Assembly (NCBI GenBank): GCA_039984955.1
Contig: JBDWTN010000005.1
Coordinates: 186,001 to 250,000 of the forward strand
Length of the DNA: 64,000 bases
Direction of reading: 5' to 3'
Source: Marinobacter alexandrii
GTDB taxonomy: Bacteria > Bacteroidota > Bacteroidia > Cytophagales > Cyclobacteriaceae
Shown: piece after piece, positions 1-64,000 of the stretch
Layout: every line of letters starts with the position of its first letter
How positions within the stretch are numbered: position 1 is the first letter of the stretch
The notes under the pieces: generated by a model
Told to the model about the DNA's origin: nothing
Database searches by the model: none
What the model saw: the letters and a program-made list of their open reading frames with translations, nothing else
Translations under genes and position numbers: made by a program

Positions 1-768
1 ATCGTAGATAAGGATCAGACGGATATCATTACCAGTGATTCTACCAGCACGACTTATACGTTCACAAAATCTGGAGCAAAGGGATTAGGAATAGATATGG
101 GCCTAACGTTGTTAAGCTCCCCTTTTATACAGATTGACATGTTTGCTTCTTATTCTAGGCTAAATATTGAGAGTGATACCTTGACTCAACTAGCGAATGC
201 TTTTGGTGAAAATGATTTTAAAACAGGTTCAGGAGTATCTGTGGGAATGAACTTCAGAATGCATTTTATCGCAGATGTTTTTAGCACAGATATACGTATC
301 GAACGACTCAACAACTCAGACCATTATATTCCTCAGTTCTTCAATGCGACATATGAAATAAATAAAGATGCCAGAATCGCTTCTTTGATCACTACAGAAG
401 GGAAAAATGGTATTTATGGATCACTAAGAGGCCATGTATTGAAGAAGGTCTCTCTTGGTGGTAGCTTGATGATACCAGATGATATTTCAGTTGCATCACC
501 TGCGTTCGTAGAATTATCTGCAGATATGGAAAGATTAGCTGATAAATTTTCATTTCATGGGAATTATGTAAAAGGAGATCTGGATGATTTAGGAGATGCG
601 TTCAGTTTCGACGAACGCTCATTAGCCAAAATGCGCTTTATCTACCACATGAATAAATTCTTGGCAACAGGTGTAGATTACTACTGGTTATTTACCCCAA
701 CAGCAGAAGGTGAATTCCAAGCTACAAAATACGTGATGCCTTATTTTGGAGTAAGTATCGCTCTCTAG
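1..768 (+). CDS. C-terminal part of an outer-membrane-type hypothetical protein (5' end outside window)
   Basis: The reading frame is open from base 1 to the stop at 766-768, so the gene begins before the window and the ATG at 97 is internal. The visible 255 residues alternate polar and hydrophobic stretches and end in YFGVSIAL, a pattern typical of a beta-barrel C-terminus. No catalytic motif or named family was recognised. It converges on the permease gene that ends at 784, and no terminator hairpin is visible in the 15-bp gap. Membrane localisation is inferred from the strand pattern only. Confidence 0.6.
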   Translation: MVDKDQTDIITSDSTSTTYTFTKSGAKGLGIDMGLTLLSSPFIQIDMFASYSRLNIESDTLTQLANAFGENDFKTGSGVSVGMNFRMHFIADVFSTDIRIERLNNSDHYIPQFFNATYEINKDARIASLITTEGKNGIYGSLRGHVLKKVSLGGSLMIPDDISVASPAFVELSADMERLADKFSFHGNYVKGDLDDLGDAFSFDERSLAKMRFIYHMNKFLATGVDYYWLFTPTAEGEFQATKYVMPYFGVSIAL

Positions 769-783
769 AAGCTTTTATTCTAA

Positions 784-2022
784 TTATTCAAACCTCAATG
801 AGTCGATAGGGTCAAGCTTAGACGCTTTGTAGGCTGGGATATAACCAGATATTAATCCTACTGCAACACCAATTAGTACTGCGATGAACATCCATAGCCA
901 TGGAACTACAAAACCGGAATTAAATATCAATGATGATGTCAGGTTTCCTATGGTCATTCCCAGTACAATACCTCCTATACCCCCCATTTGACAGATTACA
1001 ATTGCTTCAATTAAGAACTGCTGACGAATTTTTAATGGTGTGGCACCCAAAGCTTTTCGAACCCCAATCTCTCTTGTCCTCTCTGTAACAGAAACAAGCA
1101 TGATATTCATCAAGCCAATTGAAGCTCCTATAAGAGTAACGAAACCTATTGTAAATCCACCTGCTCTAAGGTAGCCCGTGATTTCTCCCATACGCTCAGC
1201 AAGCGATTTACTAGCGGAGAGTTCAAATGAATCTTCATCTCCAAGTCTATCTTGACGAATCGCTCGCATTAAACCGCGGGCGATTCCCATCGCATTTTCC
1301 ATCTGCGTAGGATCAGTAACAGAAACTGCTATTTCATATCCAAAATTTCTTTCTGGTGCTATTATCCTAGCCGTTTGCATCGGAATAATTATGGTCCTGT
1401 CTATATTCGAATTACCACTTGCTCCTCCCTGTTCTGCAATTGTCCCCACAATTCTGAACTTATTCCCCATCAAGCTAATTTTCTTACCCACAGGACTCTC
1501 ATTGTCATCAAACAGTTCATCGATTACATCACTCCCAACAAGAGCCACATAACTACCATTTAAGCTTTCATTGGCTGAGAATGGCCGACCTTGATCTACA
1601 TCATATCCATCTACTGTGAGGTAATTTTCATCCCCACCCCTAACAATTTGATTTGGGTTAGTAACCTTCGATTCATACTTCACTTCAGCTTGCCCTGTAA
1701 TTACCGTATATATTGAGACAACTCCAGGTCCTTCATACTTCTCTTTGAAAGTTAATAGTTCATTATAAGTGACCTTAGGATACCTCTTCGCCTTTTTTCC
1801 ATCTGAAGATCCTCTATCTCTCCGCTTATCTTCAATATCAAATGTGTTTGCGCCAAGACTAGAGAAGCTATTATTAATTGAATTCTGAATTCCATCTATG
1901 GCAGTTAAAATACCAACCAAAGATGTGATACCAATGGAAATAATGGCTGCAGTCAGGAATGTTCTAAGCTTATTAGCCTTAATGGATTTAATTCCTTCTT
2001 TAATGTTTTCGCGAATGTTCAT
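784..2022 (-). CDS. MacB/FtsX-family ABC transporter permease
   Basis: This 412-residue protein has the classic MacB layout. A short N-terminal amphipathic stretch precedes one membrane helix (about residues 18-40). A long periplasmic MacB_PCD-type region follows (about 45-270). The C-terminal FtsX domain has three helices (about 285-310, 335-360 and 372-395) and the conserved [15 protein letters not shown] segment linking the first helix to the coupling helix. Such permeases pair with a MacB-type ATPase for mechanotransmission rather than ordinary transport. No ATPase gene is adjacent here, so its partner must be outside the window or elsewhere. It is divergent from the gene starting at 2083. 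Family assignment is firm; substrate is unknown. Confidence 0.9.
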
Positions 2023-2082
2023 CGTTTGGCTTTAGTAAAACACATGATTTTGATTAACGTTGTATATACAAAAGTGATGCAT

Positions 2083-3339
2083 ATGCGGGGAATATTGTTA
2101 CTAATTTTCTTAAATGTATTTATATCCAGTCAGGCGGCATATATCCTTATCCCAATGGATGAGGGTCAGTCTAATCACCTGAAAGCTTATGGAATAGCTT
2201 ATTGGATTCTTGAAAAAGAAGTGGAAGTTGATTGGATGCTTAATTATAAGGGTGGAAGTTTTATGATTAAACATCTGCAAGCCTTTGAAAATGAATGCAT
2301 TATAAGAGGAGTTTCTTATCAAGTCATTTCAGATGCGGAGGCCAATGATGTTCTCAATCTGATTGCTAGTCCATCTTCCAACATGGATGTGATGAAACTT
2401 GAGAAATTTCCAAAAATTGCGGTCTATTCTCCAAAAAGTAAGCAGCCCTGGGACGATGCTGTTACATTGGTACTGACGTACGCTGAAATACCTTATGATG
2501 TAATCTTTGATGACGAAATCATGGGTGACGAACTTCCCAAGTATGATTGGCTTCATTTACACCATGAGGACTTTACCGGACAGTATGGCAAATTTTATAG
2601 AGCATATCATCACTTTCCCTGGTATCAACAGCAACAGCGTGAATATGAGGAATCTGCTAAAAAGCATGGATTTAGTAAAGTTTCACAACTTAAGTTAGCT
2701 ACTGTCCAACGAATTAAATCTTACGTAGCTAGCGGAGGATTTTTGTTTGCCATGTGTTCAGCTACGGATACATACGACATTGCTCTTGCTGCCGAGGGAT
2801 TGGATATTGTAGAAAATATCTATGACGGAGACCCAGCTGATCCACGAGCGCAATCGAAGCTTGACTTCTCTAAGACTATGGCATTTGAAAATTTCACTAT
2901 TGAGCGAGACCCAATGCGTTATGAGTACTCCAACATAGATAATCAAGCAAATGAGCGAGGCTTGATTGAGAGGAATGATTACTTCACTTTATTTGAATTC
3001 TCCGCAAAATGGGATCCAATACCAACTATGCTAACTCAGAATCATCAGCAGATCATCCATGGCTTTATGGGGCAAACTACTGGTTTCAAAAAGCAACTGG
3101 TCAAAGGAGATGTAATCGTGATGGGGCAAACGCCAAGTATCAATGAAGCGAAGTATATTCATGGAATAATGGGACGAGGATTTTGGACGTTTTATGGTGG
3201 GCATGATCCGGAAGATTATCAACATTTTGTCAATGAACCCCCTACTGATCTAAACTTACATCCAAATTCTGCTGGGTATCGATTGATATTAAATAACATT
3301 CTATTTCCAGCAGCAAAAAAGAAGAAACAAAAGACCTAG
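2083..3339 (+). CDS. Secreted protein of the Bacteroidota family annotated as asparagine synthetase B
   Basis: I chose the ATG at 2083 because it gives a clean signal peptide (RGILLLIFLNVFISSQA, cleavage after SQA). The frame stays open back to a TTG at 2026 and has other ATGs at 2044 and 2077. The mature protein opens with YILIPMDEGQSNHLKAYG, which I associate with a Bacteroidota family labelled 'asparagine synthetase B' in databases. It lacks the usual AsnB amidotransferase/synthetase architecture, so the label is doubtful. A glycine-rich turn followed by a cysteine (GGFLFAMCSATD) resembles a nucleophile elbow, but that is only suggestive. The C-terminus is lysine-rich. The true activity is unknown. 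Confidence 0.6.
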   Translation: MRGILLLIFLNVFISSQAAYILIPMDEGQSNHLKAYGIAYWILEKEVEVDWMLNYKGGSFMIKHLQAFENECIIRGVSYQVISDAEANDVLNLIASPSSNMDVMKLEKFPKIAVYSPKSKQPWDDAVTLVLTYAEIPYDVIFDDEIMGDELPKYDWLHLHHEDFTGQYGKFYRAYHHFPWYQQQQREYEESAKKHGFSKVSQLKLATVQRIKSYVASGGFLFAMCSATDTYDIALAAEGLDIVENIYDGDPADPRAQSKLDFSKTMAFENFTIERDPMRYEYSNIDNQANERGLIERNDYFTLFEFSAKWDPIPTMLTQNHQQIIHGFMGQTTGFKKQLVKGDVIVMGQTPSINEAKYIHGIMGRGFWTFYGGHDPEDYQHFVNEPPTDLNLHPNSAGYRLILNNILFPAAKKKKQKT

Positions 3340-3466
3340 TGAAACGATATTACTCAGAAACAAGTACTATGACCAAATGACGATATACCTATATCTCTTA
3401 CAGAAGAAAATGAATTGATAGCAGAAATCATTAAAATCAACCCACAGATAAGAATAAGTATTTCTT

Positions 3467-4066
3467 CTAGTGCATTCGATCTGGACGTGGCACAAGATCT
3501 CTCATGATGTCTGCTTCTCCGGTGAGGAATTCTTTCCAACGCTTCTCAACCCTCTCTTCGTCCATATATTCTTTAGCCAAATCAATAAAATTGTGATAAT
3601 GACCAGCTTCAGAAATCATTAAATCATAGTAAAATCGTTGAAGCTCCTGATCGTCCAGGTTTTTCCAAAGTAGTTTAAATCGTTCACAGCTTCTAGCTTC
3701 TATTAGCGCATTCATCAATAGCCGTTCAACTAATTGTTCTTCTCTGGCACCTCCCTTCTTTATAATTCCATTCAATCGAGAGACATATTCATCTTTTCTG
3801 GGCTTCCCCAGGCCAAATCCTCGCTTCTTCAAATGTGAAATTACCAACTCAAAATGTGCCCACTCCTCAGCCACTACTGGTGTAAGTACATCCACAAGTT
3901 TTTCGCGTTCAGGAAACATGATGATAAGTGAAATACAAGAGGAAGCAGCTTTTTGCTCACAATAGGCATGATCAACCAAGATATCCTCAATATTTTTTTC
4001 AGCAATGTTTACCCATCTTGGGTCTGTGGGTAACTCAAGTCCTAAAGTCGTTTTAGCAGGATTCAT
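3467..4066 (-). CDS. miaE: tRNA-(2-methylthio-N6-isopentenyl-A37) hydroxylase MiaE
   Basis: MiaE hydroxylates the isopentenyl group of ms2i6A37 in tRNAs reading UNN codons, using O2 at a diiron centre. The 199-residue length and four-helix ferritin-like pattern fit. Six likely iron ligands can be placed: E37, E68 and H71 (E-W-A-H), E123, then E153 and H156 (E-A-G-H). The ATG overlaps the stop of the upstream porin gene by one base (TAATG), so the two are probably translationally coupled. A functional link to the porin is not obvious. Family call is confident. Confidence 0.93.
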   Translation of the reverse strand: MNPAKTTLGLELPTDPRWVNIAEKNIEDILVDHAYCEQKAASSCISLIIMFPEREKLVDVLTPVVAEEWAHFELVISHLKKRGFGLGKPRKDEYVSRLNGIIKKGGAREEQLVERLLMNALIEARSCERFKLLWKNLDDQELQRFYYDLMISEAGHYHNFIDLAKEYMDEERVEKRWKEFLTGEADIMRDLVPRPDRMH

Positions 4067-5961
4067 TAGTCAAAAAACATCCATCTAATAGCTAAATCAA
4101 TTACTTTCTGCTGGCCAGGGTAATTTGGAGTAACAAAGTATCCATCATTTCTTGGCTCATTAAAATGAGTCCACTTCAGCATAAAAAAGAATTTATCAAT
4201 CTTCATATTCAAGAAAAGGTCGGTAGCCATATATCCGAATATCTCTTGATCATTTTGAAGATAAAATTGCTGAATCTCAGGAGCATATGCATTACCTAAA
4301 TAAGAAGAACGTGCGTGTGCATCTATTCCAAATTCTACAGGTACAAGGTCTTTAAACCAATTTCCTCTCCAAAAATAACGTCCATTGAAATAAAGGTCAG
4401 GAATTCTAATAAAATCAGATGAACCTCCAGAAATATTAGTTGCTATAATTTCATTTTCAAGATGCCATCCCTCCTTTTTATCATTGTATAATCGAAGGTT
4501 AAAATCTCCGCCAAACGAAGAGATAAGAACACCATCACTGGATTGTTGTGGGTTTATTTCCTCATCGAAATACACAAAATTATTGTAGGCTGTAAAACTT
4601 GCTTTAGGCCTCAATTCGAAAGAATTAAAATTCAATTTTATTGTTCCTTCTAATTTATTGGTGAAGACCGGGTCAAACGAATTGTGCCATTCGTGATGAT
4701 TTCCAAAGTAGTCTGTATAGATAAAGGGAACATTAAATTTCATGGAATTGTAACTAATATCAATAAAATCGCTGGATAGATTACCTCCAAATTGATATTC
4801 TCCTCCTCCTAAATATTCAGCATTGGTAGAGATTTTAAATTTTTCCTTCCAATTAAATCGAGCATATGCTCCTAGGTATTTTTCAACTGTTGCTTCTCTT
4901 GGATCGTAAAGAAGGTATTGCCAGTCAATGGAGCGCAAACGAGCATAAAACCGATAGAATACTGACGAAAGATCCCCTTTTATTCCTGCCTCATTAGATA
5001 AAGACGTAAACACCGCTCTCTCATTTGTCGAGTCAGTTCCTAATAGAAATTCATCATAAAAATCTAAGTACGGATTATATCCATCAGCTGCTGATCCATC
5101 AGCAACATCCTGATAGATATTCGTTTCTTTCCGATAGTCAAAGGTGTGATACAGCTGAAATTGCTCTGCGATTTGATAATCCTGGTAAAGATGCCATCTA
5201 GAAGTCTTTACAACACTTTGTGCCTCTTCTAATCGGACGAGAGAATTGTTAAAAAGAAAAAAATCACTTCTTAAGTTTTCCGAAGTTGGTCGTGCACCTC
5301 CTACCTCAGCCACCTTGTGGCTCATACTGGAGTAGTTAGCGGTCATTTGATAAGGAGCTGTTGAATGCTTATAATGGGTATAAGCGACGAAAGAAGTTCC
5401 TAAAACTTGCCGATCTGTTTGATTTGTTGGTGCTAGTTGCTTGTTTGCAGTAATCTTACGAACATCAAAGCCAAGGTTCCAGTTTTCATTTACATTTCTG
5501 GAAAAGCCAATATCTACGATGTTTCGGTTGCCCCCACCCAATAGCACAAATAACTCTATAAATGGGGATTTAGTATCATAATATTTGATCTCAGATGGTT
5601 GGAAAGCATACTGATCATAAGCATTAAATCCTGATGTCCTTCCAAACATTTTCTGTGGAGTATAGAATATCGGAAATAAAGCTGTTCCTAAGTTTCCCAG
5701 ATTTTGATATTTCCTTCCAGATCGATTTACAAAGGATTGCCTTTCGAAAAGATAGATTGAAGTATCTACTTTTTGATAGAGATCAATATTATTAAGGAGA
5801 TTATTTTGAAACGTATACTCAGTTGTACTTGGTCCATAAACCTGCTTGGTAGAATCATCTACAATCTGGGCTGAAAGGTTTATAAGAAAACAAACTGCTA
5901 CTAGTGATAAAATTTGACGCACGCACAAATCTAATGATTGGTTTGGATGGATTGAATGCAT
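4066..5961 (-). CDS. Putative porin (large Bacteroidota outer-membrane barrel)
   Basis: The protein is about 630 residues. It has an N-terminal hydrophobic segment ending LINLSAQ, a typical signal-peptidase site in this phylum. Many aromatic, amphipathic strands follow, ending in AIRWMFFD. This matches the Bacteroidetes 'putative porin' family in size and composition. The frame is open to a start at 5985. I prefer the ATG at 5961, but both leave a long N-terminal region, so the start is uncertain. The stop codon overlaps the miaE ATG. It is divergent from nif3 across about 100 bp. The transported substrate cannot be told from sequence. Confidence 0.75.
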   Translation of the reverse strand: MHSIHPNQSLDLCVRQILSLVAVCFLINLSAQIVDDSTKQVYGPSTTEYTFQNNLLNNIDLYQKVDTSIYLFERQSFVNRSGRKYQNLGNLGTALFPIFYTPQKMFGRTSGFNAYDQYAFQPSEIKYYDTKSPFIELFVLLGGGNRNIVDIGFSRNVNENWNLGFDVRKITANKQLAPTNQTDRQVLGTSFVAYTHYKHSTAPYQMTANYSSMSHKVAEVGGARPTSENLRSDFFLFNNSLVRLEEAQSVVKTSRWHLYQDYQIAEQFQLYHTFDYRKETNIYQDVADGSAADGYNPYLDFYDEFLLGTDSTNERAVFTSLSNEAGIKGDLSSVFYRFYARLRSIDWQYLLYDPREATVEKYLGAYARFNWKEKFKISTNAEYLGGGEYQFGGNLSSDFIDISYNSMKFNVPFIYTDYFGNHHEWHNSFDPVFTNKLEGTIKLNFNSFELRPKASFTAYNNFVYFDEEINPQQSSDGVLISSFGGDFNLRLYNDKKEGWHLENEIIATNISGGSSDFIRIPDLYFNGRYFWRGNWFKDLVPVEFGIDAHARSSYLGNAYAPEIQQFYLQNDQEIFGYMATDLFLNMKIDKFFFMLKWTHFNEPRNDGYFVTPNYPGQQKVIDLAIRWMFFD

Positions 5962-6069
5962 TTTGCAGACATTTACAAAAAGCATTCCATTTCATTGTTA
6001 TTTGCTTAAGGTGAAATCAAAAATCCATCTAGGATAAACTATAATTGTAGAGTGCGAATAAAGAATTTT

Positions 6070-7164
6070 ATGCAGATAAAAGATATTACTGAATTTCTAG
6101 ATTCTTGGGCTCACCCCTCACTTCAAGAAAATTATGATAACTCCGGTCTATTGCTCGGCGAAAAGAATGATACAGTTAATCAAGCTCTTATTACACTTGA
6201 TGTGACAGAAGAAGTTGTTGATGAGGCTATTAATTCTCAATCAAATCTCATTATTGCTCATCACCCATTCATATTTAAGGGAATCAAGCGTATCGGAAAC
6301 TCACATTGGATTGATAAATGTATAAGGAAAGCAATAAAGAATGATATAGCTATCTATGCTATCCATACTAATCTAGACAATGTTCACACGGGGGTGAATA
6401 GAAAAATAGGAGAAAAAATAGGACTCACTAATCTGTCCATTTTATCCCCCAAAAAGAACACACTATCCAAGCTTACGGTTTTCGTTCCAAAAGATAATAA
6501 AGAGGATGTTCTAGCGGCAATGTATACCGCTGGAGCTGGTATGATTGGGAATTATGATCATTGTAGCTTTCAGATTGATGGGACTGGAACCTACCGTGGG
6601 AATGAAGCGAGCAACCCCACAATAGGTACACAGGGCATGAATGAACAAACAGAAGAAACCAGAATCGAAGTAATCGTACCAAACCATAAGTTGAATAGTG
6701 TTTTGTCTGCAGCTAAAAGTAGCCATCCATATGAAGAGGTAGCGCATTATATCAATGTTTTGAATAATCTGAATCAAGAAGTTGGATCAGGTATGATAGG
6801 CGAATTGGACAGGGAGGTAAATCCAGAACAGTTTCTATTGGAATTGAAATCTGCTATGAATTTAAATACCATCCGTCATACGAAGACTGTCAAGGGTAAA
6901 ATCAAGAAAGTAGCAATTTGTGGGGGATCGGGAAGCTTTTTATTAGATCAAGCTATTTCTAAGCAAGCAGACATATTGATTACTGCAGACTTCAAATACC
7001 ATGACTTTTTTGAAGCGAATAATCAGATAATTATTGCTGACATTGGTCACTATGAAAGTGAGGTATTCACTAAAGAGTTACTACAGGATGCTTTAACTAA
7101 AAATTTCACTAAGTTTGCGTTCTGTTTGTCGAAGGTAGACACGAACCCGATCAAATATCTATAG
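6070..7164 (+). CDS. Nif3-like dinuclear metal-centre protein (YbgI/YqfO family)
   Basis: The family folds into a toroidal hexamer with a two-metal site and is often labelled GTP cyclohydrolase 1 type 2 homologue. From the ATG at 6070 (MQIKDITEFLDSWAHP, as in homologues) the protein is 364 residues. A GTG at 6052 would add six. Likely metal ligands are visible: H64-H65 in the IIAHHPF motif, D103 after HTNLD, and H327 plus E331 in the C-terminal HYESE motif. The central insertion between the two halves is the PII-like domain of the longer YqfO form. It lies 8 bp before the zinc-ribbon gene, a pairing that recurs in many bacteria. Confidence 0.9.
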   Translation: MQIKDITEFLDSWAHPSLQENYDNSGLLLGEKNDTVNQALITLDVTEEVVDEAINSQSNLIIAHHPFIFKGIKRIGNSHWIDKCIRKAIKNDIAIYAIHTNLDNVHTGVNRKIGEKIGLTNLSILSPKKNTLSKLTVFVPKDNKEDVLAAMYTAGAGMIGNYDHCSFQIDGTGTYRGNEASNPTIGTQGMNEQTEETRIEVIVPNHKLNSVLSAAKSSHPYEEVAHYINVLNNLNQEVGSGMIGELDREVNPEQFLLELKSAMNLNTIRHTKTVKGKIKKVAICGGSGSFLLDQAISKQADILITADFKYHDFFEANNQIIIADIGHYESEVFTKELLQDALTKNFTKFAFCLSKVDTNPIKYL

Positions 7165-7172
7165 AAAACTGA

Positions 7173-7955
7173 ATGGAAAATACAGTAGCTAAAAAGCTAG
7201 AGGCTTTAGAAAAACTTCAAGCGTTAGACTCAAAAATTGACGAAATAAAGAAAATTAGGGGAGCACTCCCTGAGGAGGTTCAGGATCTGGAAGATGAAAT
7301 AGCCGGATACCAAACCAGAATTGATAAGCAAGATCAAGATCAAAAAGATTTAGAAGAAGCAATATCTGCTAACAAGACTGCTATAAAAGATGCTGAAAAG
7401 CTGATTAAAAAGTATGAAGAGCAGCAGATGAATGTTCGAAATAATCGTGAATATGATGCGATTACTAAGGAGGTTGAATTGCAACAGCTTGAGATTCAAA
7501 TTCTTGAAAAACGAATCAAAGAGGCTCACGAAAAAATCGATTCTAAAAAGGAAGAGATAGGAGAAACAAAATCTACTCTAAGTGAGAGAGAAAAGGATCT
7601 CAAAAGCAAGAAAGAGGAGCTTGATAATATTGTGAAGGAGTCTGAAGCTGATGAGCAGAAGATGGAGAAAGATCGAACAAAAGCCGCTAAAAATGTTGAT
7701 GACAGACTCATTAAATCTTACGATAAGGTAAGAATAAATATGAGAAATGGTCTAGCTGTTGTTCCTGTTAAAAGAGGAGCTTGTGGCGGATGTTTCAATG
7801 TTGTACCTCCTCAGAAGCAAGCAGAAATAAGAGAAAAGAAGAAAATTATAGTTTGTGAGCACTGCGGAAGGATTCTTTCTGATGTAGAAGACGTCATTGA
7901 AGAGGAAGTAAAACCAAAAAGAAGAACCACTCGCAAAAAGGCAGAGACGAAATAG
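7173..7955 (+). CDS. C4-type zinc-ribbon coiled-coil protein (DUF164/zf-RING_7 family)
   Basis: Residues 1 to about 190 form a long charged coiled coil rich in Glu and Lys. A C-terminal zinc ribbon follows, with C204-x2-C207 and C228-x2-C231. A basic tail ends the protein (KPKRRTTRKKAETK). It sits immediately downstream of nif3 and is probably co-transcribed with it. A bidirectional terminator follows. Members of this family are proposed nucleic-acid-binding or ribosome-associated factors, but the function is not settled. Family call is strong. Confidence 0.9.
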   Translation: MENTVAKKLEALEKLQALDSKIDEIKKIRGALPEEVQDLEDEIAGYQTRIDKQDQDQKDLEEAISANKTAIKDAEKLIKKYEEQQMNVRNNREYDAITKEVELQQLEIQILEKRIKEAHEKIDSKKEEIGETKSTLSEREKDLKSKKEELDNIVKESEADEQKMEKDRTKAAKNVDDRLIKSYDKVRINMRNGLAVVPVKRGACGGCFNVVPPQKQAEIREKKKIIVCEHCGRILSDVEDVIEEEVKPKRRTTRKKAETK

Positions 7956-7972
7956 ATCGTTGAAAATGAAAT

Positions 7973-8002
7973 AAAAAAGGCTTCCAAATGGAAGCCTTTT
8001 TT
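7973..8002. terminator. Bidirectional intrinsic terminator
   Basis: A perfect 13-bp stem (A6 GGCTTCC / GGAAGCC T6) closes over a four-base AAAT loop. It is flanked by an A tract and a T tract, so it can stop transcription in both directions. It lies between the ends of the convergent zinc-ribbon and acyltransferase genes. Confidence 0.92.
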
Positions 8003-8016
8003 ATTTGCTAAATACT

Positions 8017-8574
8017 TTAAGTCACTCCGTTTTCAGGATTCTTCCCTTTGAATTGTCGGAAATAATCTTTTATTTCTTCAATTTCTTTATTCATATCACC
8101 CTTAGTATAAAATGGTTTATCTACGAATACTGTTTTAGTTGCGTAATCAAACCCAATTTTAACAATAGGAACATTGGCTTCATTTGCTATCCGGTAGAAA
8201 CCAGTCTTCCACCGCGGAGCATGGCTTCTGGTTCCTTCCGGTGTTATGGTCATAATGAATTCTTCTCGTTCGTTGAAAAGATCTACAACCTGCTGAACCA
8301 ACTGGGTACTTTTCTTCTTGCTTCTTCTGTCAACAGGCACACCTCCTATAAACGATAAGAACCAACCTATTAAGGGTATTTTGAAAAGTTCACGCTTAGC
8401 AAGGAAGTTGGGTTTAAAGCCGATTACATTTCTCGCCCCCCACCCAACAAAAAAGTCCCAATTACTTGTATGAGGAGCTACGATGATGACATATTTCTTA
8501 ACATCAGATGGTTTACTTCCATCGACCTTCCATCCAGACAATTTGTATAAACCTCCTAGTATTGCGCTTATCAT
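8017..8574 (-). CDS. 1-acyl-sn-glycerol-3-phosphate acyltransferase-like protein (PlsC superfamily)
   Basis: The 185-residue protein carries the two hallmark motifs of glycerolipid acyltransferases. The catalytic H-x4-D is H35 to D40 (HTSNWD), and PEGTR is at residues 112-116. An FIGGVPVDR segment just after a hydrophobic stretch corresponds to motif II. It is shorter than canonical PlsC (about 240) and lacks a clear N-terminal membrane helix, so its acyl acceptor may differ. It is the last gene of an accA-led operon (5-bp gap), consistent with fatty-acid or phospholipid synthesis. Confidence 0.85.
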   Translation of the reverse strand: MISAILGGLYKLSGWKVDGSKPSDVKKYVIIVAPHTSNWDFFVGWGARNVIGFKPNFLAKRELFKIPLIGWFLSFIGGVPVDRRSKKKSTQLVQQVVDLFNEREEFIMTITPEGTRSHAPRWKTGFYRIANEANVPIVKIGFDYATKTVFVDKPFYTKGDMNKEIEEIKDYFRQFKGKNPENGVT

Positions 8575-8579
8575 AAATA

Positions 8580-9245
8580 CTATTTATCCAATTGGTATTT
8601 TCTCAACATACTTTCAAGTTCTTTAGCATCCTCTAAGGCAGCTTCATACTTGCTAACCTTACTTTGAATAAACGCAGTATACAGTGAAAAAATCATGATA
8701 GCATCAGAATTTTCATCCCCGCCTTGTTCACCAATGCTTTTTTCTCCAGTGAAATACTCACTTTTACTTACAAACCATGGAATTACCTGATCCATTAAAA
8801 AAGATACTTGAAAATCTCCTTGTGCTACTAATTCTTCTGAAGAATTCTGGTAGGATAATATCTTTTTTTTGAGTTCGAAATCACTTATCAAATCAAGTTT
8901 TCCTGATGATATAAGACTGTTGATTGTAATATTTGTTGGAGCATAATTGTTAATATCAAAAAAGACAGCCATTTTTTCACTTAAGCTATCTCCTCCCTTT
9001 TTCAATGTCAACAATTGAATAGCCTCTTGCATGAGTGCCAGTTTCTCCTTGTTGTCTGGAATCTGATAGGACTCAAAAGTGTGTATATCTGATTCTACCT
9101 CTTCAAGAATGGCTACAACATTGAGCTGAAAATCCTTTTTCTCCTTAGCTCTTTCCGATTCATTGGAAATAATAAATGCCAATGAAACTCCCAGAATAAC
9201 GGAGAAAAAGCCCATTAGGTGATCAGCCCAGTTGATCTTTTTCAT
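8580..9245 (-). CDS. Single-pass membrane protein, DUF6090-like
   Basis: The protein is 221 residues with one N-terminal membrane helix (about residues 11-27, MGFFSVILGVSLAFIIS). A charged, mostly helical domain follows. I do not recognise an enzyme motif. The N-terminal pattern W-A-D-H-L-x-x-F-x-S-V-I-x-G-V is common to a family of uncharacterised Bacteroidota membrane proteins. The gene starts 1 bp after the accA stop and ends 5 bp before the acyltransferase start, so it is embedded in a lipid-synthesis operon. Any role there is inference. Confidence 0.7.
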   Translation of the reverse strand: MKKINWADHLMGFFSVILGVSLAFIISNESERAKEKKDFQLNVVAILEEVESDIHTFESYQIPDNKEKLALMQEAIQLLTLKKGGDSLSEKMAVFFDINNYAPTNITINSLISSGKLDLISDFELKKKILSYQNSSEELVAQGDFQVSFLMDQVIPWFVSKSEYFTGEKSIGEQGGDENSDAIMIFSLYTAFIQSKVSKYEAALEDAKELESMLRKYQLDK

Positions 9246-9246
9246 A

Positions 9247-10191
9247 TTAACTATACGAACCCATAGCAGAGAATTTCTCTATACGTTCTTTGATTCTTTC
9301 ATCAGGTTTTTTCGCTGAAAGTTCTTTAAGCTCTTTTAGGATTATCTTTTTCAGTTCTTTCGATGCTGCAGATAAATCATTGTGTGCTCCACCAAGCGGT
9401 TCTTTAATGATTCCATCAATCAATTTGTTTTTAAGCATATCATCAGCTGTCAATTTAAGAGCTTCGGCTGCTTGTTCTTTGTAATCCCAACTTCTCCATA
9501 GGATTGAAGAACAGGATTCAGGTGATATTACTGAATACCAGGTATTCTCCATCATAAATACTTTGTCTCCAATGGCTATACCTAGAGCTCCTCCAGAAGC
9601 TCCCTCTCCTATTATAATACAGATCACTGGAACTTTTAATACAGCCATCTCTTTGAGGTTTCTCGCAATGGCTTCACCTTGCCCACGTTCTTCAGCTTCT
9701 AGCCCAGGAAAAGCCCCAGGAGTATCAATTAGTGTAACAACAGGCTTATTGAACTTTTCAGCCATCTTCATCAGTCGCAAAGCTTTTCTATATCCTTCAG
9801 GATTGGCCATGCCAAAATTTCGCATTTGGCGTTGTTTTGTAGATCTTCCTTTTTGCTGGCCGATAAACATAACCGATTGGTCTCCTAGCGTGCCAAACCC
9901 TCCGACCATCGCTTTATCATCTTTTACCGTTCTATCCCCGTGTAACTCAATAAAGTCATTGGTGATCTCATATATATAATCAAGCGTGTAAGGTCTCTCC
10001 GGATGACGAGACAGCTGGACTCTTTGCCATCTGGTTAGGTTACTGAACGTCTCTTTCTTTAATTTCAATATTTTCTTCTCTAGTTGACTTACTGCATCAG
10101 ACACATCAACATCACTGGTTTTCGCCAGATCCTTCATGTCAGTAAGTTTAGATTCTAGTTCAAAAATCTGTTTTTCAAAGTCTAATAGCAT
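9247..10191 (-). CDS. accA: Acetyl-CoA carboxylase, carboxyltransferase subunit alpha
   Basis: AccA with AccD transfers CO2 from carboxybiotin to acetyl-CoA to make malonyl-CoA, the first committed step of fatty-acid synthesis. The 314-residue length is normal. It begins [15 protein letters not shown]. Family segments include [18 protein letters not shown], the [16 protein letters not shown] stretch and the oxyanion-forming [15 protein letters not shown] loop. A -7 element TAAGTTTG lies about 20 bp upstream. It leads an operon with the DUF6090-like and acyltransferase genes. Confidence 0.97.
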
Positions 10192-10210
10192 AAGATTGAG
10201 TTTGCAATAA

Positions 10211-10218
10211 CAAACTTA
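10211..10218 (-). promoter_or_regulatory. -7 promoter element for accA
   Basis: On the minus strand this is TAAGTTTG, a perfect match to the Bacteroidetes -7 consensus TAnnTTTG. It lies 20 bp before the accA ATG. No TTG was found at the expected -33 distance, so only the -7 is claimed. Confidence 0.5.
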
Positions 10219-10273
10219 CTGTGAAAGCATTAAACAGATTTAAAATATTCTTAAGAAAATAACCATTTAGCTA

Positions 10274-10304
10274 TTGTTTAGAAAAATATAAGCTCTTACT
10301 TTTG
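10274..10304 (+). promoter_or_regulatory. Promoter of tRNA-Asp
   Basis: TTG at 10274-10276 and TACTTTTG at 10297-10304 are separated by 20 bp. This matches the Bacteroidetes -33/-7 consensus (TTG, 19-21 bp, TAnnTTTG). Transcription would begin about 10 bp before the mature tRNA. Confidence 0.75.
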
Positions 10305-10320
10305 CAACGCTTTACAGCAC

Positions 10321-10394
10321 GGTCCGGTAGTTCAGCTGGTTAGAATGCCTGCCTGTCACGCAGGAGGTCGCGGGTTCGAGTCCCGTCCGGACCG
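10321..10394 (+). tRNA. tRNA-Asp (anticodon GTC)
   Basis: The 74-nt sequence folds as a full cloverleaf. The 7-bp acceptor stem pairs GGTCCGG with CCGGACC and has discriminator G. The anticodon stem pairs CCTGC with GCAGG around the loop CTGTCAC (anticodon GTC at 10355-10357). The T arm contains GGTTCGAGTCC. CCA is not encoded; CTT follows. G73 and GTC are aspartate identity elements. It has its own promoter and terminator. Confidence 0.97.
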
Positions 10395-10403
10395 CTTAAA
10401 GTG

Positions 10404-10437
10404 AAAACCCAGTAAATGTAAATTTGCTGGGTTTTTT
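10404..10437 (+). terminator. Intrinsic terminator after tRNA-Asp
   Basis: A 9-bp stem AAAACCCAG / CTGGGTTTT encloses a 14-base loop and runs into a T tract. It begins 10 bp after the tRNA. Confidence 0.85.
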
Positions 10438-10500
10438 ATTTGGATTGATAAAATCAATCTTCTAGACATAATTTCGTTTTTATTAGAATGATCACAAACA

Positions 10501-10530
10501 AAAAAAGCAAGACTTGCATCTTGCTTTTTT
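10501..10530 (-). terminator. Intrinsic terminator of the 2018-residue surface-protein gene
   Basis: A perfect 12-bp stem (AAAAAAGCAAGA / TCTTGCTTTTTT) with a 6-base loop lies 20 bp beyond the stop codon at 10550. The symmetrical A and T tracts let it act in both directions. Confidence 0.88.
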
Positions 10531-10549
10531 GTTTTATTTCTGTCTTGTC

Positions 10550-13500
10550 TTAATTCTTTATAAACCTCACTCGTTGGATTCCTAAGATTGAATCAAACTC
10601 CAAATGATAAATACCTTTAACCAAGCTAGACACATTCAATGTATTAATTCGATCATTAACTGCAGGATAATCCATGATGATCTTACCAGACATGTCTATG
10701 ACTTTCATTCTACCAGATGTAGGTAAAGTCGTTGCAATATTTAAAGAGTTGGTCGTAGGATTAGGGTAAACACTAACCTCCCATGCATCATTCGTAATAA
10801 TTACAAATTCGATTCTTGTATACTCAAAGACTCCATCAAAATCTACTTGCTTTATTCTATAGTAATTGATCTGATTCAATGGATTATTATCAGAAAATTC
10901 GTATGAATTAATTGCGTCGGATATATTATTTGCCTTAAACTGGCCAATTGTTTCGAAATCAATTCCATTTCCACTTCGTTCGATTTCAAAACGATCAACA
11001 CTTACTTCATTTGTAGTTGTCCAGCTAAGTAAAGAATTGCCTCCACTCTCTTCTACAACAAATGATAAGAAATCCAGAGGAAGAGGTGTACTGGCTCTAT
11101 CGATTGTTGCAAGGGTAAAGAAGTCTTTGTTAGAAAAATTTGAAATATCGACTGATGAAAAAGTATAGTTACTTCCATTCTGTGACACAGCCGGACTCAG
11201 TACTGTAGCATTGCTAAAATCGCCATCAGAATCAACGAGTAATCTCAAATCAGACGCTTGATCAACTGTTGCCTCGGACAGATCAAATGTCATATCTATC
11301 GTTCCACTAGGTGAGCTAGTCAGTTTAATTCTCCATTCTCGGTCTAATCTACTTTCAGTACCGGAAGGAAAATCAGTCGCTCCAGATGAACCGACAACTG
11401 AACCATTATGTGCCCACATTATATACTGATCACTTCCATCAAACACTTCATTCTTAGTTACAGAAAGAATTGCTGTAGTGTTTACTGATCCAGATGATAA
11501 CTGCTCATAATTTGCATTATCATCTCTTCCAATTCCAGCCACATCTGTTCTAAACGAAGCGAAATCAGCATCAGAGTTTCCAGGGAAAAAGACTGTTCCT
11601 ACGGCACTGACATAATCAAAGTCACCATTGTTTAACGTAATACCATACTTGGTTGCTAGATAAGATTCGATTTGCGCACGATCTGTACCAGTAGAAAGTA
11701 ATTGATCATATACAATTACCTCTGCAATATCTCCATCAAAAAGTGACGCACTTGAACCAATTCCTCCTATAGTGAAATTATCAGAAGCTTCAGTTCCATG
11801 ATTCGATGTAAATGTAGTCTGGCTTGTGCCGTTAACAAATACGGTCGAACCAGCTGCAGCACCTTCATCAAAAACGACTGATGTTAAACTTGGAGAGCCT
11901 GTTACAAATAGGTCTGTAATGTTATTATCACTACAATCCGTACCGTTAGATACTGCATCGGTACAGCCATCTGTTGTGACATCACTTAAGAATCTATCAA
12001 AACCTCCATCATCTTCTCCCCATACAGCGCCTGCATTGTCTATACGCGGAACATAAACTGCAATCACTGCAAGATCCGGAGAAACTGATTCATTGATACT
12101 TAGCGCGGTTATCAATTCATCTCCTGTCCCGTCCAATGTTATTGTATTATTAAAATTAAGTCCCTCGCTTGTCAATTGAGGGTCTCCGCTTGCAGTTGCA
12201 TCATTCCCATTACCCGATTGATCAGTCCAGGCAGTAATTGGGGCTGATCCGGTAACTCCCACATTCGCTTTTAACCATAATTGCAAGCTTGTTGAAACTC
12301 CTCCAGGCGAAGGTGCTACAAGTGATGTTGCTAAAGAGAAGATATCTCCATCCTCGAAATCCACATCAAATGTGACAATTTCATTTACTGCATCATAAGC
12401 TGTGGCAGCTATGCTTCTTGAAATACCATTGCTAAAATCTCCTCCATCATCAACCATTAATAAAAAGCTAGTAGCTGTTCTTCCCGTAAAGTCCCCACCT
12501 CCATTAGCAGTAACTCCACTGATATCAAATTCAAGAGTAGCATTCCCAACAGTTCCCTTTTCTTGAACCCTCCATTCCCTGTCTAACCTAGTAACAATAT
12601 TAGAAGGCACCTCAGTGGTTACATCTTCAATCGTACCATCATCATCGTTATCATTACCCCAAGCCAAATAAGAAAGATTGTTTGTAAAAGCATTAGGACT
12701 TGCAAATGTTCCTCCATTATCTGTAACCGCCATGGTTACGATAGCTCCCGTATTTATACTAAGCGATTTTCTCTGATCCAATTCGCTAATGTCATCTCTT
12801 CCTATCCCTGCTATATCATTATTATAGTCAGCAGGTACCACAACCGTTTCATAGATAAAATCGCCATCAGAAGCAATATAGTCTGCCTCACTTCCATCGA
12901 GTGTAATTCCATATTTAACAGCCAAATAAGATTGAATCTTTTGGTGGTCTGTATCACTTGTCTGGCTATTGTATGTAAGAAGTTCTGCAACTTTTCCGTC
13001 AAACTGATTTACACTAAAAGCATTACCTGTATTAGATCTTCCTATATCATAATTTTCATCTAGCTCAGTAATAATTGTTGCGTCCAGTAAGTTATCTACA
13101 TCTGTACCTCCTAAGAAAATATCAGATATGGTTGCAGTTGGAGCATTATCTCTCACTGCAACTAGCAGTGGAACTCCAGCTCCAAGTGTAATTCCTGATA
13201 CTCCGGTTCTATATCTAGCTCCAGAACCACCAACAACATGGGTAATAACTTCACCTGCAAATGCACCTGTTACCGATCCGAGTACTAAACCTCCAAAGTT
13301 GTCATTTGCACTTGGCGTATCAAATCCGAAAGGAGCTTGTCCTCCAGAAGCATCTGTTATTTGATCATCAGGCTGAAAAACAATGTAATAACTTGGTGTA
13401 TTTGCCCCACCATTAGCGCCTCTTAAAGACTCGGTATTTGTATCATCAAAATCTAAAGCTGGATTAAAATTGATAACATTTGTTTGTAATTCAGGACCGT

Positions 13501-16500
13501 TGGCTACTGCCGTAGCTCCATTGCTATTTCCACTCTGATCCGTCCAAACTGTTACTGGGTTTGTGCCTGTCGTTCCTGCATCGGCTTTTAACCATAGTTC
13601 TAGATCAGGAGCTCCTCCAGGAGTGGAAGGCACTGTAGCTACAGTCATTACCTCATCGTCATTTAAAACTACATTCTCGAATGTAGCTGTAGATCCATCC
13701 CAGGTATTTGCAGAAATTGTACGTAAAAATCCATTGCTGAAATCGCCATCGTCATCTATGATCAGAGCAACATTATCCGAAACTGCAGGGGTACTGGTGG
13801 TCCCGCTTAAATCAAACGAAAAATCTACGGGATCAGGAGAATTGGTTGTGGCTACTCTCCATTCTCGCTGTATACGATTTGTTATCCCTGTACTAATCTC
13901 TGTGGTATTGAATGTTGTCCCACCATCGTTATTACCCCAAACCAAAAACTGTCGATCAATAGCAAATCCTTCCGCTCGACTTCCGGTAAGAATGGCATCT
14001 GTGTTGATACTTTTTGATCTTAGCTGACTTAGTCCAGATCCATCATCTCTTCCAATACCGGCTATATCATTATCAAAGGCTGCATAACTGGCCGTTTCCG
14101 TAACAACCGGATAAATTGGATCAGCTACTGAATTCAGATAGTCTTGATCGGTCGTTTGATCTATGGTAATGCCATATTTAATTCCTAAATAGGAGGATAC
14201 TTTTTGTCTTTCTGTATCTGTGAGGATTCTACTAAAGTAAATAACCTCTCCAATCTGCCCTCGAAGTTCTCTTGTATTATCGAAAGCAGGTGTAGTAAAG
14301 TCATCTAGGTCTTGTCCTATCACAAAGGTCCCTGCTACATCAAGCGTTCCGGCTACTAAAGCTGCGTTTGTTCCCGATCCATTGTTTAAATAAATGTTTG
14401 CATCTACGTTATCATAATCTGTCGCTATAATTCGGGTCTCATCATTTCTTAAATCCCCTGTACGATCTATTGAATTATCTAGTACACGCTTCCTAATTCC
14501 GTCAGAACCACCATCATTTGTAATGCCCAAATCTAGTTCATCATCCTGACTGTCATTGGGAAGATAGGAGTAAATAGTCTGATCATTTGGACTAGCAGCA
14601 GGGAAATTCACAACGGAAAATGAGGTTATCTCTCCTGTACTTAAATTATTGAAAGCAGTAAAAGCCAAATAGTCATCGTTATCAGCTCCTTCATTAAAAG
14701 AAATAGAAGAGTTGAAATTAAAATTAGGATTGGAACTTGTTTCAGTATCTGTAAAAGATCCCGCAATATAGTCTGGTGTAGTACCGGTAATACCGGTAAC
14801 AGCCGTTGTAGTAGCTGTAAAATTACTTGCGCTAAAATCGTTCCAAGCACTTACTTGATTACTGCCATTATATGTGACATTTTGCTCAGGATTGAACCAT
14901 ATAATCGCATTATCAACACCTCCTGGTGCTGCTGGAGCGGTGGCAATCAAAGGGCAATCCAGGCTTGCAACTGGCGGTGTAGTAAGTAACGTAACAGCTC
15001 CATCTCCTCCTGTTGAGGTATCATCCGGTGTACCTTGCGTAGCACCCAGAGCACCTCCAGTTACATCAATTGTAGGGGTAGCTGTGAACTCACCTCCTCT
15101 ACGGACCAACATCACGTTTCCTCCGCTTCCACCTCCACCTCCTCCATCGGGAGATGCAAAAACCTGAACACCAGTAAGACCGGCACCATCACCTCCTGTA
15201 GAGTTTATGGTTAAGTCAGAAATATCTTCAGAACTGGTAATAACAATTACTGTTCCTCCTGCTCCTCCGCCTCCCGCGGAACCATCGTCATCAGCCACTT
15301 GGTTTGCTGCGGCAAAGGTATTCCCATCATCGCCATTCGCATTGATTACTCCAGTCGCTCCTGTACTCTCAAGTACACCTGCCCGTATAAGCACTGAACC
15401 AGCACCAGGTCTACCACTATTTACATCTTCAGGAAACCCATCGTTCAACACATCAGTCTGACCACCGGACCCTCCGCCTCCACCAAGAATGAGTCGATTT
15501 CCATTTTCTAGATCAATAACGGCACCTCCACCAGAGCTTATGGTACCTTCGTTGGCGCCATTTCCACCACCACTACCATTACTTCCACCACCACCACCAT
15601 TGTTGAGTAAGCCTCCACCACCGGCGTTACCTGCTGCACCTTGTCCTCTATCTGCAGTCCAAACAATATTAATATTATTAAATACATTGCCATTAAAGTC
15701 AATATCACAATCTATATTTTCAGTTCCTCCCGGATACCCTTGAGCTAATCCAGTATTACCAGCTATCGTCGTAAAATCATCGTTATACCCAAAAACTTGG
15801 GTAGGAGAACCTGCAATACCTTCACCTCGGAATCCATTATCTGGGTCAGAATTATCTCCTCCTGATAAGTCCAGGTGTCCCCCTCTAAAGCCGGCAAAAT
15901 CTGCATCTATTGTTCCATTTAAGTTCATTGTACCCAAAGCATCTATGCTAATAATGCCTCCAGTCTCTCCATTCCAAGGAACCGTTGTGATTTCTCCTCC
16001 TGTGTCAACCGTCAAATCATTGTAATTACCTACTTTGATTACCTGAAAAGATCTTTTTCCTATTGTAGCAATAGGAGTTGTGTTTGCTATGTATGAATTA
16101 GTTAAAGGATCTTCGATTGTAAGTGTACCTCCCCCAGCTCCGATAGCATTTGTTGCCATCACAAATTCATATTGACCGGCGATGTAATTTCCGTTATCTA
16201 CAAACCCTTCGTGATCCAACCCCCCAGGGCCATCCCCATAATCAGAAGTGGTGTAGTCGTCTGCTCCTGCTACGAAGGTTACCGTAATATCTGAAATAGT
16301 AGGGTCTATTTCAGCCCCTTGCATTTGAATGATCATTAAAAGATCTCCACTTGCTATCGTACCTGCATTGTCTATAAAAGCTCCTGGAATTGTTCTTTTT
16401 GCCCCAATGGTAATACTAGTACTTCCAGCCACAGCATTAGCACTTCCTGAATAATAGGCATTTACAACGACTGTTTGGCCACTTGTGACAGTTAGATCCG

Positions 16501-16606
16501 TAGCGGAGGCTACACAGTTACAATCTTGACCTTTTGTTTCAAAAAAAGTAACTGCAGTCAACAAAGACAGTAAAAAAAGATTTCTCTTCAAACTATTGCT
16601 TCTCAT
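10550..16606 (-). CDS. Giant T9SS-exported surface protein: glycine-rich region plus three lectin/DUF8202-like cassettes
   Basis: The 2018-residue protein has a signal peptide (NLFLLSLLTAVTFFETKGQ, residues 9-27). A beta-rich N-terminal region runs to about residue 320 and is followed by a glycine-rich stretch (about 335-510). Next come three tandem cassettes of about 400-440 residues. Each opens with a concanavalin-A/LamG-like lectin segment (LELWLKADAG, LQLWLKANVG, or the divergent IIWFNPEQNV). Each continues with K-Y-G-I-T-L, A-G-I-G-R-D-D and R-E-W-R motifs, which I associate with the DUF8202 family. A module starting PLPLDFLSF (about 1838) and a type-A sorting domain (VSVYPNPTTNSL from about 1945, ending VRFIKN) complete it. 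It is probably a cell-surface or released adhesin or glycan-binding protein. A terminator follows and the gene stands alone. Confidence 0.88.
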   Translation of the reverse strand: MRSNSLKRNLFLLSLLTAVTFFETKGQDCNCVASATDLTVTSGQTVVVNAYYSGSANAVAGSTSITIGAKRTIPGAFIDNAGTIASGDLLMIIQMQGAEIDPTISDITVTFVAGADDYTTSDYGDGPGGLDHEGFVDNGNYIAGQYEFVMATNAIGAGGGTLTIEDPLTNSYIANTTPIATIGKRSFQVIKVGNYNDLTVDTGGEITTVPWNGETGGIISIDALGTMNLNGTIDADFAGFRGGHLDLSGGDNSDPDNGFRGEGIAGSPTQVFGYNDDFTTIAGNTGLAQGYPGGTENIDCDIDFNGNVFNNINIVWTADRGQGAAGNAGGGGLLNNGGGGGSNGSGGGNGANEGTISSGGGAVIDLENGNRLILGGGGGSGGQTDVLNDGFPEDVNSGRPGAGSVLIRAGVLESTGATGVINANGDDGNTFAAANQVADDDGSAGGGGAGGTVIVITSSEDISDLTINSTGGDGAGLTGVQVFASPDGGGGGGSGGNVMLVRRGGEFTATPTIDVTGGALGATQGTPDDTSTGGDGAVTLLTTPPVASLDCPLIATAPAAPGGVDNAIIWFNPEQNVTYNGSNQVSAWNDFSASNFTATTTAVTGITGTTPDYIAGSFTDTETSSNPNFNFNSSISFNEGADNDDYLAFTAFNNLSTGEITSFSVVNFPAASPNDQTIYSYLPNDSQDDELDLGITNDGGSDGIRKRVLDNSIDRTGDLRNDETRIIATDYDNVDANIYLNNGSGTNAALVAGTLDVAGTFVIGQDLDDFTTPAFDNTRELRGQIGEVIYFSRILTDTERQKVSSYLGIKYGITIDQTTDQDYLNSVADPIYPVVTETASYAAFDNDIAGIGRDDGSGLSQLRSKSINTDAILTGSRAEGFAIDRQFLVWGNNDGGTTFNTTEISTGITNRIQREWRVATTNSPDPVDFSFDLSGTTSTPAVSDNVALIIDDDGDFSNGFLRTISANTWDGSTATFENVVLNDDEVMTVATVPSTPGGAPDLELWLKADAGTTGTNPVTVWTDQSGNSNGATAVANGPELQTNVINFNPALDFDDTNTESLRGANGGANTPSYYIVFQPDDQITDASGGQAPFGFDTPSANDNFGGLVLGSVTGAFAGEVITHVVGGSGARYRTGVSGITLGAGVPLLVAVRDNAPTATISDIFLGGTDVDNLLDATIITELDENYDIGRSNTGNAFSVNQFDGKVAELLTYNSQTSDTDHQKIQSYLAVKYGITLDGSEADYIASDGDFIYETVVVPADYNNDIAGIGRDDISELDQRKSLSINTGAIVTMAVTDNGGTFASPNAFTNNLSYLAWGNDNDDDGTIEDVTTEVPSNIVTRLDREWRVQEKGTVGNATLEFDISGVTANGGGDFTGRTATSFLLMVDDGGDFSNGISRSIAATAYDAVNEIVTFDVDFEDGDIFSLATSLVAPSPGGVSTSLQLWLKANVGVTGSAPITAWTDQSGNGNDATASGDPQLTSEGLNFNNTITLDGTGDELITALSINESVSPDLAVIAVYVPRIDNAGAVWGEDDGGFDRFLSDVTTDGCTDAVSNGTDCSDNNITDLFVTGSPSLTSVVFDEGAAAGSTVFVNGTSQTTFTSNHGTEASDNFTIGGIGSSASLFDGDIAEVIVYDQLLSTGTDRAQIESYLATKYGITLNNGDFDYVSAVGTVFFPGNSDADFASFRTDVAGIGRDDNANYEQLSSGSVNTTAILSVTKNEVFDGSDQYIMWAHNGSVVGSSGATDFPSGTESRLDREWRIKLTSSPSGTIDMTFDLSEATVDQASDLRLLVDSDGDFSNATVLSPAVSQNGSNYTFSSVDISNFSNKDFFTLATIDRASTPLPLDFLSFVVEESGGNSLLSWTTTNEVSVDRFEIERSGNGIDFETIGQFKANNISDAINSYEFSDNNPLNQINYYRIKQVDFDGVFEYTRIEFVIITNDAWEVSVYPNPTTNSLNIATTLPTSGRMKVIDMSGKIIMDYPAVNDRINTLNVSSLVKGIYHLEFDSILGIQRVRFIKN
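11092..14926 (-). repeat. Three tandem ~1.2-1.3 kb coding cassettes
   Basis: Protein-level repeats lie at about 13628-14926, 12313-13627 and 11092-12312. Each runs from a lectin-like segment introduced by PGG through the IGRDD and REWR motifs. The copies are clearly homologous in protein but well diverged in DNA, so the duplication is old and unlikely to recombine readily. Confidence 0.8.
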
Positions 16607-17094
16607 CCTCTAAGATTTAAAATGACGGTTAATGATTCAAAGATAATATATTGTCATTTGATAATGTATGTAATAATCAACCCATTAGTCGAAATGTCGT
16701 GGAAAATTCAGTTTAAAAATCATAGTAAAAAGGGCATTAATGGAGTCTTATTATTCAAAATATTCCTAGAACATTCCTCTTTAATGATCGAATTTATCAG
16801 CTTAAAAAATGGATTTTTGTTGATTTTTATAGCGCTTCAACTTTGAGTTCTAGTCTTTAAAATATGACCTAATACCTCGAAAATGATCATAAAATCATAT
16901 TCCAAATTTCGGTTTATCGTAAAATAATGCTTGAAGACTGCTGAGAGGACTCGTTCATCGAAATTACCTCAGAGGACCAAATGGCTTAGATAATTTTGTA
17001 ATTGAGATTATTGTATCGGTATGCAATCTGTTAGTGAATTTGATTACGTACTTATATAAATAGTTAACCAGTCAACTGAAATTACTTAAAGCCC
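16607..17094. other. 488-bp divergent intergenic region between two giant cargo genes
   Basis: The region is AT-rich. The only element I can support is the -7 motif for the leftward gene. I found no perfect TAnnTTTG element for the rightward gene, no RNA gene and no strong inverted repeat. The short open frame at 16622-16846 has composition like random AT-rich DNA and is not called. The distance leaves room for regulation of both genes. Confidence 0.6.
16638..16645 (-). promoter_or_regulatory. -7 promoter element for the 2018-residue protein gene
   Basis: On the minus strand this reads TATCTTTG, a perfect TAnnTTTG match, about 30 bp before the ATG. No convincing TTG lies 19-21 bp upstream. 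Confidence 0.45.
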
Positions 17095-20000
17095 ATGATC
17101 AAGATCGTAAAGTCATTCTTTGCATTTTTAATAGCGTTCATTTTTGCTTCAGTCTACCTATATGCTCAAGACAATTGTGCTGCCCGAGCAGATTTTGACT
17201 GGGATGATCATACTGGCACGCCTACTGGCAATACGTACACGGACAAAACAGTGGATTTTGCCTATTCAGTTTCCGGATCTGGCGGAATCACTTTTAATGA
17301 CGTAGGTGCATTCGCAGAACTTCCTACAGCTTTTGGAGTATTCAACACCGTTTGGGGTATCGCTCAAGGCGATAATGAGATAAATACATATGTTATTGAT
17401 TTTAGCGGAGATCTGCTTTACGACTTCTGCTTCCAATTATTGGATATAGATACCGGTGAAGGAAGTGCCGATTTTGTAACTGTCAATGCATATGATCATA
17501 ATAATGTTCTTATAACGCTTGTTGCAGGAAATTTATCGGATCAGGGTGATAGAATTCAGTACAATGGCGCAAATGTTTTTGAGGGAATTGGTGCCTCTCC
17601 TACATTTTTTGGAAATAATCCAAGATCGAATGTTATCATTTGTTTTCCCGGAGCAATTCAGCGATTAGAAATTATTTACGATAGCAATGCCGGCACCAAT
17701 GGTCAGTTTTTTGGAATTGGCGATTTTGATTATTGTTCTCAGGACTTTGACAATGACGGTATTAAAGATGATGCTGAAACAGACTCTGATGGTGATGGAA
17801 TACTTAACACAGTGGAAGGATACACTCCAGGAGATGCAGATTCTGATGGAATTCCTAACGTTTACGATGCTGACTTTGCAGGAAGAGTAGATGCAAATGG
17901 AGATAATACAGACGATAACTTCGATAGTGACTTAGATGGCGCACCAGATGCCTTAGACCTGGATTCTGATGATGACGGGATCTTAGATTCAATTGAAAAC
18001 TTACCAACCTCAGGAGGTTTACCGGCTAATACCGATGGGATAGATCAAAGGGATTATTTAGATAATGACTCGGATAATGATGGTGTTAGCGATTTGATTG
18101 AGGGGAATGACATTGATTTTAATGGAGTTGCAGATTTAGCCCTAGCTGGAACTGATGCGGATGGAGACGGGATAGACGATAATCTGGATATCGTTAATGG
18201 AATCTATGAAGTAGGAAACTTGACAGGTTCTGCAGCTATAGTAGCTGCGAATCTTGTGGATGACGATACAACACCAGATTATAGAGATACAGATGATGAT
18301 GGAGATGGCATACTTACGTCTGCTGAAATACCTGATACTAATGGTGACGGGATCCCTGATTATATTTCAGCATGTGAAGATGGGTCTATATTAGATTTTG
18401 AAGATTTTACTGTTGGAGATACGCCAGGGCCTGTTTTCACCGTAGAAGCCTCAAACATCACATTTGACTTCACTGATCCTTCAGGATCTGCAGTTAATTA
18501 TGAAATAGATAATGATATTCATGGAGAGAATTATGTTCTTGTTGGTCAAACGCTAGCTACCAATACAAATTTCTCCGAATTGTCTATCAAATTTGACCGT
18601 CCTTTAGAAGGCTTCTGCTTCGACCTACTTGATATTGACTTTGGTGCTGGCAACTGGCTCGATTCAATGGCTGTCAATATTTTCAGAGATGGAGATTTGG
18701 TTGTTTTGGATAGTGATAATATCATCAATGGCAGTTCCAACATCCTTAAAGACAACAACTTTATTGTGGGTAGAACAATCTCAGAAGATGATGAGTATTT
18801 AGCGAATGTCAGAATCTGTCTAAACCAAACAGTCGATTCTTTAGTCATCAAATATGCAGATCACATTGTTCCTGATGGATTTCAAAAAATAGGTATCAAT
18901 GATTTTACCTGGTGTGGTATTGACCATGATTACGATGAAGTACTTGATATTAATGATCCTGATGACAACAACAATGGTATTCCGGATATTATAGAAGGTG
19001 GTGGTGTAGATCCTTCACTTGATACTGATGGAGATAAGATTCCTGACTATCTCGACACAGACTTTGCTGGTTTTACAGACACCAATGCGGATGGAATTGA
19101 TGACCGAAGAGATTTAGATTTAGATGGTGTACCAGATCACATAGATAAAGACACAGATAATGATGGCATACCTGATGCTATCGAAGCTAATGGAGGATTT
19201 CTTCCAGCTAATATGGATGAAGACGGAGCATACCCCCCATCATATGCTCTAGCAAACGACTCTGATGGAGACGGAATCGTTAATGATGTAGACACATCTA
19301 CCGGAGGCACTGCATTTACTAATCCAAACACGGATGGTGACACAGCAAATGATTTTAGAGATTTGGATAGTGACAATGATGGAATTATGGACCTGGTAGA
19401 AGCTGGTGGTGAGGATACCGATGGTAATGGTCAAATTGACAATTTTGTAGATGCTACTAATGATGGTCTTCATGACGCATTTGATCCAGATCTTTTTGGG
19501 ACAACACTCCTAAACGGTAGTATTGGGAAATTCGCAAGAAATACAGATGGAGATTCACTTCCTGACTACCTGGATATAGATACCGATGAAGATGGAATTA
19601 CGGATGACGTTGAGGCTCAATCGATCGCTGGGTATATAGCTCTTTCGAATGTAGATACTGATGGAGATGGGATTGATGATTCTTATGACACTGATTGTGC
19701 TCCATGCGGAGGTGTAACAGGAGTGGCTATTGTTCCTGTCAATACGGATAGCGATAGCAATGCGGACTATCGAGATACAGATTCTGACGATGATGGCATA
19801 TCCGATAGTGTTGAAAGTAGAGACACAAACGCAGATGGTGTAGCTGATCAACTAGCTTCAGGGACTGATACTGACAATGATGGTCTCGATGACGCCTATG
19901 ATGCTGATTGTGCGCCATGTGGATCTATCACTGGCATCACTGCTCCTAATCAAGATACAGACACAGATCTCACAGTTGATTTTAGAGATATTGATGATGA

Positions 20001-23000
20001 TGGAGATGGAGTAGCAACCTCTGCCGAAGATTTTAATTCCAATGGAAACTTTGCTGACGATTTTACACAAGGCGGGTCTCCTACTCCAGATTACCTATTT
20101 TTTACCAATGATCCTGATGGAGACGGAGTAGATAATGCAACAGACTTAGATGACAACAATGATGGAGTTCCAGACTCACAACAGTCTGATGTAGTAGATA
20201 CGGATGGAGATGGCATTGTAGATAGATACGACTTAGATATTGATGGTGATGGTATTCCAAATGCGATAGAAGCAAATGACGGAGTATTGCCTGCCAATAT
20301 GAATGAAAATGGACAATATCCTACCACTTATGCTGCTGCTAATGATATAGATGGAGATGGGTTGGTTGACGATATTGATAATACAGATGGGGCTGTCACA
20401 AGTGGCACTCCTCTTCCTAATAATGATTTTGATGGTGATGGGCTAAGTGATTTTGAAGATGCTGATGGTGATGGTGACGGTATTCCAGACTCGATAGAGT
20501 CTGTAGGAATAGATACAAATGCAAATGGCATTCCTGATCTATTCACAGATTCTGATGGTGACGGAAATCCAGATTATAGAGATGGAGACTCAGATGGAGA
20601 TGGCGTCTTTGATCTTAGAGAGGGACAGTCTACTGCTGGTTACATAGGAACTCCATCTGGAGTGGACACTGACGGAGACGGAATAGATGACTCGTTCGAT
20701 GGTGATTGTACTGGTGCAAATTGTGGAGGAGTTACAGGTATTCCAATCATTGGTAATGATCATGACGGAGATGGTACACCTGACTTTCAGGATGATGACA
20801 GTGATAATGATGGCATTTCCGATCTAATTGAAGCCAATGATAACAATGCTGATGGGGTGGCTGATAATACTCCTTCTGGTGCTGACTTAAATGATAATGG
20901 AATTGATGACGACTTTGATGCAACACCTGTTGTACTTCAAAATACGGACAGTGATAGTGAGTCTGACTGGAGAGATAGTGATGATGATGGTGACGGGAGG
21001 CCTACATCTGATGAAAGTGTGGACACTAGCCCAGCTAATGGAACACCTGATTACCTAGAATCAAATGGTAACACTTGTGGACCAGGTAAGACAAACAATG
21101 GTACTGCCAATGCCTTTGCTGTAGCTACAAACAATGGAGGATCCAGAACAGGATCTGCAATTGGAGCTCCCGACTATGCAGGAAGTGGTGATAATCGCTT
21201 CACCCTGGCATTTATGGATGGAGCCGGTCAAAATTATACTCTTGACCTTGGAGAAACTGTAGCAGCAGGTTCTAACATTTCTATTGTGATGAGTGCAAAT
21301 GAGGCTGCATCTGCTCAAACAGTTTCTGCTTCAACCGATAATGTTACTTTCTCGGGCGATGTTACCTTTTCTAATATAACCCAAAGAACAGGTTTTGAAA
21401 CTAACGATTACACAGTCCCTGCTGGTGGAGCAAGGTATATTCGATTCTCTTTTGTTTCTGGTGTACCATATGTAGATGCCTTAACATTTAATAGTTGTGC
21501 AGATGATTCCGACAATGATGGAGTTCAGGATTCTGCTGATAATGATAGTGATAATGATGGATTGACAGATATGGAAGAAGGTAATGGAACAGACCCTTCT
21601 GCAGATGCGGATGGAGATGGAATATTGAATTTTCAAGATAATGACTTTGCTGGGTTTACCGACATAAATTCCGATGGTATCAATGATAATTTTGATCAGG
21701 ATTTAGATGGCGTACCAAATCATCAGGATTTAGATTCAGATAACGATGGTATTCCAGATGCAATAGAAGCTAACGGAGGTTCATTGCCAGCAAACATGAC
21801 GTCTGAAGGTGCATACCTTTGGTCATACATCAATGCGAATGATACGGATGGAGATGGTCACGCTAATGATGTTGATACGGATGATGGTGGTGTAGCATTG
21901 TCGAATCCAGACTCAGACAATGGAACGGGCTATGATGATGGTCTCCCTGATTTCTTAGATAGGGATTCAGATAATGATGGTATTACAGATGCCGCAGAAA
22001 ACAATGGCGTTGACAATAATAGAGACGGGATATTGGACAACTTCGTTGATACAGATGGAGATGGACTAAATGACACAGTTGATCCAGATAATGGTGGCAC
22101 TCCCCTAGTTATTTTAAATACAGATGGTGATGCAAATCCTGATTACCTTGATTTGGATTCTGACGGAGATAGTGCCGGAAACCCAGGATTGGGGGATCTA
22201 TTTGAAGGTCATGATTCTAACTTTGATGGAACACCATCTTGGGACGATGATAACGACTTGATCCTGGATACCAATGAAGGAAACATTGATCTTGACGGTG
22301 ACGGCATTTTGGATGCTTTTGATCCTGATCAAGGTGGTATTGGTGCTGCACTACCCAATGCAGATGGTGACGGATTGTCAAATTTCAGAGATGATGATGA
22401 TGATAATGATGGAAACCCTACAATCTCTGAGGATACAAATGGCGATGGAAATTACTTCAATGATTTTACCGAAGGACAGAGTGGACAGTTTGCTAATGTG
22501 CCAGATTACCTGTACAATTCTGTCTCACCACTTCCTGTTGAACTGATAAGTTTCAAAGTGTCTTTGGATGAAAGAAATGCCGTTCTGGAATGGGTTACTG
22601 CCCAAGAAATAAACAATGATCACTTTGATATAGAATACTCCAATGATGGAATAGACTTTTTAAAGGTTGGTGAGGTTGAAGGAAATGGTACGGTGAGTTC
22701 AGTTTCTGATTATGCATTTACACATAGAGATTTAAACGCTGGATTCAATTTCTATCGACTGAAGCAAGTAGATTTTGATGGAGCATTTGAATACTCTGAA
22801 ATCAAGCGTGTAAGCGTTGGGGCTTTTGAAGATATATCCGTAAGCGTTTATCCTAACCCATCTACTGATCATGCAACGGTAAAATTAAATTCAGGTGCAG
22901 CTACTCGTATCGAACTAGTAACTCTTAGTGGAACCATATTGAAATCAGTACAATATGAAGGAGGAACGACTGAGCATACCTTCGATGTAAGTAGCCTTAA

Positions 23001-23070
23001 GTCTGGGATGTATCTCATCCGAGTAAGTGGTCCGGAGCTTTCATCTATTAAGAGGTTGGTCGTTAGATAG
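17095..23070 (+). CDS. Giant aspartate-rich thrombospondin type 3 repeat protein exported by T9SS
   Basis: The 1991-residue protein has a signal peptide (FFAFLIAFIFASVYLYAQ, ending near residue 25). A beta-sandwich-like domain follows (about 27-215), and a related copy lies at about 436-625 (both contain LLDID followed by an acidic loop). A third, different globular segment with cysteines lies at about 1325-1475. Everything between consists of dozens of Ca2+-binding motifs of the D-x-D-G-D-G-x-x-D type. Near residue 1812 a PLPVELISF module begins, and a type-A sorting domain runs from about 1917 (VSVYPNPS) to KRLVVR. The acidic repeats should be rigid and calcium-dependent, holding the globular parts away from the cell. 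The role (adhesion, gliding or surface layer) is inferred only from architecture. Confidence 0.88.
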   Translation: MIKIVKSFFAFLIAFIFASVYLYAQDNCAARADFDWDDHTGTPTGNTYTDKTVDFAYSVSGSGGITFNDVGAFAELPTAFGVFNTVWGIAQGDNEINTYVIDFSGDLLYDFCFQLLDIDTGEGSADFVTVNAYDHNNVLITLVAGNLSDQGDRIQYNGANVFEGIGASPTFFGNNPRSNVIICFPGAIQRLEIIYDSNAGTNGQFFGIGDFDYCSQDFDNDGIKDDAETDSDGDGILNTVEGYTPGDADSDGIPNVYDADFAGRVDANGDNTDDNFDSDLDGAPDALDLDSDDDGILDSIENLPTSGGLPANTDGIDQRDYLDNDSDNDGVSDLIEGNDIDFNGVADLALAGTDADGDGIDDNLDIVNGIYEVGNLTGSAAIVAANLVDDDTTPDYRDTDDDGDGILTSAEIPDTNGDGIPDYISACEDGSILDFEDFTVGDTPGPVFTVEASNITFDFTDPSGSAVNYEIDNDIHGENYVLVGQTLATNTNFSELSIKFDRPLEGFCFDLLDIDFGAGNWLDSMAVNIFRDGDLVVLDSDNIINGSSNILKDNNFIVGRTISEDDEYLANVRICLNQTVDSLVIKYADHIVPDGFQKIGINDFTWCGIDHDYDEVLDINDPDDNNNGIPDIIEGGGVDPSLDTDGDKIPDYLDTDFAGFTDTNADGIDDRRDLDLDGVPDHIDKDTDNDGIPDAIEANGGFLPANMDEDGAYPPSYALANDSDGDGIVNDVDTSTGGTAFTNPNTDGDTANDFRDLDSDNDGIMDLVEAGGEDTDGNGQIDNFVDATNDGLHDAFDPDLFGTTLLNGSIGKFARNTDGDSLPDYLDIDTDEDGITDDVEAQSIAGYIALSNVDTDGDGIDDSYDTDCAPCGGVTGVAIVPVNTDSDSNADYRDTDSDDDGISDSVESRDTNADGVADQLASGTDTDNDGLDDAYDADCAPCGSITGITAPNQDTDTDLTVDFRDIDDDGDGVATSAEDFNSNGNFADDFTQGGSPTPDYLFFTNDPDGDGVDNATDLDDNNDGVPDSQQSDVVDTDGDGIVDRYDLDIDGDGIPNAIEANDGVLPANMNENGQYPTTYAAANDIDGDGLVDDIDNTDGAVTSGTPLPNNDFDGDGLSDFEDADGDGDGIPDSIESVGIDTNANGIPDLFTDSDGDGNPDYRDGDSDGDGVFDLREGQSTAGYIGTPSGVDTDGDGIDDSFDGDCTGANCGGVTGIPIIGNDHDGDGTPDFQDDDSDNDGISDLIEANDNNADGVADNTPSGADLNDNGIDDDFDATPVVLQNTDSDSESDWRDSDDDGDGRPTSDESVDTSPANGTPDYLESNGNTCGPGKTNNGTANAFAVATNNGGSRTGSAIGAPDYAGSGDNRFTLAFMDGAGQNYTLDLGETVAAGSNISIVMSANEAASAQTVSASTDNVTFSGDVTFSNITQRTGFETNDYTVPAGGARYIRFSFVSGVPYVDALTFNSCADDSDNDGVQDSADNDSDNDGLTDMEEGNGTDPSADADGDGILNFQDNDFAGFTDINSDGINDNFDQDLDGVPNHQDLDSDNDGIPDAIEANGGSLPANMTSEGAYLWSYINANDTDGDGHANDVDTDDGGVALSNPDSDNGTGYDDGLPDFLDRDSDNDGITDAAENNGVDNNRDGILDNFVDTDGDGLNDTVDPDNGGTPLVILNTDGDANPDYLDLDSDGDSAGNPGLGDLFEGHDSNFDGTPSWDDDNDLILDTNEGNIDLDGDGILDAFDPDQGGIGAALPNADGDGLSNFRDDDDDNDGNPTISEDTNGDGNYFNDFTEGQSGQFANVPDYLYNSVSPLPVELISFKVSLDERNAVLEWVTAQEINNDHFDIEYSNDGIDFLKVGEVEGNGTVSSVSDYAFTHRDLNAGFNFYRLKQVDFDGAFEYSEIKRVSVGAFEDISVSVYPNPSTDHATVKLNSGAATRIELVTLSGTILKSVQYEGGTTEHTFDVSSLKSGMYLIRVSGPELSSIKRLVVR
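19114..21891 (+). repeat. Three copies of a ~55-65-residue cassette inside the TSP3 protein
   Basis: Copies are at 19114-19308, 20233-20391 and 21700-21891. Each has DGIP-(D/N)-AIEAN, then LPANM, a tyrosine-containing linker, a DGDG motif and a DD/DV-D motif. A fourth, more diverged relative lies near 17950-18110 (GLPANT). The spacing is about 1.1 and 1.5 kb, suggesting that blocks of TSP3 repeats were duplicated as units. Confidence 0.75.
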
Positions 23071-23094
23071 TTTTAAGATACAAAGGATAAGCCT

Positions 23095-23127
23095 AAGCCT
23101 GATGATTTTTATAGTCAGGCTTTTTTA
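23095..23127 (+). terminator. Intrinsic terminator of the TSP3 protein gene
   Basis: An AAGCCTGA / TCAGGCTT stem closes a 12-base AT-rich loop and is followed by a T tract. It starts 25 bp after the stop codon. Confidence 0.88.
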
Positions 23128-23218
23128 TTGTTTACTCCTACTCGTTTTTGATATTCAATTACCGGCCTGAAAACAATAAACTAGAGGTTTAAATCAATAA
23201 GTATTATTGAAAGAGCAT

Positions 23219-23250
23219 AAAAAAACCCTAACAATTTTTTGCTAGGGTTC
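23219..23250 (-). terminator. Intrinsic terminator of the thrS-infC-rpmI-rplT operon
   Basis: On the minus strand a 7-bp AACCCTA / TAGGGTT stem is followed by a T tract. It lies about 20 bp beyond the rplT stop. Confidence 0.85.
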
Positions 23251-23270
23251 AATATTATCTAAGAAATTTC

Positions 23271-23615
23271 TTACTTCTTCACAGCATCAACGACAGCTTT
23301 GAAAGCTTTAGGCTCATTCATTGCTAAGTCAGCAAGCGCCTTTCTGTTGATTTCTATACCTGCTGCACTCAATTTACCCATGAATACAGAGTAAGACATT
23401 CCGTGCTCTCTTGCTCCAGCATTGATACGTTGAATCCAAAGAGCTCTAAATTCTCTTTTCTTTGCTTTTCTATCACGATAAGCATATTGCCATCCTTTTT
23501 CAATAGCGTTCTTGGACACTGTCCAAACATTTTTTCTTCTACCAAAGTATCCTTTGGCGTGCTTCATCATCTTCTTCCGACGAGCTCTTGAAGCTACATG
23601 ATTTACTGATCTCAT
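23271..23615 (-). CDS. rplT: 50S ribosomal protein L20
   Basis: The 114-residue, highly basic protein opens [14 protein letters not shown] and contains [18 protein letters not shown] and [16 protein letters not shown], all signatures of bL20. L20 binds 23S rRNA and is needed early in 50S assembly. In other bacteria it also represses its own operon by binding the leader. It is the last gene of the thrS-infC-rpmI-rplT cluster and is followed by a terminator. Confidence 0.98.
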
Positions 23616-23696
23616 TTTTGTTTTGTTTTGGCGATTGGTGTACTGACATTTTATCGTCTGTATCTTTCAACCAATAACCGGGTTTTACATTTAACC

Positions 23697-23714
23697 ATCC
23701 GCCACCTGACGGAT
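23697..23714. repeat. Short inverted repeat in the rpmI-rplT gap
   Basis: ATCCG and CGGAT form a 5-bp stem with an 8-base loop, in the 113-bp spacer between L35 and L20. It could be part of an L20-responsive leader or a small dispersed hairpin. No further copy was noticed in the window. Confidence 0.35.
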
Positions 23715-23728
23715 CTACTTAATTGAAA

Positions 23729-23923
23729 TTACAGATTCAAAAGACGTTTGATGTTTGGCTCATCCGCCTTATCCACAACTGACATGTATCGAAGATTTCG
23801 CTTTTGCTTCGTCTCCTTCTTTGTCAAGATGTGATTTTTGAATGCATGCTTTCTTTTAAGTTTCCCAGTACCTGTAAGCTTAAATCGCTTTTTAGCACTA
23901 GAGTTTGTTTTAAGTTTCGGCAT
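23729..23923 (-). CDS. rpmI: 50S ribosomal protein L35
   Basis: The 64-residue basic protein begins [20 protein letters not shown] and includes [14 protein letters not shown], the standard bL35 sequence. It lies 21 bp downstream of infC and before rplT, the order conserved across bacteria. Confidence 0.98.
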
Positions 23924-23944
23924 TTCTACTTATTCTAATTTAAT

Positions 23945-24499
23945 TTATTTCTTCAATTGCTTAGGAGCCATAAACAAGATCATTCGCTTACCCTCCATTT
24001 TAGGAAGCTGCTCCACCTTACCATACTCCTCAAGTGCTTGCGCAAACTTCAGTAGCAAAATTTCTCCTCTGTCCTTAAAAACGATTGTTCTTCCGTAGAA
24101 ATGAACATACGCTTTTACTTTAGCTCCTTCCTTCAAAAATTTGATTGCATGATTCAATTTAAAATTGAAATCATGATCATCCGTATTAGGACCAAACCGT
24201 ATTTCCTTTATGACAGTTTTTTGGGCTTTGGCCTTAATTTCCTTTTGCTTCTTCTTCTGTTCGTATTTGAACTTAGAATAATCAATCACTTTGCAAACGG
24301 GCGGGTCAGCATTTGGTGAAATTTCTACCAAATCCAAATTTTGCTCTTGAGCAATTTTAATGGCCTGTTCTGTAGGGTAAACATCAACCTTCACGTTTTC
24401 TCCAACCACTCTTACCTGGCGTGCAGTGATCTTGTCATTTACCTTGTAAGGCTCTTCTTTTCTGATTCTGGAAGGGCCTCTTCTTCTTAGTTTAGCGAT
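23945..24499 (-). CDS. infC: Translation initiation factor IF-3, probable ATC start
   Basis: IF-3 binds the 30S subunit, blocks premature 50S joining and checks initiator tRNA and start codon. The usual motifs are present: the N-domain [16 protein letters not shown], the linker [16 protein letters not shown], and the C-domain with [14 protein letters not shown]. The annotated start matters. No ATG occurs near the expected N-terminus. A TTG at 24541 would add 14 atypical residues with no ribosome-binding site. By contrast the ATC at 24497-24499 sits 4 bp after AAAGGAG and gives the normal N-terminus [12 protein letters not shown]. Non-AUG infC starts underlie autoregulation in E. coli. I therefore place the start at 24499 (184 residues plus stop). 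Confidence 0.88.
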
Positions 24500-24503
24500 T
24501 GTA

Positions 24504-24510
24504 CTCCTTT
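24504..24510 (-). promoter_or_regulatory. Shine-Dalgarno site that decides the infC start
   Basis: The minus strand reads AAAGGAG, then TACA, then the ATC codon. A clear Shine-Dalgarno is unusual in this phylum, and here it supports the non-canonical start. Confidence 0.65.
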
Positions 24511-24570
24511 GTTTAAGTTGAACATTAAAAACAAAACGCAAATATCGTGATTATTTGCTCTTATAAAAAC

Positions 24571-26514
24571 TCATTTGATAAGTTCGGACACTTTATTATT
24601 GAAAAGTTGAACAAATTCTTCTTTTTTCATCGATCCGATATCTCCTTCTCCATGCTGTCTAACTGATACAGCCCCTTCTGCAGTCTCTTTTTCCCCTACA
24701 ATTAACATGTATGGAATCTTCTTCACTTCAGCATCTCTTATTTTCTTTCCTATTTTCTCATCACGTTCATCCACAAACCCTCGAATATCATGCTCTTGCA
24801 TATCTTGATATATCTGCTTTGCATAATCATGATACTTTTCAGAAATGGGAAGAATGGCAATTTGCTCGGGAGCTAACCATAACGGAAAGTCTCCAGCACA
24901 GTTTTCAATCAAGATTGCAATGAATCGTTCCATAGACCCAAAGGGTGCACGATGAATCATGACAGGTCGATGCTTTTGGTTATCACTGCCAACATATTCA
25001 AGCTCAAACCGGTTAGGCAAACTGTAATCAACTTGGATGGTACCTAGTTGCCACTTTCTTCCTAAAGCATCTTTTACCATGAAATCAAGCTTCGGTCCAT
25101 AGAAGGCTGCTTCACCATGCTCTACTACTGTCGAAAGTCCTTTTTCATCAGCTACCTCCTGAATCTCTCTTTCTGCTCTCTCCCAGTCATCATCTTTACC
25201 AATATACTTATCAGGGTTTTCGGGATCTCTCAAAGAAACTTGTGCGGTGAAGTCACCAAAGCCCAAGGCTCCAAAAACATACAATACCAAGTCAATTACT
25301 TTGGCGAATTCCTCTTTTACCTGATCCTGACGACAAAAAATATGAGCATCGTCTTGAGTAAACCCTCTAACACGTGTAAGTCCATGAAGTTCTCCACTTT
25401 GCTCATATCTGTAAACTGTTCCGAATTCTGCATAGCGAATGGGAAGATCCTTGTATGACCTTGGCTTTGATTTGTATATTTCGCAATGATGAGGACAGTT
25501 CATCGGCTTGAGTAAAAACTCTTCATCTTCAGCAGGTGTCTTTATTGGCTGAAAAGAATCTTCTCCATACTTCGCATAATGTCCTGAAGTCACATAAAGC
25601 TCTTTGCTTCCGATATGCGGAGAAACTACCTGATCATAGCCTGCTTTCAATTGAGCTTTACGCATGAAACTCTCCAAACGCTCACGCAATACGGCTCCCT
25701 TTGGCAACCATAATGGGAGCCCTTTCCCTACTTTTTCAGAAAAGGTAAAAAGCTCCAATTCCTTACCTATTTTGCGATGATCTCTGAGTTTGGCTTGCTC
25801 CAAAAGCTCAAGGTGCTCTTTGAGTTCCTTTTGCTTAGGGAAAGAGATTGCGTACAGTCTGGTTAATTGTTTTCTTTTTTCATCTCCTCTCCAATAGGCT
25901 CCTGCTACACTAAGAATTTTTACAGCTTTTATATATCCCGTATTTGGAATATGTGGCCCACGGCAAAGGTCAGTGAAGTTGCCCTGATTATAGAATGTAA
26001 TCTGACCATCTTCCAAGCCATCAATTAACTCAAGTTTATATTCGTCACCCTTTTCCTTATAATAAGCTATCGCATCCGCTTTAGATACTTCTTTACGGGT
26101 AAACGAATTCTTCTCTCTAGCAAGTTCGAGCATTTTATGCTCTATAGCTTCAAGATTGTCAGCATCAAATTCAATGTCTCCAAAATCGATATCATAATAA
26201 AATCCATTTTCAATTGGAGGTCCTATTCCTAGTTTAATCCCAGGATATAGAGCTTCTAATGCTTCTGCCAAAAGATGGGCTGAAGAATGCCACATCGTAG
26301 ATTTACCTTCATCATCATTCCACGTCAGCAATTGAAGCTCAGCGTCCTCCTCTATAGATCTGAAGGAATCGCGCACCTCTCCATTGACTTTTGCTGCTAG
26401 TACATTACGAGCTAATCCTTCACTAATGCTCATGGCCACATCCAAAGCTGTAGCGCCTTTATCATAGGATCGTTTTGATCCATCAGGCAATGTAATGGTG
26501 ATTTGATCACTCAT
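24571..26514 (-). CDS. thrS: Threonyl-tRNA synthetase
   Basis: The 647-residue class II synthetase has the full set of domains. There is an N-terminal TGS domain (about 1-65) and the editing domain containing [11 protein letters not shown] (about 77-87). The catalytic core has motif 2 ([19 protein letters not shown]) and motif 3 ([11 protein letters not shown]), followed by a C-terminal anticodon-binding domain. Zn2+ is expected at the cysteine of KPMNCPHHC and two histidines. Its ATG overlaps the stop of the upstream TPR gene by one base (TAATG). infC follows. Confidence 0.98.
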
Positions 26515-27584
26515 TAATTTCTAATTGTTTTAGGTTCTAATTCTATTGTAGGAATTTTATTTTCCTCAAATTTTAAGCGCTGCAAATATGCAATTTTTCG
26601 CTCTATAAGGATAATTCTTTGTTCGGCTAAAGTATCTCTAGGATTCTTTTCTTTTAAATGTTCGAAGTATGGTAATGCAGTCAAAAGCCACCCTCTATCT
26701 TCATACAGCCTACCTAGCTTCCAAAATGCTTGATTATTAGATGAATCCTTGTTTATTACCTGCTTCAAAACGAAGGTTGCCGAATCCCACAAGAGATCAT
26801 CCCTGTACCAATCTGAAAGTAAGTATGCGATAGAATCTTTATTGTGAACAAAGGGCTTTATAATGCCTCTTGCATGGTTCTTACGACCTACCGCATTCAA
26901 CATTTTAGCATATGCCAATTGCTTCTTGCTGTTCGTCTTATTCTTTATAGTAAAATCATCCAATACTTCAATTGCTTTATTAGGATAATTGAGCTTAAAA
27001 AGGATGTTGCCATATTCCCACATCAATTCATGATCAATATCTAACTTTCTCACTTTAGATAAATTGTATGCAGACATTAGCGTATCATTCATTATTAAAT
27101 ATTGCTCTGAAGCAAAAACAAGATCTTCAAGTGAATGATGATCTATTAGATAGTTACGCAACTCAACTGTCGCTCTTCCGGTTTTGCCTAGTCGCGTTAA
27201 ACCATTGATATAAATATAGTTGTACTTTTTCTTTAGATCATACTCATTATTCCATTGATCCATCACTTCAATCAAAAGTTGATTTTCATCTTGACGGATA
27301 TAATAAGCGATGTATTGATCAACTAACTGGTTTGTCATTCCATGCTGATCTTTATACTTTTCTAAAGCTGAAATGCAGGTTGCTGGCCAATCTAATTGCT
27401 CACAATAGAAAAGTTTCTGATCTACCAGTAATTCATTTTTTGGGTCTGCATCTAACTTATCATTGATTTGGTTCAATGCTTTTGCATAAAACCCAGCATG
27501 TAGCTTAGGCACAACAATCCTGTCGTCCTGAGATCTGGAACATCCAAAAAAGGTTAATAATGTAATAAAGACAACTCTTCTCAT
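26514..27584 (-). CDS. Tetratricopeptide-repeat lipoprotein
   Basis: A 356-residue protein with a short signal and lipobox ([10 protein letters not shown], acylated cysteine at residue 15), so it is likely anchored in the outer membrane or periplasm. The rest is helical with TPR-like spacing; the clearest repeat is [18 protein letters not shown] near residue 285. It heads the thrS operon, with a 1-bp overlap to thrS. TPR lipoproteins act as scaffolds. No particular partner is indicated. Confidence 0.78.
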
Positions 27585-27629
27585 TCAAAGAGTCAAAGTT
27601 AGTTTGAAACTTATGGATTAGCCATTAAT

Positions 27630-28403
27630 TCAGGAATGCTTCTTTAATTGTTCTACATCTTTTTTGAGATTTCCAATTGCATCCATCAATTGGTCCATGG
27701 ATAAATCATTGGAAGAGTTGGGGTCCGGAAATTCAACGGATATATATGCTTTAGCTTCCCAAATTTCTACCACCTCTGAAGGATCAAGTTCATAGGCACT
27801 AAAAGACTTGTTGTCAGAAACCAAAAACAGTTTCCCTTTTTCTTCTACATAATTAAAGACTCTCTTATATACTACTCCTTCAGATTGAGTGACTAGCACG
27901 TATGTATTGCCGTTCTTTATTTCATTAAGTTGCTCTATGTATTTTCCTATGACGATACTGCCAGAAAGCAATGGAAGCATTGAGTCACCGGATATTTCGA
28001 ATGCGCGATAGGTGCCTCCTTTTGGAAGGACCGGTAAATGAAACCTTGGAAGGTCTGTCAAGTATTCCGGATCTGCATATCCATTTGTGTAACCTGCTGC
28101 TGCCTTCGTCGGAACCAACTGTATATATTCTTCATCTGCATTTTCGTCGACCGTAACCGCAAGAACTTTGACATTTTGCTTTGGCACCCTATTCTCATTC
28201 GTAAGGTCTTCATTAATTAATTCATCTACAGAGACATCAAACAATCTCGCCATCTTGGAAAGAGTCGTTAAACGAGGATCTGCCCGACCCTCTTCATATG
28301 CACCTACTGATGGTCGATTAATATCTAATGCATTTGCGAAGGTTTCTTGCGTGTAACCCTTCTTCTTACGCATGTACTTTATGTTATTTGGTATTGATGC
28401 CAT
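27630..28403 (-). CDS. XRE-family repressor with LexA-like S24 autoprotease domain
   Basis: Residues 5-62 form an HTH_XRE domain (KKGYTQETFANALDINRPSV). The C-terminal S24 domain shows every element of a self-cleaving repressor: an Ala-Gly bond at 103-104 (AAAGY), the nucleophile S141 in GDSM, and the general base K180 in VVYKRVF. It is therefore expected to cleave itself under inducing conditions (for LexA and CI, RecA filaments; here inferred). Its ATG overlaps the stop of the upstream 94-residue gene, and an AT-rich palindrome upstream of that gene is a good candidate operator. Targets are unknown. Confidence 0.88.
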   Translation of the reverse strand: MASIPNNIKYMRKKKGYTQETFANALDINRPSVGAYEEGRADPRLTTLSKMARLFDVSVDELINEDLTNENRVPKQNVKVLAVTVDENADEEYIQLVPTKAAAGYTNGYADPEYLTDLPRFHLPVLPKGGTYRAFEISGDSMLPLLSGSIVIGKYIEQLNEIKNGNTYVLVTQSEGVVYKRVFNYVEEKGKLFLVSDNKSFSAYELDPSEVVEIWEAKAYISVEFPDPNSSNDLSMDQLMDAIGNLKKDVEQLKKHS

Positions 28404-28687
28404 TATCTAAAAATCATCAAGTTATTAGGATGAGATGTTTGATTGATATTGCATAAGTGAAGATTCTTGTGTGATACAGCCTGTTCTAATTCTTGAAGTC
28501 TTCTTCTAATCCTGCCAATGACAGCTTTTAAAGTTTCTTCAGCCTCTACCAAAACATAGCCATACAATTGCTTATTACCCTTCACAGTAGCAAAAAACTT
28601 TACTTGATATCTACCAGACTTCAGCTTCTTAGAAGTAATTCTAAGCTTATAATAATCATCAAATATCAGATTCCTTGCTATTTCCAT
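28403..28687 (-). CDS. Small hypothetical protein co-transcribed with the XRE-S24 repressor
   Basis: A 94-residue basic protein I do not recognise. The first 45 residues look like beta strands (YYKLRITSKKLKSGRYQVKF). The middle is an Arg-rich helix (VIGRIRRRLQELEQ). It has no signal peptide or cysteine pair suggestive of metal binding. The stop overlaps the repressor ATG by one base, so tight coupling with the repressor is likely. A modulator or DNA-binding partner is possible but unproven. Confidence 0.65.
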   Translation of the reverse strand: MEIARNLIFDDYYKLRITSKKLKSGRYQVKFFATVKGNKQLYGYVLVEAEETLKAVIGRIRRRLQELEQAVSHKNLHLCNINQTSHPNNLMIFR

Positions 28688-28709
28688 ATCAATCTAATTT
28701 GATCTTAAA

Positions 28710-28735
28710 TTTAGTAAAAAAAATTAAATACTAAA
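28710..28735. promoter_or_regulatory. Candidate operator upstream of the XRE-S24 operon
   Basis: TTTAGTA and TACTAAA form perfect 7-bp arms with a 12-bp A/T spacer, starting 23 bp before the ATG of the 94-residue gene. The two-half-site spacing suits a dimeric HTH repressor. Because only A-T pairs dominate, chance or a weak terminator for the preceding gene are alternatives. Confidence 0.45.
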
Positions 28736-28748
28736 ATTTTTAGATTTA

Positions 28749-29741
28749 TTATGCAGCAAGTATGTAGTTCTTTCCCTCTACATAGCCTTGCTCATTAAGA
28801 AAGGCTCGTATTTCATCTCTAGCGCCTCTATTAGAAACGTAAGAAACAATGAAGCATTTATCAGGTGTTGGAATGTTACTAAAATGAAGAATACCAGGTT
28901 GTTTCTTTACATCTATGTAATCAGAAATGACGATTCCTTCAGATAGTAAAAGGTCACTTCTTCTTCTAGATAACCTTCCGGCACCCCAAACAATTATTTC
29001 GGGATGATGAACATTATTTTTCTTCAACCATTTTGCTAAATATTTCGCCTTAATACTGAAAAAAGCGTCTGGTCTGTAAATAGGATTGGTACGAGTAAGC
29101 CTAGTATCACTATCCCTCCATTCAAGTACTAAATGATCTACTTTCTCCATTAACACACTATTTTCTTGAAAACGAAGAAATAGTTCGTAATCTTCAGGAA
29201 AAGAGCCATTTGAGTATATTCCGTATTTTGTGAATACCTCTTTTCTAAACATTATTGAAGGGTTTGCCAATGGAAATTCAACGAATTGATTTAGCGAAAT
29301 GTCCTTTTCGGATTGAATGGTGTTGAGCCAAGAAACATAATACTTGAATCCTTCATTTTTAGCATCTCCTTTATATGATATCAGTCCTGAAACAACATCG
29401 AGGTGTGGCCGTGACTTGAATTTGTTCAACTGATGCTCCAATCGACTCGAATATGAAATATCATCTGCATCCATCCTCGCGATAAACTCTCCTTTGCATT
29501 GTTCTATGCCTGCATTTGCAGCATAAACAACTCCTCTTTTAGGTTCTTGAATAAGCCTCACATTGGCATGAGAGCAGTATGCTTGGGCTACTGTAAGAGA
29601 ATCATCCGTTGATTCATTATCAATCAAAATCAATTCAAAATCCCTAAATGTTTGATTGAGTATGCTTTGAATAGCTGCTTCTAAAAATGAAGCATTGTAA
29701 AAAGGAAGAATGACAGAAACTAATGGATTAGCCTCCTCCAT
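28749..29741 (-). CDS. Family 2 glycosyltransferase
   Basis: From the ATG at 29741 the protein opens EEANPLVSVILPFYNA, the GT2 nucleotide-binding start. The open frame extends to 29810, but those 23 Lys/Arg residues are probably an artefact of overlap with the upstream gene. IDNESTDDS and the metal-binding D-x-D in ARMDADD (GT-A fold) are present. A C-terminal section of about 90 residues may be an accessory domain. It would add a sugar from a nucleotide donor to a cell-surface glycan; substrate is unknown. It overlaps the preceding gene by 14 bp. Confidence 0.88.
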   Translation of the reverse strand: MEEANPLVSVILPFYNASFLEAAIQSILNQTFRDFELILIDNESTDDSLTVAQAYCSHANVRLIQEPKRGVVYAANAGIEQCKGEFIARMDADDISYSSRLEHQLNKFKSRPHLDVVSGLISYKGDAKNEGFKYYVSWLNTIQSEKDISLNQFVEFPLANPSIMFRKEVFTKYGIYSNGSFPEDYELFLRFQENSVLMEKVDHLVLEWRDSDTRLTRTNPIYRPDAFFSIKAKYLAKWLKKNNVHHPEIIVWGAGRLSRRRSDLLLSEGIVISDYIDVKKQPGILHFSNIPTPDKCFIVSYVSNRGARDEIRAFLNEQGYVEGKNYILAA

Positions 29742-30552
29742 TTTCTTCTTCGCTCTCTTCTTCAGTTGTTGCTTCCTCTGGAGCAGGGGCCTCCTCAGGG
29801 GTTTCTTCAACAGGAGGCATTTCGGGCTTCTTTTTCTTTTTGAAAAGGCGTTTGAAAAATGGCTCTTTTGTAGTTTGTAAAGAATCTGGAAGAACCTGTC
29901 CTCCTAATGTATCTAAGGGTGCTGGCTGAGGTTTAGGACGGTTATCAATGAATAAATACGAATAGTATTTATTGTAATACTCTTGTTCTACATTGAAATT
30001 ATCGCTGGGATCATATCCATAAAGATATTTGGTTTCTTCTTTAGCAGCTACAGGCTGGGTAGCTAAGGAATCTGAAGATAAAGAATCCATAGCGACAGAT
30101 AAAGAATCTACACCAAGGGAGTCTGCAAAGTCGGACGCCACAAAGTCATTGGAGACAGGTTCCGGTCCTAGAACATTCTCCATTGGGGCGGTACGCATCT
30201 GATATTTTTTAATTGGATACGGTGTGTTTTTAATAATTCCATACTTCGTTCGCTTTTGAACTCTCCATGGAACCACTTTCTCTCCTGCATAGGCATAATA
30301 ATCAGTCTTTGGTTGCTCTACTAATCCTTGTGCTACGGTAACGCCTAATGTATCTTCTACTGATGGACTCTCTCCTCTTTGCTTAGCTAAAAATTGAGTT
30401 CGCGTATTTTCGTCTAACTGCCAGACGTATGAGAAATATGCATTTCTTGTGGAATCATCAAGTATGTAGGTACTCTGAAAGGCAGGACATATCACTCTGT
30501 CTTGACAAGACATTAGTGAGGCATAACACAAAACGACGAACAGTCTCTTCAT
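29728..30552 (-). CDS. Lipoprotein with acidic, proline-rich tail
   Basis: A 274-residue protein with lipobox ASLMSC (lipid cysteine at residue 16). The middle contains repeated DSL tracts (DSLGVDSLSVAMDSLSSDSL). The end has a lysine cluster (KRLFKKKKKP) followed by about 35 mostly Glu and Pro residues ending ENGGG. Low complexity implies an extended region, perhaps spanning periplasm or peptidoglycan. I do not recognise a family. A -7 element lies 32 bp upstream. Confidence 0.68.
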   Translation of the reverse strand: MKRLFVVLCYASLMSCQDRVICPAFQSTYILDDSTRNAYFSYVWQLDENTRTQFLAKQRGESPSVEDTLGVTVAQGLVEQPKTDYYAYAGEKVVPWRVQKRTKYGIIKNTPYPIKKYQMRTAPMENVLGPEPVSNDFVASDFADSLGVDSLSVAMDSLSSDSLATQPVAAKEETKYLYGYDPSDNFNVEQEYYNKYYSYLFIDNRPKPQPAPLDTLGGQVLPDSLQTTKEPFFKRLFKKKKKPEMPPVEETPEEAPAPEEATTEEESEEENGGG

Positions 30553-30583
30553 AGAGATGATTGTGACAAGCAGGGATTTGGAT

Positions 30584-30591
30584 CAAAAATA
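30584..30591 (-). promoter_or_regulatory. -7 promoter element for the 274-residue lipoprotein gene
   Basis: The minus strand reads TATTTTTG, a perfect TAnnTTTG. No TTG was found at the right distance upstream. Confidence 0.4.
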
Positions 30592-30646
30592 GGTGTAATT
30601 TCTCATATCATGGTAAATGAACGACGAAATTGAACTTTTAGTAGAT

Positions 30647-31348
30647 TTATCTGGATGAAAGATTGTTAAACACATGATCATACATCTGATCAATCCACAT
30701 TTCGTACATTTTACCTGAAGGATGTAGCCCGTCAGAAGCGATCAATGATGGATCATCTTTGGCTTTTCGTGACCCAACAGTTATGTTAATATATTTCACA
30801 TCTCTTAGTGTAGTGATCTTTTCAGCTATCGCATTGAAGCTATCTAATTCACGAGAAATTTTTTCGGCATCAAGCAATTTCTTTTTTGCAAATGGTGTCA
30901 CTCCATAATCTGGAATTGAAATCACAAAAACATTATGTGGATTACCTCCAGCTAACTTAATTGCCTGATCCAATAGATCTTTAAACTCTCTTTCATACTC
31001 ATCAGCAGGATATCCTCTGTATTGATTATTGACTCCAATAAGTAAGGAGACGATATCATAGGTACCTTCAACATCAGCTTTCACGATTCCTGATTTAAGC
31101 TCATCGGTTGTCCAGCCTGTTGTTGCGACAATTACAGGATCGATTTTGATAGAGTCTTTCCTTAATCGTTTAGCTAACTGAACTGGCCAGCGCTCATCTA
31201 CATTTACGGCTTCTCCAATTGTGTAAGAGTCACCCAAAGCCAAATGGATGAATCCTTCATTTGTCATAGGATCTGATTTTTTCGTAGCGCAAGAAGCTAA
31301 AATATATAGGGTAAAAATGAATAAAAAACGCATGATTAGGGATTTCAT
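30647..31348 (-). CDS. SGNH/GDSL-family lipoprotein hydrolase
   Basis: A 233-residue lipoprotein (lipobox YILASC, cysteine 20). Block I is LALGDSYT with nucleophile S41. Block III is IGVNNQ, supplying the oxyanion asparagine. Block V is the D-G-L-H near the C-terminus (catalytic Asp and His). This family includes esterases, thioesterases and glycan deacetylases acting at the cell envelope. An internal Met at residue 6 could be the real start. It begins 23 bp after the acyl-CoA oxidase-like gene and is probably in the same transcript. Confidence 0.87.
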   Translation of the reverse strand: MKSLIMRFLFIFTLYILASCATKKSDPMTNEGFIHLALGDSYTIGEAVNVDERWPVQLAKRLRKDSIKIDPVIVATTGWTTDELKSGIVKADVEGTYDIVSLLIGVNNQYRGYPADEYEREFKDLLDQAIKLAGGNPHNVFVISIPDYGVTPFAKKKLLDAEKISRELDSFNAIAEKITTLRDVKYINITVGSRKAKDDPSLIASDGLHPSGKMYEMWIDQMYDHVFNNLSSR

Positions 31349-31371
31349 GCAAGGTACTTATTTTATGAGAA

Positions 31372-33666
31372 TCAATCCAAAGCTATAGGTGCACTTAAGC
31401 AGTTATCAGGAATATTGAATGCATCAACTAAAGCAACAGCATCTTGCCTTACTTCCCAACATAGCTGATTGATCATCTTTCTAATGGCCTTTGTTTTGGT
31501 GCCAGACATGTAATCATGCTCGAGGTACCATCCTTTATTTTTTTCTATCTGACTCAATGCAAAAAGCTGACAAAGTCTATTCAATGTGTTTTTGCAATCT
31601 TCATCAGAAGTTTGATCAACCTGTTCTATGAATTTTTCGAGTATAAGTCGCTCAACGTACGCATATCCAACATTAACCATATGAAATTGTGTTTGATTGA
31701 ATGCATCAAATGAGTCCATCCCCAAGTCCAGATGCTTTTTAAAGCGTTTAGCAGCCGAAGTTAATATGTCTTTTTCTCGATACTCAAAAGCACTCAGGTG
31801 AAAATCCGAATCAAGTAAATGCTCAGCGTCCGTATTTCTTACAATGATTGGATTCATTTCTGTAATCCCAGTTTTAGCTTTTTCTGCTACATAATTAAGC
31901 ATCCCAAAGAAATTGATGTAACTGAATTCTTTTTTGAACTCAGACAACCTTCCTTTGGCAACTAACTGCATCAATACTGTATTGTCACCTTCGAATGTGG
32001 TATACACATCTGTATCGTTCTTCAAACGATCAATTCGATTCTCAGAAAGATATCCTTTTCCGCCACAAGCTTCTCTGCATTCCTGAAGTGTATGTGTCGT
32101 GTTCCAGGTTGACCAGGCTTTTAATCCTGCAGCCATTGCTTCGATCTCTTGCATTTCTTCTTCCTTCCGATTGAGAAATCGATTGGTCACATATTGCAAA
32201 GCAAAATGGGAAGCATAGCTGTTTGCGAGTAAGGGCATTAATCTCCTTTGATGGGATCGATAGTTCAATACAGGTACTTCGCTTCCATTTTCAGGGCCAA
32301 ATTGTCTCCGTCTATCTCCATGTTTAATTGCAATTGTCAATCCGGATTTTGAAGCACTTAGCCCCGAACGTGGAATCCCTATTCTACCCCCTACCAATGT
32401 CCCCAGCATTGTAAAAAAACGACGATTATCACTGGCTATCGGGCTTTGAAATTGTCCATCTTCATCTATGCTGGCATATCTATCTAGCATACTATCATAT
32501 GGTATTTCGACTTGATCAAACCATATCCGTCCATTATCTACTCCATTCAAGCCCATCTTTCTTCCACAATCTTCAATTTTCACTCCTTCTACGAATTTGG
32601 ATGATTCCTCTCTCAATGGCACAATGAATGCATTCACTCCATAGTCAGTCCCATCAATGATTAACTTTGCAAAAACGGTAGCCATCTGACCATGTAGTGC
32701 CGCGTTTCCTATATACTCTTTGCCTGCCTTATGATTAGGTGTATGAATAGTGAAAGACCTCTTTTCATGATGGTAAGTAGCTGTGGTCTCAAGTCCTTTT
32801 ACATTCGACCCGTGTCCTGTTTCTGTCATTGCAAAACAGCCAGGCAGAGCCATAGAACCAATAGCTTTTAAGTACTTTTTATGATGTTTCTTCGTACCAA
32901 GAAAAAACACACTCATCCCCCATAGTCCAAATTGTACACCGAATTTAATTACCGTGCTTAAATCATGATATGAAAGTGTTTCCATGATAGCAAAGTATTT
33001 TTTCATATTACCTTCTCCTCCAAATTCTTCAGGAAAAGCCATTGATCCAAAACCTTGATCTGCTAAAAGCTTGCACCAAGTGAATACTTTTTCACGGTAT
33101 GTAGGGAGATCATTCGTTTCCAGATAATTAAAAGTTGGATCTGCCAGAACTTTCTTTACCCGCTCAATGATCTCATGATTATCTCCATCTAAAATATGAG
33201 TCATTTTATCGACTTCAAAAGACGGGTTTGTTTTCAGACCTTCAATTAAGGTCTTCGGTTTCTTCGATTGAAGATGGTAAGATGATTCATCAGATACAAT
33301 CCCCAGTATTTCTTCAATCTCTTTCAATGAATTCTTAAGTTCAGAACTTATATCTGTACCTTTTAATTTCGAAAGCTTAATGCCAATATCAACTAAGCTA
33401 TCATTTAATTCGAGTTCTAATTCATTGATTTTCTGTTTCCAGGTCTTAAGTTCTTTAGGACTTGGAGGATTCATTGGATTCAGAAATGATCTGAGAAAGA
33501 CATTTTCTTTTTCTGAAAGCCAAACCTGCTTTTTGATATAAGAATCAATTGACGAAATCTCAGAAGGAAGAAGAATAGCATCAGCCCACGCCATATAAAA
33601 AAGTGGAAAGAAACTATACAAAGAAGGGTTGTCTTGGAGTAATGGAGAGTTTATAGATTCCGTCAT
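31372..33666 (-). CDS. Acyl-CoA oxidase/dehydrogenase-like flavoprotein
   Basis: At 764 residues it is far longer than ordinary acyl-CoA dehydrogenases (about 380) and matches the acyl-CoA oxidase class. An N-terminal helical extension is followed by the FAD/substrate segment GCFAMTETGHGSNVKGLET and a beta domain. The C-terminal helical domains contain EACGGKGYLSENRI and DTDVYTTFEGDNTVLMQLVA, typical of that class. It would introduce the trans-2 double bond in fatty acyl-CoA beta-oxidation. Whether electrons go to O2 or ETF cannot be decided from sequence. Confidence 0.88.
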   Translation of the reverse strand: MTESINSPLLQDNPSLYSFFPLFYMAWADAILLPSEISSIDSYIKKQVWLSEKENVFLRSFLNPMNPPSPKELKTWKQKINELELELNDSLVDIGIKLSKLKGTDISSELKNSLKEIEEILGIVSDESSYHLQSKKPKTLIEGLKTNPSFEVDKMTHILDGDNHEIIERVKKVLADPTFNYLETNDLPTYREKVFTWCKLLADQGFGSMAFPEEFGGEGNMKKYFAIMETLSYHDLSTVIKFGVQFGLWGMSVFFLGTKKHHKKYLKAIGSMALPGCFAMTETGHGSNVKGLETTATYHHEKRSFTIHTPNHKAGKEYIGNAALHGQMATVFAKLIIDGTDYGVNAFIVPLREESSKFVEGVKIEDCGRKMGLNGVDNGRIWFDQVEIPYDSMLDRYASIDEDGQFQSPIASDNRRFFTMLGTLVGGRIGIPRSGLSASKSGLTIAIKHGDRRRQFGPENGSEVPVLNYRSHQRRLMPLLANSYASHFALQYVTNRFLNRKEEEMQEIEAMAAGLKAWSTWNTTHTLQECREACGGKGYLSENRIDRLKNDTDVYTTFEGDNTVLMQLVAKGRLSEFKKEFSYINFFGMLNYVAEKAKTGITEMNPIIVRNTDAEHLLDSDFHLSAFEYREKDILTSAAKRFKKHLDLGMDSFDAFNQTQFHMVNVGYAYVERLILEKFIEQVDQTSDEDCKNTLNRLCQLFALSQIEKNKGWYLEHDYMSGTKTKAIRKMINQLCWEVRQDAVALVDAFNIPDNCLSAPIALD

Positions 33667-33732
33667 GGTTTTATTTATCTGTTCAATTTAGTTACTACTT
33701 AAACATAGTATGGTTTCAAAGTCGCTTAGGAA

Positions 33733-34017
33733 TCATAAGACGTCCCTCAACTCTTCATGTTTACTAAAGACAGATCTGGCAAATGGGCAAAGAGGCACAA
33801 TACTAATTCCTTTTTTTCTTGCATCTTCAACTGCTTTTATCACTAGTTTCTCTCCCATTCCTGAACCACGATATTCATCACTCACGTCTGTGTGATCTAT
33901 AATGATCCTATCTGTTCCGGCTACAGAGTAGGTCATTTCAGCCACTCTTTTACCATCAATTTCTACATAGTATGACCCTTTTGTATCGGATTCTTGATTT
34001 TTCACTTCGTAACTCAT
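33733..34017 (-). CDS. GNAT-family N-acetyltransferase (short YjdJ-type)
   Basis: From the ATG at 34017 the protein is 94 residues, the usual length for this compact GNAT subfamily. It has the acetyl-CoA loop YRGSGMGEKLV and the C-terminal IVPLCPFARSVF signature. The frame is open to 34194, but the longer start would overlap the divergent cyclase gene. The extra 59 residues lack family features, so the shorter start is preferred. The substrate is unknown. Confidence 0.78.
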   Translation of the reverse strand: MSYEVKNQESDTKGSYYVEIDGKRVAEMTYSVAGTDRIIIDHTDVSDEYRGSGMGEKLVIKAVEDARKKGISIVPLCPFARSVFSKHEELRDVL

Positions 34018-34171
34018 GACAGAAAGATAGTGAGTGATTTCATCTGTATGTAAAAACTTTACAATTTTATCCCTCAAATAAGGCTCTAGAATATTATTAC
34101 CTGTCGTTAATCCTAAATGTTTGAAATTGCGTTTGTTATGATAAACACGTAATACCTTACCTACTATCAGC

Positions 34172-35254
34172 TTGAATCTATCTATCAAATCCAACTATAT
34201 AAAGTCACTTATACGTCAGTTTATATTTTGGACTCCTGCTATTGTATTCTGGACACTCATGAGAGAGTTTGGGCAAGAGATCATTCGTCCTGGAGGACTT
34301 GAACCACTCACCTTTACTCAACAAATCAGGTTTCATTTGGCCCTGGGGTTAATGGCTGGACTTATTTTTGGATCGCTTCAGTTTTTTTTTGAAAAATATA
34401 TTTACAAAAGAGTCTCCTTTGGCAAGACAATAATTATTGGTTCCGTTAGCTCGTTGATTTCCATTTTCTTGTTAGTCACATTTGGATTTAGGGCCTTTTC
34501 AAAGATTACCCAAATTGATTTTGATTGGGAGCTTTATCAAGAGTTTGTTTTTTCTAGGCAGATGATACTTTTGATTGTTTACATTTTTATCGTTGGGTTC
34601 CTCATTGATTTTTTTAAGGAAGTTGATAAAAAGTTTGGTCCAGGTAATTTGTGGAAGATGCTAAGAGGTGAATTTTACCACCCAAAAGAGGAGCACAGAA
34701 TATTCATGTTTTTGGATTTAAAGAGCTCAACTACCATTGCAGAACAGCTTGGCCATCATAAATACAGCCGATTGATCCAAAGTTGCTTTTATGATGTTTC
34801 TGATCTTGTCATAGAGCACAAAGCGCATATCTATCAATATGTAGGTGATGAGATCGTGTTGAGTTGGTCTATTGAAGAAGGCTTAAAAGATCTAAACTGC
34901 ATTCGGTTTTACTTCAAATATCGAGACTTACTTGAGAGCAAAAGAAACTATTATGAGTCCAAATTTGGGGTAGTACCTCAATTCAAAGCAGGCCTTGAAA
35001 TGGGTCGAGTAATGGTAGCTGAAGTCGGAGAAATAAAAAGAGAAATTGCCTACCACGGAGATGTGTTAAATACCGCTGCAAGAATTCAGGCTTGTTGCAA
35101 TGAATTCAATAGAAAAGTATTAATCTCTGAAAATTTAGAAAACGCCTTAAGCGAAATCACAGATAGTGAGTACGAACTGATGGGGGATATTCAACTGAAG
35201 GGCAAAAGCAAAAACCTTAAGATTTATGCCGTCAGTGATCTATCTATGGCATAA
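34172..35254 (+). CDS. Membrane-bound class III adenylate/guanylate cyclase
   Basis: The 360-residue protein starts at a TTG. Its N-terminal half has four likely membrane helices (about residues 14-30, 52-72, 85-105 and 128-150). The cyclase domain has both metal-binding aspartates (D182 in FLDLKSS, D226 in YVGDEIV) and the transition-state pair N300 and R304 (VLNTAAR). The catalytic site therefore looks intact. It should make cAMP or cGMP in response to a membrane or redox cue. No receptor or effector gene is adjacent. Confidence 0.85.
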   Translation: MNLSIKSNYIKSLIRQFIFWTPAIVFWTLMREFGQEIIRPGGLEPLTFTQQIRFHLALGLMAGLIFGSLQFFFEKYIYKRVSFGKTIIIGSVSSLISIFLLVTFGFRAFSKITQIDFDWELYQEFVFSRQMILLIVYIFIVGFLIDFFKEVDKKFGPGNLWKMLRGEFYHPKEEHRIFMFLDLKSSTTIAEQLGHHKYSRLIQSCFYDVSDLVIEHKAHIYQYVGDEIVLSWSIEEGLKDLNCIRFYFKYRDLLESKRNYYESKFGVVPQFKAGLEMGRVMVAEVGEIKREIAYHGDVLNTAARIQACCNEFNRKVLISENLENALSEITDSEYELMGDIQLKGKSKNLKIYAVSDLSMA

Positions 35255-35262
35255 GACTTAAG

Positions 35263-35622
35263 TCAGCTAAGCTTACCTAACTCTTCTTTGACTTTTAAGG
35301 TGAGTTTCTCTACAATCAAATCATAACTATGATTGATCAAGGATTTCATTAGGTCGTCGGGCACACTACCATCCGTATCTACAGAGTTCCATTGCTTCTT
35401 ATTCATGTGATAGCCCGGCCTTATTGATCCATCGTATTTTTCCCTTAGCTCTATAGCGTACTCAGGATCGCACTTCAAGTTGATGAAATCAAATATATCA
35501 ATGCCGGTAATCGCATAAACCTTCCCCATCACTTTGAATACAAGCGTATCAGGGCCAAAGGGAGTCTCTTCGGTAGTTCCTGGCTTTGTTAAGCAGTAAT
35601 CTCTGAATTCTTCGATGTTCAT
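35263..35622 (-). CDS. MmcQ/YjbR family protein
   Basis: A 119-residue protein opening NIEEFRDYCLTKPGTTEETPFG, with KVMGKVYAI and the typical W-N-S-V-D box followed by a helical end. This is the CyaY-like-fold MmcQ/YjbR family, often called DNA-binding though direct evidence is thin. It converges on the cyclase gene with only 8 bp between stops. Confidence 0.9.
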   Translation of the reverse strand: MNIEEFRDYCLTKPGTTEETPFGPDTLVFKVMGKVYAITGIDIFDFINLKCDPEYAIELREKYDGSIRPGYHMNKKQWNSVDTDGSVPDDLMKSLINHSYDLIVEKLTLKVKEELGKLS

Positions 35623-35718
35623 GATATGAAGTTAATGATTTTATGTAGAGCGGTATTTGATGATCTACCATTTTATTAAAATAATTATAATCAATTATTT
35701 TTAGACTAATCTAAATTT

Positions 35719-35748
35719 TTGATATGTTAAGCCTAATATTTAGTTTTG
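35719..35748 (+). promoter_or_regulatory. Promoter of the CGVC-type TonB receptor
   Basis: TTG at 35719-35721 and TAGTTTTG at 35741-35748 are separated by 19 bp, a full match to the Bacteroidetes consensus. Just downstream ATCAC and GTGAT flank 12 bp (about 35753-35774), a possible regulatory inverted repeat overlapping the start codon. Confidence 0.65.
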
Positions 35749-35774
35749 CATAATCACATCATTAAAGTGGTGAT

Positions 35775-38027
35775 ATGAAGTATCTACTATTTTCTTTTCT
35801 GTTCACCCCAACTTTTCTCATAGGACAGCATTCTATTTCAGGAAAAATAACTTCAGATGATGAAGGGTTTCCGGGAGCAACTGTCAGATTACTAAACACA
35901 GAATACGGAACAATCACATTGGTTGATGGTAGCTTTAAAATAACAGATATACCTAGTGGAGATTATCAATTAGAGGTACGTTCAGTAGGTTTTAAAATTT
36001 CAAAAAGATCAATCACAGTTCCCACATCTGAGAATATCAACATAGAACTTGAAGAAAGCACGTTAGCCATGGATGAAGTAATCGTTACGGGAACTATGAA
36101 CCCCACGTTTGTTTCACAATCTCCTGTAAAGGTCGAAGTAGTGACAGCCAAACACTTAAGCACCTATATTCCAACTGCTGCTACAAGTATTGTTGAAGGT
36201 ATCTCCCTCGTTAACGGCGTACAGGAAGTGACTGCATGTGGTGTTTGCTTTACAAATAGCATCTCAATCAATGGCTTGCCTGGTCCATACACGGCCATTC
36301 TGATGGATGGCTCTCCTATTTATGGTAATCTGGCTTCAGTCTATGGATTGAATGGAATTCCCAGCATGATTATCGACCGATTTGAAGTAATTAAAGGACC
36401 TAGTTCTACCTTGTATGGATCAGAGGCCGTTGCTGGTGTAATCAACATCATTACCAAAGATCCTTCTTCTCAGCCAAGGTTCTCCGCAGATGCCATGGGC
36501 ACCTCTCATGGTGAGTCCTTTGGGAATTTTTCTTTGGCGCCCATGATTGGAAAATCTTCCGGTTACATTGGATTGAATTATGCCTATATAAACGATTTTG
36601 ATGATGAAAATGAAGATGGGTTTGGGGATAATATCAACTTGGACCGTATTTCTTTGTTCACCAAGTGGAACATCAATCGAGCTTCCGGAAAACGGTTTAC
36701 CATTTCTGGGAAGTACTATTATGAAGACCGAAGAAACGGTGTGGAAGATTTCTTAAAAGATCGCAATTATCGAACCCTCCGTGGAAGTGATGAAATTTAC
36801 GGAGAAAGTATCTACACCAATCGCTTTGAGCTTTTTGGAACTTACGAATTGGCGTTATCAGAAAATATTAAAATTGACTATTCATTCAGTACACATGATC
36901 AGGATAGCTACTATGGTGCCGATTACTACAAAGCTTCACAGGATATCGCTTTCACCAATTTCATCTGGAATAAGCCACTGAGTAATCATGATTTGACAAC
37001 TGGTATCACCTCTCGCTATCAAAGCTATGATGACAATACTGTGGCGACAGAGAATAATGGCACTAACCAACCTGATGATCAATACATACCTGGCTTGTTT
37101 GTTCAAGATGAGTGGGAGATCTCTAAAAAATTCACAGCCTTATCTGGAGTTAGGCTAGATCATTACTCCGATCATGGAGTGATTGCTGCACCGAGGCTAA
37201 ACTTGAAATTTAAGCCAAGTGAATGGACTACACTTCGATCCAACTTTGGAACAGGATTCCGAATTGTCAATCTTTTTACTGAAGATCATGCCTTTGTGAC
37301 TGGTCAACGAGAAGTCATTATTGAAGAAGAGCTACAACCAGAAGAATCCTACAACTTCTCTCTCAATGCGAATCATGTGTACACCATAGGAGCTAGTCAG
37401 GGCATGATAGACGTGGACGCATTTTATACGTATTTCACCAATAAAATTACTCCTGATTATGAAACGGAAGGCCAAATCACTTATTCAAATACGGATGGTT
37501 TTGCTATCAGTAGAGGAATCGGAATTAACATCCAACAGGAAATGTCATTTCCTCTAGCGTTCAATATTGGATTGAATCTACAAGAGGTTACTGAAACAGA
37601 GAATGACGAAACCAAGGATATTGAGTTTGCACCGCAATGGACAGGTATTTTAACTGCAAACTATACTATCAAGTCTGCAAAGATGACACTAGGATATACA
37701 GCTCGTTTGACTGGGCCCATGGCACTTCCTGTAGTATTTGATTTAGATGAAAATAGCAATCCAATGCTTTCATCAAGACCCACTTCTTCTCCTACATTTG
37801 GTATTCACAACCTTCAGGTTTCAAAGAATTTGAATAAGGGGTGGTCTATATACGGAGGCTTGCAGAATATATTTGATTATAAGCAACCATGGTCTCCAGT
37901 TGTTGGGACCAATGATCCAAATGCTAATTTTGGGTTTAGCGATAGCTTCGATACAGCGTATGCCTATGCCCCCATACACGGAAGGGAATTTTACTTAGGA
38001 ATTAGTTGGAATCTTGCAAGAAATTAG
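35775..38027 (+). CDS. TonB-dependent outer-membrane receptor with CGVC plug motif
   Basis: A 750-residue receptor. It has a signal peptide (residues 1-18), an N-terminal carboxypeptidase-regulatory-like domain (about 19-98) and a plug that begins after MDEVIVTG and includes IKGPSSTLYGSEAVAGVINI. A 22-strand-type barrel follows, ending FYLGISWNLARN. The plug carries two close cysteines, C155 and C158 (CGVC), next to SISINGLPGPYTA. A thiol pair there could bind a metal or metallophore, or form a disulfide. Imported substrate is unknown; metal or chelate is my best guess. The stop overlaps the stop of the convergent gene. Confidence 0.9.
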   Translation: MKYLLFSFLFTPTFLIGQHSISGKITSDDEGFPGATVRLLNTEYGTITLVDGSFKITDIPSGDYQLEVRSVGFKISKRSITVPTSENINIELEESTLAMDEVIVTGTMNPTFVSQSPVKVEVVTAKHLSTYIPTAATSIVEGISLVNGVQEVTACGVCFTNSISINGLPGPYTAILMDGSPIYGNLASVYGLNGIPSMIIDRFEVIKGPSSTLYGSEAVAGVINIITKDPSSQPRFSADAMGTSHGESFGNFSLAPMIGKSSGYIGLNYAYINDFDDENEDGFGDNINLDRISLFTKWNINRASGKRFTISGKYYYEDRRNGVEDFLKDRNYRTLRGSDEIYGESIYTNRFELFGTYELALSENIKIDYSFSTHDQDSYYGADYYKASQDIAFTNFIWNKPLSNHDLTTGITSRYQSYDDNTVATENNGTNQPDDQYIPGLFVQDEWEISKKFTALSGVRLDHYSDHGVIAAPRLNLKFKPSEWTTLRSNFGTGFRIVNLFTEDHAFVTGQREVIIEEELQPEESYNFSLNANHVYTIGASQGMIDVDAFYTYFTNKITPDYETEGQITYSNTDGFAISRGIGINIQQEMSFPLAFNIGLNLQEVTETENDETKDIEFAPQWTGILTANYTIKSAKMTLGYTARLTGPMALPVVFDLDENSNPMLSSRPTSSPTFGIHNLQVSKNLNKGWSIYGGLQNIFDYKQPWSPVVGTNDPNANFGFSDSFDTAYAYAPIHGREFYLGISWNLARN

Positions 38028-38758
38028 AATCCAATTGCTGCTCCGAAACCAATAAAAGAATCCGGTGATATATCTGAAAGTCCAAATCCTCCAGATATAT
38101 CAAACTGAACTTTATCACTGCAGAGGTAAATCAATCCAGTATTGAATCGTTGATCTGATTCTCCATCGTAAAAGAAGCCATAAGGTTCAGCAAAGACTGT
38201 CCAACCTGGAGCAAAAGAATAGCCTAAAACGAGTGTATATAATGTTTGAGTACTTTCTTCAGGGAAAGTCATTCCAATATTGTATCCTAATGAGAGAGAC
38301 TCAGTTAAAGAATTAGAAAAACTTAGACGCACTTCGGGAATACTTTGACTTGGCTTAAAGGCCTCATTCCCGTTAGCAAATGTTACCTGTCCTATAATAC
38401 TAACTTGAGGAATTGCCCCTCGCTCTTCTATCAAATGAACTTTCGTTCCAAGAGTTATTGGTGACAATCCACTAACGTCAAAATCAGAAGCATCGTCCTT
38501 TACTTGTAGATAATTCTGTGTTATTCTAAACTCCAGACCATCCAACAATCCCACCCTAGCCAAAAAATTAGCGAAAGTAATGTTTGTTACATCTCCCACG
38601 CTTTCGTGAATAAAGCCGTACTCAATAAGAGCAGACCCTTTTGGAACCACGTTTGATGCTGCAGATTGTGTCGGTCGATCGGTCACTATTGGACCAGACT
38701 CTTGAGCTGATATACCTAAGACAGACAAAACAAATAGTAAAGTGAGGAGATGTTTCAT
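38024..38758 (-). CDS. Outer-membrane transporter-like protein (phenol-degradation MetA family)
   Basis: I chose the ATG at 38758, giving signal peptide KHLLTLLFVLSVLGISAQ; the open frame reaches 38785. The roughly 245-residue mature protein opens IVTDRPTQSAASNVVP and is rich in short amphipathic strands ending FIGFGAAIGF. This is the pattern of the Bacteroidota 'transporter' family related to PF13557. A palindrome lies just upstream. It converges on and overlaps the TonB receptor gene by four bases. Confidence 0.72.
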   Translation of the reverse strand: MKHLLTLLFVLSVLGISAQESGPIVTDRPTQSAASNVVPKGSALIEYGFIHESVGDVTNITFANFLARVGLLDGLEFRITQNYLQVKDDASDFDVSGLSPITLGTKVHLIEERGAIPQVSIIGQVTFANGNEAFKPSQSIPEVRLSFSNSLTESLSLGYNIGMTFPEESTQTLYTLVLGYSFAPGWTVFAEPYGFFYDGESDQRFNTGLIYLCSDKVQFDISGGFGLSDISPDSFIGFGAAIGF

Positions 38759-38768
38759 TTTCCTAAAA

Positions 38769-38793
38769 TATACCAAATTGATCATCTGGTATA
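38769..38793. promoter_or_regulatory. Inverted repeat upstream of the 38024-38758 gene
   Basis: TATACCA and TGGTATA form perfect 7-bp arms around 11 bp, 10 bp before the chosen ATG. It overlaps a weak -7 candidate (TATATTTT on the minus strand). An operator is likely; the regulator is unknown. Confidence 0.5.
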
Positions 38794-38830
38794 ATTGTTA
38801 GATGTTTTCTGAATAAAAGAATTAATATCT

Positions 38831-39031
38831 CTAAGCTCTGGAAATAGCTCTCACAATCATCACGATCACTGCTCCCAAAAACATCAGCATTGAGATCTTA
38901 TTGATGGTATGCATTGCTTTCAGATTGAAGCTTTTTGGACGATTAGGGTCCTTCTTTCGAAAGAAGTAGGTCAAAACCTCACTGAAATCAAAGTAATTAA
39001 CCTTCTCTTTATTTGAATTTTTATTATCCAT
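38831..39031 (-). CDS. Small single-pass membrane protein (DUF6728-like)
   Basis: The protein is 66 residues. A polar, lysine-rich N-terminus has an F-S-E-V-L-T-Y-F-F-R-K patch, and one C-terminal membrane helix spans about residues 46-63 (INKISMLMFLGAVIVMIV). Small proteins of this type are widespread and uncharacterised in Bacteroidota. It is divergent from the Fur-like regulator and shares its promoter region, but co-regulation is only inferred. Confidence 0.7.
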   Translation of the reverse strand: MDNKNSNKEKVNYFDFSEVLTYFFRKKDPNRPKSFNLKAMHTINKISMLMFLGAVIVMIVRAISRA

Positions 39032-39049
39032 ATCCTTCTATTAAACCTG

Positions 39050-39057
39050 CAAAGGTA
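39050..39057 (-). promoter_or_regulatory. -7 promoter element for the small membrane protein gene
   Basis: The minus strand reads TACCTTTG, a perfect TAnnTTTG, 18 bp from the ATG at 39031. A TTTG 23 bp further upstream overlaps the shared TGCAA-N5-TTGCA operator; the spacing is slightly long for a -33. Confidence 0.45.
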
Positions 39058-39078
39058 GGAAAGTGTTTATTTAGTAAA

Positions 39079-39106
39079 TGCAAATGAGTTGCATAAACTA
39101 TATTTG
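39079..39106 (+). promoter_or_regulatory. Operator and -7 element of the Fur/Zur-like regulator gene
   Basis: TGCAAATGAGTTGCA at 39079-39093 is an inverted repeat (TGCAA-N5-TTGCA). The perfect -7 element TATATTTG follows at 39099-39106. The operator lies in the promoter spacer, so binding should repress the regulator's own operon. The same operator recurs at 41908 and 41946. Confidence 0.7.
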
Positions 39107-39110
39107 CGAT

Positions 39111-39527
39111 ATGTCAAAGGATAACCTAAAATCCATTTTAAAAAATCATAATCTTCGAATTACAGATTGCAGGCTGGATGTAGTGCAGTACTTTCTCGAT
39201 GAGAAGAGTGCGCTTTCTCAAGGAAGCTTAGAAAATAAGTTCACTCAATACGACAGAGTGACTCTTTATCGCACATTGAATAGCTTTTTAGATTCAGGTA
39301 TTCTTCATAAAATTCCTAATGCTACTGGAGTTGCCACCTATGGCCTCTGCCATGAAACATGTTCTCCGGAACATCATGATCATAATCATATCCATTTTAA
39401 ATGCAATACCTGCGGTCAAATTGAATGTCTGGATGACAAGGAAGTTCCTAAGGTGACTGTTCCTATTGGATATCAGATAGGTGCCGTAAACATGATTGTA
39501 GATGGCGTTTGCGCTAAATGTGCGTAA
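39111..39527 (+). CDS. Fur-family metal-responsive repressor, Zur-like
   Basis: I place the start at the ATG at 39111 (SKDNLKSILKNHNLRITDCR). The open frame reaches 39078, but that ATG lies inside the operator and upstream of the -7. The 138-residue protein has the Fur winged helix (DRVTLYRTLNSFLDSGIL) and a histidine-rich hinge (HHDHNHIH, residues 88-95). It also has two CxxC pairs (C98/C101 and C134/C137) for a structural zinc. His/Cys richness and the neighbouring receptor suggest zinc sensing, but iron or another metal is not excluded. A TonB receptor starts 3 bp downstream. Confidence 0.85.
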   Translation: MSKDNLKSILKNHNLRITDCRLDVVQYFLDEKSALSQGSLENKFTQYDRVTLYRTLNSFLDSGILHKIPNATGVATYGLCHETCSPEHHDHNHIHFKCNTCGQIECLDDKEVPKVTVPIGYQIGAVNMIVDGVCAKCA

Positions 39528-39530
39528 ACT

Positions 39531-41903
39531 ATGAGGATCATTCTGCTTACTTTTTTTTATCTCATTGGAGTGTTTGCATTTGCACAAACAAATCCATGTA
39601 CCAGAACTATAGAAGGTAAAATCTTAGATATAGACTCCAAGGAGCCTTTACCTTTTGCCACCATTAAAGTTTTAGATTCTTCAAAGGGTGCTGTTGCAGG
39701 TGAAAATGGGGATTTTATTATCGAAAATATATGTGATGATGAAGTGGATCTGGAAGTTCGTTTTCTAGGTTACAAGACTGTCGTACACCATCATGATTTT
39801 CATCATGCTGATCCGATCATTTATATGGCTGCAGATGAAACACTGCTAGAAAGTGTTGTTGTAGAAGAAAAGTTGAATGTCCATGACCTTAAAACACTCA
39901 GTTCTAAAGAAATTCAGTTAGATGTTCTTGATGCAGCTGGCCAATCAGCAGGAGAAATCTTTGCTCAAACCTCAGGTGTGAGTTTGCTTAAAACCGGCCA
40001 GAACATTTCCAAGCCTATCGTTCATGGCTTGCATTCCAATAGAGTTTTAATCATCAACAATGGTGTAAGACATGCCTATCAAGCTTGGGGAACGGAACAT
40101 GGCCCTGAGATAGACCCTACGCAAGTTGATAGAATTCAACTGGTTAAAGGAGCATCTACTGTCAGGTATGGTTCTGAAGCACTCGGTGGAGTGATTCTAT
40201 TTGATGCCCCATCCCCTACTTACAATACTAAACTGAGTGGTGAAGTAAATGGAGGTTTTCAAACCAATGGGCGTGCTTACAACGGAGAGTTAAGTCTGAC
40301 ACAAGGTTTTGAAAGAGCTGCTTGGCGAGCTTCTATCTCTGGAATAAGACAAGGTGATTTAAGTGCACCAAACTATCAGTTAACAAACACAGGGAAACGA
40401 GAGTTAGGATTCTCACTGGCGGGAAAATTCCATTTTCCAATCATAGACATAAACATTTACGCTAGTAGGTTTAATCAGGAGCTTGGAATACTAAGAGGTT
40501 CTGTAAATGGAAACTTTGAAGACTTACTATTTGCTTTTCAAGCCGAAATACCTAATGAGACTTTTCCTTTTTCATACGACATCAATAATCCAAAACAGGA
40601 GGTTAAACATGATCTGATACGCCTAAAAGCATCGCTTTTCTTAGGCAAGCAACAGTTTGATATTCAATATGCTTTTCAGAATAACCTAAGAAAAGAATTT
40701 GATGTAAGGCGCGGAAACTTAAATTCACAGCCATCAATTGATTTAAAACTTATCTCTCACTCGTTAGACATAGATTGGGATCATCCCAGCGAAGGTGTTT
40801 GGTCAGGCACATATGGAATCCAATTGTTCACACAAAACAATGACAACATTTTTGGAACAGGAACTACTCCTTTCATCCCCAATTACAACACTTATAATAT
40901 AGGAATATTTGGGATTGAATCATATACCGTTGGAAATACGGTATATGAGGCAGGAATCCGATATGATTTCATGAACCAGGATGTAAGGGGAAGAGATCTT
41001 TTTCAAAACATTTTTAGAAACAATCAAAACTATCAAAACTTCAGTTTTACCATTGGAATGGTAAAACAGCTAAGCAAAATCATTTCTGTTAGAACAAATA
41101 TTGGAACGGCCTGGAGACCACCAAATATTGGGGAACTCTATAGTTTTGGAAGACATCAAAACATACTTCAATATGGTATTTGGAGACATGAATTCACAAG
41201 TGCCAATGAAATTGAATTTGACCGTGTCTTAACTGAAGAAGATCGTTCCATTAAAAATGAGCAAGGCCTGAAATGGATTAGTTCTGTAGAATTAAGGACA
41301 GAATCATTCGATTTGGAGGTAACGCCATATGTCAATTACATCCGTAACTATTTCTTCTCAAGACCTTTCGGTTTAAGAGGTTCGAGAAGGGGGACATTAC
41401 CCTATTTCATATTTGACCAAACAGATGCTTTCTATTCCGGAATTGATCTAGATATTAAGAAGTATTGGAGTGAATTTTTTCAAACAGGAATAAAGGCTTC
41501 TTATGTTTATGCTGAAGACCTAAATAATGATGGATCTTTTGTCGGCATCCCTCCTTTGAATGTGCAAATAGAATTCGTCAGGAAATACAGAAATTTCAGC
41601 TTTAAAATAAATCCTGAATGGACAGCAAGGCAATTCAATGAACCTCCTGTCATTACACCTGATCAAATTATCGATGCTCAAGAAATACCTTTTGAACAAG
41701 ATGAAATATTTGATTTGGTGCAAGCTCCTAATGGTTTCTTTCTTTTGAATGGTAGTATTGAATACAAGAAGAAAAATTTGCAATTTGCTATAAGAGGTCA
41801 AAATCTTCTAAATACTTCCTACCGTAGGTATACGGATTTCCTCAGATACTATGCAGATGATCCGGGCATTAATTTGACCGCTCACATAAGTTATTCATTT
41901 TAG
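39531..41903 (+). CDS. TonB-dependent receptor, probable metal (zinc) importer
   Basis: A 790-residue receptor. It has a signal peptide (1-19) and a carboxypeptidase-regulatory-like domain (about 24-103) carrying a histidine cluster HHHDFHH. The plug contains IQLVKGASTVRYGSEALGG, and the barrel ends in an aromatic residue (ISYSF). It lies 3 bp after the Fur/Zur-like gene, so it shares that autoregulated promoter. The plug segment SKPIVHGLHSNRVLIINNG resembles ZnuD-type receptors. Zinc import is the most economical reading but rests on context and the His cluster. Confidence 0.87.
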   Translation: MRIILLTFFYLIGVFAFAQTNPCTRTIEGKILDIDSKEPLPFATIKVLDSSKGAVAGENGDFIIENICDDEVDLEVRFLGYKTVVHHHDFHHADPIIYMAADETLLESVVVEEKLNVHDLKTLSSKEIQLDVLDAAGQSAGEIFAQTSGVSLLKTGQNISKPIVHGLHSNRVLIINNGVRHAYQAWGTEHGPEIDPTQVDRIQLVKGASTVRYGSEALGGVILFDAPSPTYNTKLSGEVNGGFQTNGRAYNGELSLTQGFERAAWRASISGIRQGDLSAPNYQLTNTGKRELGFSLAGKFHFPIIDINIYASRFNQELGILRGSVNGNFEDLLFAFQAEIPNETFPFSYDINNPKQEVKHDLIRLKASLFLGKQQFDIQYAFQNNLRKEFDVRRGNLNSQPSIDLKLISHSLDIDWDHPSEGVWSGTYGIQLFTQNNDNIFGTGTTPFIPNYNTYNIGIFGIESYTVGNTVYEAGIRYDFMNQDVRGRDLFQNIFRNNQNYQNFSFTIGMVKQLSKIISVRTNIGTAWRPPNIGELYSFGRHQNILQYGIWRHEFTSANEIEFDRVLTEEDRSIKNEQGLKWISSVELRTESFDLEVTPYVNYIRNYFFSRPFGLRGSRRGTLPYFIFDQTDAFYSGIDLDIKKYWSEFFQTGIKASYVYAEDLNNDGSFVGIPPLNVQIEFVRKYRNFSFKINPEWTARQFNEPPVITPDQIIDAQEIPFEQDEIFDLVQAPNGFFLLNGSIEYKKKNLQFAIRGQNLLNTSYRRYTDFLRYYADDPGINLTAHISYSF

Positions 41904-41907
41904 TTCT

Positions 41908-41960
41908 TACAACACTGTTGCATTTATAATATTCCTTATTATACTTGCAATAGTATTGCA
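41908..41960 (+). promoter_or_regulatory. Promoter with two Zur-like operators ahead of the lipoprotein gene
   Basis: TTG at 41918-41920 and TATACTTG at 41940-41947 (one mismatch to TAnnTTTG) are separated by 19 bp. TACAACACTGTTGCA (41908-41922, one mismatch) covers the -33. TGCAATAGTATTGCA (41946-41960, perfect 7-1-7 palindrome) covers the end of the -7. Repressor at either site would block RNA polymerase. Confidence 0.75.
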
Positions 41961-41976
41961 TTAATCAATTAACAAA

Positions 41977-42612
41977 ATGAAGAATAGACTTAACAATCTA
42001 ATGAGCGTAGCACTTTTAGGAAGTGTTGTTTTATTATCTAGCTGTAGTGATGATGACGCACCTGCAGCGGAGAATGAGGAAGAAGAAATCACATCTGTAA
42101 CACTTACCTTCACACCTGATGGTGGTGGTACTCCTGTTGTAGCAACTTGGTTTGATATAGATGGAGAAGAAGGACCAATTGAAGCGGAACAGACAGAAAT
42201 AAATTTGGCAGCTAATACTGCTTATGATCTTTCCATTGCGCTGCTAAATACTTTAACTGATGAGGTCGAAGAACAAAATGTTACGGCTGAAATTCAAGGA
42301 GAAGATGACGAACATATGTTCTTTTTCGGTTTTACATCTGATGTCTTCACTAGTCCGACTGGTGATGGAAATATAGGTGCTTCTAGTAGAAATGATGAAA
42401 TGAATTATGGTGATGATGATGGGACTTTACCTCTGGGTTTGTTGACTTCTTGGGAAACAGGTGCTGCAGCTTCAGGCTCAACATTCACTGTTATTCTAAA
42501 ACATCAACCACCACTTGAAGAAGGAGGTACCCCTCAGAAAACAGCTACATCCACTTCCCTAACAGGAGATTCAGATATTGATCTTGACTTTGTGTTGAAT
42601 ATCAACGAATAG
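41977..42612 (+). CDS. Secreted lipoprotein, candidate member of the Zur-like regulon
   Basis: A 211-residue lipoprotein (signal LMSVALLGSVVLLSSC, cysteine 23) with an acidic linker followed by a beta-rich domain. Its sequence resembles Bacteroidota proteins labelled 'type 1 periplasmic binding fold superfamily', usually found beside TonB receptors. EDDEHMFFFGF and many Asp/Glu residues could bind metal, but no defined site is visible. Its double operator links it to the regulator at 39111. A surface metal-binding partner of the upstream receptor is a reasonable inference. Confidence 0.7.
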   Translation: MKNRLNNLMSVALLGSVVLLSSCSDDDAPAAENEEEEITSVTLTFTPDGGGTPVVATWFDIDGEEGPIEAEQTEINLAANTAYDLSIALLNTLTDEVEEQNVTAEIQGEDDEHMFFFGFTSDVFTSPTGDGNIGASSRNDEMNYGDDDGTLPLGLLTSWETGAAASGSTFTVILKHQPPLEEGGTPQKTATSTSLTGDSDIDLDFVLNINE

Positions 42613-42681
42613 TCTGACGATAACTATAACTATCTCTCAAGTATATTAGGTTAAAACTTACTTTAGGTAGTTAAATCAGAG

Positions 42682-42716
42682 ACCACTTTGACAAATGTTG
42701 AAGTGGTTTTTTTATG
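42682..42716 (+). terminator. Intrinsic terminator after the lipoprotein gene
   Basis: ACCACTT / AAGTGGT form a 7-bp stem with a 12-base loop, followed by a run of seven T. It starts 70 bp after the stop. Confidence 0.82.
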
Positions 42717-42814
42717 TCTAGAATCTATATGCTCAATTTTAAGACTGTTATCTATTTTTCTTTTTGCAAGAACCGTAAGTGATTCACTTTATTCTAGTTG
42801 GCTACCTTTGTCCC

Positions 42815-43147
42815 ATGTCGAAAATACCTCCTTGCCCCAACTGTAAATCGCCATACGCCTACCCTACTGATAATTTACTCATGTGTCCTGAGTGTGGTCA
42901 TGAGTGGAATCCTGAGGAAGATGAGATTGAAGAAACGGTGATCAAGGATGCCAATGGAAATGTACTGAAGGATGGTGACTCTGTCGTGGTGGTGAAGGAT
43001 TTACCAGTCAAGGGTGCCCCCAAGCCTGTCAAAGCTGGCACCAAAGTGAAAAATATTCGCCTCACAGATAGCGATCACAACATTGATTGTAAGATTGATG
43101 GATTTGGTTCTATGGCACTCAAGTCGGAATTTGTAAAGAAGGCATAA
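42815..43147 (+). CDS. yjdM: Zinc-ribbon protein YjdM (PhnA-like)
   Basis: Starting at the ATG at 42815 ([15 protein letters not shown], as in homologues) gives 111 residues; the open frame extends to 42779. The N-terminal zinc ribbon uses C7/C10 and C24/C27. The C-terminal PhnA domain has [20 protein letters not shown] and [17 protein letters not shown]. The old name PhnA is historical and does not mean phosphonoacetate hydrolase. Family call is firm; physiological role is unclear. Confidence 0.92.
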
Positions 43148-43351
43148 CCTTCTAACTAATAGAAAAAATCATTAAATCATAAGTGAATCTTTCTTGATTT
43201 AATCAGCGTCCTACCTATTACTGAATCGGACAATACTTCTTAGAATACGAATAAACTTTCTTCGATTAATGTATTAACATCTCCAAAATCAGTATTTTTA
43301 AAGATGATTTGAGTATCTATTGAGTAACTCATAATATAAACCAGCCTAGTT

Positions 43352-46300
43352 ATGAAGTCAATGTCAAAAAGGATTGTTCTATCAATCCTCCTCACCCTTA
43401 TTTCTGGTTTTCTACTTATCTACTATTTACAGCCTTCATCAATCAATTCTCTTGCTGTAAAAAATGCTGAATTCAAAGAGTTAGATAAACGTACACGGAT
43501 GGACCTGGCCATTCAACAAGAATTTGAGCGTACCAAGGATCCCGCACTTGGAATCGTGCCAAGGAACAGGTTGTATGAAGCATACGAACTGAAGCAACAA
43601 ATGAAGTCGCAGCAAAGTGGTGAAATGCTATTAGATGCGATTCCAGGTGTATCGTGGAAAGAAAGAGGGCCAAATAACCTGGGAGGTCGTACCAGAACAA
43701 TACTAGTTGATCCAAATGATGTCACTAATAATACCATTTGGGCTGCCAGTATATCTGGAGGGCTATGGAAGACGACTGACATTACCAAGGTTAATCCCAA
43801 CTGGAGTTCTGTGAATGATTTCTTTGAAAACATGGCCATTACGACAATCGCATATGATCCAACAAGTACCACTACCATGTATTTTGGTACAGGCGAAGGA
43901 TTTTTCAATGTAGATGCAGTGCAAGGAAATGGCATCTGGAAAAGTACTGATGGTGGTGACAACTGGACACAGCTGACCAGTACAATAACCACTAATTTCT
44001 CTACCTGTGCAGGTTCTGGTGATTGTAACTTTCTTTATGTCAACAAGATAGTTGTTACTTCTTCTGGTGCTGTATTAGCAGCAACAAGGGGCGGGAACTT
44101 TGCCATTCGAGGAGGCATCATGCGCTCTGATGATGGTGGCACTACCTGGACAAAAGTATTGACAGGACTGGCTGGTCAAAATCAATGGGCCTCCGATATT
44201 GAAATTGGAGCTGATGGAGACCTTTATGCTAGTTTCGGTATTTTTCAGAACAATAGTATCTGGAAATCTACAGATGATGGTGCGACATGGGGAGCCAGTG
44301 AAATCTATACTTCTGCTGCAGACGAGCAAAGAATTGAGCTAGCTACAGCGCCAAGTAACTCCGAGTATATCTATGCACTAGTTCAAGAAGATGATAATAC
44401 AATCAAGAAAATCATGCGGTCTACTAATGGTGGCACCTCCTGGTCCACCTTATCTACTCCTGACTGGTGTGATCAAAACTGTGCCGCATTATCAAATGAC
44501 TTCACGCGAAATCAAGCGTGGTATGATCTAACTCTTGCTGTAGATCCTAATGATGAAGATGTCGTTTATATCGGTGGAATTGATCTTCTCAGAACTACTG
44601 ACGGAGGAACTACCTGGGTTCAAATGACCAACTGGAGTGGTCAGGACGACTATACTGCTGTACATGCCGATCAGCATGCAATCGTTTATCAACCTGGGAG
44701 CTCCGATGTAATCTATTTCGGCAATGATGGTGGAATTTATTCCACTCAGGATGGAAGTGCCACCACTCCAACTTTTACCAGAAAGGAATTTGGTTATAAC
44801 ACCTCACAATTCTATTCCATTGCTATGGAGCCAGCAGCCTTTAATCCTGGATTTATTGGTGGAACACAAGACAATGGGTCAGCCAAAGTAACCAACCTTG
44901 GGGTGGCTTCCATTGTGGAAGTGACCGGTGGTGATGGTGGTTTTGCACACATAGATCAGGATAATTCTAATTTTCAGTTTACTGCCTTTACAGGAGCAAC
45001 TCTTTCCAGGTCGACAGATGGAGGGTTAACATTTGATTTGATCATGAATCAACCGAATGGTGCTTTCATTAATCCTTCTGACTATGAAGATGCAACTGAT
45101 AATTATTACTGTGGGCAGACAGGTGGATACTATTACATCGCAAATGCTTCTTCTTTAACAGCGGTTAGTTCAGTAACCGGATTTGGTAGTGTTGAAGTCA
45201 CATCAGTCACTGCATCTCAAAATACCGCGCAAAGAGTATTCTTTGGAACTAATAACGGTAGTATTCTTCAAATAGACAATGCAGCTTCTTCCCCTGCGGG
45301 TGGTGATATCTCTGGAGCAAGTTTTCCTACCGGATCTATTTCATGTGTCGCAGTAGAAGATGGCGATGATAATCATCTTCTCGTTACTTTTTCAAACTAT
45401 GGAGTCACAAGCGTCTGGGAAACAACTGATGGTGGAACGAACTGGACTGCAGTAGAAGGAAATCTTCCTGACATGCCAGTGAGATGGGCACTATTTAATC
45501 CAAACAATAGTGATCAGGCCCTAATTGCTACAGAACTAGGTGTTTGGTCAACCGATGATCTCGATGGAACATCTACTATTTGGGAAGCTTCAAACAATGG
45601 ACTGGCTAATGTAAGAACTGATATGTTGCAGATACGATCTTCTGATAACCTGGTAGTGGCCGCTACGCATGGCAGAGGCATCTTCACTTCAGATATTTTC
45701 ACGGCTGAACATGCAGACTTTACTTCGGATAAAAACACTATCTATGCTGAAGCTAGCATCAATTTCACGGATGCTTCTTATAAAGCAGCTTCATGGGAGT
45801 GGGATTTTGGTGATGGTGGAGTCTCTACCGAAGAAAACCCATCACATACCTACAAGAGATCCGGGGTTTATGATGTAACGCTCACGATCAATGGTGGTGG
45901 GGACTCACAAACAAAGTCAGGGTTTATTCATGTACTGCCGAATGTAGCAGTTCCATTCACTGTTGCAGATGGAGGAGATTTTGAAACTAACGAAAACTAC
46001 TTTGGATCTGATGACCTAGCCGGAGGAATCAATCTCTGGGAAAGAGGTACACCTGGAAATGCAATAACCACACTAAGTTCAGGCACAAATGGATGGAAAA
46101 CTGCTCTTTCATTAGACATTACCGAAGCTGATTATTCATGTGCTCTGTTCTCTCCTAATTTCAATTTTACAGAGGCCGGCACTTATACCATGAGCTTTAG
46201 AAAAAGCATGGAAGTAGCTTTTGCCAATGCCCCTATTGGTGTTCAAGTTCAATATTCCACAGATAATGGTGAGAATTGGACACGATTAGGTGATGACACC

Positions 46301-48208
46301 AGCGGAACTAACTGGTATGAAAGAGGCCCTAATTCTATGTTCAGCATGGAAACAGATGTTATTTTCGATAGGTACGGTTTCTCGAATTTCTATACCGATC
46401 AAAATACCGAATACGATGTTTCATTTCTATCAGGAAATGGAACAGTAGCTTTTAGGTTTGTCTTATACGCAGCAGCTGGATACAGTGCAGCTGGATATCA
46501 AGTTGATGGCTTTATGGTAGATGATTTTGAGATTTCAGGGCCTACCAACGAAGCAAATATAAATGTCACAGAAAATGATCCGGGAACACATCTATCTTTT
46601 AATGGAACCACTGATTACACTACATTATCCAACCTTGCGATCAATGAATCATTCACTGCAGAAATATGGATATCTCCTTCTTCTACAGATGATGGACAAA
46701 CTTTCTTAGCCAAACATGATGCTACTGGAAATGATATTTTTAAAATCGGATTTAATGCTGGAGGAATTGAAGTTGACCTGCGAGGAACTACAACTTTGGG
46801 TGGCACGAAAGAAACAGGCCTCCAACACATTGCCGTAACAGTGAATAAGCTTACTGTAACCACTTCACAAATCACTGTATATAAAGATGGAATCGAAGAA
46901 TTTCAAAATACGATTACTGAAGTTTTGGGAGATCCAGATGGATTGGATTGGGTCATTGGACAAGATTGGGATGGAGTAGCTACGCCATCAGATTACTTTG
47001 GAGGTACAGTTGATGAACTTAGACTATGGAATACGGTACGTACAGAGAGTGAAATAAGAGAAAACAATTTCCTAATTCAAGATGGGTTAGATACCAATCT
47101 AGTGGGCTACTGGCAATTCAATGAAAATACAGGAACGTCAACTGAAAACATCATTACAAGCAACATTGGAACATTATCTGGGGCCACATGGGCCACTTCT
47201 TCAGCCCCTGTTGGCAAAGGGGATAGTTATTCAGCTACTATCAGTGGAGATGGAACAACTGCTCTTGGAACTGGCTTATCTATCGAATTTACCGGAGTAT
47301 CAGGCTCGTTTGATGTTGTCGCTTTCGAAATCGATAATAGTCCTATCGGGATTTTGCCAGAAGATGAGAATACATTAGATGAAACTATTTATAATCCTTA
47401 TTGGATTATTGAAACTTATGGAGCTGGAACGTTTACGAGCGCTAATCTCACCTATACCTATGGCGCAGGTGTTTTTACTGAAACCGATCCATCCAACGTA
47501 TACCTGTTTAAACGATCAAGTAAGTCAAATGCTTCATGGAATACCATCATCGCCGCAAACTCAGCTAATCCTGGTACAGGAACAGCAACCTTCAACGGAA
47601 TCACCTCATTTAGTCAGACAGCTTTAGGAACTGGCACCACTCCACTACCTGTGGACTTGATCTCGTTCTCGGCTCAGCGAGTAAATAGTTCAAATCTATT
47701 GAATTGGTCTACAGCATCAGAGATTAATAATGATCGTTTTGAGGTATTGCGTAGCAACGATGAAAAAGCCTGGGAAGTAATTGGAATAGTAAAATCCAAA
47801 GTTGAATCTGGAAATAGCAATGAGACACTCAACTATTCATTCATAGACAATGAGCCTTCCACAGCTGGGAATATGTATTACAGACTCAAACAAATTGATT
47901 TTGATGGTACGGTCGCATTGAGTCCAATAGAATACATCGAAATCACATATTCAGAAGATCTACTAGTAACAGCGTATCCAAATCCGGTAATTGATGATTT
48001 GGAAATCCAGCTTGATATACCTACTGCTGGAGATCTGGTAATTCAACTTACGAACTTGAATGGTCAGCTTGTTCTATCAAACAAAGAAACACTGATACGT
48101 GGACTAAACTTCTTTACGATGGACACCAATAATCTTCGATCTGGCATCTATATTTTGAACGTGAAGTCCAACAATGGTGATTATACAAGCAAGATTGTGA
48201 AGAGGTAA
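43352..48208 (+). CDS. Large T9SS-exported protein with BNR/Asp-box propeller, PKD and LamG domains
   Basis: The 1618-residue protein has an N-terminal hydrophobic signal (about 8-26) and a family start GPNNLGGRTRTILVD. It continues with a beta-propeller carrying at least seven Asp-boxes of the form S-x-D-G-G-x-x-W (about residues 194, 256, 302, 353, 411, 550 and 687). A PKD domain follows (WEWDFGDGG at about 815), then a jelly-roll segment (about 870-1065) and a LamG/concanavalin-like domain (about 1088-1240). The PLPVDLISF module begins near 1432 and a type-A sorting domain runs from about 1539 (VTAYPNPV) to SKIVKR. Such proteins may bind or cleave glycans or peptides; sialidase catalytic residues were not identified. 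Confidence 0.88.
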   Translation: MKSMSKRIVLSILLTLISGFLLIYYLQPSSINSLAVKNAEFKELDKRTRMDLAIQQEFERTKDPALGIVPRNRLYEAYELKQQMKSQQSGEMLLDAIPGVSWKERGPNNLGGRTRTILVDPNDVTNNTIWAASISGGLWKTTDITKVNPNWSSVNDFFENMAITTIAYDPTSTTTMYFGTGEGFFNVDAVQGNGIWKSTDGGDNWTQLTSTITTNFSTCAGSGDCNFLYVNKIVVTSSGAVLAATRGGNFAIRGGIMRSDDGGTTWTKVLTGLAGQNQWASDIEIGADGDLYASFGIFQNNSIWKSTDDGATWGASEIYTSAADEQRIELATAPSNSEYIYALVQEDDNTIKKIMRSTNGGTSWSTLSTPDWCDQNCAALSNDFTRNQAWYDLTLAVDPNDEDVVYIGGIDLLRTTDGGTTWVQMTNWSGQDDYTAVHADQHAIVYQPGSSDVIYFGNDGGIYSTQDGSATTPTFTRKEFGYNTSQFYSIAMEPAAFNPGFIGGTQDNGSAKVTNLGVASIVEVTGGDGGFAHIDQDNSNFQFTAFTGATLSRSTDGGLTFDLIMNQPNGAFINPSDYEDATDNYYCGQTGGYYYIANASSLTAVSSVTGFGSVEVTSVTASQNTAQRVFFGTNNGSILQIDNAASSPAGGDISGASFPTGSISCVAVEDGDDNHLLVTFSNYGVTSVWETTDGGTNWTAVEGNLPDMPVRWALFNPNNSDQALIATELGVWSTDDLDGTSTIWEASNNGLANVRTDMLQIRSSDNLVVAATHGRGIFTSDIFTAEHADFTSDKNTIYAEASINFTDASYKAASWEWDFGDGGVSTEENPSHTYKRSGVYDVTLTINGGGDSQTKSGFIHVLPNVAVPFTVADGGDFETNENYFGSDDLAGGINLWERGTPGNAITTLSSGTNGWKTALSLDITEADYSCALFSPNFNFTEAGTYTMSFRKSMEVAFANAPIGVQVQYSTDNGENWTRLGDDTSGTNWYERGPNSMFSMETDVIFDRYGFSNFYTDQNTEYDVSFLSGNGTVAFRFVLYAAAGYSAAGYQVDGFMVDDFEISGPTNEANINVTENDPGTHLSFNGTTDYTTLSNLAINESFTAEIWISPSSTDDGQTFLAKHDATGNDIFKIGFNAGGIEVDLRGTTTLGGTKETGLQHIAVTVNKLTVTTSQITVYKDGIEEFQNTITEVLGDPDGLDWVIGQDWDGVATPSDYFGGTVDELRLWNTVRTESEIRENNFLIQDGLDTNLVGYWQFNENTGTSTENIITSNIGTLSGATWATSSAPVGKGDSYSATISGDGTTALGTGLSIEFTGVSGSFDVVAFEIDNSPIGILPEDENTLDETIYNPYWIIETYGAGTFTSANLTYTYGAGVFTETDPSNVYLFKRSSKSNASWNTIIAANSANPGTGTATFNGITSFSQTALGTGTTPLPVDLISFSAQRVNSSNLLNWSTASEINNDRFEVLRSNDEKAWEVIGIVKSKVESGNSNETLNYSFIDNEPSTAGNMYYRLKQIDFDGTVALSPIEYIEITYSEDLLVTAYPNPVIDDLEIQLDIPTAGDLVIQLTNLNGQLVLSNKETLIRGLNFFTMDTNNLRSGIYILNVKSNNGDYTSKIVKR

Positions 48209-48229
48209 TAATTTGATGTATTACTGAAA

Positions 48230-49405
48230 TCAATCCCCTGGCTTCTTTGTAAAACGTACGCCAAACTTAAAAACCAGTGGTCTTGCATTTAGATCGTTAT
48301 TTCGATAGTTAAAGTCATACAAAATCATCGAGATCATCTGAACGAAACCTATCTTAAACTCCCTTCCTACTCCAACCATATAGGCAGATTGCCACTGAGC
48401 AGGAGTTGGGTTTTCGGCACCAAAGAAAGAACGATTCACCTGTCTTTCTACTTCTGCCCATGCAAAGAATCCTTTAGGAATATCGTAACGAGTAAATAAA
48501 CTATAACCATGACCATCTCCTGTTAAAAGAGAGGTAGAGTCTTCATTGTTAAACTGCTCTCTTAAAGTTATACCAACACCACCAAGCCATTTTTTATTTA
48601 TCCAATAACCCAACTGAAGGTTAGAGTCTAGGATGAAAGGATCAGTGGATTGTACGGTAAGATTCCCTCCAAAATAGATACGATTCTTGAAAGGTGCATC
48701 TTCCAATGAGTTCCTCTTTGTCCCCTCCTCAGGATAGCGTGTGTCTGGCAGCTCACTGTATTTCTTCTTCAGCTTCTGAATATCAGCCTGAGCTTCTTGA
48801 AATTGCTCCGGGTCAATTTTCTTAAATAGCTCTTGCGCTTTTTCTGGTTTAACAAGATTAGGGTTTGGTTTAGATGGAATTGTAAGCCCTTCTTCTGGGG
48901 AGTTAAGTCCATCAGCTGGATTGGTCAATCCACTCATGGGGTCTTCTACTGTATTCAATTCTTCTGGAAGAAACTCTTTTGCTTCATTCTCTAACAATGC
49001 CGTTGATTTGGCTAAAGCAACACTATCTGCACCCTCGGTATTGATGGTTGGATTAAGTACTATTGGATTCAGTATTAGTTCTTTGTATTCTAAGGGGAAA
49101 TTTGTTTCAGCTAAAATATCTTCTGCTATCTGAATTGAGTCTTCTTTGGAAATTACTTCAATACTCAATGAATCTCTTCGATAGCTTTCAATGCTATCAT
49201 ATTTCAGTTTATACAACTTTCGAGCTTCAGCTTGTTCCTTCAGTTTCTTTGCTTGAGCTCTTCGTTCTTTAGCTGTCTGCCTCGCTCCCTTAGTCTGATT
49301 GATAACCTTAGCATGTTTGCCCGTTGCTTTTCCATCAACTTTTACTTGTGCTTCGGATAGGAAACAGAAACAAAACAGACAACAGAAAATCATTGTGAAG
49401 CGCAT
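48230..49405 (-). CDS. Outer-membrane barrel protein with charged periplasmic region (paralogue of 62387-63619)
   Basis: I start at the ATG at 49405, giving signal peptide RFTMIFCCLFCFCFLSEAQ; the frame reaches 49468. The N-terminal half is Lys/Glu-rich and likely helical. The C-terminal half of about 170 residues is strand-rich (IYFGGNLTVQSTDPFILDS to VFKFGVRFTKKPGD), compatible with an 8-strand barrel. The paralogue at 62387-63619 shares this half closely (QSTDP-ILD, GDGHGYS/GDAHGFS, LYDFNY). I do not recognise a named family. It lies convergent to and 21 bp from a T9SS cargo gene. Confidence 0.68.
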   Translation of the reverse strand: MRFTMIFCCLFCFCFLSEAQVKVDGKATGKHAKVINQTKGARQTAKERRAQAKKLKEQAEARKLYKLKYDSIESYRRDSLSIEVISKEDSIQIAEDILAETNFPLEYKELILNPIVLNPTINTEGADSVALAKSTALLENEAKEFLPEELNTVEDPMSGLTNPADGLNSPEEGLTIPSKPNPNLVKPEKAQELFKKIDPEQFQEAQADIQKLKKKYSELPDTRYPEEGTKRNSLEDAPFKNRIYFGGNLTVQSTDPFILDSNLQLGYWINKKWLGGVGITLREQFNNEDSTSLLTGDGHGYSLFTRYDIPKGFFAWAEVERQVNRSFFGAENPTPAQWQSAYMVGVGREFKIGFVQMISMILYDFNYRNNDLNARPLVFKFGVRFTKKPGD

Positions 49406-49539
49406 GTACTCAAAATTAAAAGAAACCTTACTGATTAATTGCTTAACCCAGGAATATGTTACCTGCAATTAATAAACCTATACTTATCTATTGCCAGAGT
49501 GCGGAATAGTAAACATGAACGACTTTTGTTGCCAACAAA

Positions 49540-50292
49540 TCACTTTATAATAGGTCTTCTTGAAAGAATAAAGTCGTCAACCCAAAGTTCTCTCGCTCCT
49601 CCTCCAGTTTGGTAATCCACCCACCCTATCAGGACCTCTTCGACAATTGGAAATGACCATAAACCATTGTTTTCATCCTTAGCACAACCTTCTCCGATTG
49701 ACTTTACAGTCAAGTCCTCAATTAATTGATCGTTCAACCAAAACTTCATCAGGTTCTCTTTACCATTGAAATACCACTTGATGTTGAACCATTCTTTCTC
49801 CGGTAGTTTAGTTTGAGAGTGTTGCCAGCAATCTGTGCTGATACCATCAGTATCGTAGTTGGCCATAAAACGCCCGGCATGTTGTCCTCCATATCGTACC
49901 ATTGCTGAAAATTCCTGACCAGAGACTTTACCGATGTTCTCAATCATGGTCCAGTGTATTCCATCAGGTGAGGCTTTGTTTACCCAGAAATTGACACTAC
50001 CGTAATACTCATTTTCCTCTGACCTAAAAAATTGATTGACTGGAAGCTTCAAAAATCCTCTTTCAGAATATCCTTCTCCAGTAATAAAGTGTACAGAATT
50101 TGTTCCACTCACAGATCGAGTATCGTCTACAAATATCTTTCCTTCTCCCTCTTTCTGCCATGGACTTGCAGGAAAAGTACCTATTGAATAAGATTCGAAA
50201 TCATCCCGATATATGACACCTATATCCTCTTTTTGCTTACATGACAAAGCAATAACAGCTAACAATAGATATGCCTGAGTTCTTATTTTCAT
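49540..50292 (-). CDS. Lectin/glucanase-fold lipoprotein (Cip1-like)
   Basis: A 250-residue lipoprotein (LLLAVIALSC, cysteine 18). A beta-jelly-roll pattern follows, with FESYSIGTFPASPW near the start and strands such as WFNIKWYFNGKENLMKFWLN. The order of aromatic segments ending ELWVDDFILSRRP resembles the Cip1-like core of carbohydrate-associated proteins. That resemblance is from memory of the pattern and is tentative. No catalytic acid pair is assigned. It may bind polysaccharide at the cell surface. Confidence 0.6.
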   Translation of the reverse strand: MKIRTQAYLLLAVIALSCKQKEDIGVIYRDDFESYSIGTFPASPWQKEGEGKIFVDDTRSVSGTNSVHFITGEGYSERGFLKLPVNQFFRSEENEYYGSVNFWVNKASPDGIHWTMIENIGKVSGQEFSAMVRYGGQHAGRFMANYDTDGISTDCWQHSQTKLPEKEWFNIKWYFNGKENLMKFWLNDQLIEDLTVKSIGEGCAKDENNGLWSFPIVEEVLIGWVDYQTGGGARELWVDDFILSRRPIIK

Positions 50293-50431
50293 TGCGTTGA
50301 AACGATCAGCTAATTGGACCTACAAACTAAACTTTAATTACATTGATTATCAGGGTTTTCTTCTCTGAGCTCAAAGCAAGTGTGATCCTAGAAAAAGAAA
50401 TATCTGATGCCCTTCAATTTGGTAGATCCTA

Positions 50432-52378
50432 TTAAACTTCCACTCCCTCCGGCTCTACCCATTTACCGTTTTCTTTGATTAGTTCAATAAGCTCATCGAG
50501 CGCATTTTCGGATGGAACACTTCGCTTCACAACTTCTTGCCCTTTGTACAAGGTGATCTTGCCTTTACCTGAACCTACATAGCCAAAGTCCGCATCTGCC
50601 ATCTCTCCAGGTCCATTCACAATGCATCCCATAATTCCAATCTTCACGCCTTTGAGGTGATCGGTACGCTTACGAATCATCGCCGTAGTTTCTTGCAAAT
50701 CAAACAGCGTTCTTCCGCATGATGGACATGAGATATATTCTGTTTTGGTGATGCGAGTTCGAGCTGCCTGAAGAATTCCAAAGGCCGTATTATTGTATAA
50801 TTTTAGTTGGTCAACAGATGATGTCTTTTCAGGAGAAAGCATGATGCCATCTCCAACACCATCGATGTACAAAGCACCTGCGTCAGTAGAGGCGTAGATC
50901 ATGAGTTCGTCTTCTGAAAGCTCTGAATAGGTTTGCCGTAAAACCACGGGAACATGAATATTTTGGTTCATGAGTTCAACAACGAATCTACGGATGCTTG
51001 CTGTGGCATGTGCTTGCTCAGAGTGCAGTATAAGCACTGTATTAGCACTTTTCTTAACAAAACCAAATATTATTTGGTCATAATCATTTGCATCTATCAG
51101 TATGAAGTTTAACTTATTATGAATATGATTAACTTCCTGCAAGTCAGATATTAATGGGAATCTATTTATTTGATCACTACCTGATTGCCAGGTTTTATAA
51201 TCTATGACCTCTTTGAGTCCATTAGGTAGCATAAACTCAACAGGATTCGAACCAGTATAGATGTAGTCTGCCCCCAAATCATTCATGCCCCATTTGTCTA
51301 GTTCAGGTAGGTAAGAATGACCGATCGCCTTCAGATCTTTCACTTCCACCTTCTCCTTTTTAGAGAAATCCGCAATCACTCTTGGTACATTTTCATGTCC
51401 AAAGTTGAGCACTTCTTCCGTTTCTCTTCGGTGATATTCAAATGGGTTTACCGGATAATTTTCAATAGATTCAATTTTGGATTGGTTTGATTTTTTAAGC
51501 AATCTATCCACCATGATTTTCGCAACCGGAGCTTCCACTTCTGGCTCCTCCGTCAACGACACTCGAACAGTATCTCCCAATCCATCTTCCAACAAAGTGC
51601 CTATTCCTACAGCCGATTTAATCCGTCCATCTTCTGCCTCTCCTGCTTCGGTAACCCCAAGGTGAAGTGGGTATGGCTCCAACCCTTCCTCGTCTAGTTT
51701 ATTTACCAACAGACGATATGCTTGGACCATGACTTGCGGGTTGCTACTCTTCATAGAAACCACCAGGTCTTTATAGTCCATTGCTTCGCAGATGCGAATA
51801 AACTCAAGCGCCGACTCAACCATGCCAAGGGGCGTATCTCCATACCTACTCATGATTCGATCTGAAAGCGAACCGTGATTCGTACCGATTCGAATAGTCG
51901 TATTATTCACTTTGCAGATTTCAACCAATGGAGAAAACTTATCCTCAATACGTCTAAGCTCATCTGCATAAGCTTGATCGGTATATTCAATTTGCTCGAA
52001 TTTCTTTTTATCAGCGTAATTTCCAGGGTTCACTCGCACTTTTTCAACGATGGTTGCAGCTAGTTCAGCTGCATTGGGCGTGAAATGAATATCTGCTACC
52101 AAAGGCACATTACAGCCTCTCTTTCGAAGTTCATTCTTTATGTTTTCTAGATTTTGTGCCTCTTTGATACTGGGTGCAGTGATACGTACATATTCACATC
52201 CAGATTCAACCATTCTAAGAGTTTGTTCCACCGAACCCATAGTATCCATGGTATCTACAGTGGTCATCGATTGAACACGTATAGGATTGTCACCTCCTAA
52301 TGGTACTTCTCCTATATAAACTTCTCTGGTCTTTCGTCGTGAATACTGAGTAAGACTGTTACAGTATTTCTGGATCAT
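50432..52378 (-). CDS. ispG: 4-hydroxy-3-methylbut-2-enyl-diphosphate synthase (long three-domain form)
   Basis: IspG reduces MEcPP to HMBPP in the MEP isoprenoid pathway using a [4Fe-4S] cluster. At 648 residues this is the long form known from Bacteroidetes, Chlamydiae and plants, with an extra domain (about 290-500) between the TIM barrel and the cluster domain. The barrel has VQSMTTVDTMDT and VADIHFTPNAA. Cluster ligands are the cysteines of SCPSCGRTL (about 549-552) and GCIVNGPGEMADADFG (about 580), plus a glutamate following. The start overlaps the SDR gene stop in an ATGA. Confidence 0.97.
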   Translation of the reverse strand: MIQKYCNSLTQYSRRKTREVYIGEVPLGGDNPIRVQSMTTVDTMDTMGSVEQTLRMVESGCEYVRITAPSIKEAQNLENIKNELRKRGCNVPLVADIHFTPNAAELAATIVEKVRVNPGNYADKKKFEQIEYTDQAYADELRRIEDKFSPLVEICKVNNTTIRIGTNHGSLSDRIMSRYGDTPLGMVESALEFIRICEAMDYKDLVVSMKSSNPQVMVQAYRLLVNKLDEEGLEPYPLHLGVTEAGEAEDGRIKSAVGIGTLLEDGLGDTVRVSLTEEPEVEAPVAKIMVDRLLKKSNQSKIESIENYPVNPFEYHRRETEEVLNFGHENVPRVIADFSKKEKVEVKDLKAIGHSYLPELDKWGMNDLGADYIYTGSNPVEFMLPNGLKEVIDYKTWQSGSDQINRFPLISDLQEVNHIHNKLNFILIDANDYDQIIFGFVKKSANTVLILHSEQAHATASIRRFVVELMNQNIHVPVVLRQTYSELSEDELMIYASTDAGALYIDGVGDGIMLSPEKTSSVDQLKLYNNTAFGILQAARTRITKTEYISCPSCGRTLFDLQETTAMIRKRTDHLKGVKIGIMGCIVNGPGEMADADFGYVGSGKGKITLYKGQEVVKRSVPSENALDELIELIKENGKWVEPEGVEV

Positions 52379-53088
52379 ATATCTCCTAGTTGTGGTCTTA
52401 AAACAATGTCTTCTATTACAGTTCGTTCACTCAACCGATAAGTTGCATGGATGGTTTCAGCAATATCTTCAGGCTTCATAAATCTTTCATCAGGCAGTTC
52501 TACTCCATCCCAACTAGGGGTTTTGACGGCACCTGCCAATATAGAAGTCACTCGAATGCCGAATTCCTTAAGTTCTTCCCGTAATGCTTGGGACAGGCCA
52601 TACAAGGCGAATTTTGAAATTGAATAAGAACCCCCATTAGGATAAGCCTTTAGACTAGCTACTGAGCACAAGTTGAAGATATGACCACTATTTCCTTGTT
52701 TCATTTGAGGAATGATAGCTCTGGACATATGATAAGCACTGTAGAGGTTGGTGTTGATCATCTTCTCTAAAGTTCCTTCTTCTTCTTCATGTACCAGACC
52801 AGGGATGAATACACCTGTGTTATTGATCAATATCTCTACCGTTTTTGTTGTCATTCGAACAAATTCTATAAATTCAACTACACCTTCCTTCTTTGAAAGA
52901 TCTGCGGCAAACGTATGTATAAGCACATCATATTGCTCATGAATTTCTTTTCTCAATTTACTTAGGTCTCCTTCATTTCGGGCACATGTTGCAACAGGCC
53001 ATCCTTCTGAAGCAAATCGATGCACCAATGCTTTACCTATTCCCTTCGTTCCTCCTGTTATTACGACCAATCTTTCTGAAATATTCAT
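52375..53088 (-). CDS. Short-chain dehydrogenase/reductase
   Basis: A 237-residue classical SDR. It has the cofactor motif TGGTKGIG (residues 11-18), the NNTG motif (LINNTGV) and the active-site pair Y-x-x-x-K in YSISKFALYG, preceded by a serine-containing segment (LCSVAS). Arg near NARNE-type position (TCARNEGDL) suggests NADPH preference. The substrate is unknown. The overlap with ispG by 4 bp suggests co-transcription but not necessarily a shared pathway. Confidence 0.92.
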   Translation of the reverse strand: MNISERLVVITGGTKGIGKALVHRFASEGWPVATCARNEGDLSKLRKEIHEQYDVLIHTFAADLSKKEGVVEFIEFVRMTTKTVEILINNTGVFIPGLVHEEEEGTLEKMINTNLYSAYHMSRAIIPQMKQGNSGHIFNLCSVASLKAYPNGGSYSISKFALYGLSQALREELKEFGIRVTSILAGAVKTPSWDGVELPDERFMKPEDIAETIHATYRLSERTVIEDIVLRPQLGDI

Positions 53089-53216
53089 ACTATTATTTTA
53101 TTGAGTCAAAGTTTGTGTAGAATCTGATATCAAAATTCAATTTATCAATATTGGAAAATTGCCTGGAATTTTAACAACGATTTCATATTTAGCTTTCTGG
53201 TTATTCCTTAAGGTGT

Positions 53217-53224
53217 TATGTTTG
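53217..53224 (+). promoter_or_regulatory. -7 promoter element for the MlaE/MlaF operon
   Basis: TATGTTTG is a perfect TAnnTTTG match, 32 bp before the permease ATG. The -33 position has TTTCTGG rather than TTTG, so the upstream element is weak. Confidence 0.5.
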
Positions 53225-53256
53225 ACAAAGCTAACAATCTTAGCTCACGCAATTAA

Positions 53257-54000
53257 ATGGAGAGTTTAGGGAAATTTGTTTTGTTTCTAGGTCAGTTGTT
53301 TGTTCGAAGGGAATCCTTTGGAACTTACGTAAGCCGGGTAGTTGATGAAAGTATTAAAGTAGGTTATAATTCTGTTTTCCTTGTTGTTCTTGTTTCCGGA
53401 TTTATGGGAGCAGTTACAACAGTTCAGACTGCTTACAATTTAATCTCACCATTAATTCCCGATACGACTATAGCGTGGGTAGTAAGAGATATGACTTTAT
53501 TAGAACTCGCTCCTACTATAACTGCCATTGTCTATGCAGGTAAGGTTGGCTCTAATATCGCAGGAGAACTAGGAACCATGCGGATTTCTGAACAAATTGA
53601 TGCTCTTGAAGTCATGGGAATAAACTCAACATCATATCTGGTGTTGCCAAAAATTATTGCCTCCGTTTTTATGTTTCCAGTTTTGGTAATAATTGCAGCC
53701 TTTGTTGCAATCACGGGAGGGTATATCGTTTCAATGCTGACTGGTGTAATCTCCACTACTGATTACATAACTGGTATTCAAATAGAGTTTGTACCGTTTC
53801 AGGTGGTATTTGCAATCATTAAAGCTGTGGTTTACGGATTTTTAGTAGCTGCCATTTCATCATTTAAAGGATTCTTTACTTCCGGAGGCGCATTGGAAGT
53901 AGGTCAATCTTCTACAAAAGCTGTTACAGAAAGCTGTATTGCCATCTTAGCAGCCAATTTACTTCTAGCTTATTTACTAGCTCCTCTTCTAACATCATGA
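53257..54000 (+). CDS. MlaE-family ABC transporter permease
   Basis: A 247-residue integral membrane protein with five to six helices and the MlaE signature GELGTMRISEQIDALEVMG (about residues 109-127), which contacts the ATPase. The Mla/Mce system moves phospholipids between inner and outer membranes to keep outer-leaflet asymmetry. Its stop overlaps the start of the ATPase gene (ATGA). An MlaD/Mce substrate-binding gene is not in the following positions and must be elsewhere. Confidence 0.9.
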   Translation: MESLGKFVLFLGQLFVRRESFGTYVSRVVDESIKVGYNSVFLVVLVSGFMGAVTTVQTAYNLISPLIPDTTIAWVVRDMTLLELAPTITAIVYAGKVGSNIAGELGTMRISEQIDALEVMGINSTSYLVLPKIIASVFMFPVLVIIAAFVAITGGYIVSMLTGVISTTDYITGIQIEFVPFQVVFAIIKAVVYGFLVAAISSFKGFFTSGGALEVGQSSTKAVTESCIAILAANLLLAYLLAPLLTS

Positions 54001-54746
54001 TTGAAGTTACCAATATCCATAAGTCTTTTGCTGATAAACAGATTCTAAGTGGAATTTCTGTGACTTTCGATAAAGGCAAAACCAATCTTATTATTGGAGC
54101 AAGTGGAACTGGGAAAAGTGTTCTTCTTAAATGTATCGTTGGCTTGGTAAAACCTGATCAAGGAAGTGTCACCTTTGATAATCGAGATTTTGCCAACGCA
54201 AACAAAGATGTACAGACAGAAGTGCGCCGCGAAATGGGCATGTTGTTTCAAGGAGGTGCATTATTCGATAGTAGTAATGTGGAGGAAAACGTCATGTTTC
54301 CTCTAAATGTACTCACAAAGCAGTCCATGGAAGAAAAGCTAGAGCGAGTAAACTTTTGTTTGGAACGTGTCGGACTGGAAAATGTAAACAAAAAGATGCC
54401 CTCAGAAATCTCCGGAGGAATGAAAAAGAGAGTCGGAATTGCACGAGCCATTGTAACTAACCCCAACTACCTTTTTTGTGATGAACCTAACTCTGGATTG
54501 GATCCTCAAACATCCATTCGAATTGATAATCTCATTAAAGATATTACTGACGAATATCAGACCACTACTGTGGTAGTCACACATGATATGAATTCAGTAT
54601 TGGAGATTGGAGATAAGGTCAGCTTCCTATATAAAGGCAAAAAGCTTTGGGAAGGCTCTAGTGATGAAATTGCAAACTCAGATGTTGAAGAGCTGAACGA
54701 TTTTGTGTTTGCCAGCAGAATGATGAAGGTATTGAAAGGCAAGTAG
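53997..54746 (+). CDS. MlaF-type ABC transporter ATPase
   Basis: A 249-residue ATPase with Walker A GASGTGKS (34-41) and a Q-loop in MLFQGGALFD. The ABC signature is EISGGMKKRVG, Walker B is LFCDEPNSGLDP and the H-loop is VTHDM. SGGM-K-K-R is characteristic of the Mla/Mce ATPases. It overlaps the permease gene by 4 bp and forms the energising half of the lipid transporter. Confidence 0.93.
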   Translation: MIEVTNIHKSFADKQILSGISVTFDKGKTNLIIGASGTGKSVLLKCIVGLVKPDQGSVTFDNRDFANANKDVQTEVRREMGMLFQGGALFDSSNVEENVMFPLNVLTKQSMEEKLERVNFCLERVGLENVNKKMPSEISGGMKKRVGIARAIVTNPNYLFCDEPNSGLDPQTSIRIDNLIKDITDEYQTTTVVVTHDMNSVLEIGDKVSFLYKGKKLWEGSSDEIANSDVEELNDFVFASRMMKVLKGK

Positions 54747-54858
54747 TAATTCATCCATCTGAACGTCAATTTGAAACTTATTCTTGATTCTTTACATCTA
54801 GCATGTAACCATTAAGTTGTGCCTCAGTAAGTTATTCTGGTACACAGACTCTGCTAAC

Positions 54859-57321
54859 ATGATAAAGAACTACTTCTTAACCTCATTTCGTCACCTGCTC
54901 AAGCAGCGATTTTTCACTTCTCTAAACGTTTTGGGCTTAGCTATTGGCTTGTGCGCTTTTTGGCTAATTAGCCATTATGTGGCTTATGAGAAAAGTTATG
55001 AGAACTTCATGGAAAATGGTGATGATATCTATCGTGTACAGTTAGATGTTTATAGAAATGGTGAGCTTATCTATAAAAGTTCGGAAAATTATGCTGGTGT
55101 AGGAGCTGCAATGAAAGAAGAACTCCCCGAAGTAGTGGATTATGCTCGTCTGTATAACATGGGCTCCAAAAACAATGTAATTATCACATGGGAACAAGCG
55201 CCAAACGGCCCCATCGTTTTCAAGCAGCAAAAATTCTTATACGCCGACGCTTCCATTCTCAGTCTTTTTTCCTACGAAATGGTTCATGGAGATCGTGAAA
55301 AGGCGCTTGAAGCCCCATTTACTATGGTAATTTCTGAAACTATGGCTAGGAACTACTTCGGAGATGAAGACCCAATTGGCAAAACGCTAAGATTAGAGGA
55401 TGATGACTTCAACGATGAACCATGTATTGTCACAGGAGTATTCAAAGATCACCCTACCAATACGCATCTGAAGTTTGATGTCCTCATCTCATTCTCGACG
55501 ATCTACGGAAGATATGATGGAGCTATAGAGCGCTACAAAATAGGTTGGGGTAGAAAGGATTATTATACATATGTTCAGTTAGAACAAGGAACTGACCCAA
55601 AGCAGTTGGAATATAAACTTGTGGATTTAGTAAGAAAATACAAACCTGAATTACAGGAGCAAAATGGTGAAAACGTTTTGCTTCTACAACCAGTTAAAGA
55701 TATACACCTTACATCCAGATTAACCGATGAGGCAGAGATAAATGGGAATGGTGATGCGGTTGGATATCTATCCATCATCGCATGGTTTATAATTATTATC
55801 GCCTGCATCAATTATGTAAACCTAAGCACTGCTAAGTCTGTAGAAAGAGCAAAAGAAGTTGGGTTGCGAAAGGTTGTAGGCTCACAAAAGTCTCAACTCA
55901 TCATTCATTTTTTAATTGAGTCAAGTATTGTTTTTTTCTTATCTATTCTGATTGCTTTCACTCTGATAGTTGTGATAACTCCCCTTTTCAACAATATCGG
56001 CGGCACACCATCTTCCTTCATTATCTGGGCCCAACCCTGGTTTTGGGTAAGTGCTGTAATTTTCTGGGTGGGAGGATCATTGCTTACTGGATTTTATCCA
56101 GCCATGGTATTATCATCATTCCGACCGGTCGAAGTGCTTAAAGGTCAATTTAAGGGAAAAGGTGAAGGAATACTGCTTAGAAAGGCATTAGTGGTGATGC
56201 AATTCACTACTTCAGTTGCTTTGATAATTGGCACACTCATCGTATACGAGCAGATGTCTTTCATGCAAAATCAGGATCTGGGCTATAGCACAGAACAGAT
56301 AATGGTTGTTGAGCGTCCTGCGACTCGGGATACATCGAATGTACAAGCTGAAAATGATTACATGTCTTTTAAGAACAGCCTAGCAGACCAGCCCGCAATT
56401 TCGGATGTTGCAGGGTCGGGAATGCTTCCCGGCAAGAAACTTCGTTTTAAAACTCAGGTTAGAAAACTAGATCAAGATCCTGAGCAAGCTACCACCTTCG
56501 CATTCAGCAGCATGGATTATGAGCTCTTTGATCTGATGAGCATGGAGATGTTGGCAGGAAGAAACTTCTCAAGAGATTTCATCAAAGATCCTGACACAGC
56601 CATTGTTATTAACGAATATGGTGCCAGAGCTTTAGGATATGCCCCAGAAGAGATTGTAGGCAAATATGTTTCAATAGATCGATTCCAATGGAAACCGCAG
56701 GTTGTTGGGGTACTAAAAAATATCCACAACGAGTCCCTACAAGAAGCTATGCAGCCACTTGGGTTTTTTCTACAACAATACAATCATGAATATATGATGG
56801 TGAAAATGAGTACTAGCAATATTGAAGAAACGGTAGGCGTTGTAAAAGCACAATGGGATCAGAGTTTTGCCGGGAATCCGTTTGAATTCTTCTTCCTCGA
56901 TAGTTACTTTGATAGCTACTATCAATCTGAAAAGAGTTTCAGAGATCTGTTTTTAATTTTCACCATCCTTGCGATCGTAATTGGTTGCCTTGGGCTTTTC
57001 GGGCTTTCATCATATACCGCCGTTCAAAAAACCAAGGAAATCGGAATACGGAAAGTACTAGGTTCATCTACTTCTGGCATCATCCAATTGATGTTCAGAG
57101 ATTTTCTAATTCTTATCGGGATTGCAAATTTGATTGCCTGGCCTACTGCATGGTATTTCTTGAGTGGATGGTTAGAGAATTATCCTTACCATGTATCCAT
57201 CAATTTCCTATTCTTTGGATTAGCCGCTTTCATCGTATTGTTGATTGCTTTTTTGACAGTCAGTTTTCATACTTTTAAGACTGCCCAGCTTGATCCCGCA
57301 AAGACATTGAAATATGAATAA
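54859..57321 (+). CDS. Large MacB/FtsX-type ABC transporter permease
   Basis: From the ATG at 54859 (IKNYFLTSFRHLLKQRFFTSLNVLGLAIG) the protein is 820 residues; the open frame begins at 54817. It has two MacB_PCD periplasmic regions and two FtsX membrane domains, about eight helices in all. VERAKEVGLRKVVGS and VQKTKEIGIRKVLGSS are the paired coupling-helix motifs. This full-length duplicated form is common in Bacteroidota and is usually energised by a separate ATPase. Although it follows the MlaF gene by 112 bp, that ATPase belongs to a different class and is probably not its partner. Confidence 0.88.
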   Translation: MIKNYFLTSFRHLLKQRFFTSLNVLGLAIGLCAFWLISHYVAYEKSYENFMENGDDIYRVQLDVYRNGELIYKSSENYAGVGAAMKEELPEVVDYARLYNMGSKNNVIITWEQAPNGPIVFKQQKFLYADASILSLFSYEMVHGDREKALEAPFTMVISETMARNYFGDEDPIGKTLRLEDDDFNDEPCIVTGVFKDHPTNTHLKFDVLISFSTIYGRYDGAIERYKIGWGRKDYYTYVQLEQGTDPKQLEYKLVDLVRKYKPELQEQNGENVLLLQPVKDIHLTSRLTDEAEINGNGDAVGYLSIIAWFIIIIACINYVNLSTAKSVERAKEVGLRKVVGSQKSQLIIHFLIESSIVFFLSILIAFTLIVVITPLFNNIGGTPSSFIIWAQPWFWVSAVIFWVGGSLLTGFYPAMVLSSFRPVEVLKGQFKGKGEGILLRKALVVMQFTTSVALIIGTLIVYEQMSFMQNQDLGYSTEQIMVVERPATRDTSNVQAENDYMSFKNSLADQPAISDVAGSGMLPGKKLRFKTQVRKLDQDPEQATTFAFSSMDYELFDLMSMEMLAGRNFSRDFIKDPDTAIVINEYGARALGYAPEEIVGKYVSIDRFQWKPQVVGVLKNIHNESLQEAMQPLGFFLQQYNHEYMMVKMSTSNIEETVGVVKAQWDQSFAGNPFEFFFLDSYFDSYYQSEKSFRDLFLIFTILAIVIGCLGLFGLSSYTAVQKTKEIGIRKVLGSSTSGIIQLMFRDFLILIGIANLIAWPTAWYFLSGWLENYPYHVSINFLFFGLAAFIVLLIAFLTVSFHTFKTAQLDPAKTLKYE

Positions 57322-57398
57322 CCAGCTTGAAACGTACTCTATTCATTAAGGGTAAACATATTGTTGTATTTGCACAATATTTCCTGAATTTTAGCATT

Positions 57399-57443
57399 AT
57401 AGAAATATTCAAATGAGTACATTTGATCTTTGAATATTTCTAT
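57399..57443 (+). promoter_or_regulatory. Nested palindromic operator/promoter of the type-B cargo-PorP operon
   Basis: ATAGAAATATTCAAA (57399-57413) and TTTGAATATTTCTAT (57429-57443) are a perfect 15-bp inverted repeat with a 15-bp loop. An inner palindrome TCAAATGAGTACATTTGA (57409-57426) overlaps it. The perfect -7 element TACATTTG lies at 57418-57425, inside the palindrome. The ATG is at 57452. Confidence 0.7.
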
Positions 57444-57451
57444 TTCCATAC

Positions 57452-60400
57452 ATGATCACCCGGCTTTATCTCACCTTTTCGCTGGTCCTGGCCTTTCTTG
57501 TAGGTTTTGGTCAATGCAGTCTTTTAAGTACAACCATCAGCGTCGACTTCAGTGCCGACGGTACATGCGCTCCTGTTACCGTAAACACTTTTACCGTAAC
57601 CTATACTTTCAATGTAGCGCAGAATCCTGCAGACATTGAAATAGAATTCACATGGAATGATCCTGCAAACACAACAGAAACTATTTCAGGCCTAGGACTT
57701 ACTGTCTCGAATGCAAATAGGACTTTTCAAGCAACAGCTACGCCATTTCCTTACCCTGATACCGGGCCAGAGTGTTTTTTTGAAGCTCAGGCTTTTATTA
57801 TTGTTGCTGGCGATATCTGTGAGACTTCAGAACAAACCCAAATTGTTCCCTCATGGAATGTAGACGATGAAAATGGAGGAGTCATTGCTTTTGACCCAGG
57901 TGGATATGACATCTGCCTAAATACAGCACTTACTAATGTGGTATTTGATGATGCTTCTACTTTTAATTGCAACATAAATGACAATCCAGATAACCCAAAT
58001 CAAATTTCCAGATGGGTGCAGTTTGTGTACGGAACAGATCCAGTACCTGCTGTTGGTAGATTTAGAGACTTGACACTCGTTGACGGAGGTCCTGTCACGG
58101 TAACTCAGCCAGATGGATCATTAACAGCTCCTCAGACTAGAGGTACAGCCGGGCTTATGGTTACGGGAGGTCATTTTGGGCTCGTTGAAGAAGTTCCGTT
58201 TCCTGCTGATGTTCCTATCCATTCTACATTTCCTATATCAGCACCTGCAAATGCAGCAAATCTGATAGGTACCACATTTGAAATCACACTGTACAACTGG
58301 AATACATGCAATCCATTTAATGGCGACCAAGCCAATCCAAATTATGTAGATGCGGTTACAGAAACACTGGTTATTCAGGTAATTCCCCCACCTGTTCCTG
58401 ATTATGATGCTAGAGATGGTGGCCCTGGAGGAGCTATTCTTACTGAGTTTTGTATCAACTCAGATATCTATTTTGATAATAATACTCCAGGTGGCCCATA
58501 CAATTTTCGTTGGGAGTTTTATGATGGTCCTGCGGATACAGATCCTTTTTTAGATTTTTCCACTGATGTCAACCCCACTTTTTCATTTGAAAATGGTGGA
58601 CAAAAATTGGTTCGACTTATTGCAACTGATCCTAATGCAGATGGGGTTTGTGTTGTTGAGTATGATGATTTTGTCAATCTCTCTCCTGATGCAGTAGCTG
58701 ATTTTGATTTTTATGATGGTGCTTTTGCTGCCCCTATCAACCCTGACTTTTGTCAAACAGGCGCAGACGTATTTACTGTTGGTTTCAGAGATAACACAAT
58801 CGATCAGCCTAACACAGAATTTAGATATGAATTTTATGACGAGAATGACATACTTATAAGCACTCAACCTACTGATGGCTCTTTTTTAGTAGACCCTGTA
58901 CCTGATTTTACCAGAACTTTCTCTGCCGAAGAATATACGATTGTTCGCTTAGTGGCTAGAAATACATCTACGCTATGCGGAAGCGTAGATCAAGACACTG
59001 TTTTTGTCTATGGCAGACCACAACCCAGTTTTGATTCAAACGAAGCTTGCGAAGATGCTAGAACAACTTTTTCAGCTATTGCCGATCCTATTCTGAGTCT
59101 AACTACACAAGTCGATGACGATGAAGTGGACTTATACGAATGGGACTTTAGTTTTGATGGCACATTTAATGTGGAACTGACAAGAACCAATAATGCAAAC
59201 TTTGATTGGTTTCTAAATGGAATGGATATCGCTACCGGTGTTGAGCCCATAACCTCTGTCGCAGGCACTTACACGGTTGCACTCAGGATGACTACAATGA
59301 AGGGTGGCTGTTCTGACATTATAAGTCAACCAGTGACAATCAACCCCAACCCTGTAGCTCAGGTATCGAATAATGCTATTGGAGATATTTGTCCTGGAGA
59401 CGAAATCACTTTTACTAACCTATCAAACAATCCAGGATTGCCATCTTCTTATCGATTGGACGTAAGCCATCCTCCTTCTGGGTTTATATCGAACACACTA
59501 TTCCCGTCACCCACACTTGATTTTACTTTCATAAATCCTGACGATACAACAAGGACTTATTTCATTCAATTAAGAGCTGAATCCACTGATGGTTGTGTGA
59601 CTTTTAGTACGATTGAAAGTATAAGAGTTTCTCCTGATGAAGAAGCTCAATTTGATGATCCTGCATATAATGTGTTCAACACGAACTGTTCTCCTTGGAC
59701 AAGTACCGTGTTTGTTGATCCCGCAACTCAAAGTTTGACGGCAGACCTATATCGATGGTCTCTCCTAGATCCTGATGATGCTTTACTTTTAGGATATCCA
59801 ATAACAAAGAATAGTGGTGATGCAGACTTTCATGAATTGGACTATGAAATCATTAATACTTCTGCCACCATTGTTAACTATCGAATGGTTTTGGAAGCAG
59901 AAAGAACAGGTGTCTGTATAGCCAATGATACGGTTAATATTCAAATAAGCCCACAACCAATCTCAACTTATAGCCTAGAGCGCGAAGAAGATTGCGAACG
60001 GGTGAATTTCACACTTGAAGCGGTACAAAAGGGTCTAGCCGACTATGATTGGAGCTTTAACCCTGCTCCTGACATCATTGTTGATAACAATGATGAAATA
60101 ATGATTTCGTACAATCGAGAGCCAAATACGGGAAATGACATCAATGCTCAGCTTTCTTTAATTACCACCAATCTTGCTTCATGTCAAAGTGATCCAGAAG
60201 TTTTAAATGAAACCATTGAAAAACAACGTCCAGATCTGGTATCGAATTTCATATTATCTACCACAACACTTCAGCTTCCTGATAATACAGTAATCATTAC
60301 AAATAATAGTTCCATTGGAGCGGGACTTACGTATGAATGGAGTTTTGGAGATGGTAGTACATTCTCAGGGTTTGATGCAGTATCTCACGATTATGATCGA

Positions 60401-61303
60401 TTTGGCACCTATGAAATTACCTTAGCTGTAACAGATGATTTCTGCACTGTTGAAAGTTCACAAACAGTTACTGTAATTCCAACAGCTCCTATTCTTGATT
60501 TTGAAGCTGATATTTTGGAAGGTTGTGCTGCTTTGACCGTTCAATTCACCAACCTTTCGCAGTTCGCAGTACCTGGAGAGTTCTTGTGGGAATTTGGAGA
60601 TGGAAGCATCTCTCGATCTGATAATCCTACACACACGTTCTTTGCTGGGGGAAATTTTACGGTAAGACTTAGAGGACAAAATGAGGTAGGTGAAAATTCA
60701 GAAATAGAGAAAGAACAATATATTTCAGTCTTTGAAAGACCATTTGCTGATTTTCTTGTATCAACCAGAGTCGTTTTTATTCCCGATCAGGAAGCAGTAT
60801 TTAAGAACCTAAGTGACAATGCAACTTCCTTTTTTTGGGATTTCGGAGACGGTGTTACATCAACTGATTCGGATCCTCGCCATGCATACACTGAAGAAGG
60901 GTTTTATGACATCACCCTAATTGCTAGAAATGATTTCGGATGTGTGGATACGCTCTTTCGCTCAGCCGAAGTAGAAGCTATTTCTGGTGGTCAGGTAAAT
61001 ACCCCAAACGCATTTACTCCTAGTTTAAACGGTGCTACAGGTGGAGAAGTCGGTTCTGGGACTGATCCATCCAGAATCAATGACGTATTTCTCCCCCGCC
61101 TTGAAGGAGTAGAAAGATTTAGAATGTTCATTTATAATAAATGGGGAGAATTAATTTTTGAGAGTAGTAGTCAGAGCAAAGGATGGGATGGGTATTATCG
61201 AAACAAGTTGGCTCCTTCAGGAGTCTATGTATATAAATTAGAGCTGAGGTTCTCGGACGGTAAGGATATTATAAAAGTGGGCGATGTGACCCTGATACGT
61301 TAA
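57452..61303 (+). CDS. PKD-domain surface protein with type-B T9SS sorting domain
   Basis: The 1283-residue protein has a signal peptide (residues 1-21, ending FLVGFGQ). Many beta-sandwich segments with paired cysteines follow. Three clear PKD repeats are marked by WSFGDGS (about 963), WEFGDGS (about 1046) and WDFGDGV (about 1129). The C-terminus (from about 1183, NTPNAFTPS, through FRMFIYNKWGELIFES, to KVGDVTLIR) is the gliding-motility-associated type-B sorting domain. Type-B cargo is typically paired with a dedicated PorP/SprF protein, and one starts at the TAATG overlap. Likely an adhesin or gliding surface protein, as SprB is. Confidence 0.9.
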   Translation: MITRLYLTFSLVLAFLVGFGQCSLLSTTISVDFSADGTCAPVTVNTFTVTYTFNVAQNPADIEIEFTWNDPANTTETISGLGLTVSNANRTFQATATPFPYPDTGPECFFEAQAFIIVAGDICETSEQTQIVPSWNVDDENGGVIAFDPGGYDICLNTALTNVVFDDASTFNCNINDNPDNPNQISRWVQFVYGTDPVPAVGRFRDLTLVDGGPVTVTQPDGSLTAPQTRGTAGLMVTGGHFGLVEEVPFPADVPIHSTFPISAPANAANLIGTTFEITLYNWNTCNPFNGDQANPNYVDAVTETLVIQVIPPPVPDYDARDGGPGGAILTEFCINSDIYFDNNTPGGPYNFRWEFYDGPADTDPFLDFSTDVNPTFSFENGGQKLVRLIATDPNADGVCVVEYDDFVNLSPDAVADFDFYDGAFAAPINPDFCQTGADVFTVGFRDNTIDQPNTEFRYEFYDENDILISTQPTDGSFLVDPVPDFTRTFSAEEYTIVRLVARNTSTLCGSVDQDTVFVYGRPQPSFDSNEACEDARTTFSAIADPILSLTTQVDDDEVDLYEWDFSFDGTFNVELTRTNNANFDWFLNGMDIATGVEPITSVAGTYTVALRMTTMKGGCSDIISQPVTINPNPVAQVSNNAIGDICPGDEITFTNLSNNPGLPSSYRLDVSHPPSGFISNTLFPSPTLDFTFINPDDTTRTYFIQLRAESTDGCVTFSTIESIRVSPDEEAQFDDPAYNVFNTNCSPWTSTVFVDPATQSLTADLYRWSLLDPDDALLLGYPITKNSGDADFHELDYEIINTSATIVNYRMVLEAERTGVCIANDTVNIQISPQPISTYSLEREEDCERVNFTLEAVQKGLADYDWSFNPAPDIIVDNNDEIMISYNREPNTGNDINAQLSLITTNLASCQSDPEVLNETIEKQRPDLVSNFILSTTTLQLPDNTVIITNNSSIGAGLTYEWSFGDGSTFSGFDAVSHDYDRFGTYEITLAVTDDFCTVESSQTVTVIPTAPILDFEADILEGCAALTVQFTNLSQFAVPGEFLWEFGDGSISRSDNPTHTFFAGGNFTVRLRGQNEVGENSEIEKEQYISVFERPFADFLVSTRVVFIPDQEAVFKNLSDNATSFFWDFGDGVTSTDSDPRHAYTEEGFYDITLIARNDFGCVDTLFRSAEVEAISGGQVNTPNAFTPSLNGATGGEVGSGTDPSRINDVFLPRLEGVERFRMFIYNKWGELIFESSSQSKGWDGYYRNKLAPSGVYVYKLELRFSDGKDIIKVGDVTLIR

Positions 61304-62334
61304 TGAAGAATCTTTGGATTTACATCTCTTGCATGACCTATGCACTTATTTCCGGTGCACAAGATGCTCAGTATTCTCAGTTCTACTCAAATCCGATCTA
61401 TCTTAATCCAGCTTTCGCGGGAACTGCTCCGGATACAAGAGCTGTGTTTATTCATCGCATCCAATGGCCCAATTTACCACAAGCTTTTTCGAATTCCACT
61501 GCTTCAATAGATTATAATGCTGGCAACATCAATAGTGGGTTTGGAGCAATCGTGAGTTCAGAACAAGAAGGAACTGCAGGTTTAAGAAATACAACTGCCG
61601 CCTTTATTTACTCGTATGAAGCAAATCTTAATAATAAAGTTGTCGTTCGGCCAGCAATAAAGTTTGGTTATTCATTTAGAGACATTGATAGAAGCAAACT
61701 TGTCCTTGGGGATCAAGTAGATTTTGGAGTCGATGGAACTCCATCTCAAGACCCTCAAATTAATTCCATCCGCCTAAAAAATCATTGGGATATCGGAACA
61801 GGCATCTTGATATATACAAAGAAAAATTGGTTTGGAGTAGGTATCGATCACTTAACACGCCCTAATAGGTCTCTTCTAGAAGGTGAAGACAACTTGCCTA
61901 TACGATACTCATTTCACATTGGAAGTAGGTATCCATTACAGAAACTTGTAAACATCGGGACGATTGTGCCAAGTATTGCACCAAGTATTCTTTACAGGAG
62001 ACAGGGTCAATTTCAGCAAATTGATGCAGGCGCTTCGGTACATCTGCAGCCAATCATCATTGGATTGTATTATAGAGGTATGCCTTTGCTTAAAAATGAT
62101 TTTGGAAGACTAAATCAAGACGCAATCATCTTAGTCACTGGAGTTGAGTATTACAACTTTGAATTTAACTATAGCTTCGACCTCAACCTCTCGAAATTAG
62201 ATCCTGTGAGCGGTGGTGGTGCACATGAATTTTCTTTGGTATACAATTTTAAGATGCCAAAAGACCCATACAAGACTCCTAACAATAGGAAAAAGCTAAG
62301 TTGCCCGACCTTCGTGCATAAATTGAATCACTAA
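61303..62334 (+). CDS. PorP/SprF-family T9SS outer-membrane protein
   Basis: The 343-residue protein has signal peptide KNLWIYISCMTYALISGAQ and the family start DAQYSQFYSNPIYLNPAFAG. Amphipathic strands of a barrel and a C-terminal HEFSLVYNFKMP follow. SprF and PorP relatives help export or anchor type-B cargo at the outer membrane. The 1-bp TAATG overlap with the cargo gene fixes the pairing. A terminator follows. Confidence 0.93.
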   Translation: MKNLWIYISCMTYALISGAQDAQYSQFYSNPIYLNPAFAGTAPDTRAVFIHRIQWPNLPQAFSNSTASIDYNAGNINSGFGAIVSSEQEGTAGLRNTTAAFIYSYEANLNNKVVVRPAIKFGYSFRDIDRSKLVLGDQVDFGVDGTPSQDPQINSIRLKNHWDIGTGILIYTKKNWFGVGIDHLTRPNRSLLEGEDNLPIRYSFHIGSRYPLQKLVNIGTIVPSIAPSILYRRQGQFQQIDAGASVHLQPIIIGLYYRGMPLLKNDFGRLNQDAIILVTGVEYYNFEFNYSFDLNLSKLDPVSGGGAHEFSLVYNFKMPKDPYKTPNNRKKLSCPTFVHKLNH

Positions 62335-62338
62335 AAGG

Positions 62339-62364
62339 AAGCAGCAACGAATCTGCTTTTTTTT
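62339..62364 (+). terminator. Intrinsic terminator after the PorP gene
   Basis: AAGCAG / CTGCTT form a 6-bp stem with an 8-base loop and a run of eight T, starting 4 bp after the stop. Confidence 0.8.
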
Positions 62365-62386
62365 GATTGAGCGAGCTTTAGATTTA

Positions 62387-63619
62387 TCAAAAAGAAAAAT
62401 TGTACCCAATCCTTGGAACCAATGGTCTTTGATTCAGCGTGTTTTTCTTGTAGTTAAAGTCATAAAGCAATGACACGCTCAAGCTGACTTTCTTGGATAT
62501 ACTGAATCGTCTCCCTGCGCCTAAAAGTGCGGCATATTGCCAAGATGCAGGTCTGATAGTCTCCTGGAAGAGCGACTTGTTTTTGACTAACTGGTATTCT
62601 CCATAAAGAAAAAAGCCTTTTAGAATATCATAATTCGCAAAGAAGCTAAACCCATGGGCGTCACCAGTTAAGGCTGATGAATCCCGATCATTGAGCTGTT
62701 CCCTTAGCAAAAGCCCTAGCCCTGTTGAAAAGGACTTATTCCATTGAAAACCTAATTGAATATTTGTATCTAGAATGACAGGGTCCGTTGATTGAATCGC
62801 AATGTTTCCATTGAGGAACAATCGTTCTTTTAGAGGAGCCCCCTTAAGCGATTTGCGCTTTATTCCCTCCTCTTCTTTGCTCAGATCTGGAATGGTTGAA
62901 TATTTTTCCTTAGCGGCTTTTAGCGAAAGCTGTGATTTAGTAAACTCCTCCGGAGATATCTTTTTGAAGAAATCTGAAACTCCTGAGCGATCAATTTTCT
63001 TCAATTGGCCATATTCATCCATTTCACCATACAATAGTTGCTGTTCAATCTTCTTGTCACTCTCCTGAGCTAGTTCTGGTGGTAAGTACGATTCCAATCG
63101 TTCTTTCATTTTGAACCGATCTGATAAAATAAGGCTGTCCAGACTAGTAGAGTCTGGGTGGAACTGATCGATATAGGAAGAGTCATACTGCGCGTAAGCT
63201 TCGTAGATTATTTGAACTTGTTCAAAATCTCCTCTCCTGGAGAGTTCCTGCAATGCCCAGTCAACTGAATCTATTGGAGGCTCAAATTTCGTATAGTCTA
63301 TTGCGTACTCCTTCGGCTCCTTGATTTGATATTCGCCTAGAAGAATTTCTCTTTGGTGCGCCTTAGCTTCCTTCCACTTACCGACAGACTTCAGACTGTC
63401 TTTATTCTCTTTTCTATAAGTCCTCCAAGCCTTCTTGGCTACTCTTAGACTGTCTTTTGAATAAAGCTCCTTGTAGTTCTTGAGTTTTGAGCGAGCGTCC
63501 TTGGATCTTTCTACTTTTTTCAGGTGCTTTTCAGAGACGTTCACATCAAATTTGATCTGAGCGATAAGGTCTCTTTGAAAAAGAACAAGAATGACACACA
63601 AACATCCAATTCTGAGCAT
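62387..63619 (-). CDS. Outer-membrane barrel protein, paralogue of 48230-49405
   Basis: A 410-residue protein with signal peptide LRIGCLCVILVLFQRDLIAQ. A long Lys/Glu/Asp-rich region follows (about 28-240), then a strand-rich C-terminal half (LFLNGNIAIQSTDPVILDT to IGYNFSF). The same half occurs in the 48-kb paralogue with nearly colinear motifs. The charged region differs more. I do not recognise a named family. It is convergent with the PorP gene and 13 bp downstream of a truncated gene with which it is probably co-transcribed. A role linked to T9SS surface proteins is a guess from neighbourhood. Confidence 0.7.
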   Translation of the reverse strand: MLRIGCLCVILVLFQRDLIAQIKFDVNVSEKHLKKVERSKDARSKLKNYKELYSKDSLRVAKKAWRTYRKENKDSLKSVGKWKEAKAHQREILLGEYQIKEPKEYAIDYTKFEPPIDSVDWALQELSRRGDFEQVQIIYEAYAQYDSSYIDQFHPDSTSLDSLILSDRFKMKERLESYLPPELAQESDKKIEQQLLYGEMDEYGQLKKIDRSGVSDFFKKISPEEFTKSQLSLKAAKEKYSTIPDLSKEEEGIKRKSLKGAPLKERLFLNGNIAIQSTDPVILDTNIQLGFQWNKSFSTGLGLLLREQLNDRDSSALTGDAHGFSFFANYDILKGFFLYGEYQLVKNKSLFQETIRPASWQYAALLGAGRRFSISKKVSLSVSLLYDFNYKKNTLNQRPLVPRIGYNFSF

Positions 63620-63632
63620 TATACAATGATAG

Positions 63633-64000
63633 TTAATTCATTCCTCCACCATTTCCAGTATCAAATGTATCATCGATTGTTCCATCACCTCCATTTCCAT
63701 CTCCATCACCTCCTGTTCCTCCTCCATTGGAGGAGCTGCAACTAATTATACTAATTGACTTGGTGGGAGTGTAAAGGAATGTACTGCAGTTATCTGTGTA
63801 TTCGCCACGTATCTCAATGTTAAATGGTGTTCCTTGATATCTAAATGCATCCTCTGGCAGCTCACCTGATCTTGAGTTGCTAAATTCAATCCATTGTCCT
63901 GCGTAGTTTTTGTATTCAAGCTTAGCATTTCTGTAGCCAGGTTCTTGACACACAGCACCCGTACCATCAGAATTGATGGTTACCCAAACATATGGATAGG
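63633..64000 (-). CDS. C-terminal part of a hypothetical protein with Gly/Asp-rich tail (5' end outside window)
   Basis: The frame is open from the right edge to the stop at 63633, so the Met-like codons at 63953 are internal. The visible 122 residues contain a small beta-rich portion with two or three cysteines (AVCQEPGYRNAKLEYKNYAG, DNCSTF). A low-complexity tail of alternating GGG and DGDG ends NGGGMN. The tail could be a flexible linker or Ca2+-binding. The family is not recognised. It probably leads the operon into the barrel gene. Confidence 0.6.
   Translation of the reverse strand, partial: YPYVWVTINSDGTGAVCQEPGYRNAKLEYKNYAGQWIEFSNSRSGELPEDAFRYQGTPFNIEIRGEYTDNCSTFLYTPTKSISIISCSSSNGGGTGGDGDGNGGDGTIDDTFDTGNGGGMN

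Follow-up and report, generated by a model that had tools for sequence, protein, structure and literature searches.

Results

The locus lies in a window of 64,000 nucleotides, which is the whole stretch of DNA that was analysed. The first gene (39111-39527, + strand) encodes a 138-aa protein of the FUR family, a predicted repressor called zur here, which matched Pfam FUR with 43.7 bits (cut-off 23.1). An in-frame ATG is also present at 39078, and the start at 39111 agrees with the relatives. After a gap of 3 bp, and in operon with zur, follows the gene for a TonB-dependent receptor of 790 aa (39531-41903, + strand) with Pfam Plug, barrel and CarbopepD_reg_2 domains. Residues 86-92 of the receptor, within its N-terminal CarbopepD_reg_2 domain, form the cluster HHHDFHH (39786-39806, + strand); motifs of the HHHDxHH type were found in 31/82 related receptors and in none of 76 other ORFs longer than 600 aa. 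The third gene (41977-42612, + strand) encodes a lipoprotein of 211 aa, a candidate zinc-capture partner of the receptor.

Exact TGCAA-N5-TTGCA palindromes were read at 39079 and 41946 and a single-mismatch copy at 41908; coordinates and letters were re-read and agreed with the original prediction of the same palindrome at 39079-39093, 41908-41922 and 41946-41960. The putative Zur operator before zur, TGCAAATGAGTTGCA (39079-39093), is located 5 bp upstream of the zur -7 promoter box TATATTTG (39099-39106, + strand), and the zur ATG is 4 nt further on. The 5-5 arms of this operator are exact and its core is off the consensus, with 3 mismatches to TGCAAYANTRTTGCA, and it was missed by the loose TGCAATANTATTGCA search of the window as well as by the tighter pattern used on the own genome. 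In the promoter comparison, the location of the operator before zur was alike in most of the relatives shown. At the lipoprotein promoter, putative operator 1, TACAACACTGTTGCA (41908-41922), has one arm mismatch, is kept in genus mates and covers the -33 TTG at 41918-41920. The -7 box TATACTTG (41940-41947, + strand) begins 19 bp after this TTG and has one mismatch to TAnnTTTG, the -7 consensus of Bacteroidota. Putative operator 2, TGCAATAGTATTGCA (41946-41960), is an exact, full 7-1-7 palindrome 38 bp from operator 1, and it shares two bases with the -7 box. Thus, the placement of one site over the -33 and of the other touching the -7 was also right. Among loci with paired operators, the distances between the two form clusters at 28 bp and 38-40 bp.

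As a bare motif in the window the operator is unremarkable, and TGCAATANTATTGCA with up to 3 mismatches was observed 6 times against 6.3 expected from shuffles. This equality with the shuffles would suit an origin of the three palindromes by chance, which we nevertheless consider hardly credible because the operator is conserved in related loci, and the exact counts in 39 genomes and the position of most sites outside ORFs also speak against it. Upstream of the operon, 34/65 independent lipoprotein loci had a site within one mismatch of TGCAAYANTRTTGCA, as compared with 2/1300 shuffles, and the motif is thus conserved upstream of related operons, a point on which the original prediction depended. 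The upstream regions of other genes at the same loci served as control and had such a site in 13/294 cases, some of which may share a divergent site. No close site was present at 31/65 lipoprotein loci, among them all ten loci titled Flavobacteriia (class taken from record titles); among eight of the latter that were inspected, L190 and L191 carry ACGCAATTTAGTTGCGT and L160 carries TGCAATTGAGTTGCA.

Across the 4.88-Mb genome there are 10 copies of the exact 5-5 palindrome, against 1 for the reversed control, and simple arithmetic from this count gives about 0.006 expected for two exact palindromes within 2.9 kb, so that the pair seen here is unusual. Six of the ten are inside ORFs, and a seventh (C5:81832) is upstream of an ORF of 958 aa. 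Exact TGCAAYANTRTTGCA was found in 25/39 genomes and its reversed control in none of the 39. Only 8/72 of these exact sites were within ORFs, and in a subset of 54 sites the number was 7, whereas 80.7% of random positions drawn from these loci lie in ORFs. Regulator and motif occurred together in 24 of the 39 genomes, the regulator alone in 6, the motif alone in 1 and neither in 8 (p=3.6e-4), an association that is confounded by ancestry. The conservation of the operator across loci is likewise confounded by shared ancestry.

Of the three FUR proteins encoded in the genome, the 39111 product diverges most. The remaining pair score higher, about 100 bits each, and their genes adjoin peroxiredoxin-like and RelA/SpoT-like genes, as judged by eye. 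The best NCBIfam and PDB matches of the 39111 product are Zur, with 40.1 bits for the Zur model (cut-off 167) versus 37.6 for the Fur model. It has two CxxC pairs at 98/101 and 134/137 (alignment A2), and E. coli Zur aligns with it at the residues GILH, GLC and EHHDHNH, the position of the Glu being ambiguous. The CxxC pairs may form the structural Cys4 site, and the aligned residues may include the regulatory metal ligands of Zur.

The genes behind sites in relatives were grouped by similarity clustering, and one or few members per group were named by Pfam. Lipoproteins of the window type were behind sites in 13 genomes and receptors of the window type in 12, followed by MerC in 7 genomes (an eighth, L115, by Pfam), FAD oxidoreductase in 6, FtsX permease in 4, COG0523 and DUF1826 in 2 each and HisI in 1; ABC-2-type transporters were also among them. 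In L097 a single site heads a run of MerC, an unnamed ORF, DUF1826, HisI, COG0523 and CysS. In proteobacteria, HisI, CysRS and COG0523 are described as Zur-linked, with DUF1826 within such clusters, in the relevant passages of PMC2770081. The motif in relatives is thus followed by predicted zinc-starvation genes, the kind of neighbour that the original prediction had suggested looking for. As for the genes that it named as examples, no znuABC gene or ribosomal paralogue was noticed behind a site among 204 downstream proteins, not all of which were named, and for a zinc-free ribosomal paralogue the look was a casual one.

In the own genome, a pattern tighter than the arms with up to one mismatch gave six sites, of which two are at the lipoprotein promoter, one is before an FAD oxidoreductase gene on C8 and three are inside ORFs (C5:83833, C7:326462 and C7:3206744). 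The predicted regulon of this genome therefore looks tiny, consisting of the two window promoters and one FAD oxidoreductase. The ABC-3 permease genes at C5:181523 and C5:182788 had no site nearby, with none on C5 between 124605 and 198282 among the matches listed with at most one arm mismatch. Three cobW-domain matches in the genome were weak (34.9, 22.9 and 21.1 bits, cut-off 20.7).

The lipoprotein has a lipobox Cys23 followed by Ser-Asp-Asp-Asp (42043-42057, + strand), which resembles SDDDD, the export signal of lipoproteins in Bacteroides fragilis. At least two acidic residues were present among the six after the Cys in 48/54 rows of the family, and in some of the other six rows the Cys is misplaced. 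A Pfam scan of the 54 members gave a best E of 0.0038, for one member, and nine listed families, none of them heme-linked by name. The sole profile match in the search for PDB relatives had an E of 0.21, and Foldseek with the lipoprotein model returned nothing at E 0.001 (best 0.039, TM 0.28). Judged from these searches, the family is undescribed, with no confident Pfam or PDB match. The model consists mainly of beta strands, and the domain of about 172 aa occurs in up to five copies in one protein. His113 was conserved in 24/24 and His176 in 23/24 sequences of alignment A1, together with several Asp/Glu. The conservation of His113 rests on A1, because the scan pattern behind alignment A4 contained Glu112-His113, whose invariance there is partly forced.

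Discussion

In the present study, the best reading of the locus was the originally predicted Zur-like regulon of regulator, receptor and lipoprotein, as the top matches of the regulator, the conserved operator, the zinc-gene neighbours and the co-occurrence of regulator and motif all point to it. We put the probability at about 0.86 that the locus is the core of a Zur regulon of Cytophagales-type Bacteroidota, in which Zur would repress the zur-receptor operon and a surface lipoprotein that probably captures zinc.

The curated matches of the receptor lead at first in another direction. Its top ones are the heme/hemoglobin models TIGR01786 (97.2 bits, cut-off 323.75) and TIGR01785 (82.3 bits, cut-off 316.85), with both scores far below the cut-off, and in Bacteroidota lipoproteins act as partners of heme receptors. 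An HmuR/HmuY-like iron or heme uptake operon under an iron-sensing Fur is, however, very improbable, and we discarded it on the grounds that two further FUR proteins with ordinary scores are encoded in the genome and that the motif neighbours are of the zinc type, which favours Zur over iron Fur; the lipoprotein is also without a confident Pfam match. Identification of the receptor as ZnuD was tried too and rejected (NF038289, 36.7 bits, cut-off 950). The metal choice of FUR-family proteins is not safely readable from sequence, and two genomes have HupE/UreJ-type genes, nickel-linked by name, downstream of sites, while several have MerC there, so the same architecture could serve a regulator sensing Mn, Ni or Co. 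We regard this as very unlikely, since the top matches of the regulator are Zur and the HisI, CysS, DUF1826 and COG0523 genes behind one site match the zinc pattern in the relevant passages of PMC2770081.

In the proposed mechanism, we infer that zinc would act as co-repressor. When zinc is sufficient, a Zur dimer would bind 15-bp palindromes of the form TGCAAYA-N-TRTTGCA and close variants. At its own zur-receptor operon it would occupy a single site immediately before the -7 box, and at the lipoprotein gene a pair of sites, spaced by 38 bp, that overlie the -33 and the -7; both promoters would thereby be repressed. When zinc falls, Zur would be released, and the receptor and the lipoprotein would be made. 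We infer that the lipoprotein would then be flipped onto the cell surface, bind Zn2+ or a zinc complex via its two conserved histidines and acidic residues and hand the zinc to the receptor, whose N-terminal HHHDFHH cluster may receive the metal in the periplasm. An extension, which we hold tentatively and rate not far below even odds, is a surface zinc antenna, in which 1-5 copies of the ~172-aa beta domain would feed the receptor, HHHDxHH would take the metal in the periplasm and two Zur dimers in fixed helical phase (17, 28 or 38-40 bp) would shut the antenna off.

The Zur regulon could also be real while the lipoprotein is not a zinc binder, acting instead as a receptor partner with a role in structure or assembly, or binding an organic ligand that carries zinc. 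Just two His are near-invariant, the model resembles Ig/cohesin-like structures weakly, and tandem copies would suit an adhesin or spacer as well. Conservation of His113, His176 and several Asp/Glu argues against it, as does the pairing of lipoprotein and receptor in many loci under shared predicted control. We judge this alternative appreciably below even odds, though a serious one.

The control of zinc uptake in Bacteroidota seems to be little described. In the available text of Zur reviews, including PMC6103462, 'Bacteroid' is not mentioned, and in that of PMC2770081 'Bacteroidetes' is absent and the one occurrence of Cytophaga hutchinsonii is in a UreG table. No report of a Bacteroidota Zur regulon was found by title, abstract start or passage, subscription papers and RegPrecise being outside this scope. 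With a usable operator motif, zinc genes could be predicted directly in many genomes, and the pairing of lipoprotein and receptor would represent a novel route of zinc capture.

As far as the passages of PMC6103462 describe them, the Zur regulons of proteobacteria and others also have a FUR-family repressor and palindromic operators, among which 7-1-7 Zur boxes are named. Further parallels are autoregulation, present in some of those genomes, and the targeting of TonB receptors, COG0523 and paralogues of enzymes. Those regulons differ in the operator letters, while the promoters here are of the Bacteroidota type and the predicted targets include the undescribed lipoprotein, FtsX-type and ABC-2-type transporters, MerC and FAD oxidoreductase. 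ZnuD is likewise a Zur-linked TonB-dependent receptor, but the receptor described here has an added CarbopepD_reg_2 domain with HHHDFHH, plus the lipoprotein partner. The acidic stretch directly after the lipid-bearing Cys is shared with Bacteroidota surface lipoproteins, in which it is an export signal according to the relevant part of PMC5080379; the signal alone was compared, not the domain. The XusA/XusB system of Bacteroides, compared by its description in part of PMC12574912, also joins a TonB receptor to a cargo-binding lipoprotein, but its cargo is iron, whereas the control predicted here is of the zinc type.

Results

The window (G000:C5:186001-250000, in a genome of 4.88 Mb) carries a FUR-family gene, zur (39111-39527), followed after 3 bp by a gene for a TonB-dependent receptor (39531-41903) and then by a gene for a lipoprotein of 211 aa (41977-42612). 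On comparative evidence, this locus is very probably a Zur regulon (we put it at roughly 0.86), which supports the original prediction; the three TGCAA-N5-TTGCA palindromes that it had reported were re-read in the sequence at 39079-39093, 41908-41922 and 41946-41960, as claimed.

The loose motif showed no excess over chance in the window. The exact 5-5 palindrome is scarce, with 10 copies in the whole genome versus 1 for the reversed control, and exact TGCAAYANTRTTGCA was found at 72 sites in 25 of the 39 genomes compared, versus 0 for the reversed control. When a site was called inside an ORF only if it lay >60 bp past the called start and >15 bp before the end, this applied to 8 of the 72 exact sites, and in a subset of 54 sites to 7, versus 80.7% for random positions.

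Relatives of the lipoprotein are present in 25/39 genomes, our own counted. A scan of named genomes for it gave 79 loci (L124-L202, from the best 80 of 96 matches), from which 9 in genomes of the first set (including L186, presumed identical to genome G005, from which it differs by 100 bases) and 5 with the gene uncalled or upstream DNA missing were removed. Since the motif was derived from the first set, the remaining 65 loci test it independently, but their promoters are related by common ancestry. Scored by the closest match to TGCAAYANTRTTGCA in front of the lipoprotein, receptor or regulator gene, 17 loci had a perfect site, 17 a site with one mismatch, 4 with two and 27 with more; at most one mismatch was found in 2/1300 shuffled upstream regions and in 13/294 upstream regions of other genes at the same loci. 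None of the ten loci titled Flavobacteriia had a close site. Two of these, L190 and L191, have an identical palindrome, ACGCAATTTAGTTGCGT, at L190:2020-2036 and L191:2439-2455, near a divergent FUR gene and receptor, and this is perhaps a variant operator.

The genome encodes three FUR proteins. That of the window best matched a Zur model and, in the PDB, E. coli Zur (4mtd), with a narrow lead, a small margin between Zur and Fur scores, and values below every curated cut-off. The other two scored about 100 bits each and have neighbours judged by eye as peroxiredoxin-like (L076) and RelA/SpoT-like (L077); they may be PerR and Fur. Orthologues of the window regulator (E 1e-6) were detected in 30/39 genomes; regulator and motif were both present in 24, the regulator alone in 6, the motif alone in 1 (G001, 73% complete) and neither in 8 (Fisher p 3.6e-4, ancestry ignored).

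At the zur promoter, 5 bp separate the operator from TATATTTG, and the ATG lies 4 nt past this box (39099-39114). An ATG 4-5 nt after TAnnTTTG, with the operator upstream, was seen in 11 of 14 hand-picked promoters; in the other 3 the layout was absent with the start codons used. The zur message may therefore be leaderless. Across the genus the TGCAA/TTGCA arms of the zur operator are kept and the core is variable, and the window copy is off-consensus, with three mismatches to the fuller consensus. The lipoprotein gene has two operators, 38 bp apart, over the -33 and the -7. Among 54 distinct neighbouring-site pairs (≤3 mismatches summed, related loci included), the spacing was 28 bp in 18, 38-40 bp in 19, 17 bp in 3 and other values in 14. 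Rayleigh R was 0.74 for a period of 10.5 bp, 0.73 for 11.0 and 0.66 for both 10.0 and 11.5, similar values of the kind expected when two peaks hold most of the data. These peaks differ by about one helical turn, and in our reading two dimers would bind the paired operators in phase.

The N-terminal CarbopepD_reg_2 domain of the receptor (residues 27-111) contains HHHDFHH at residues 86-92. Motifs of this kind occurred in 31/82 related receptors versus 0/76 other ORFs >600 aa, and in 17/20 receptors with a same-direction zur adjoining versus 12/45 without one. The motif may serve in zinc hand-over. The receptor scored below the cut-off of the ZnuD model. Next to zur, at 35775-38785, are another TonB receptor gene and one of the Phenol_MetA_deg family, which are neighbours in G005 too; no close site was found upstream of this pair among the matches listed. 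Immediately downstream of the lipoprotein gene, 42779-43147 encodes a small protein with two CxxC pairs, which we take to be PhnA-like.

Elsewhere in the genome, a site at C8:46348 is centred 87 bp upstream of a thioredoxin-reductase-like FAD oxidoreductase gene (Pyr_redox_2; L069:5367-6269 = G000:C8:45366-46268), a further candidate target, and this arrangement recurs in other genera. Five of its 15 copies in 13 genomes (our own, G011, G021, G028 and G034) have a site with ≤1 mismatch within 300 bp upstream and that of G016 has one with two; the remaining copies had none as close as two in this interval. In the genomes G001 and G003, the oxidoreductase gene comes later in a run behind a site. 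Two ABC-3 (Zn/Mn-type) permease genes (G000:C5:181523-183585; one open frame of 462 aa against a 258-position model) lie about 2.4 kb upstream of the window, with no nearby site of ≤1 arm mismatch among the matches listed.

Gene runs behind sites, taken as a guess at operons, gave 204 proteins, of which similarity clusters in ≥2 genomes were counted; their names rest on Pfam matches for one to three proteins per cluster. No ribosomal paralogue was noticed among the proteins named. Among the clusters, the lipoprotein was found in 13 genomes, window-type receptors in 12, ABC ATPases of mixed kinds in 11, ABC-2-type permeases and a small unnamed exported family in 8 each, MerC in 7, the FAD oxidoreductase in 6, an FtsX-type permease in 4, PhoX in 3, and COG0523, DUF1826 and HupE/UreJ in 2 each. 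In three genomes, paired Zur-type sites precede PhoX-type alkaline phosphatase genes (L106, named by Pfam; L108 and L113, by similarity). DUF4625 lipoproteins, perhaps another partner family, are encoded immediately behind Zur-type sites near window-type receptors (L120:1899-2849 and L123:3088-3918).

Discussion

The most interesting component of the regulon is the undescribed lipoprotein family. A Pfam scan of 54 members gave a best E of 0.0038, in a single member, and PDB profile comparison gave one weak match. The AlphaFold2 model (pLDDT 88.2, pTM 0.81) predicts a protein made largely of beta strands, with a short helical segment over residues 97-108, and Foldseek with this model returned nothing at E 0.001. 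In an alignment of 24 sequences, His113, Asp60, Tyr83, Asp146 and Asp148 are invariant and His176 is missing in L029 only. A second alignment adds further acidic positions, but part of its conservation at Glu112-His113 follows from the scan pattern itself. Longer members are repeats of the domain, with five His113-type motifs 172-175 residues apart in L176 (911 aa), three in L156, L166, L171 and L174, and two in several others. SDDD directly follows Cys23, and SDDDD is the export signal deduced for surface lipoproteins of B. fragilis in PMC5080379.

The strongest ground for zinc as the metal is locus L097, where one site is followed by consecutive genes for MerC, an unnamed ORF, DUF1826, HisI, a COG0523 GTPase and CysS; PMC2770081 places HisI, CysRS and COG0523 genes in proteobacterial Zur regulons and DUF1826 within such gene clusters.
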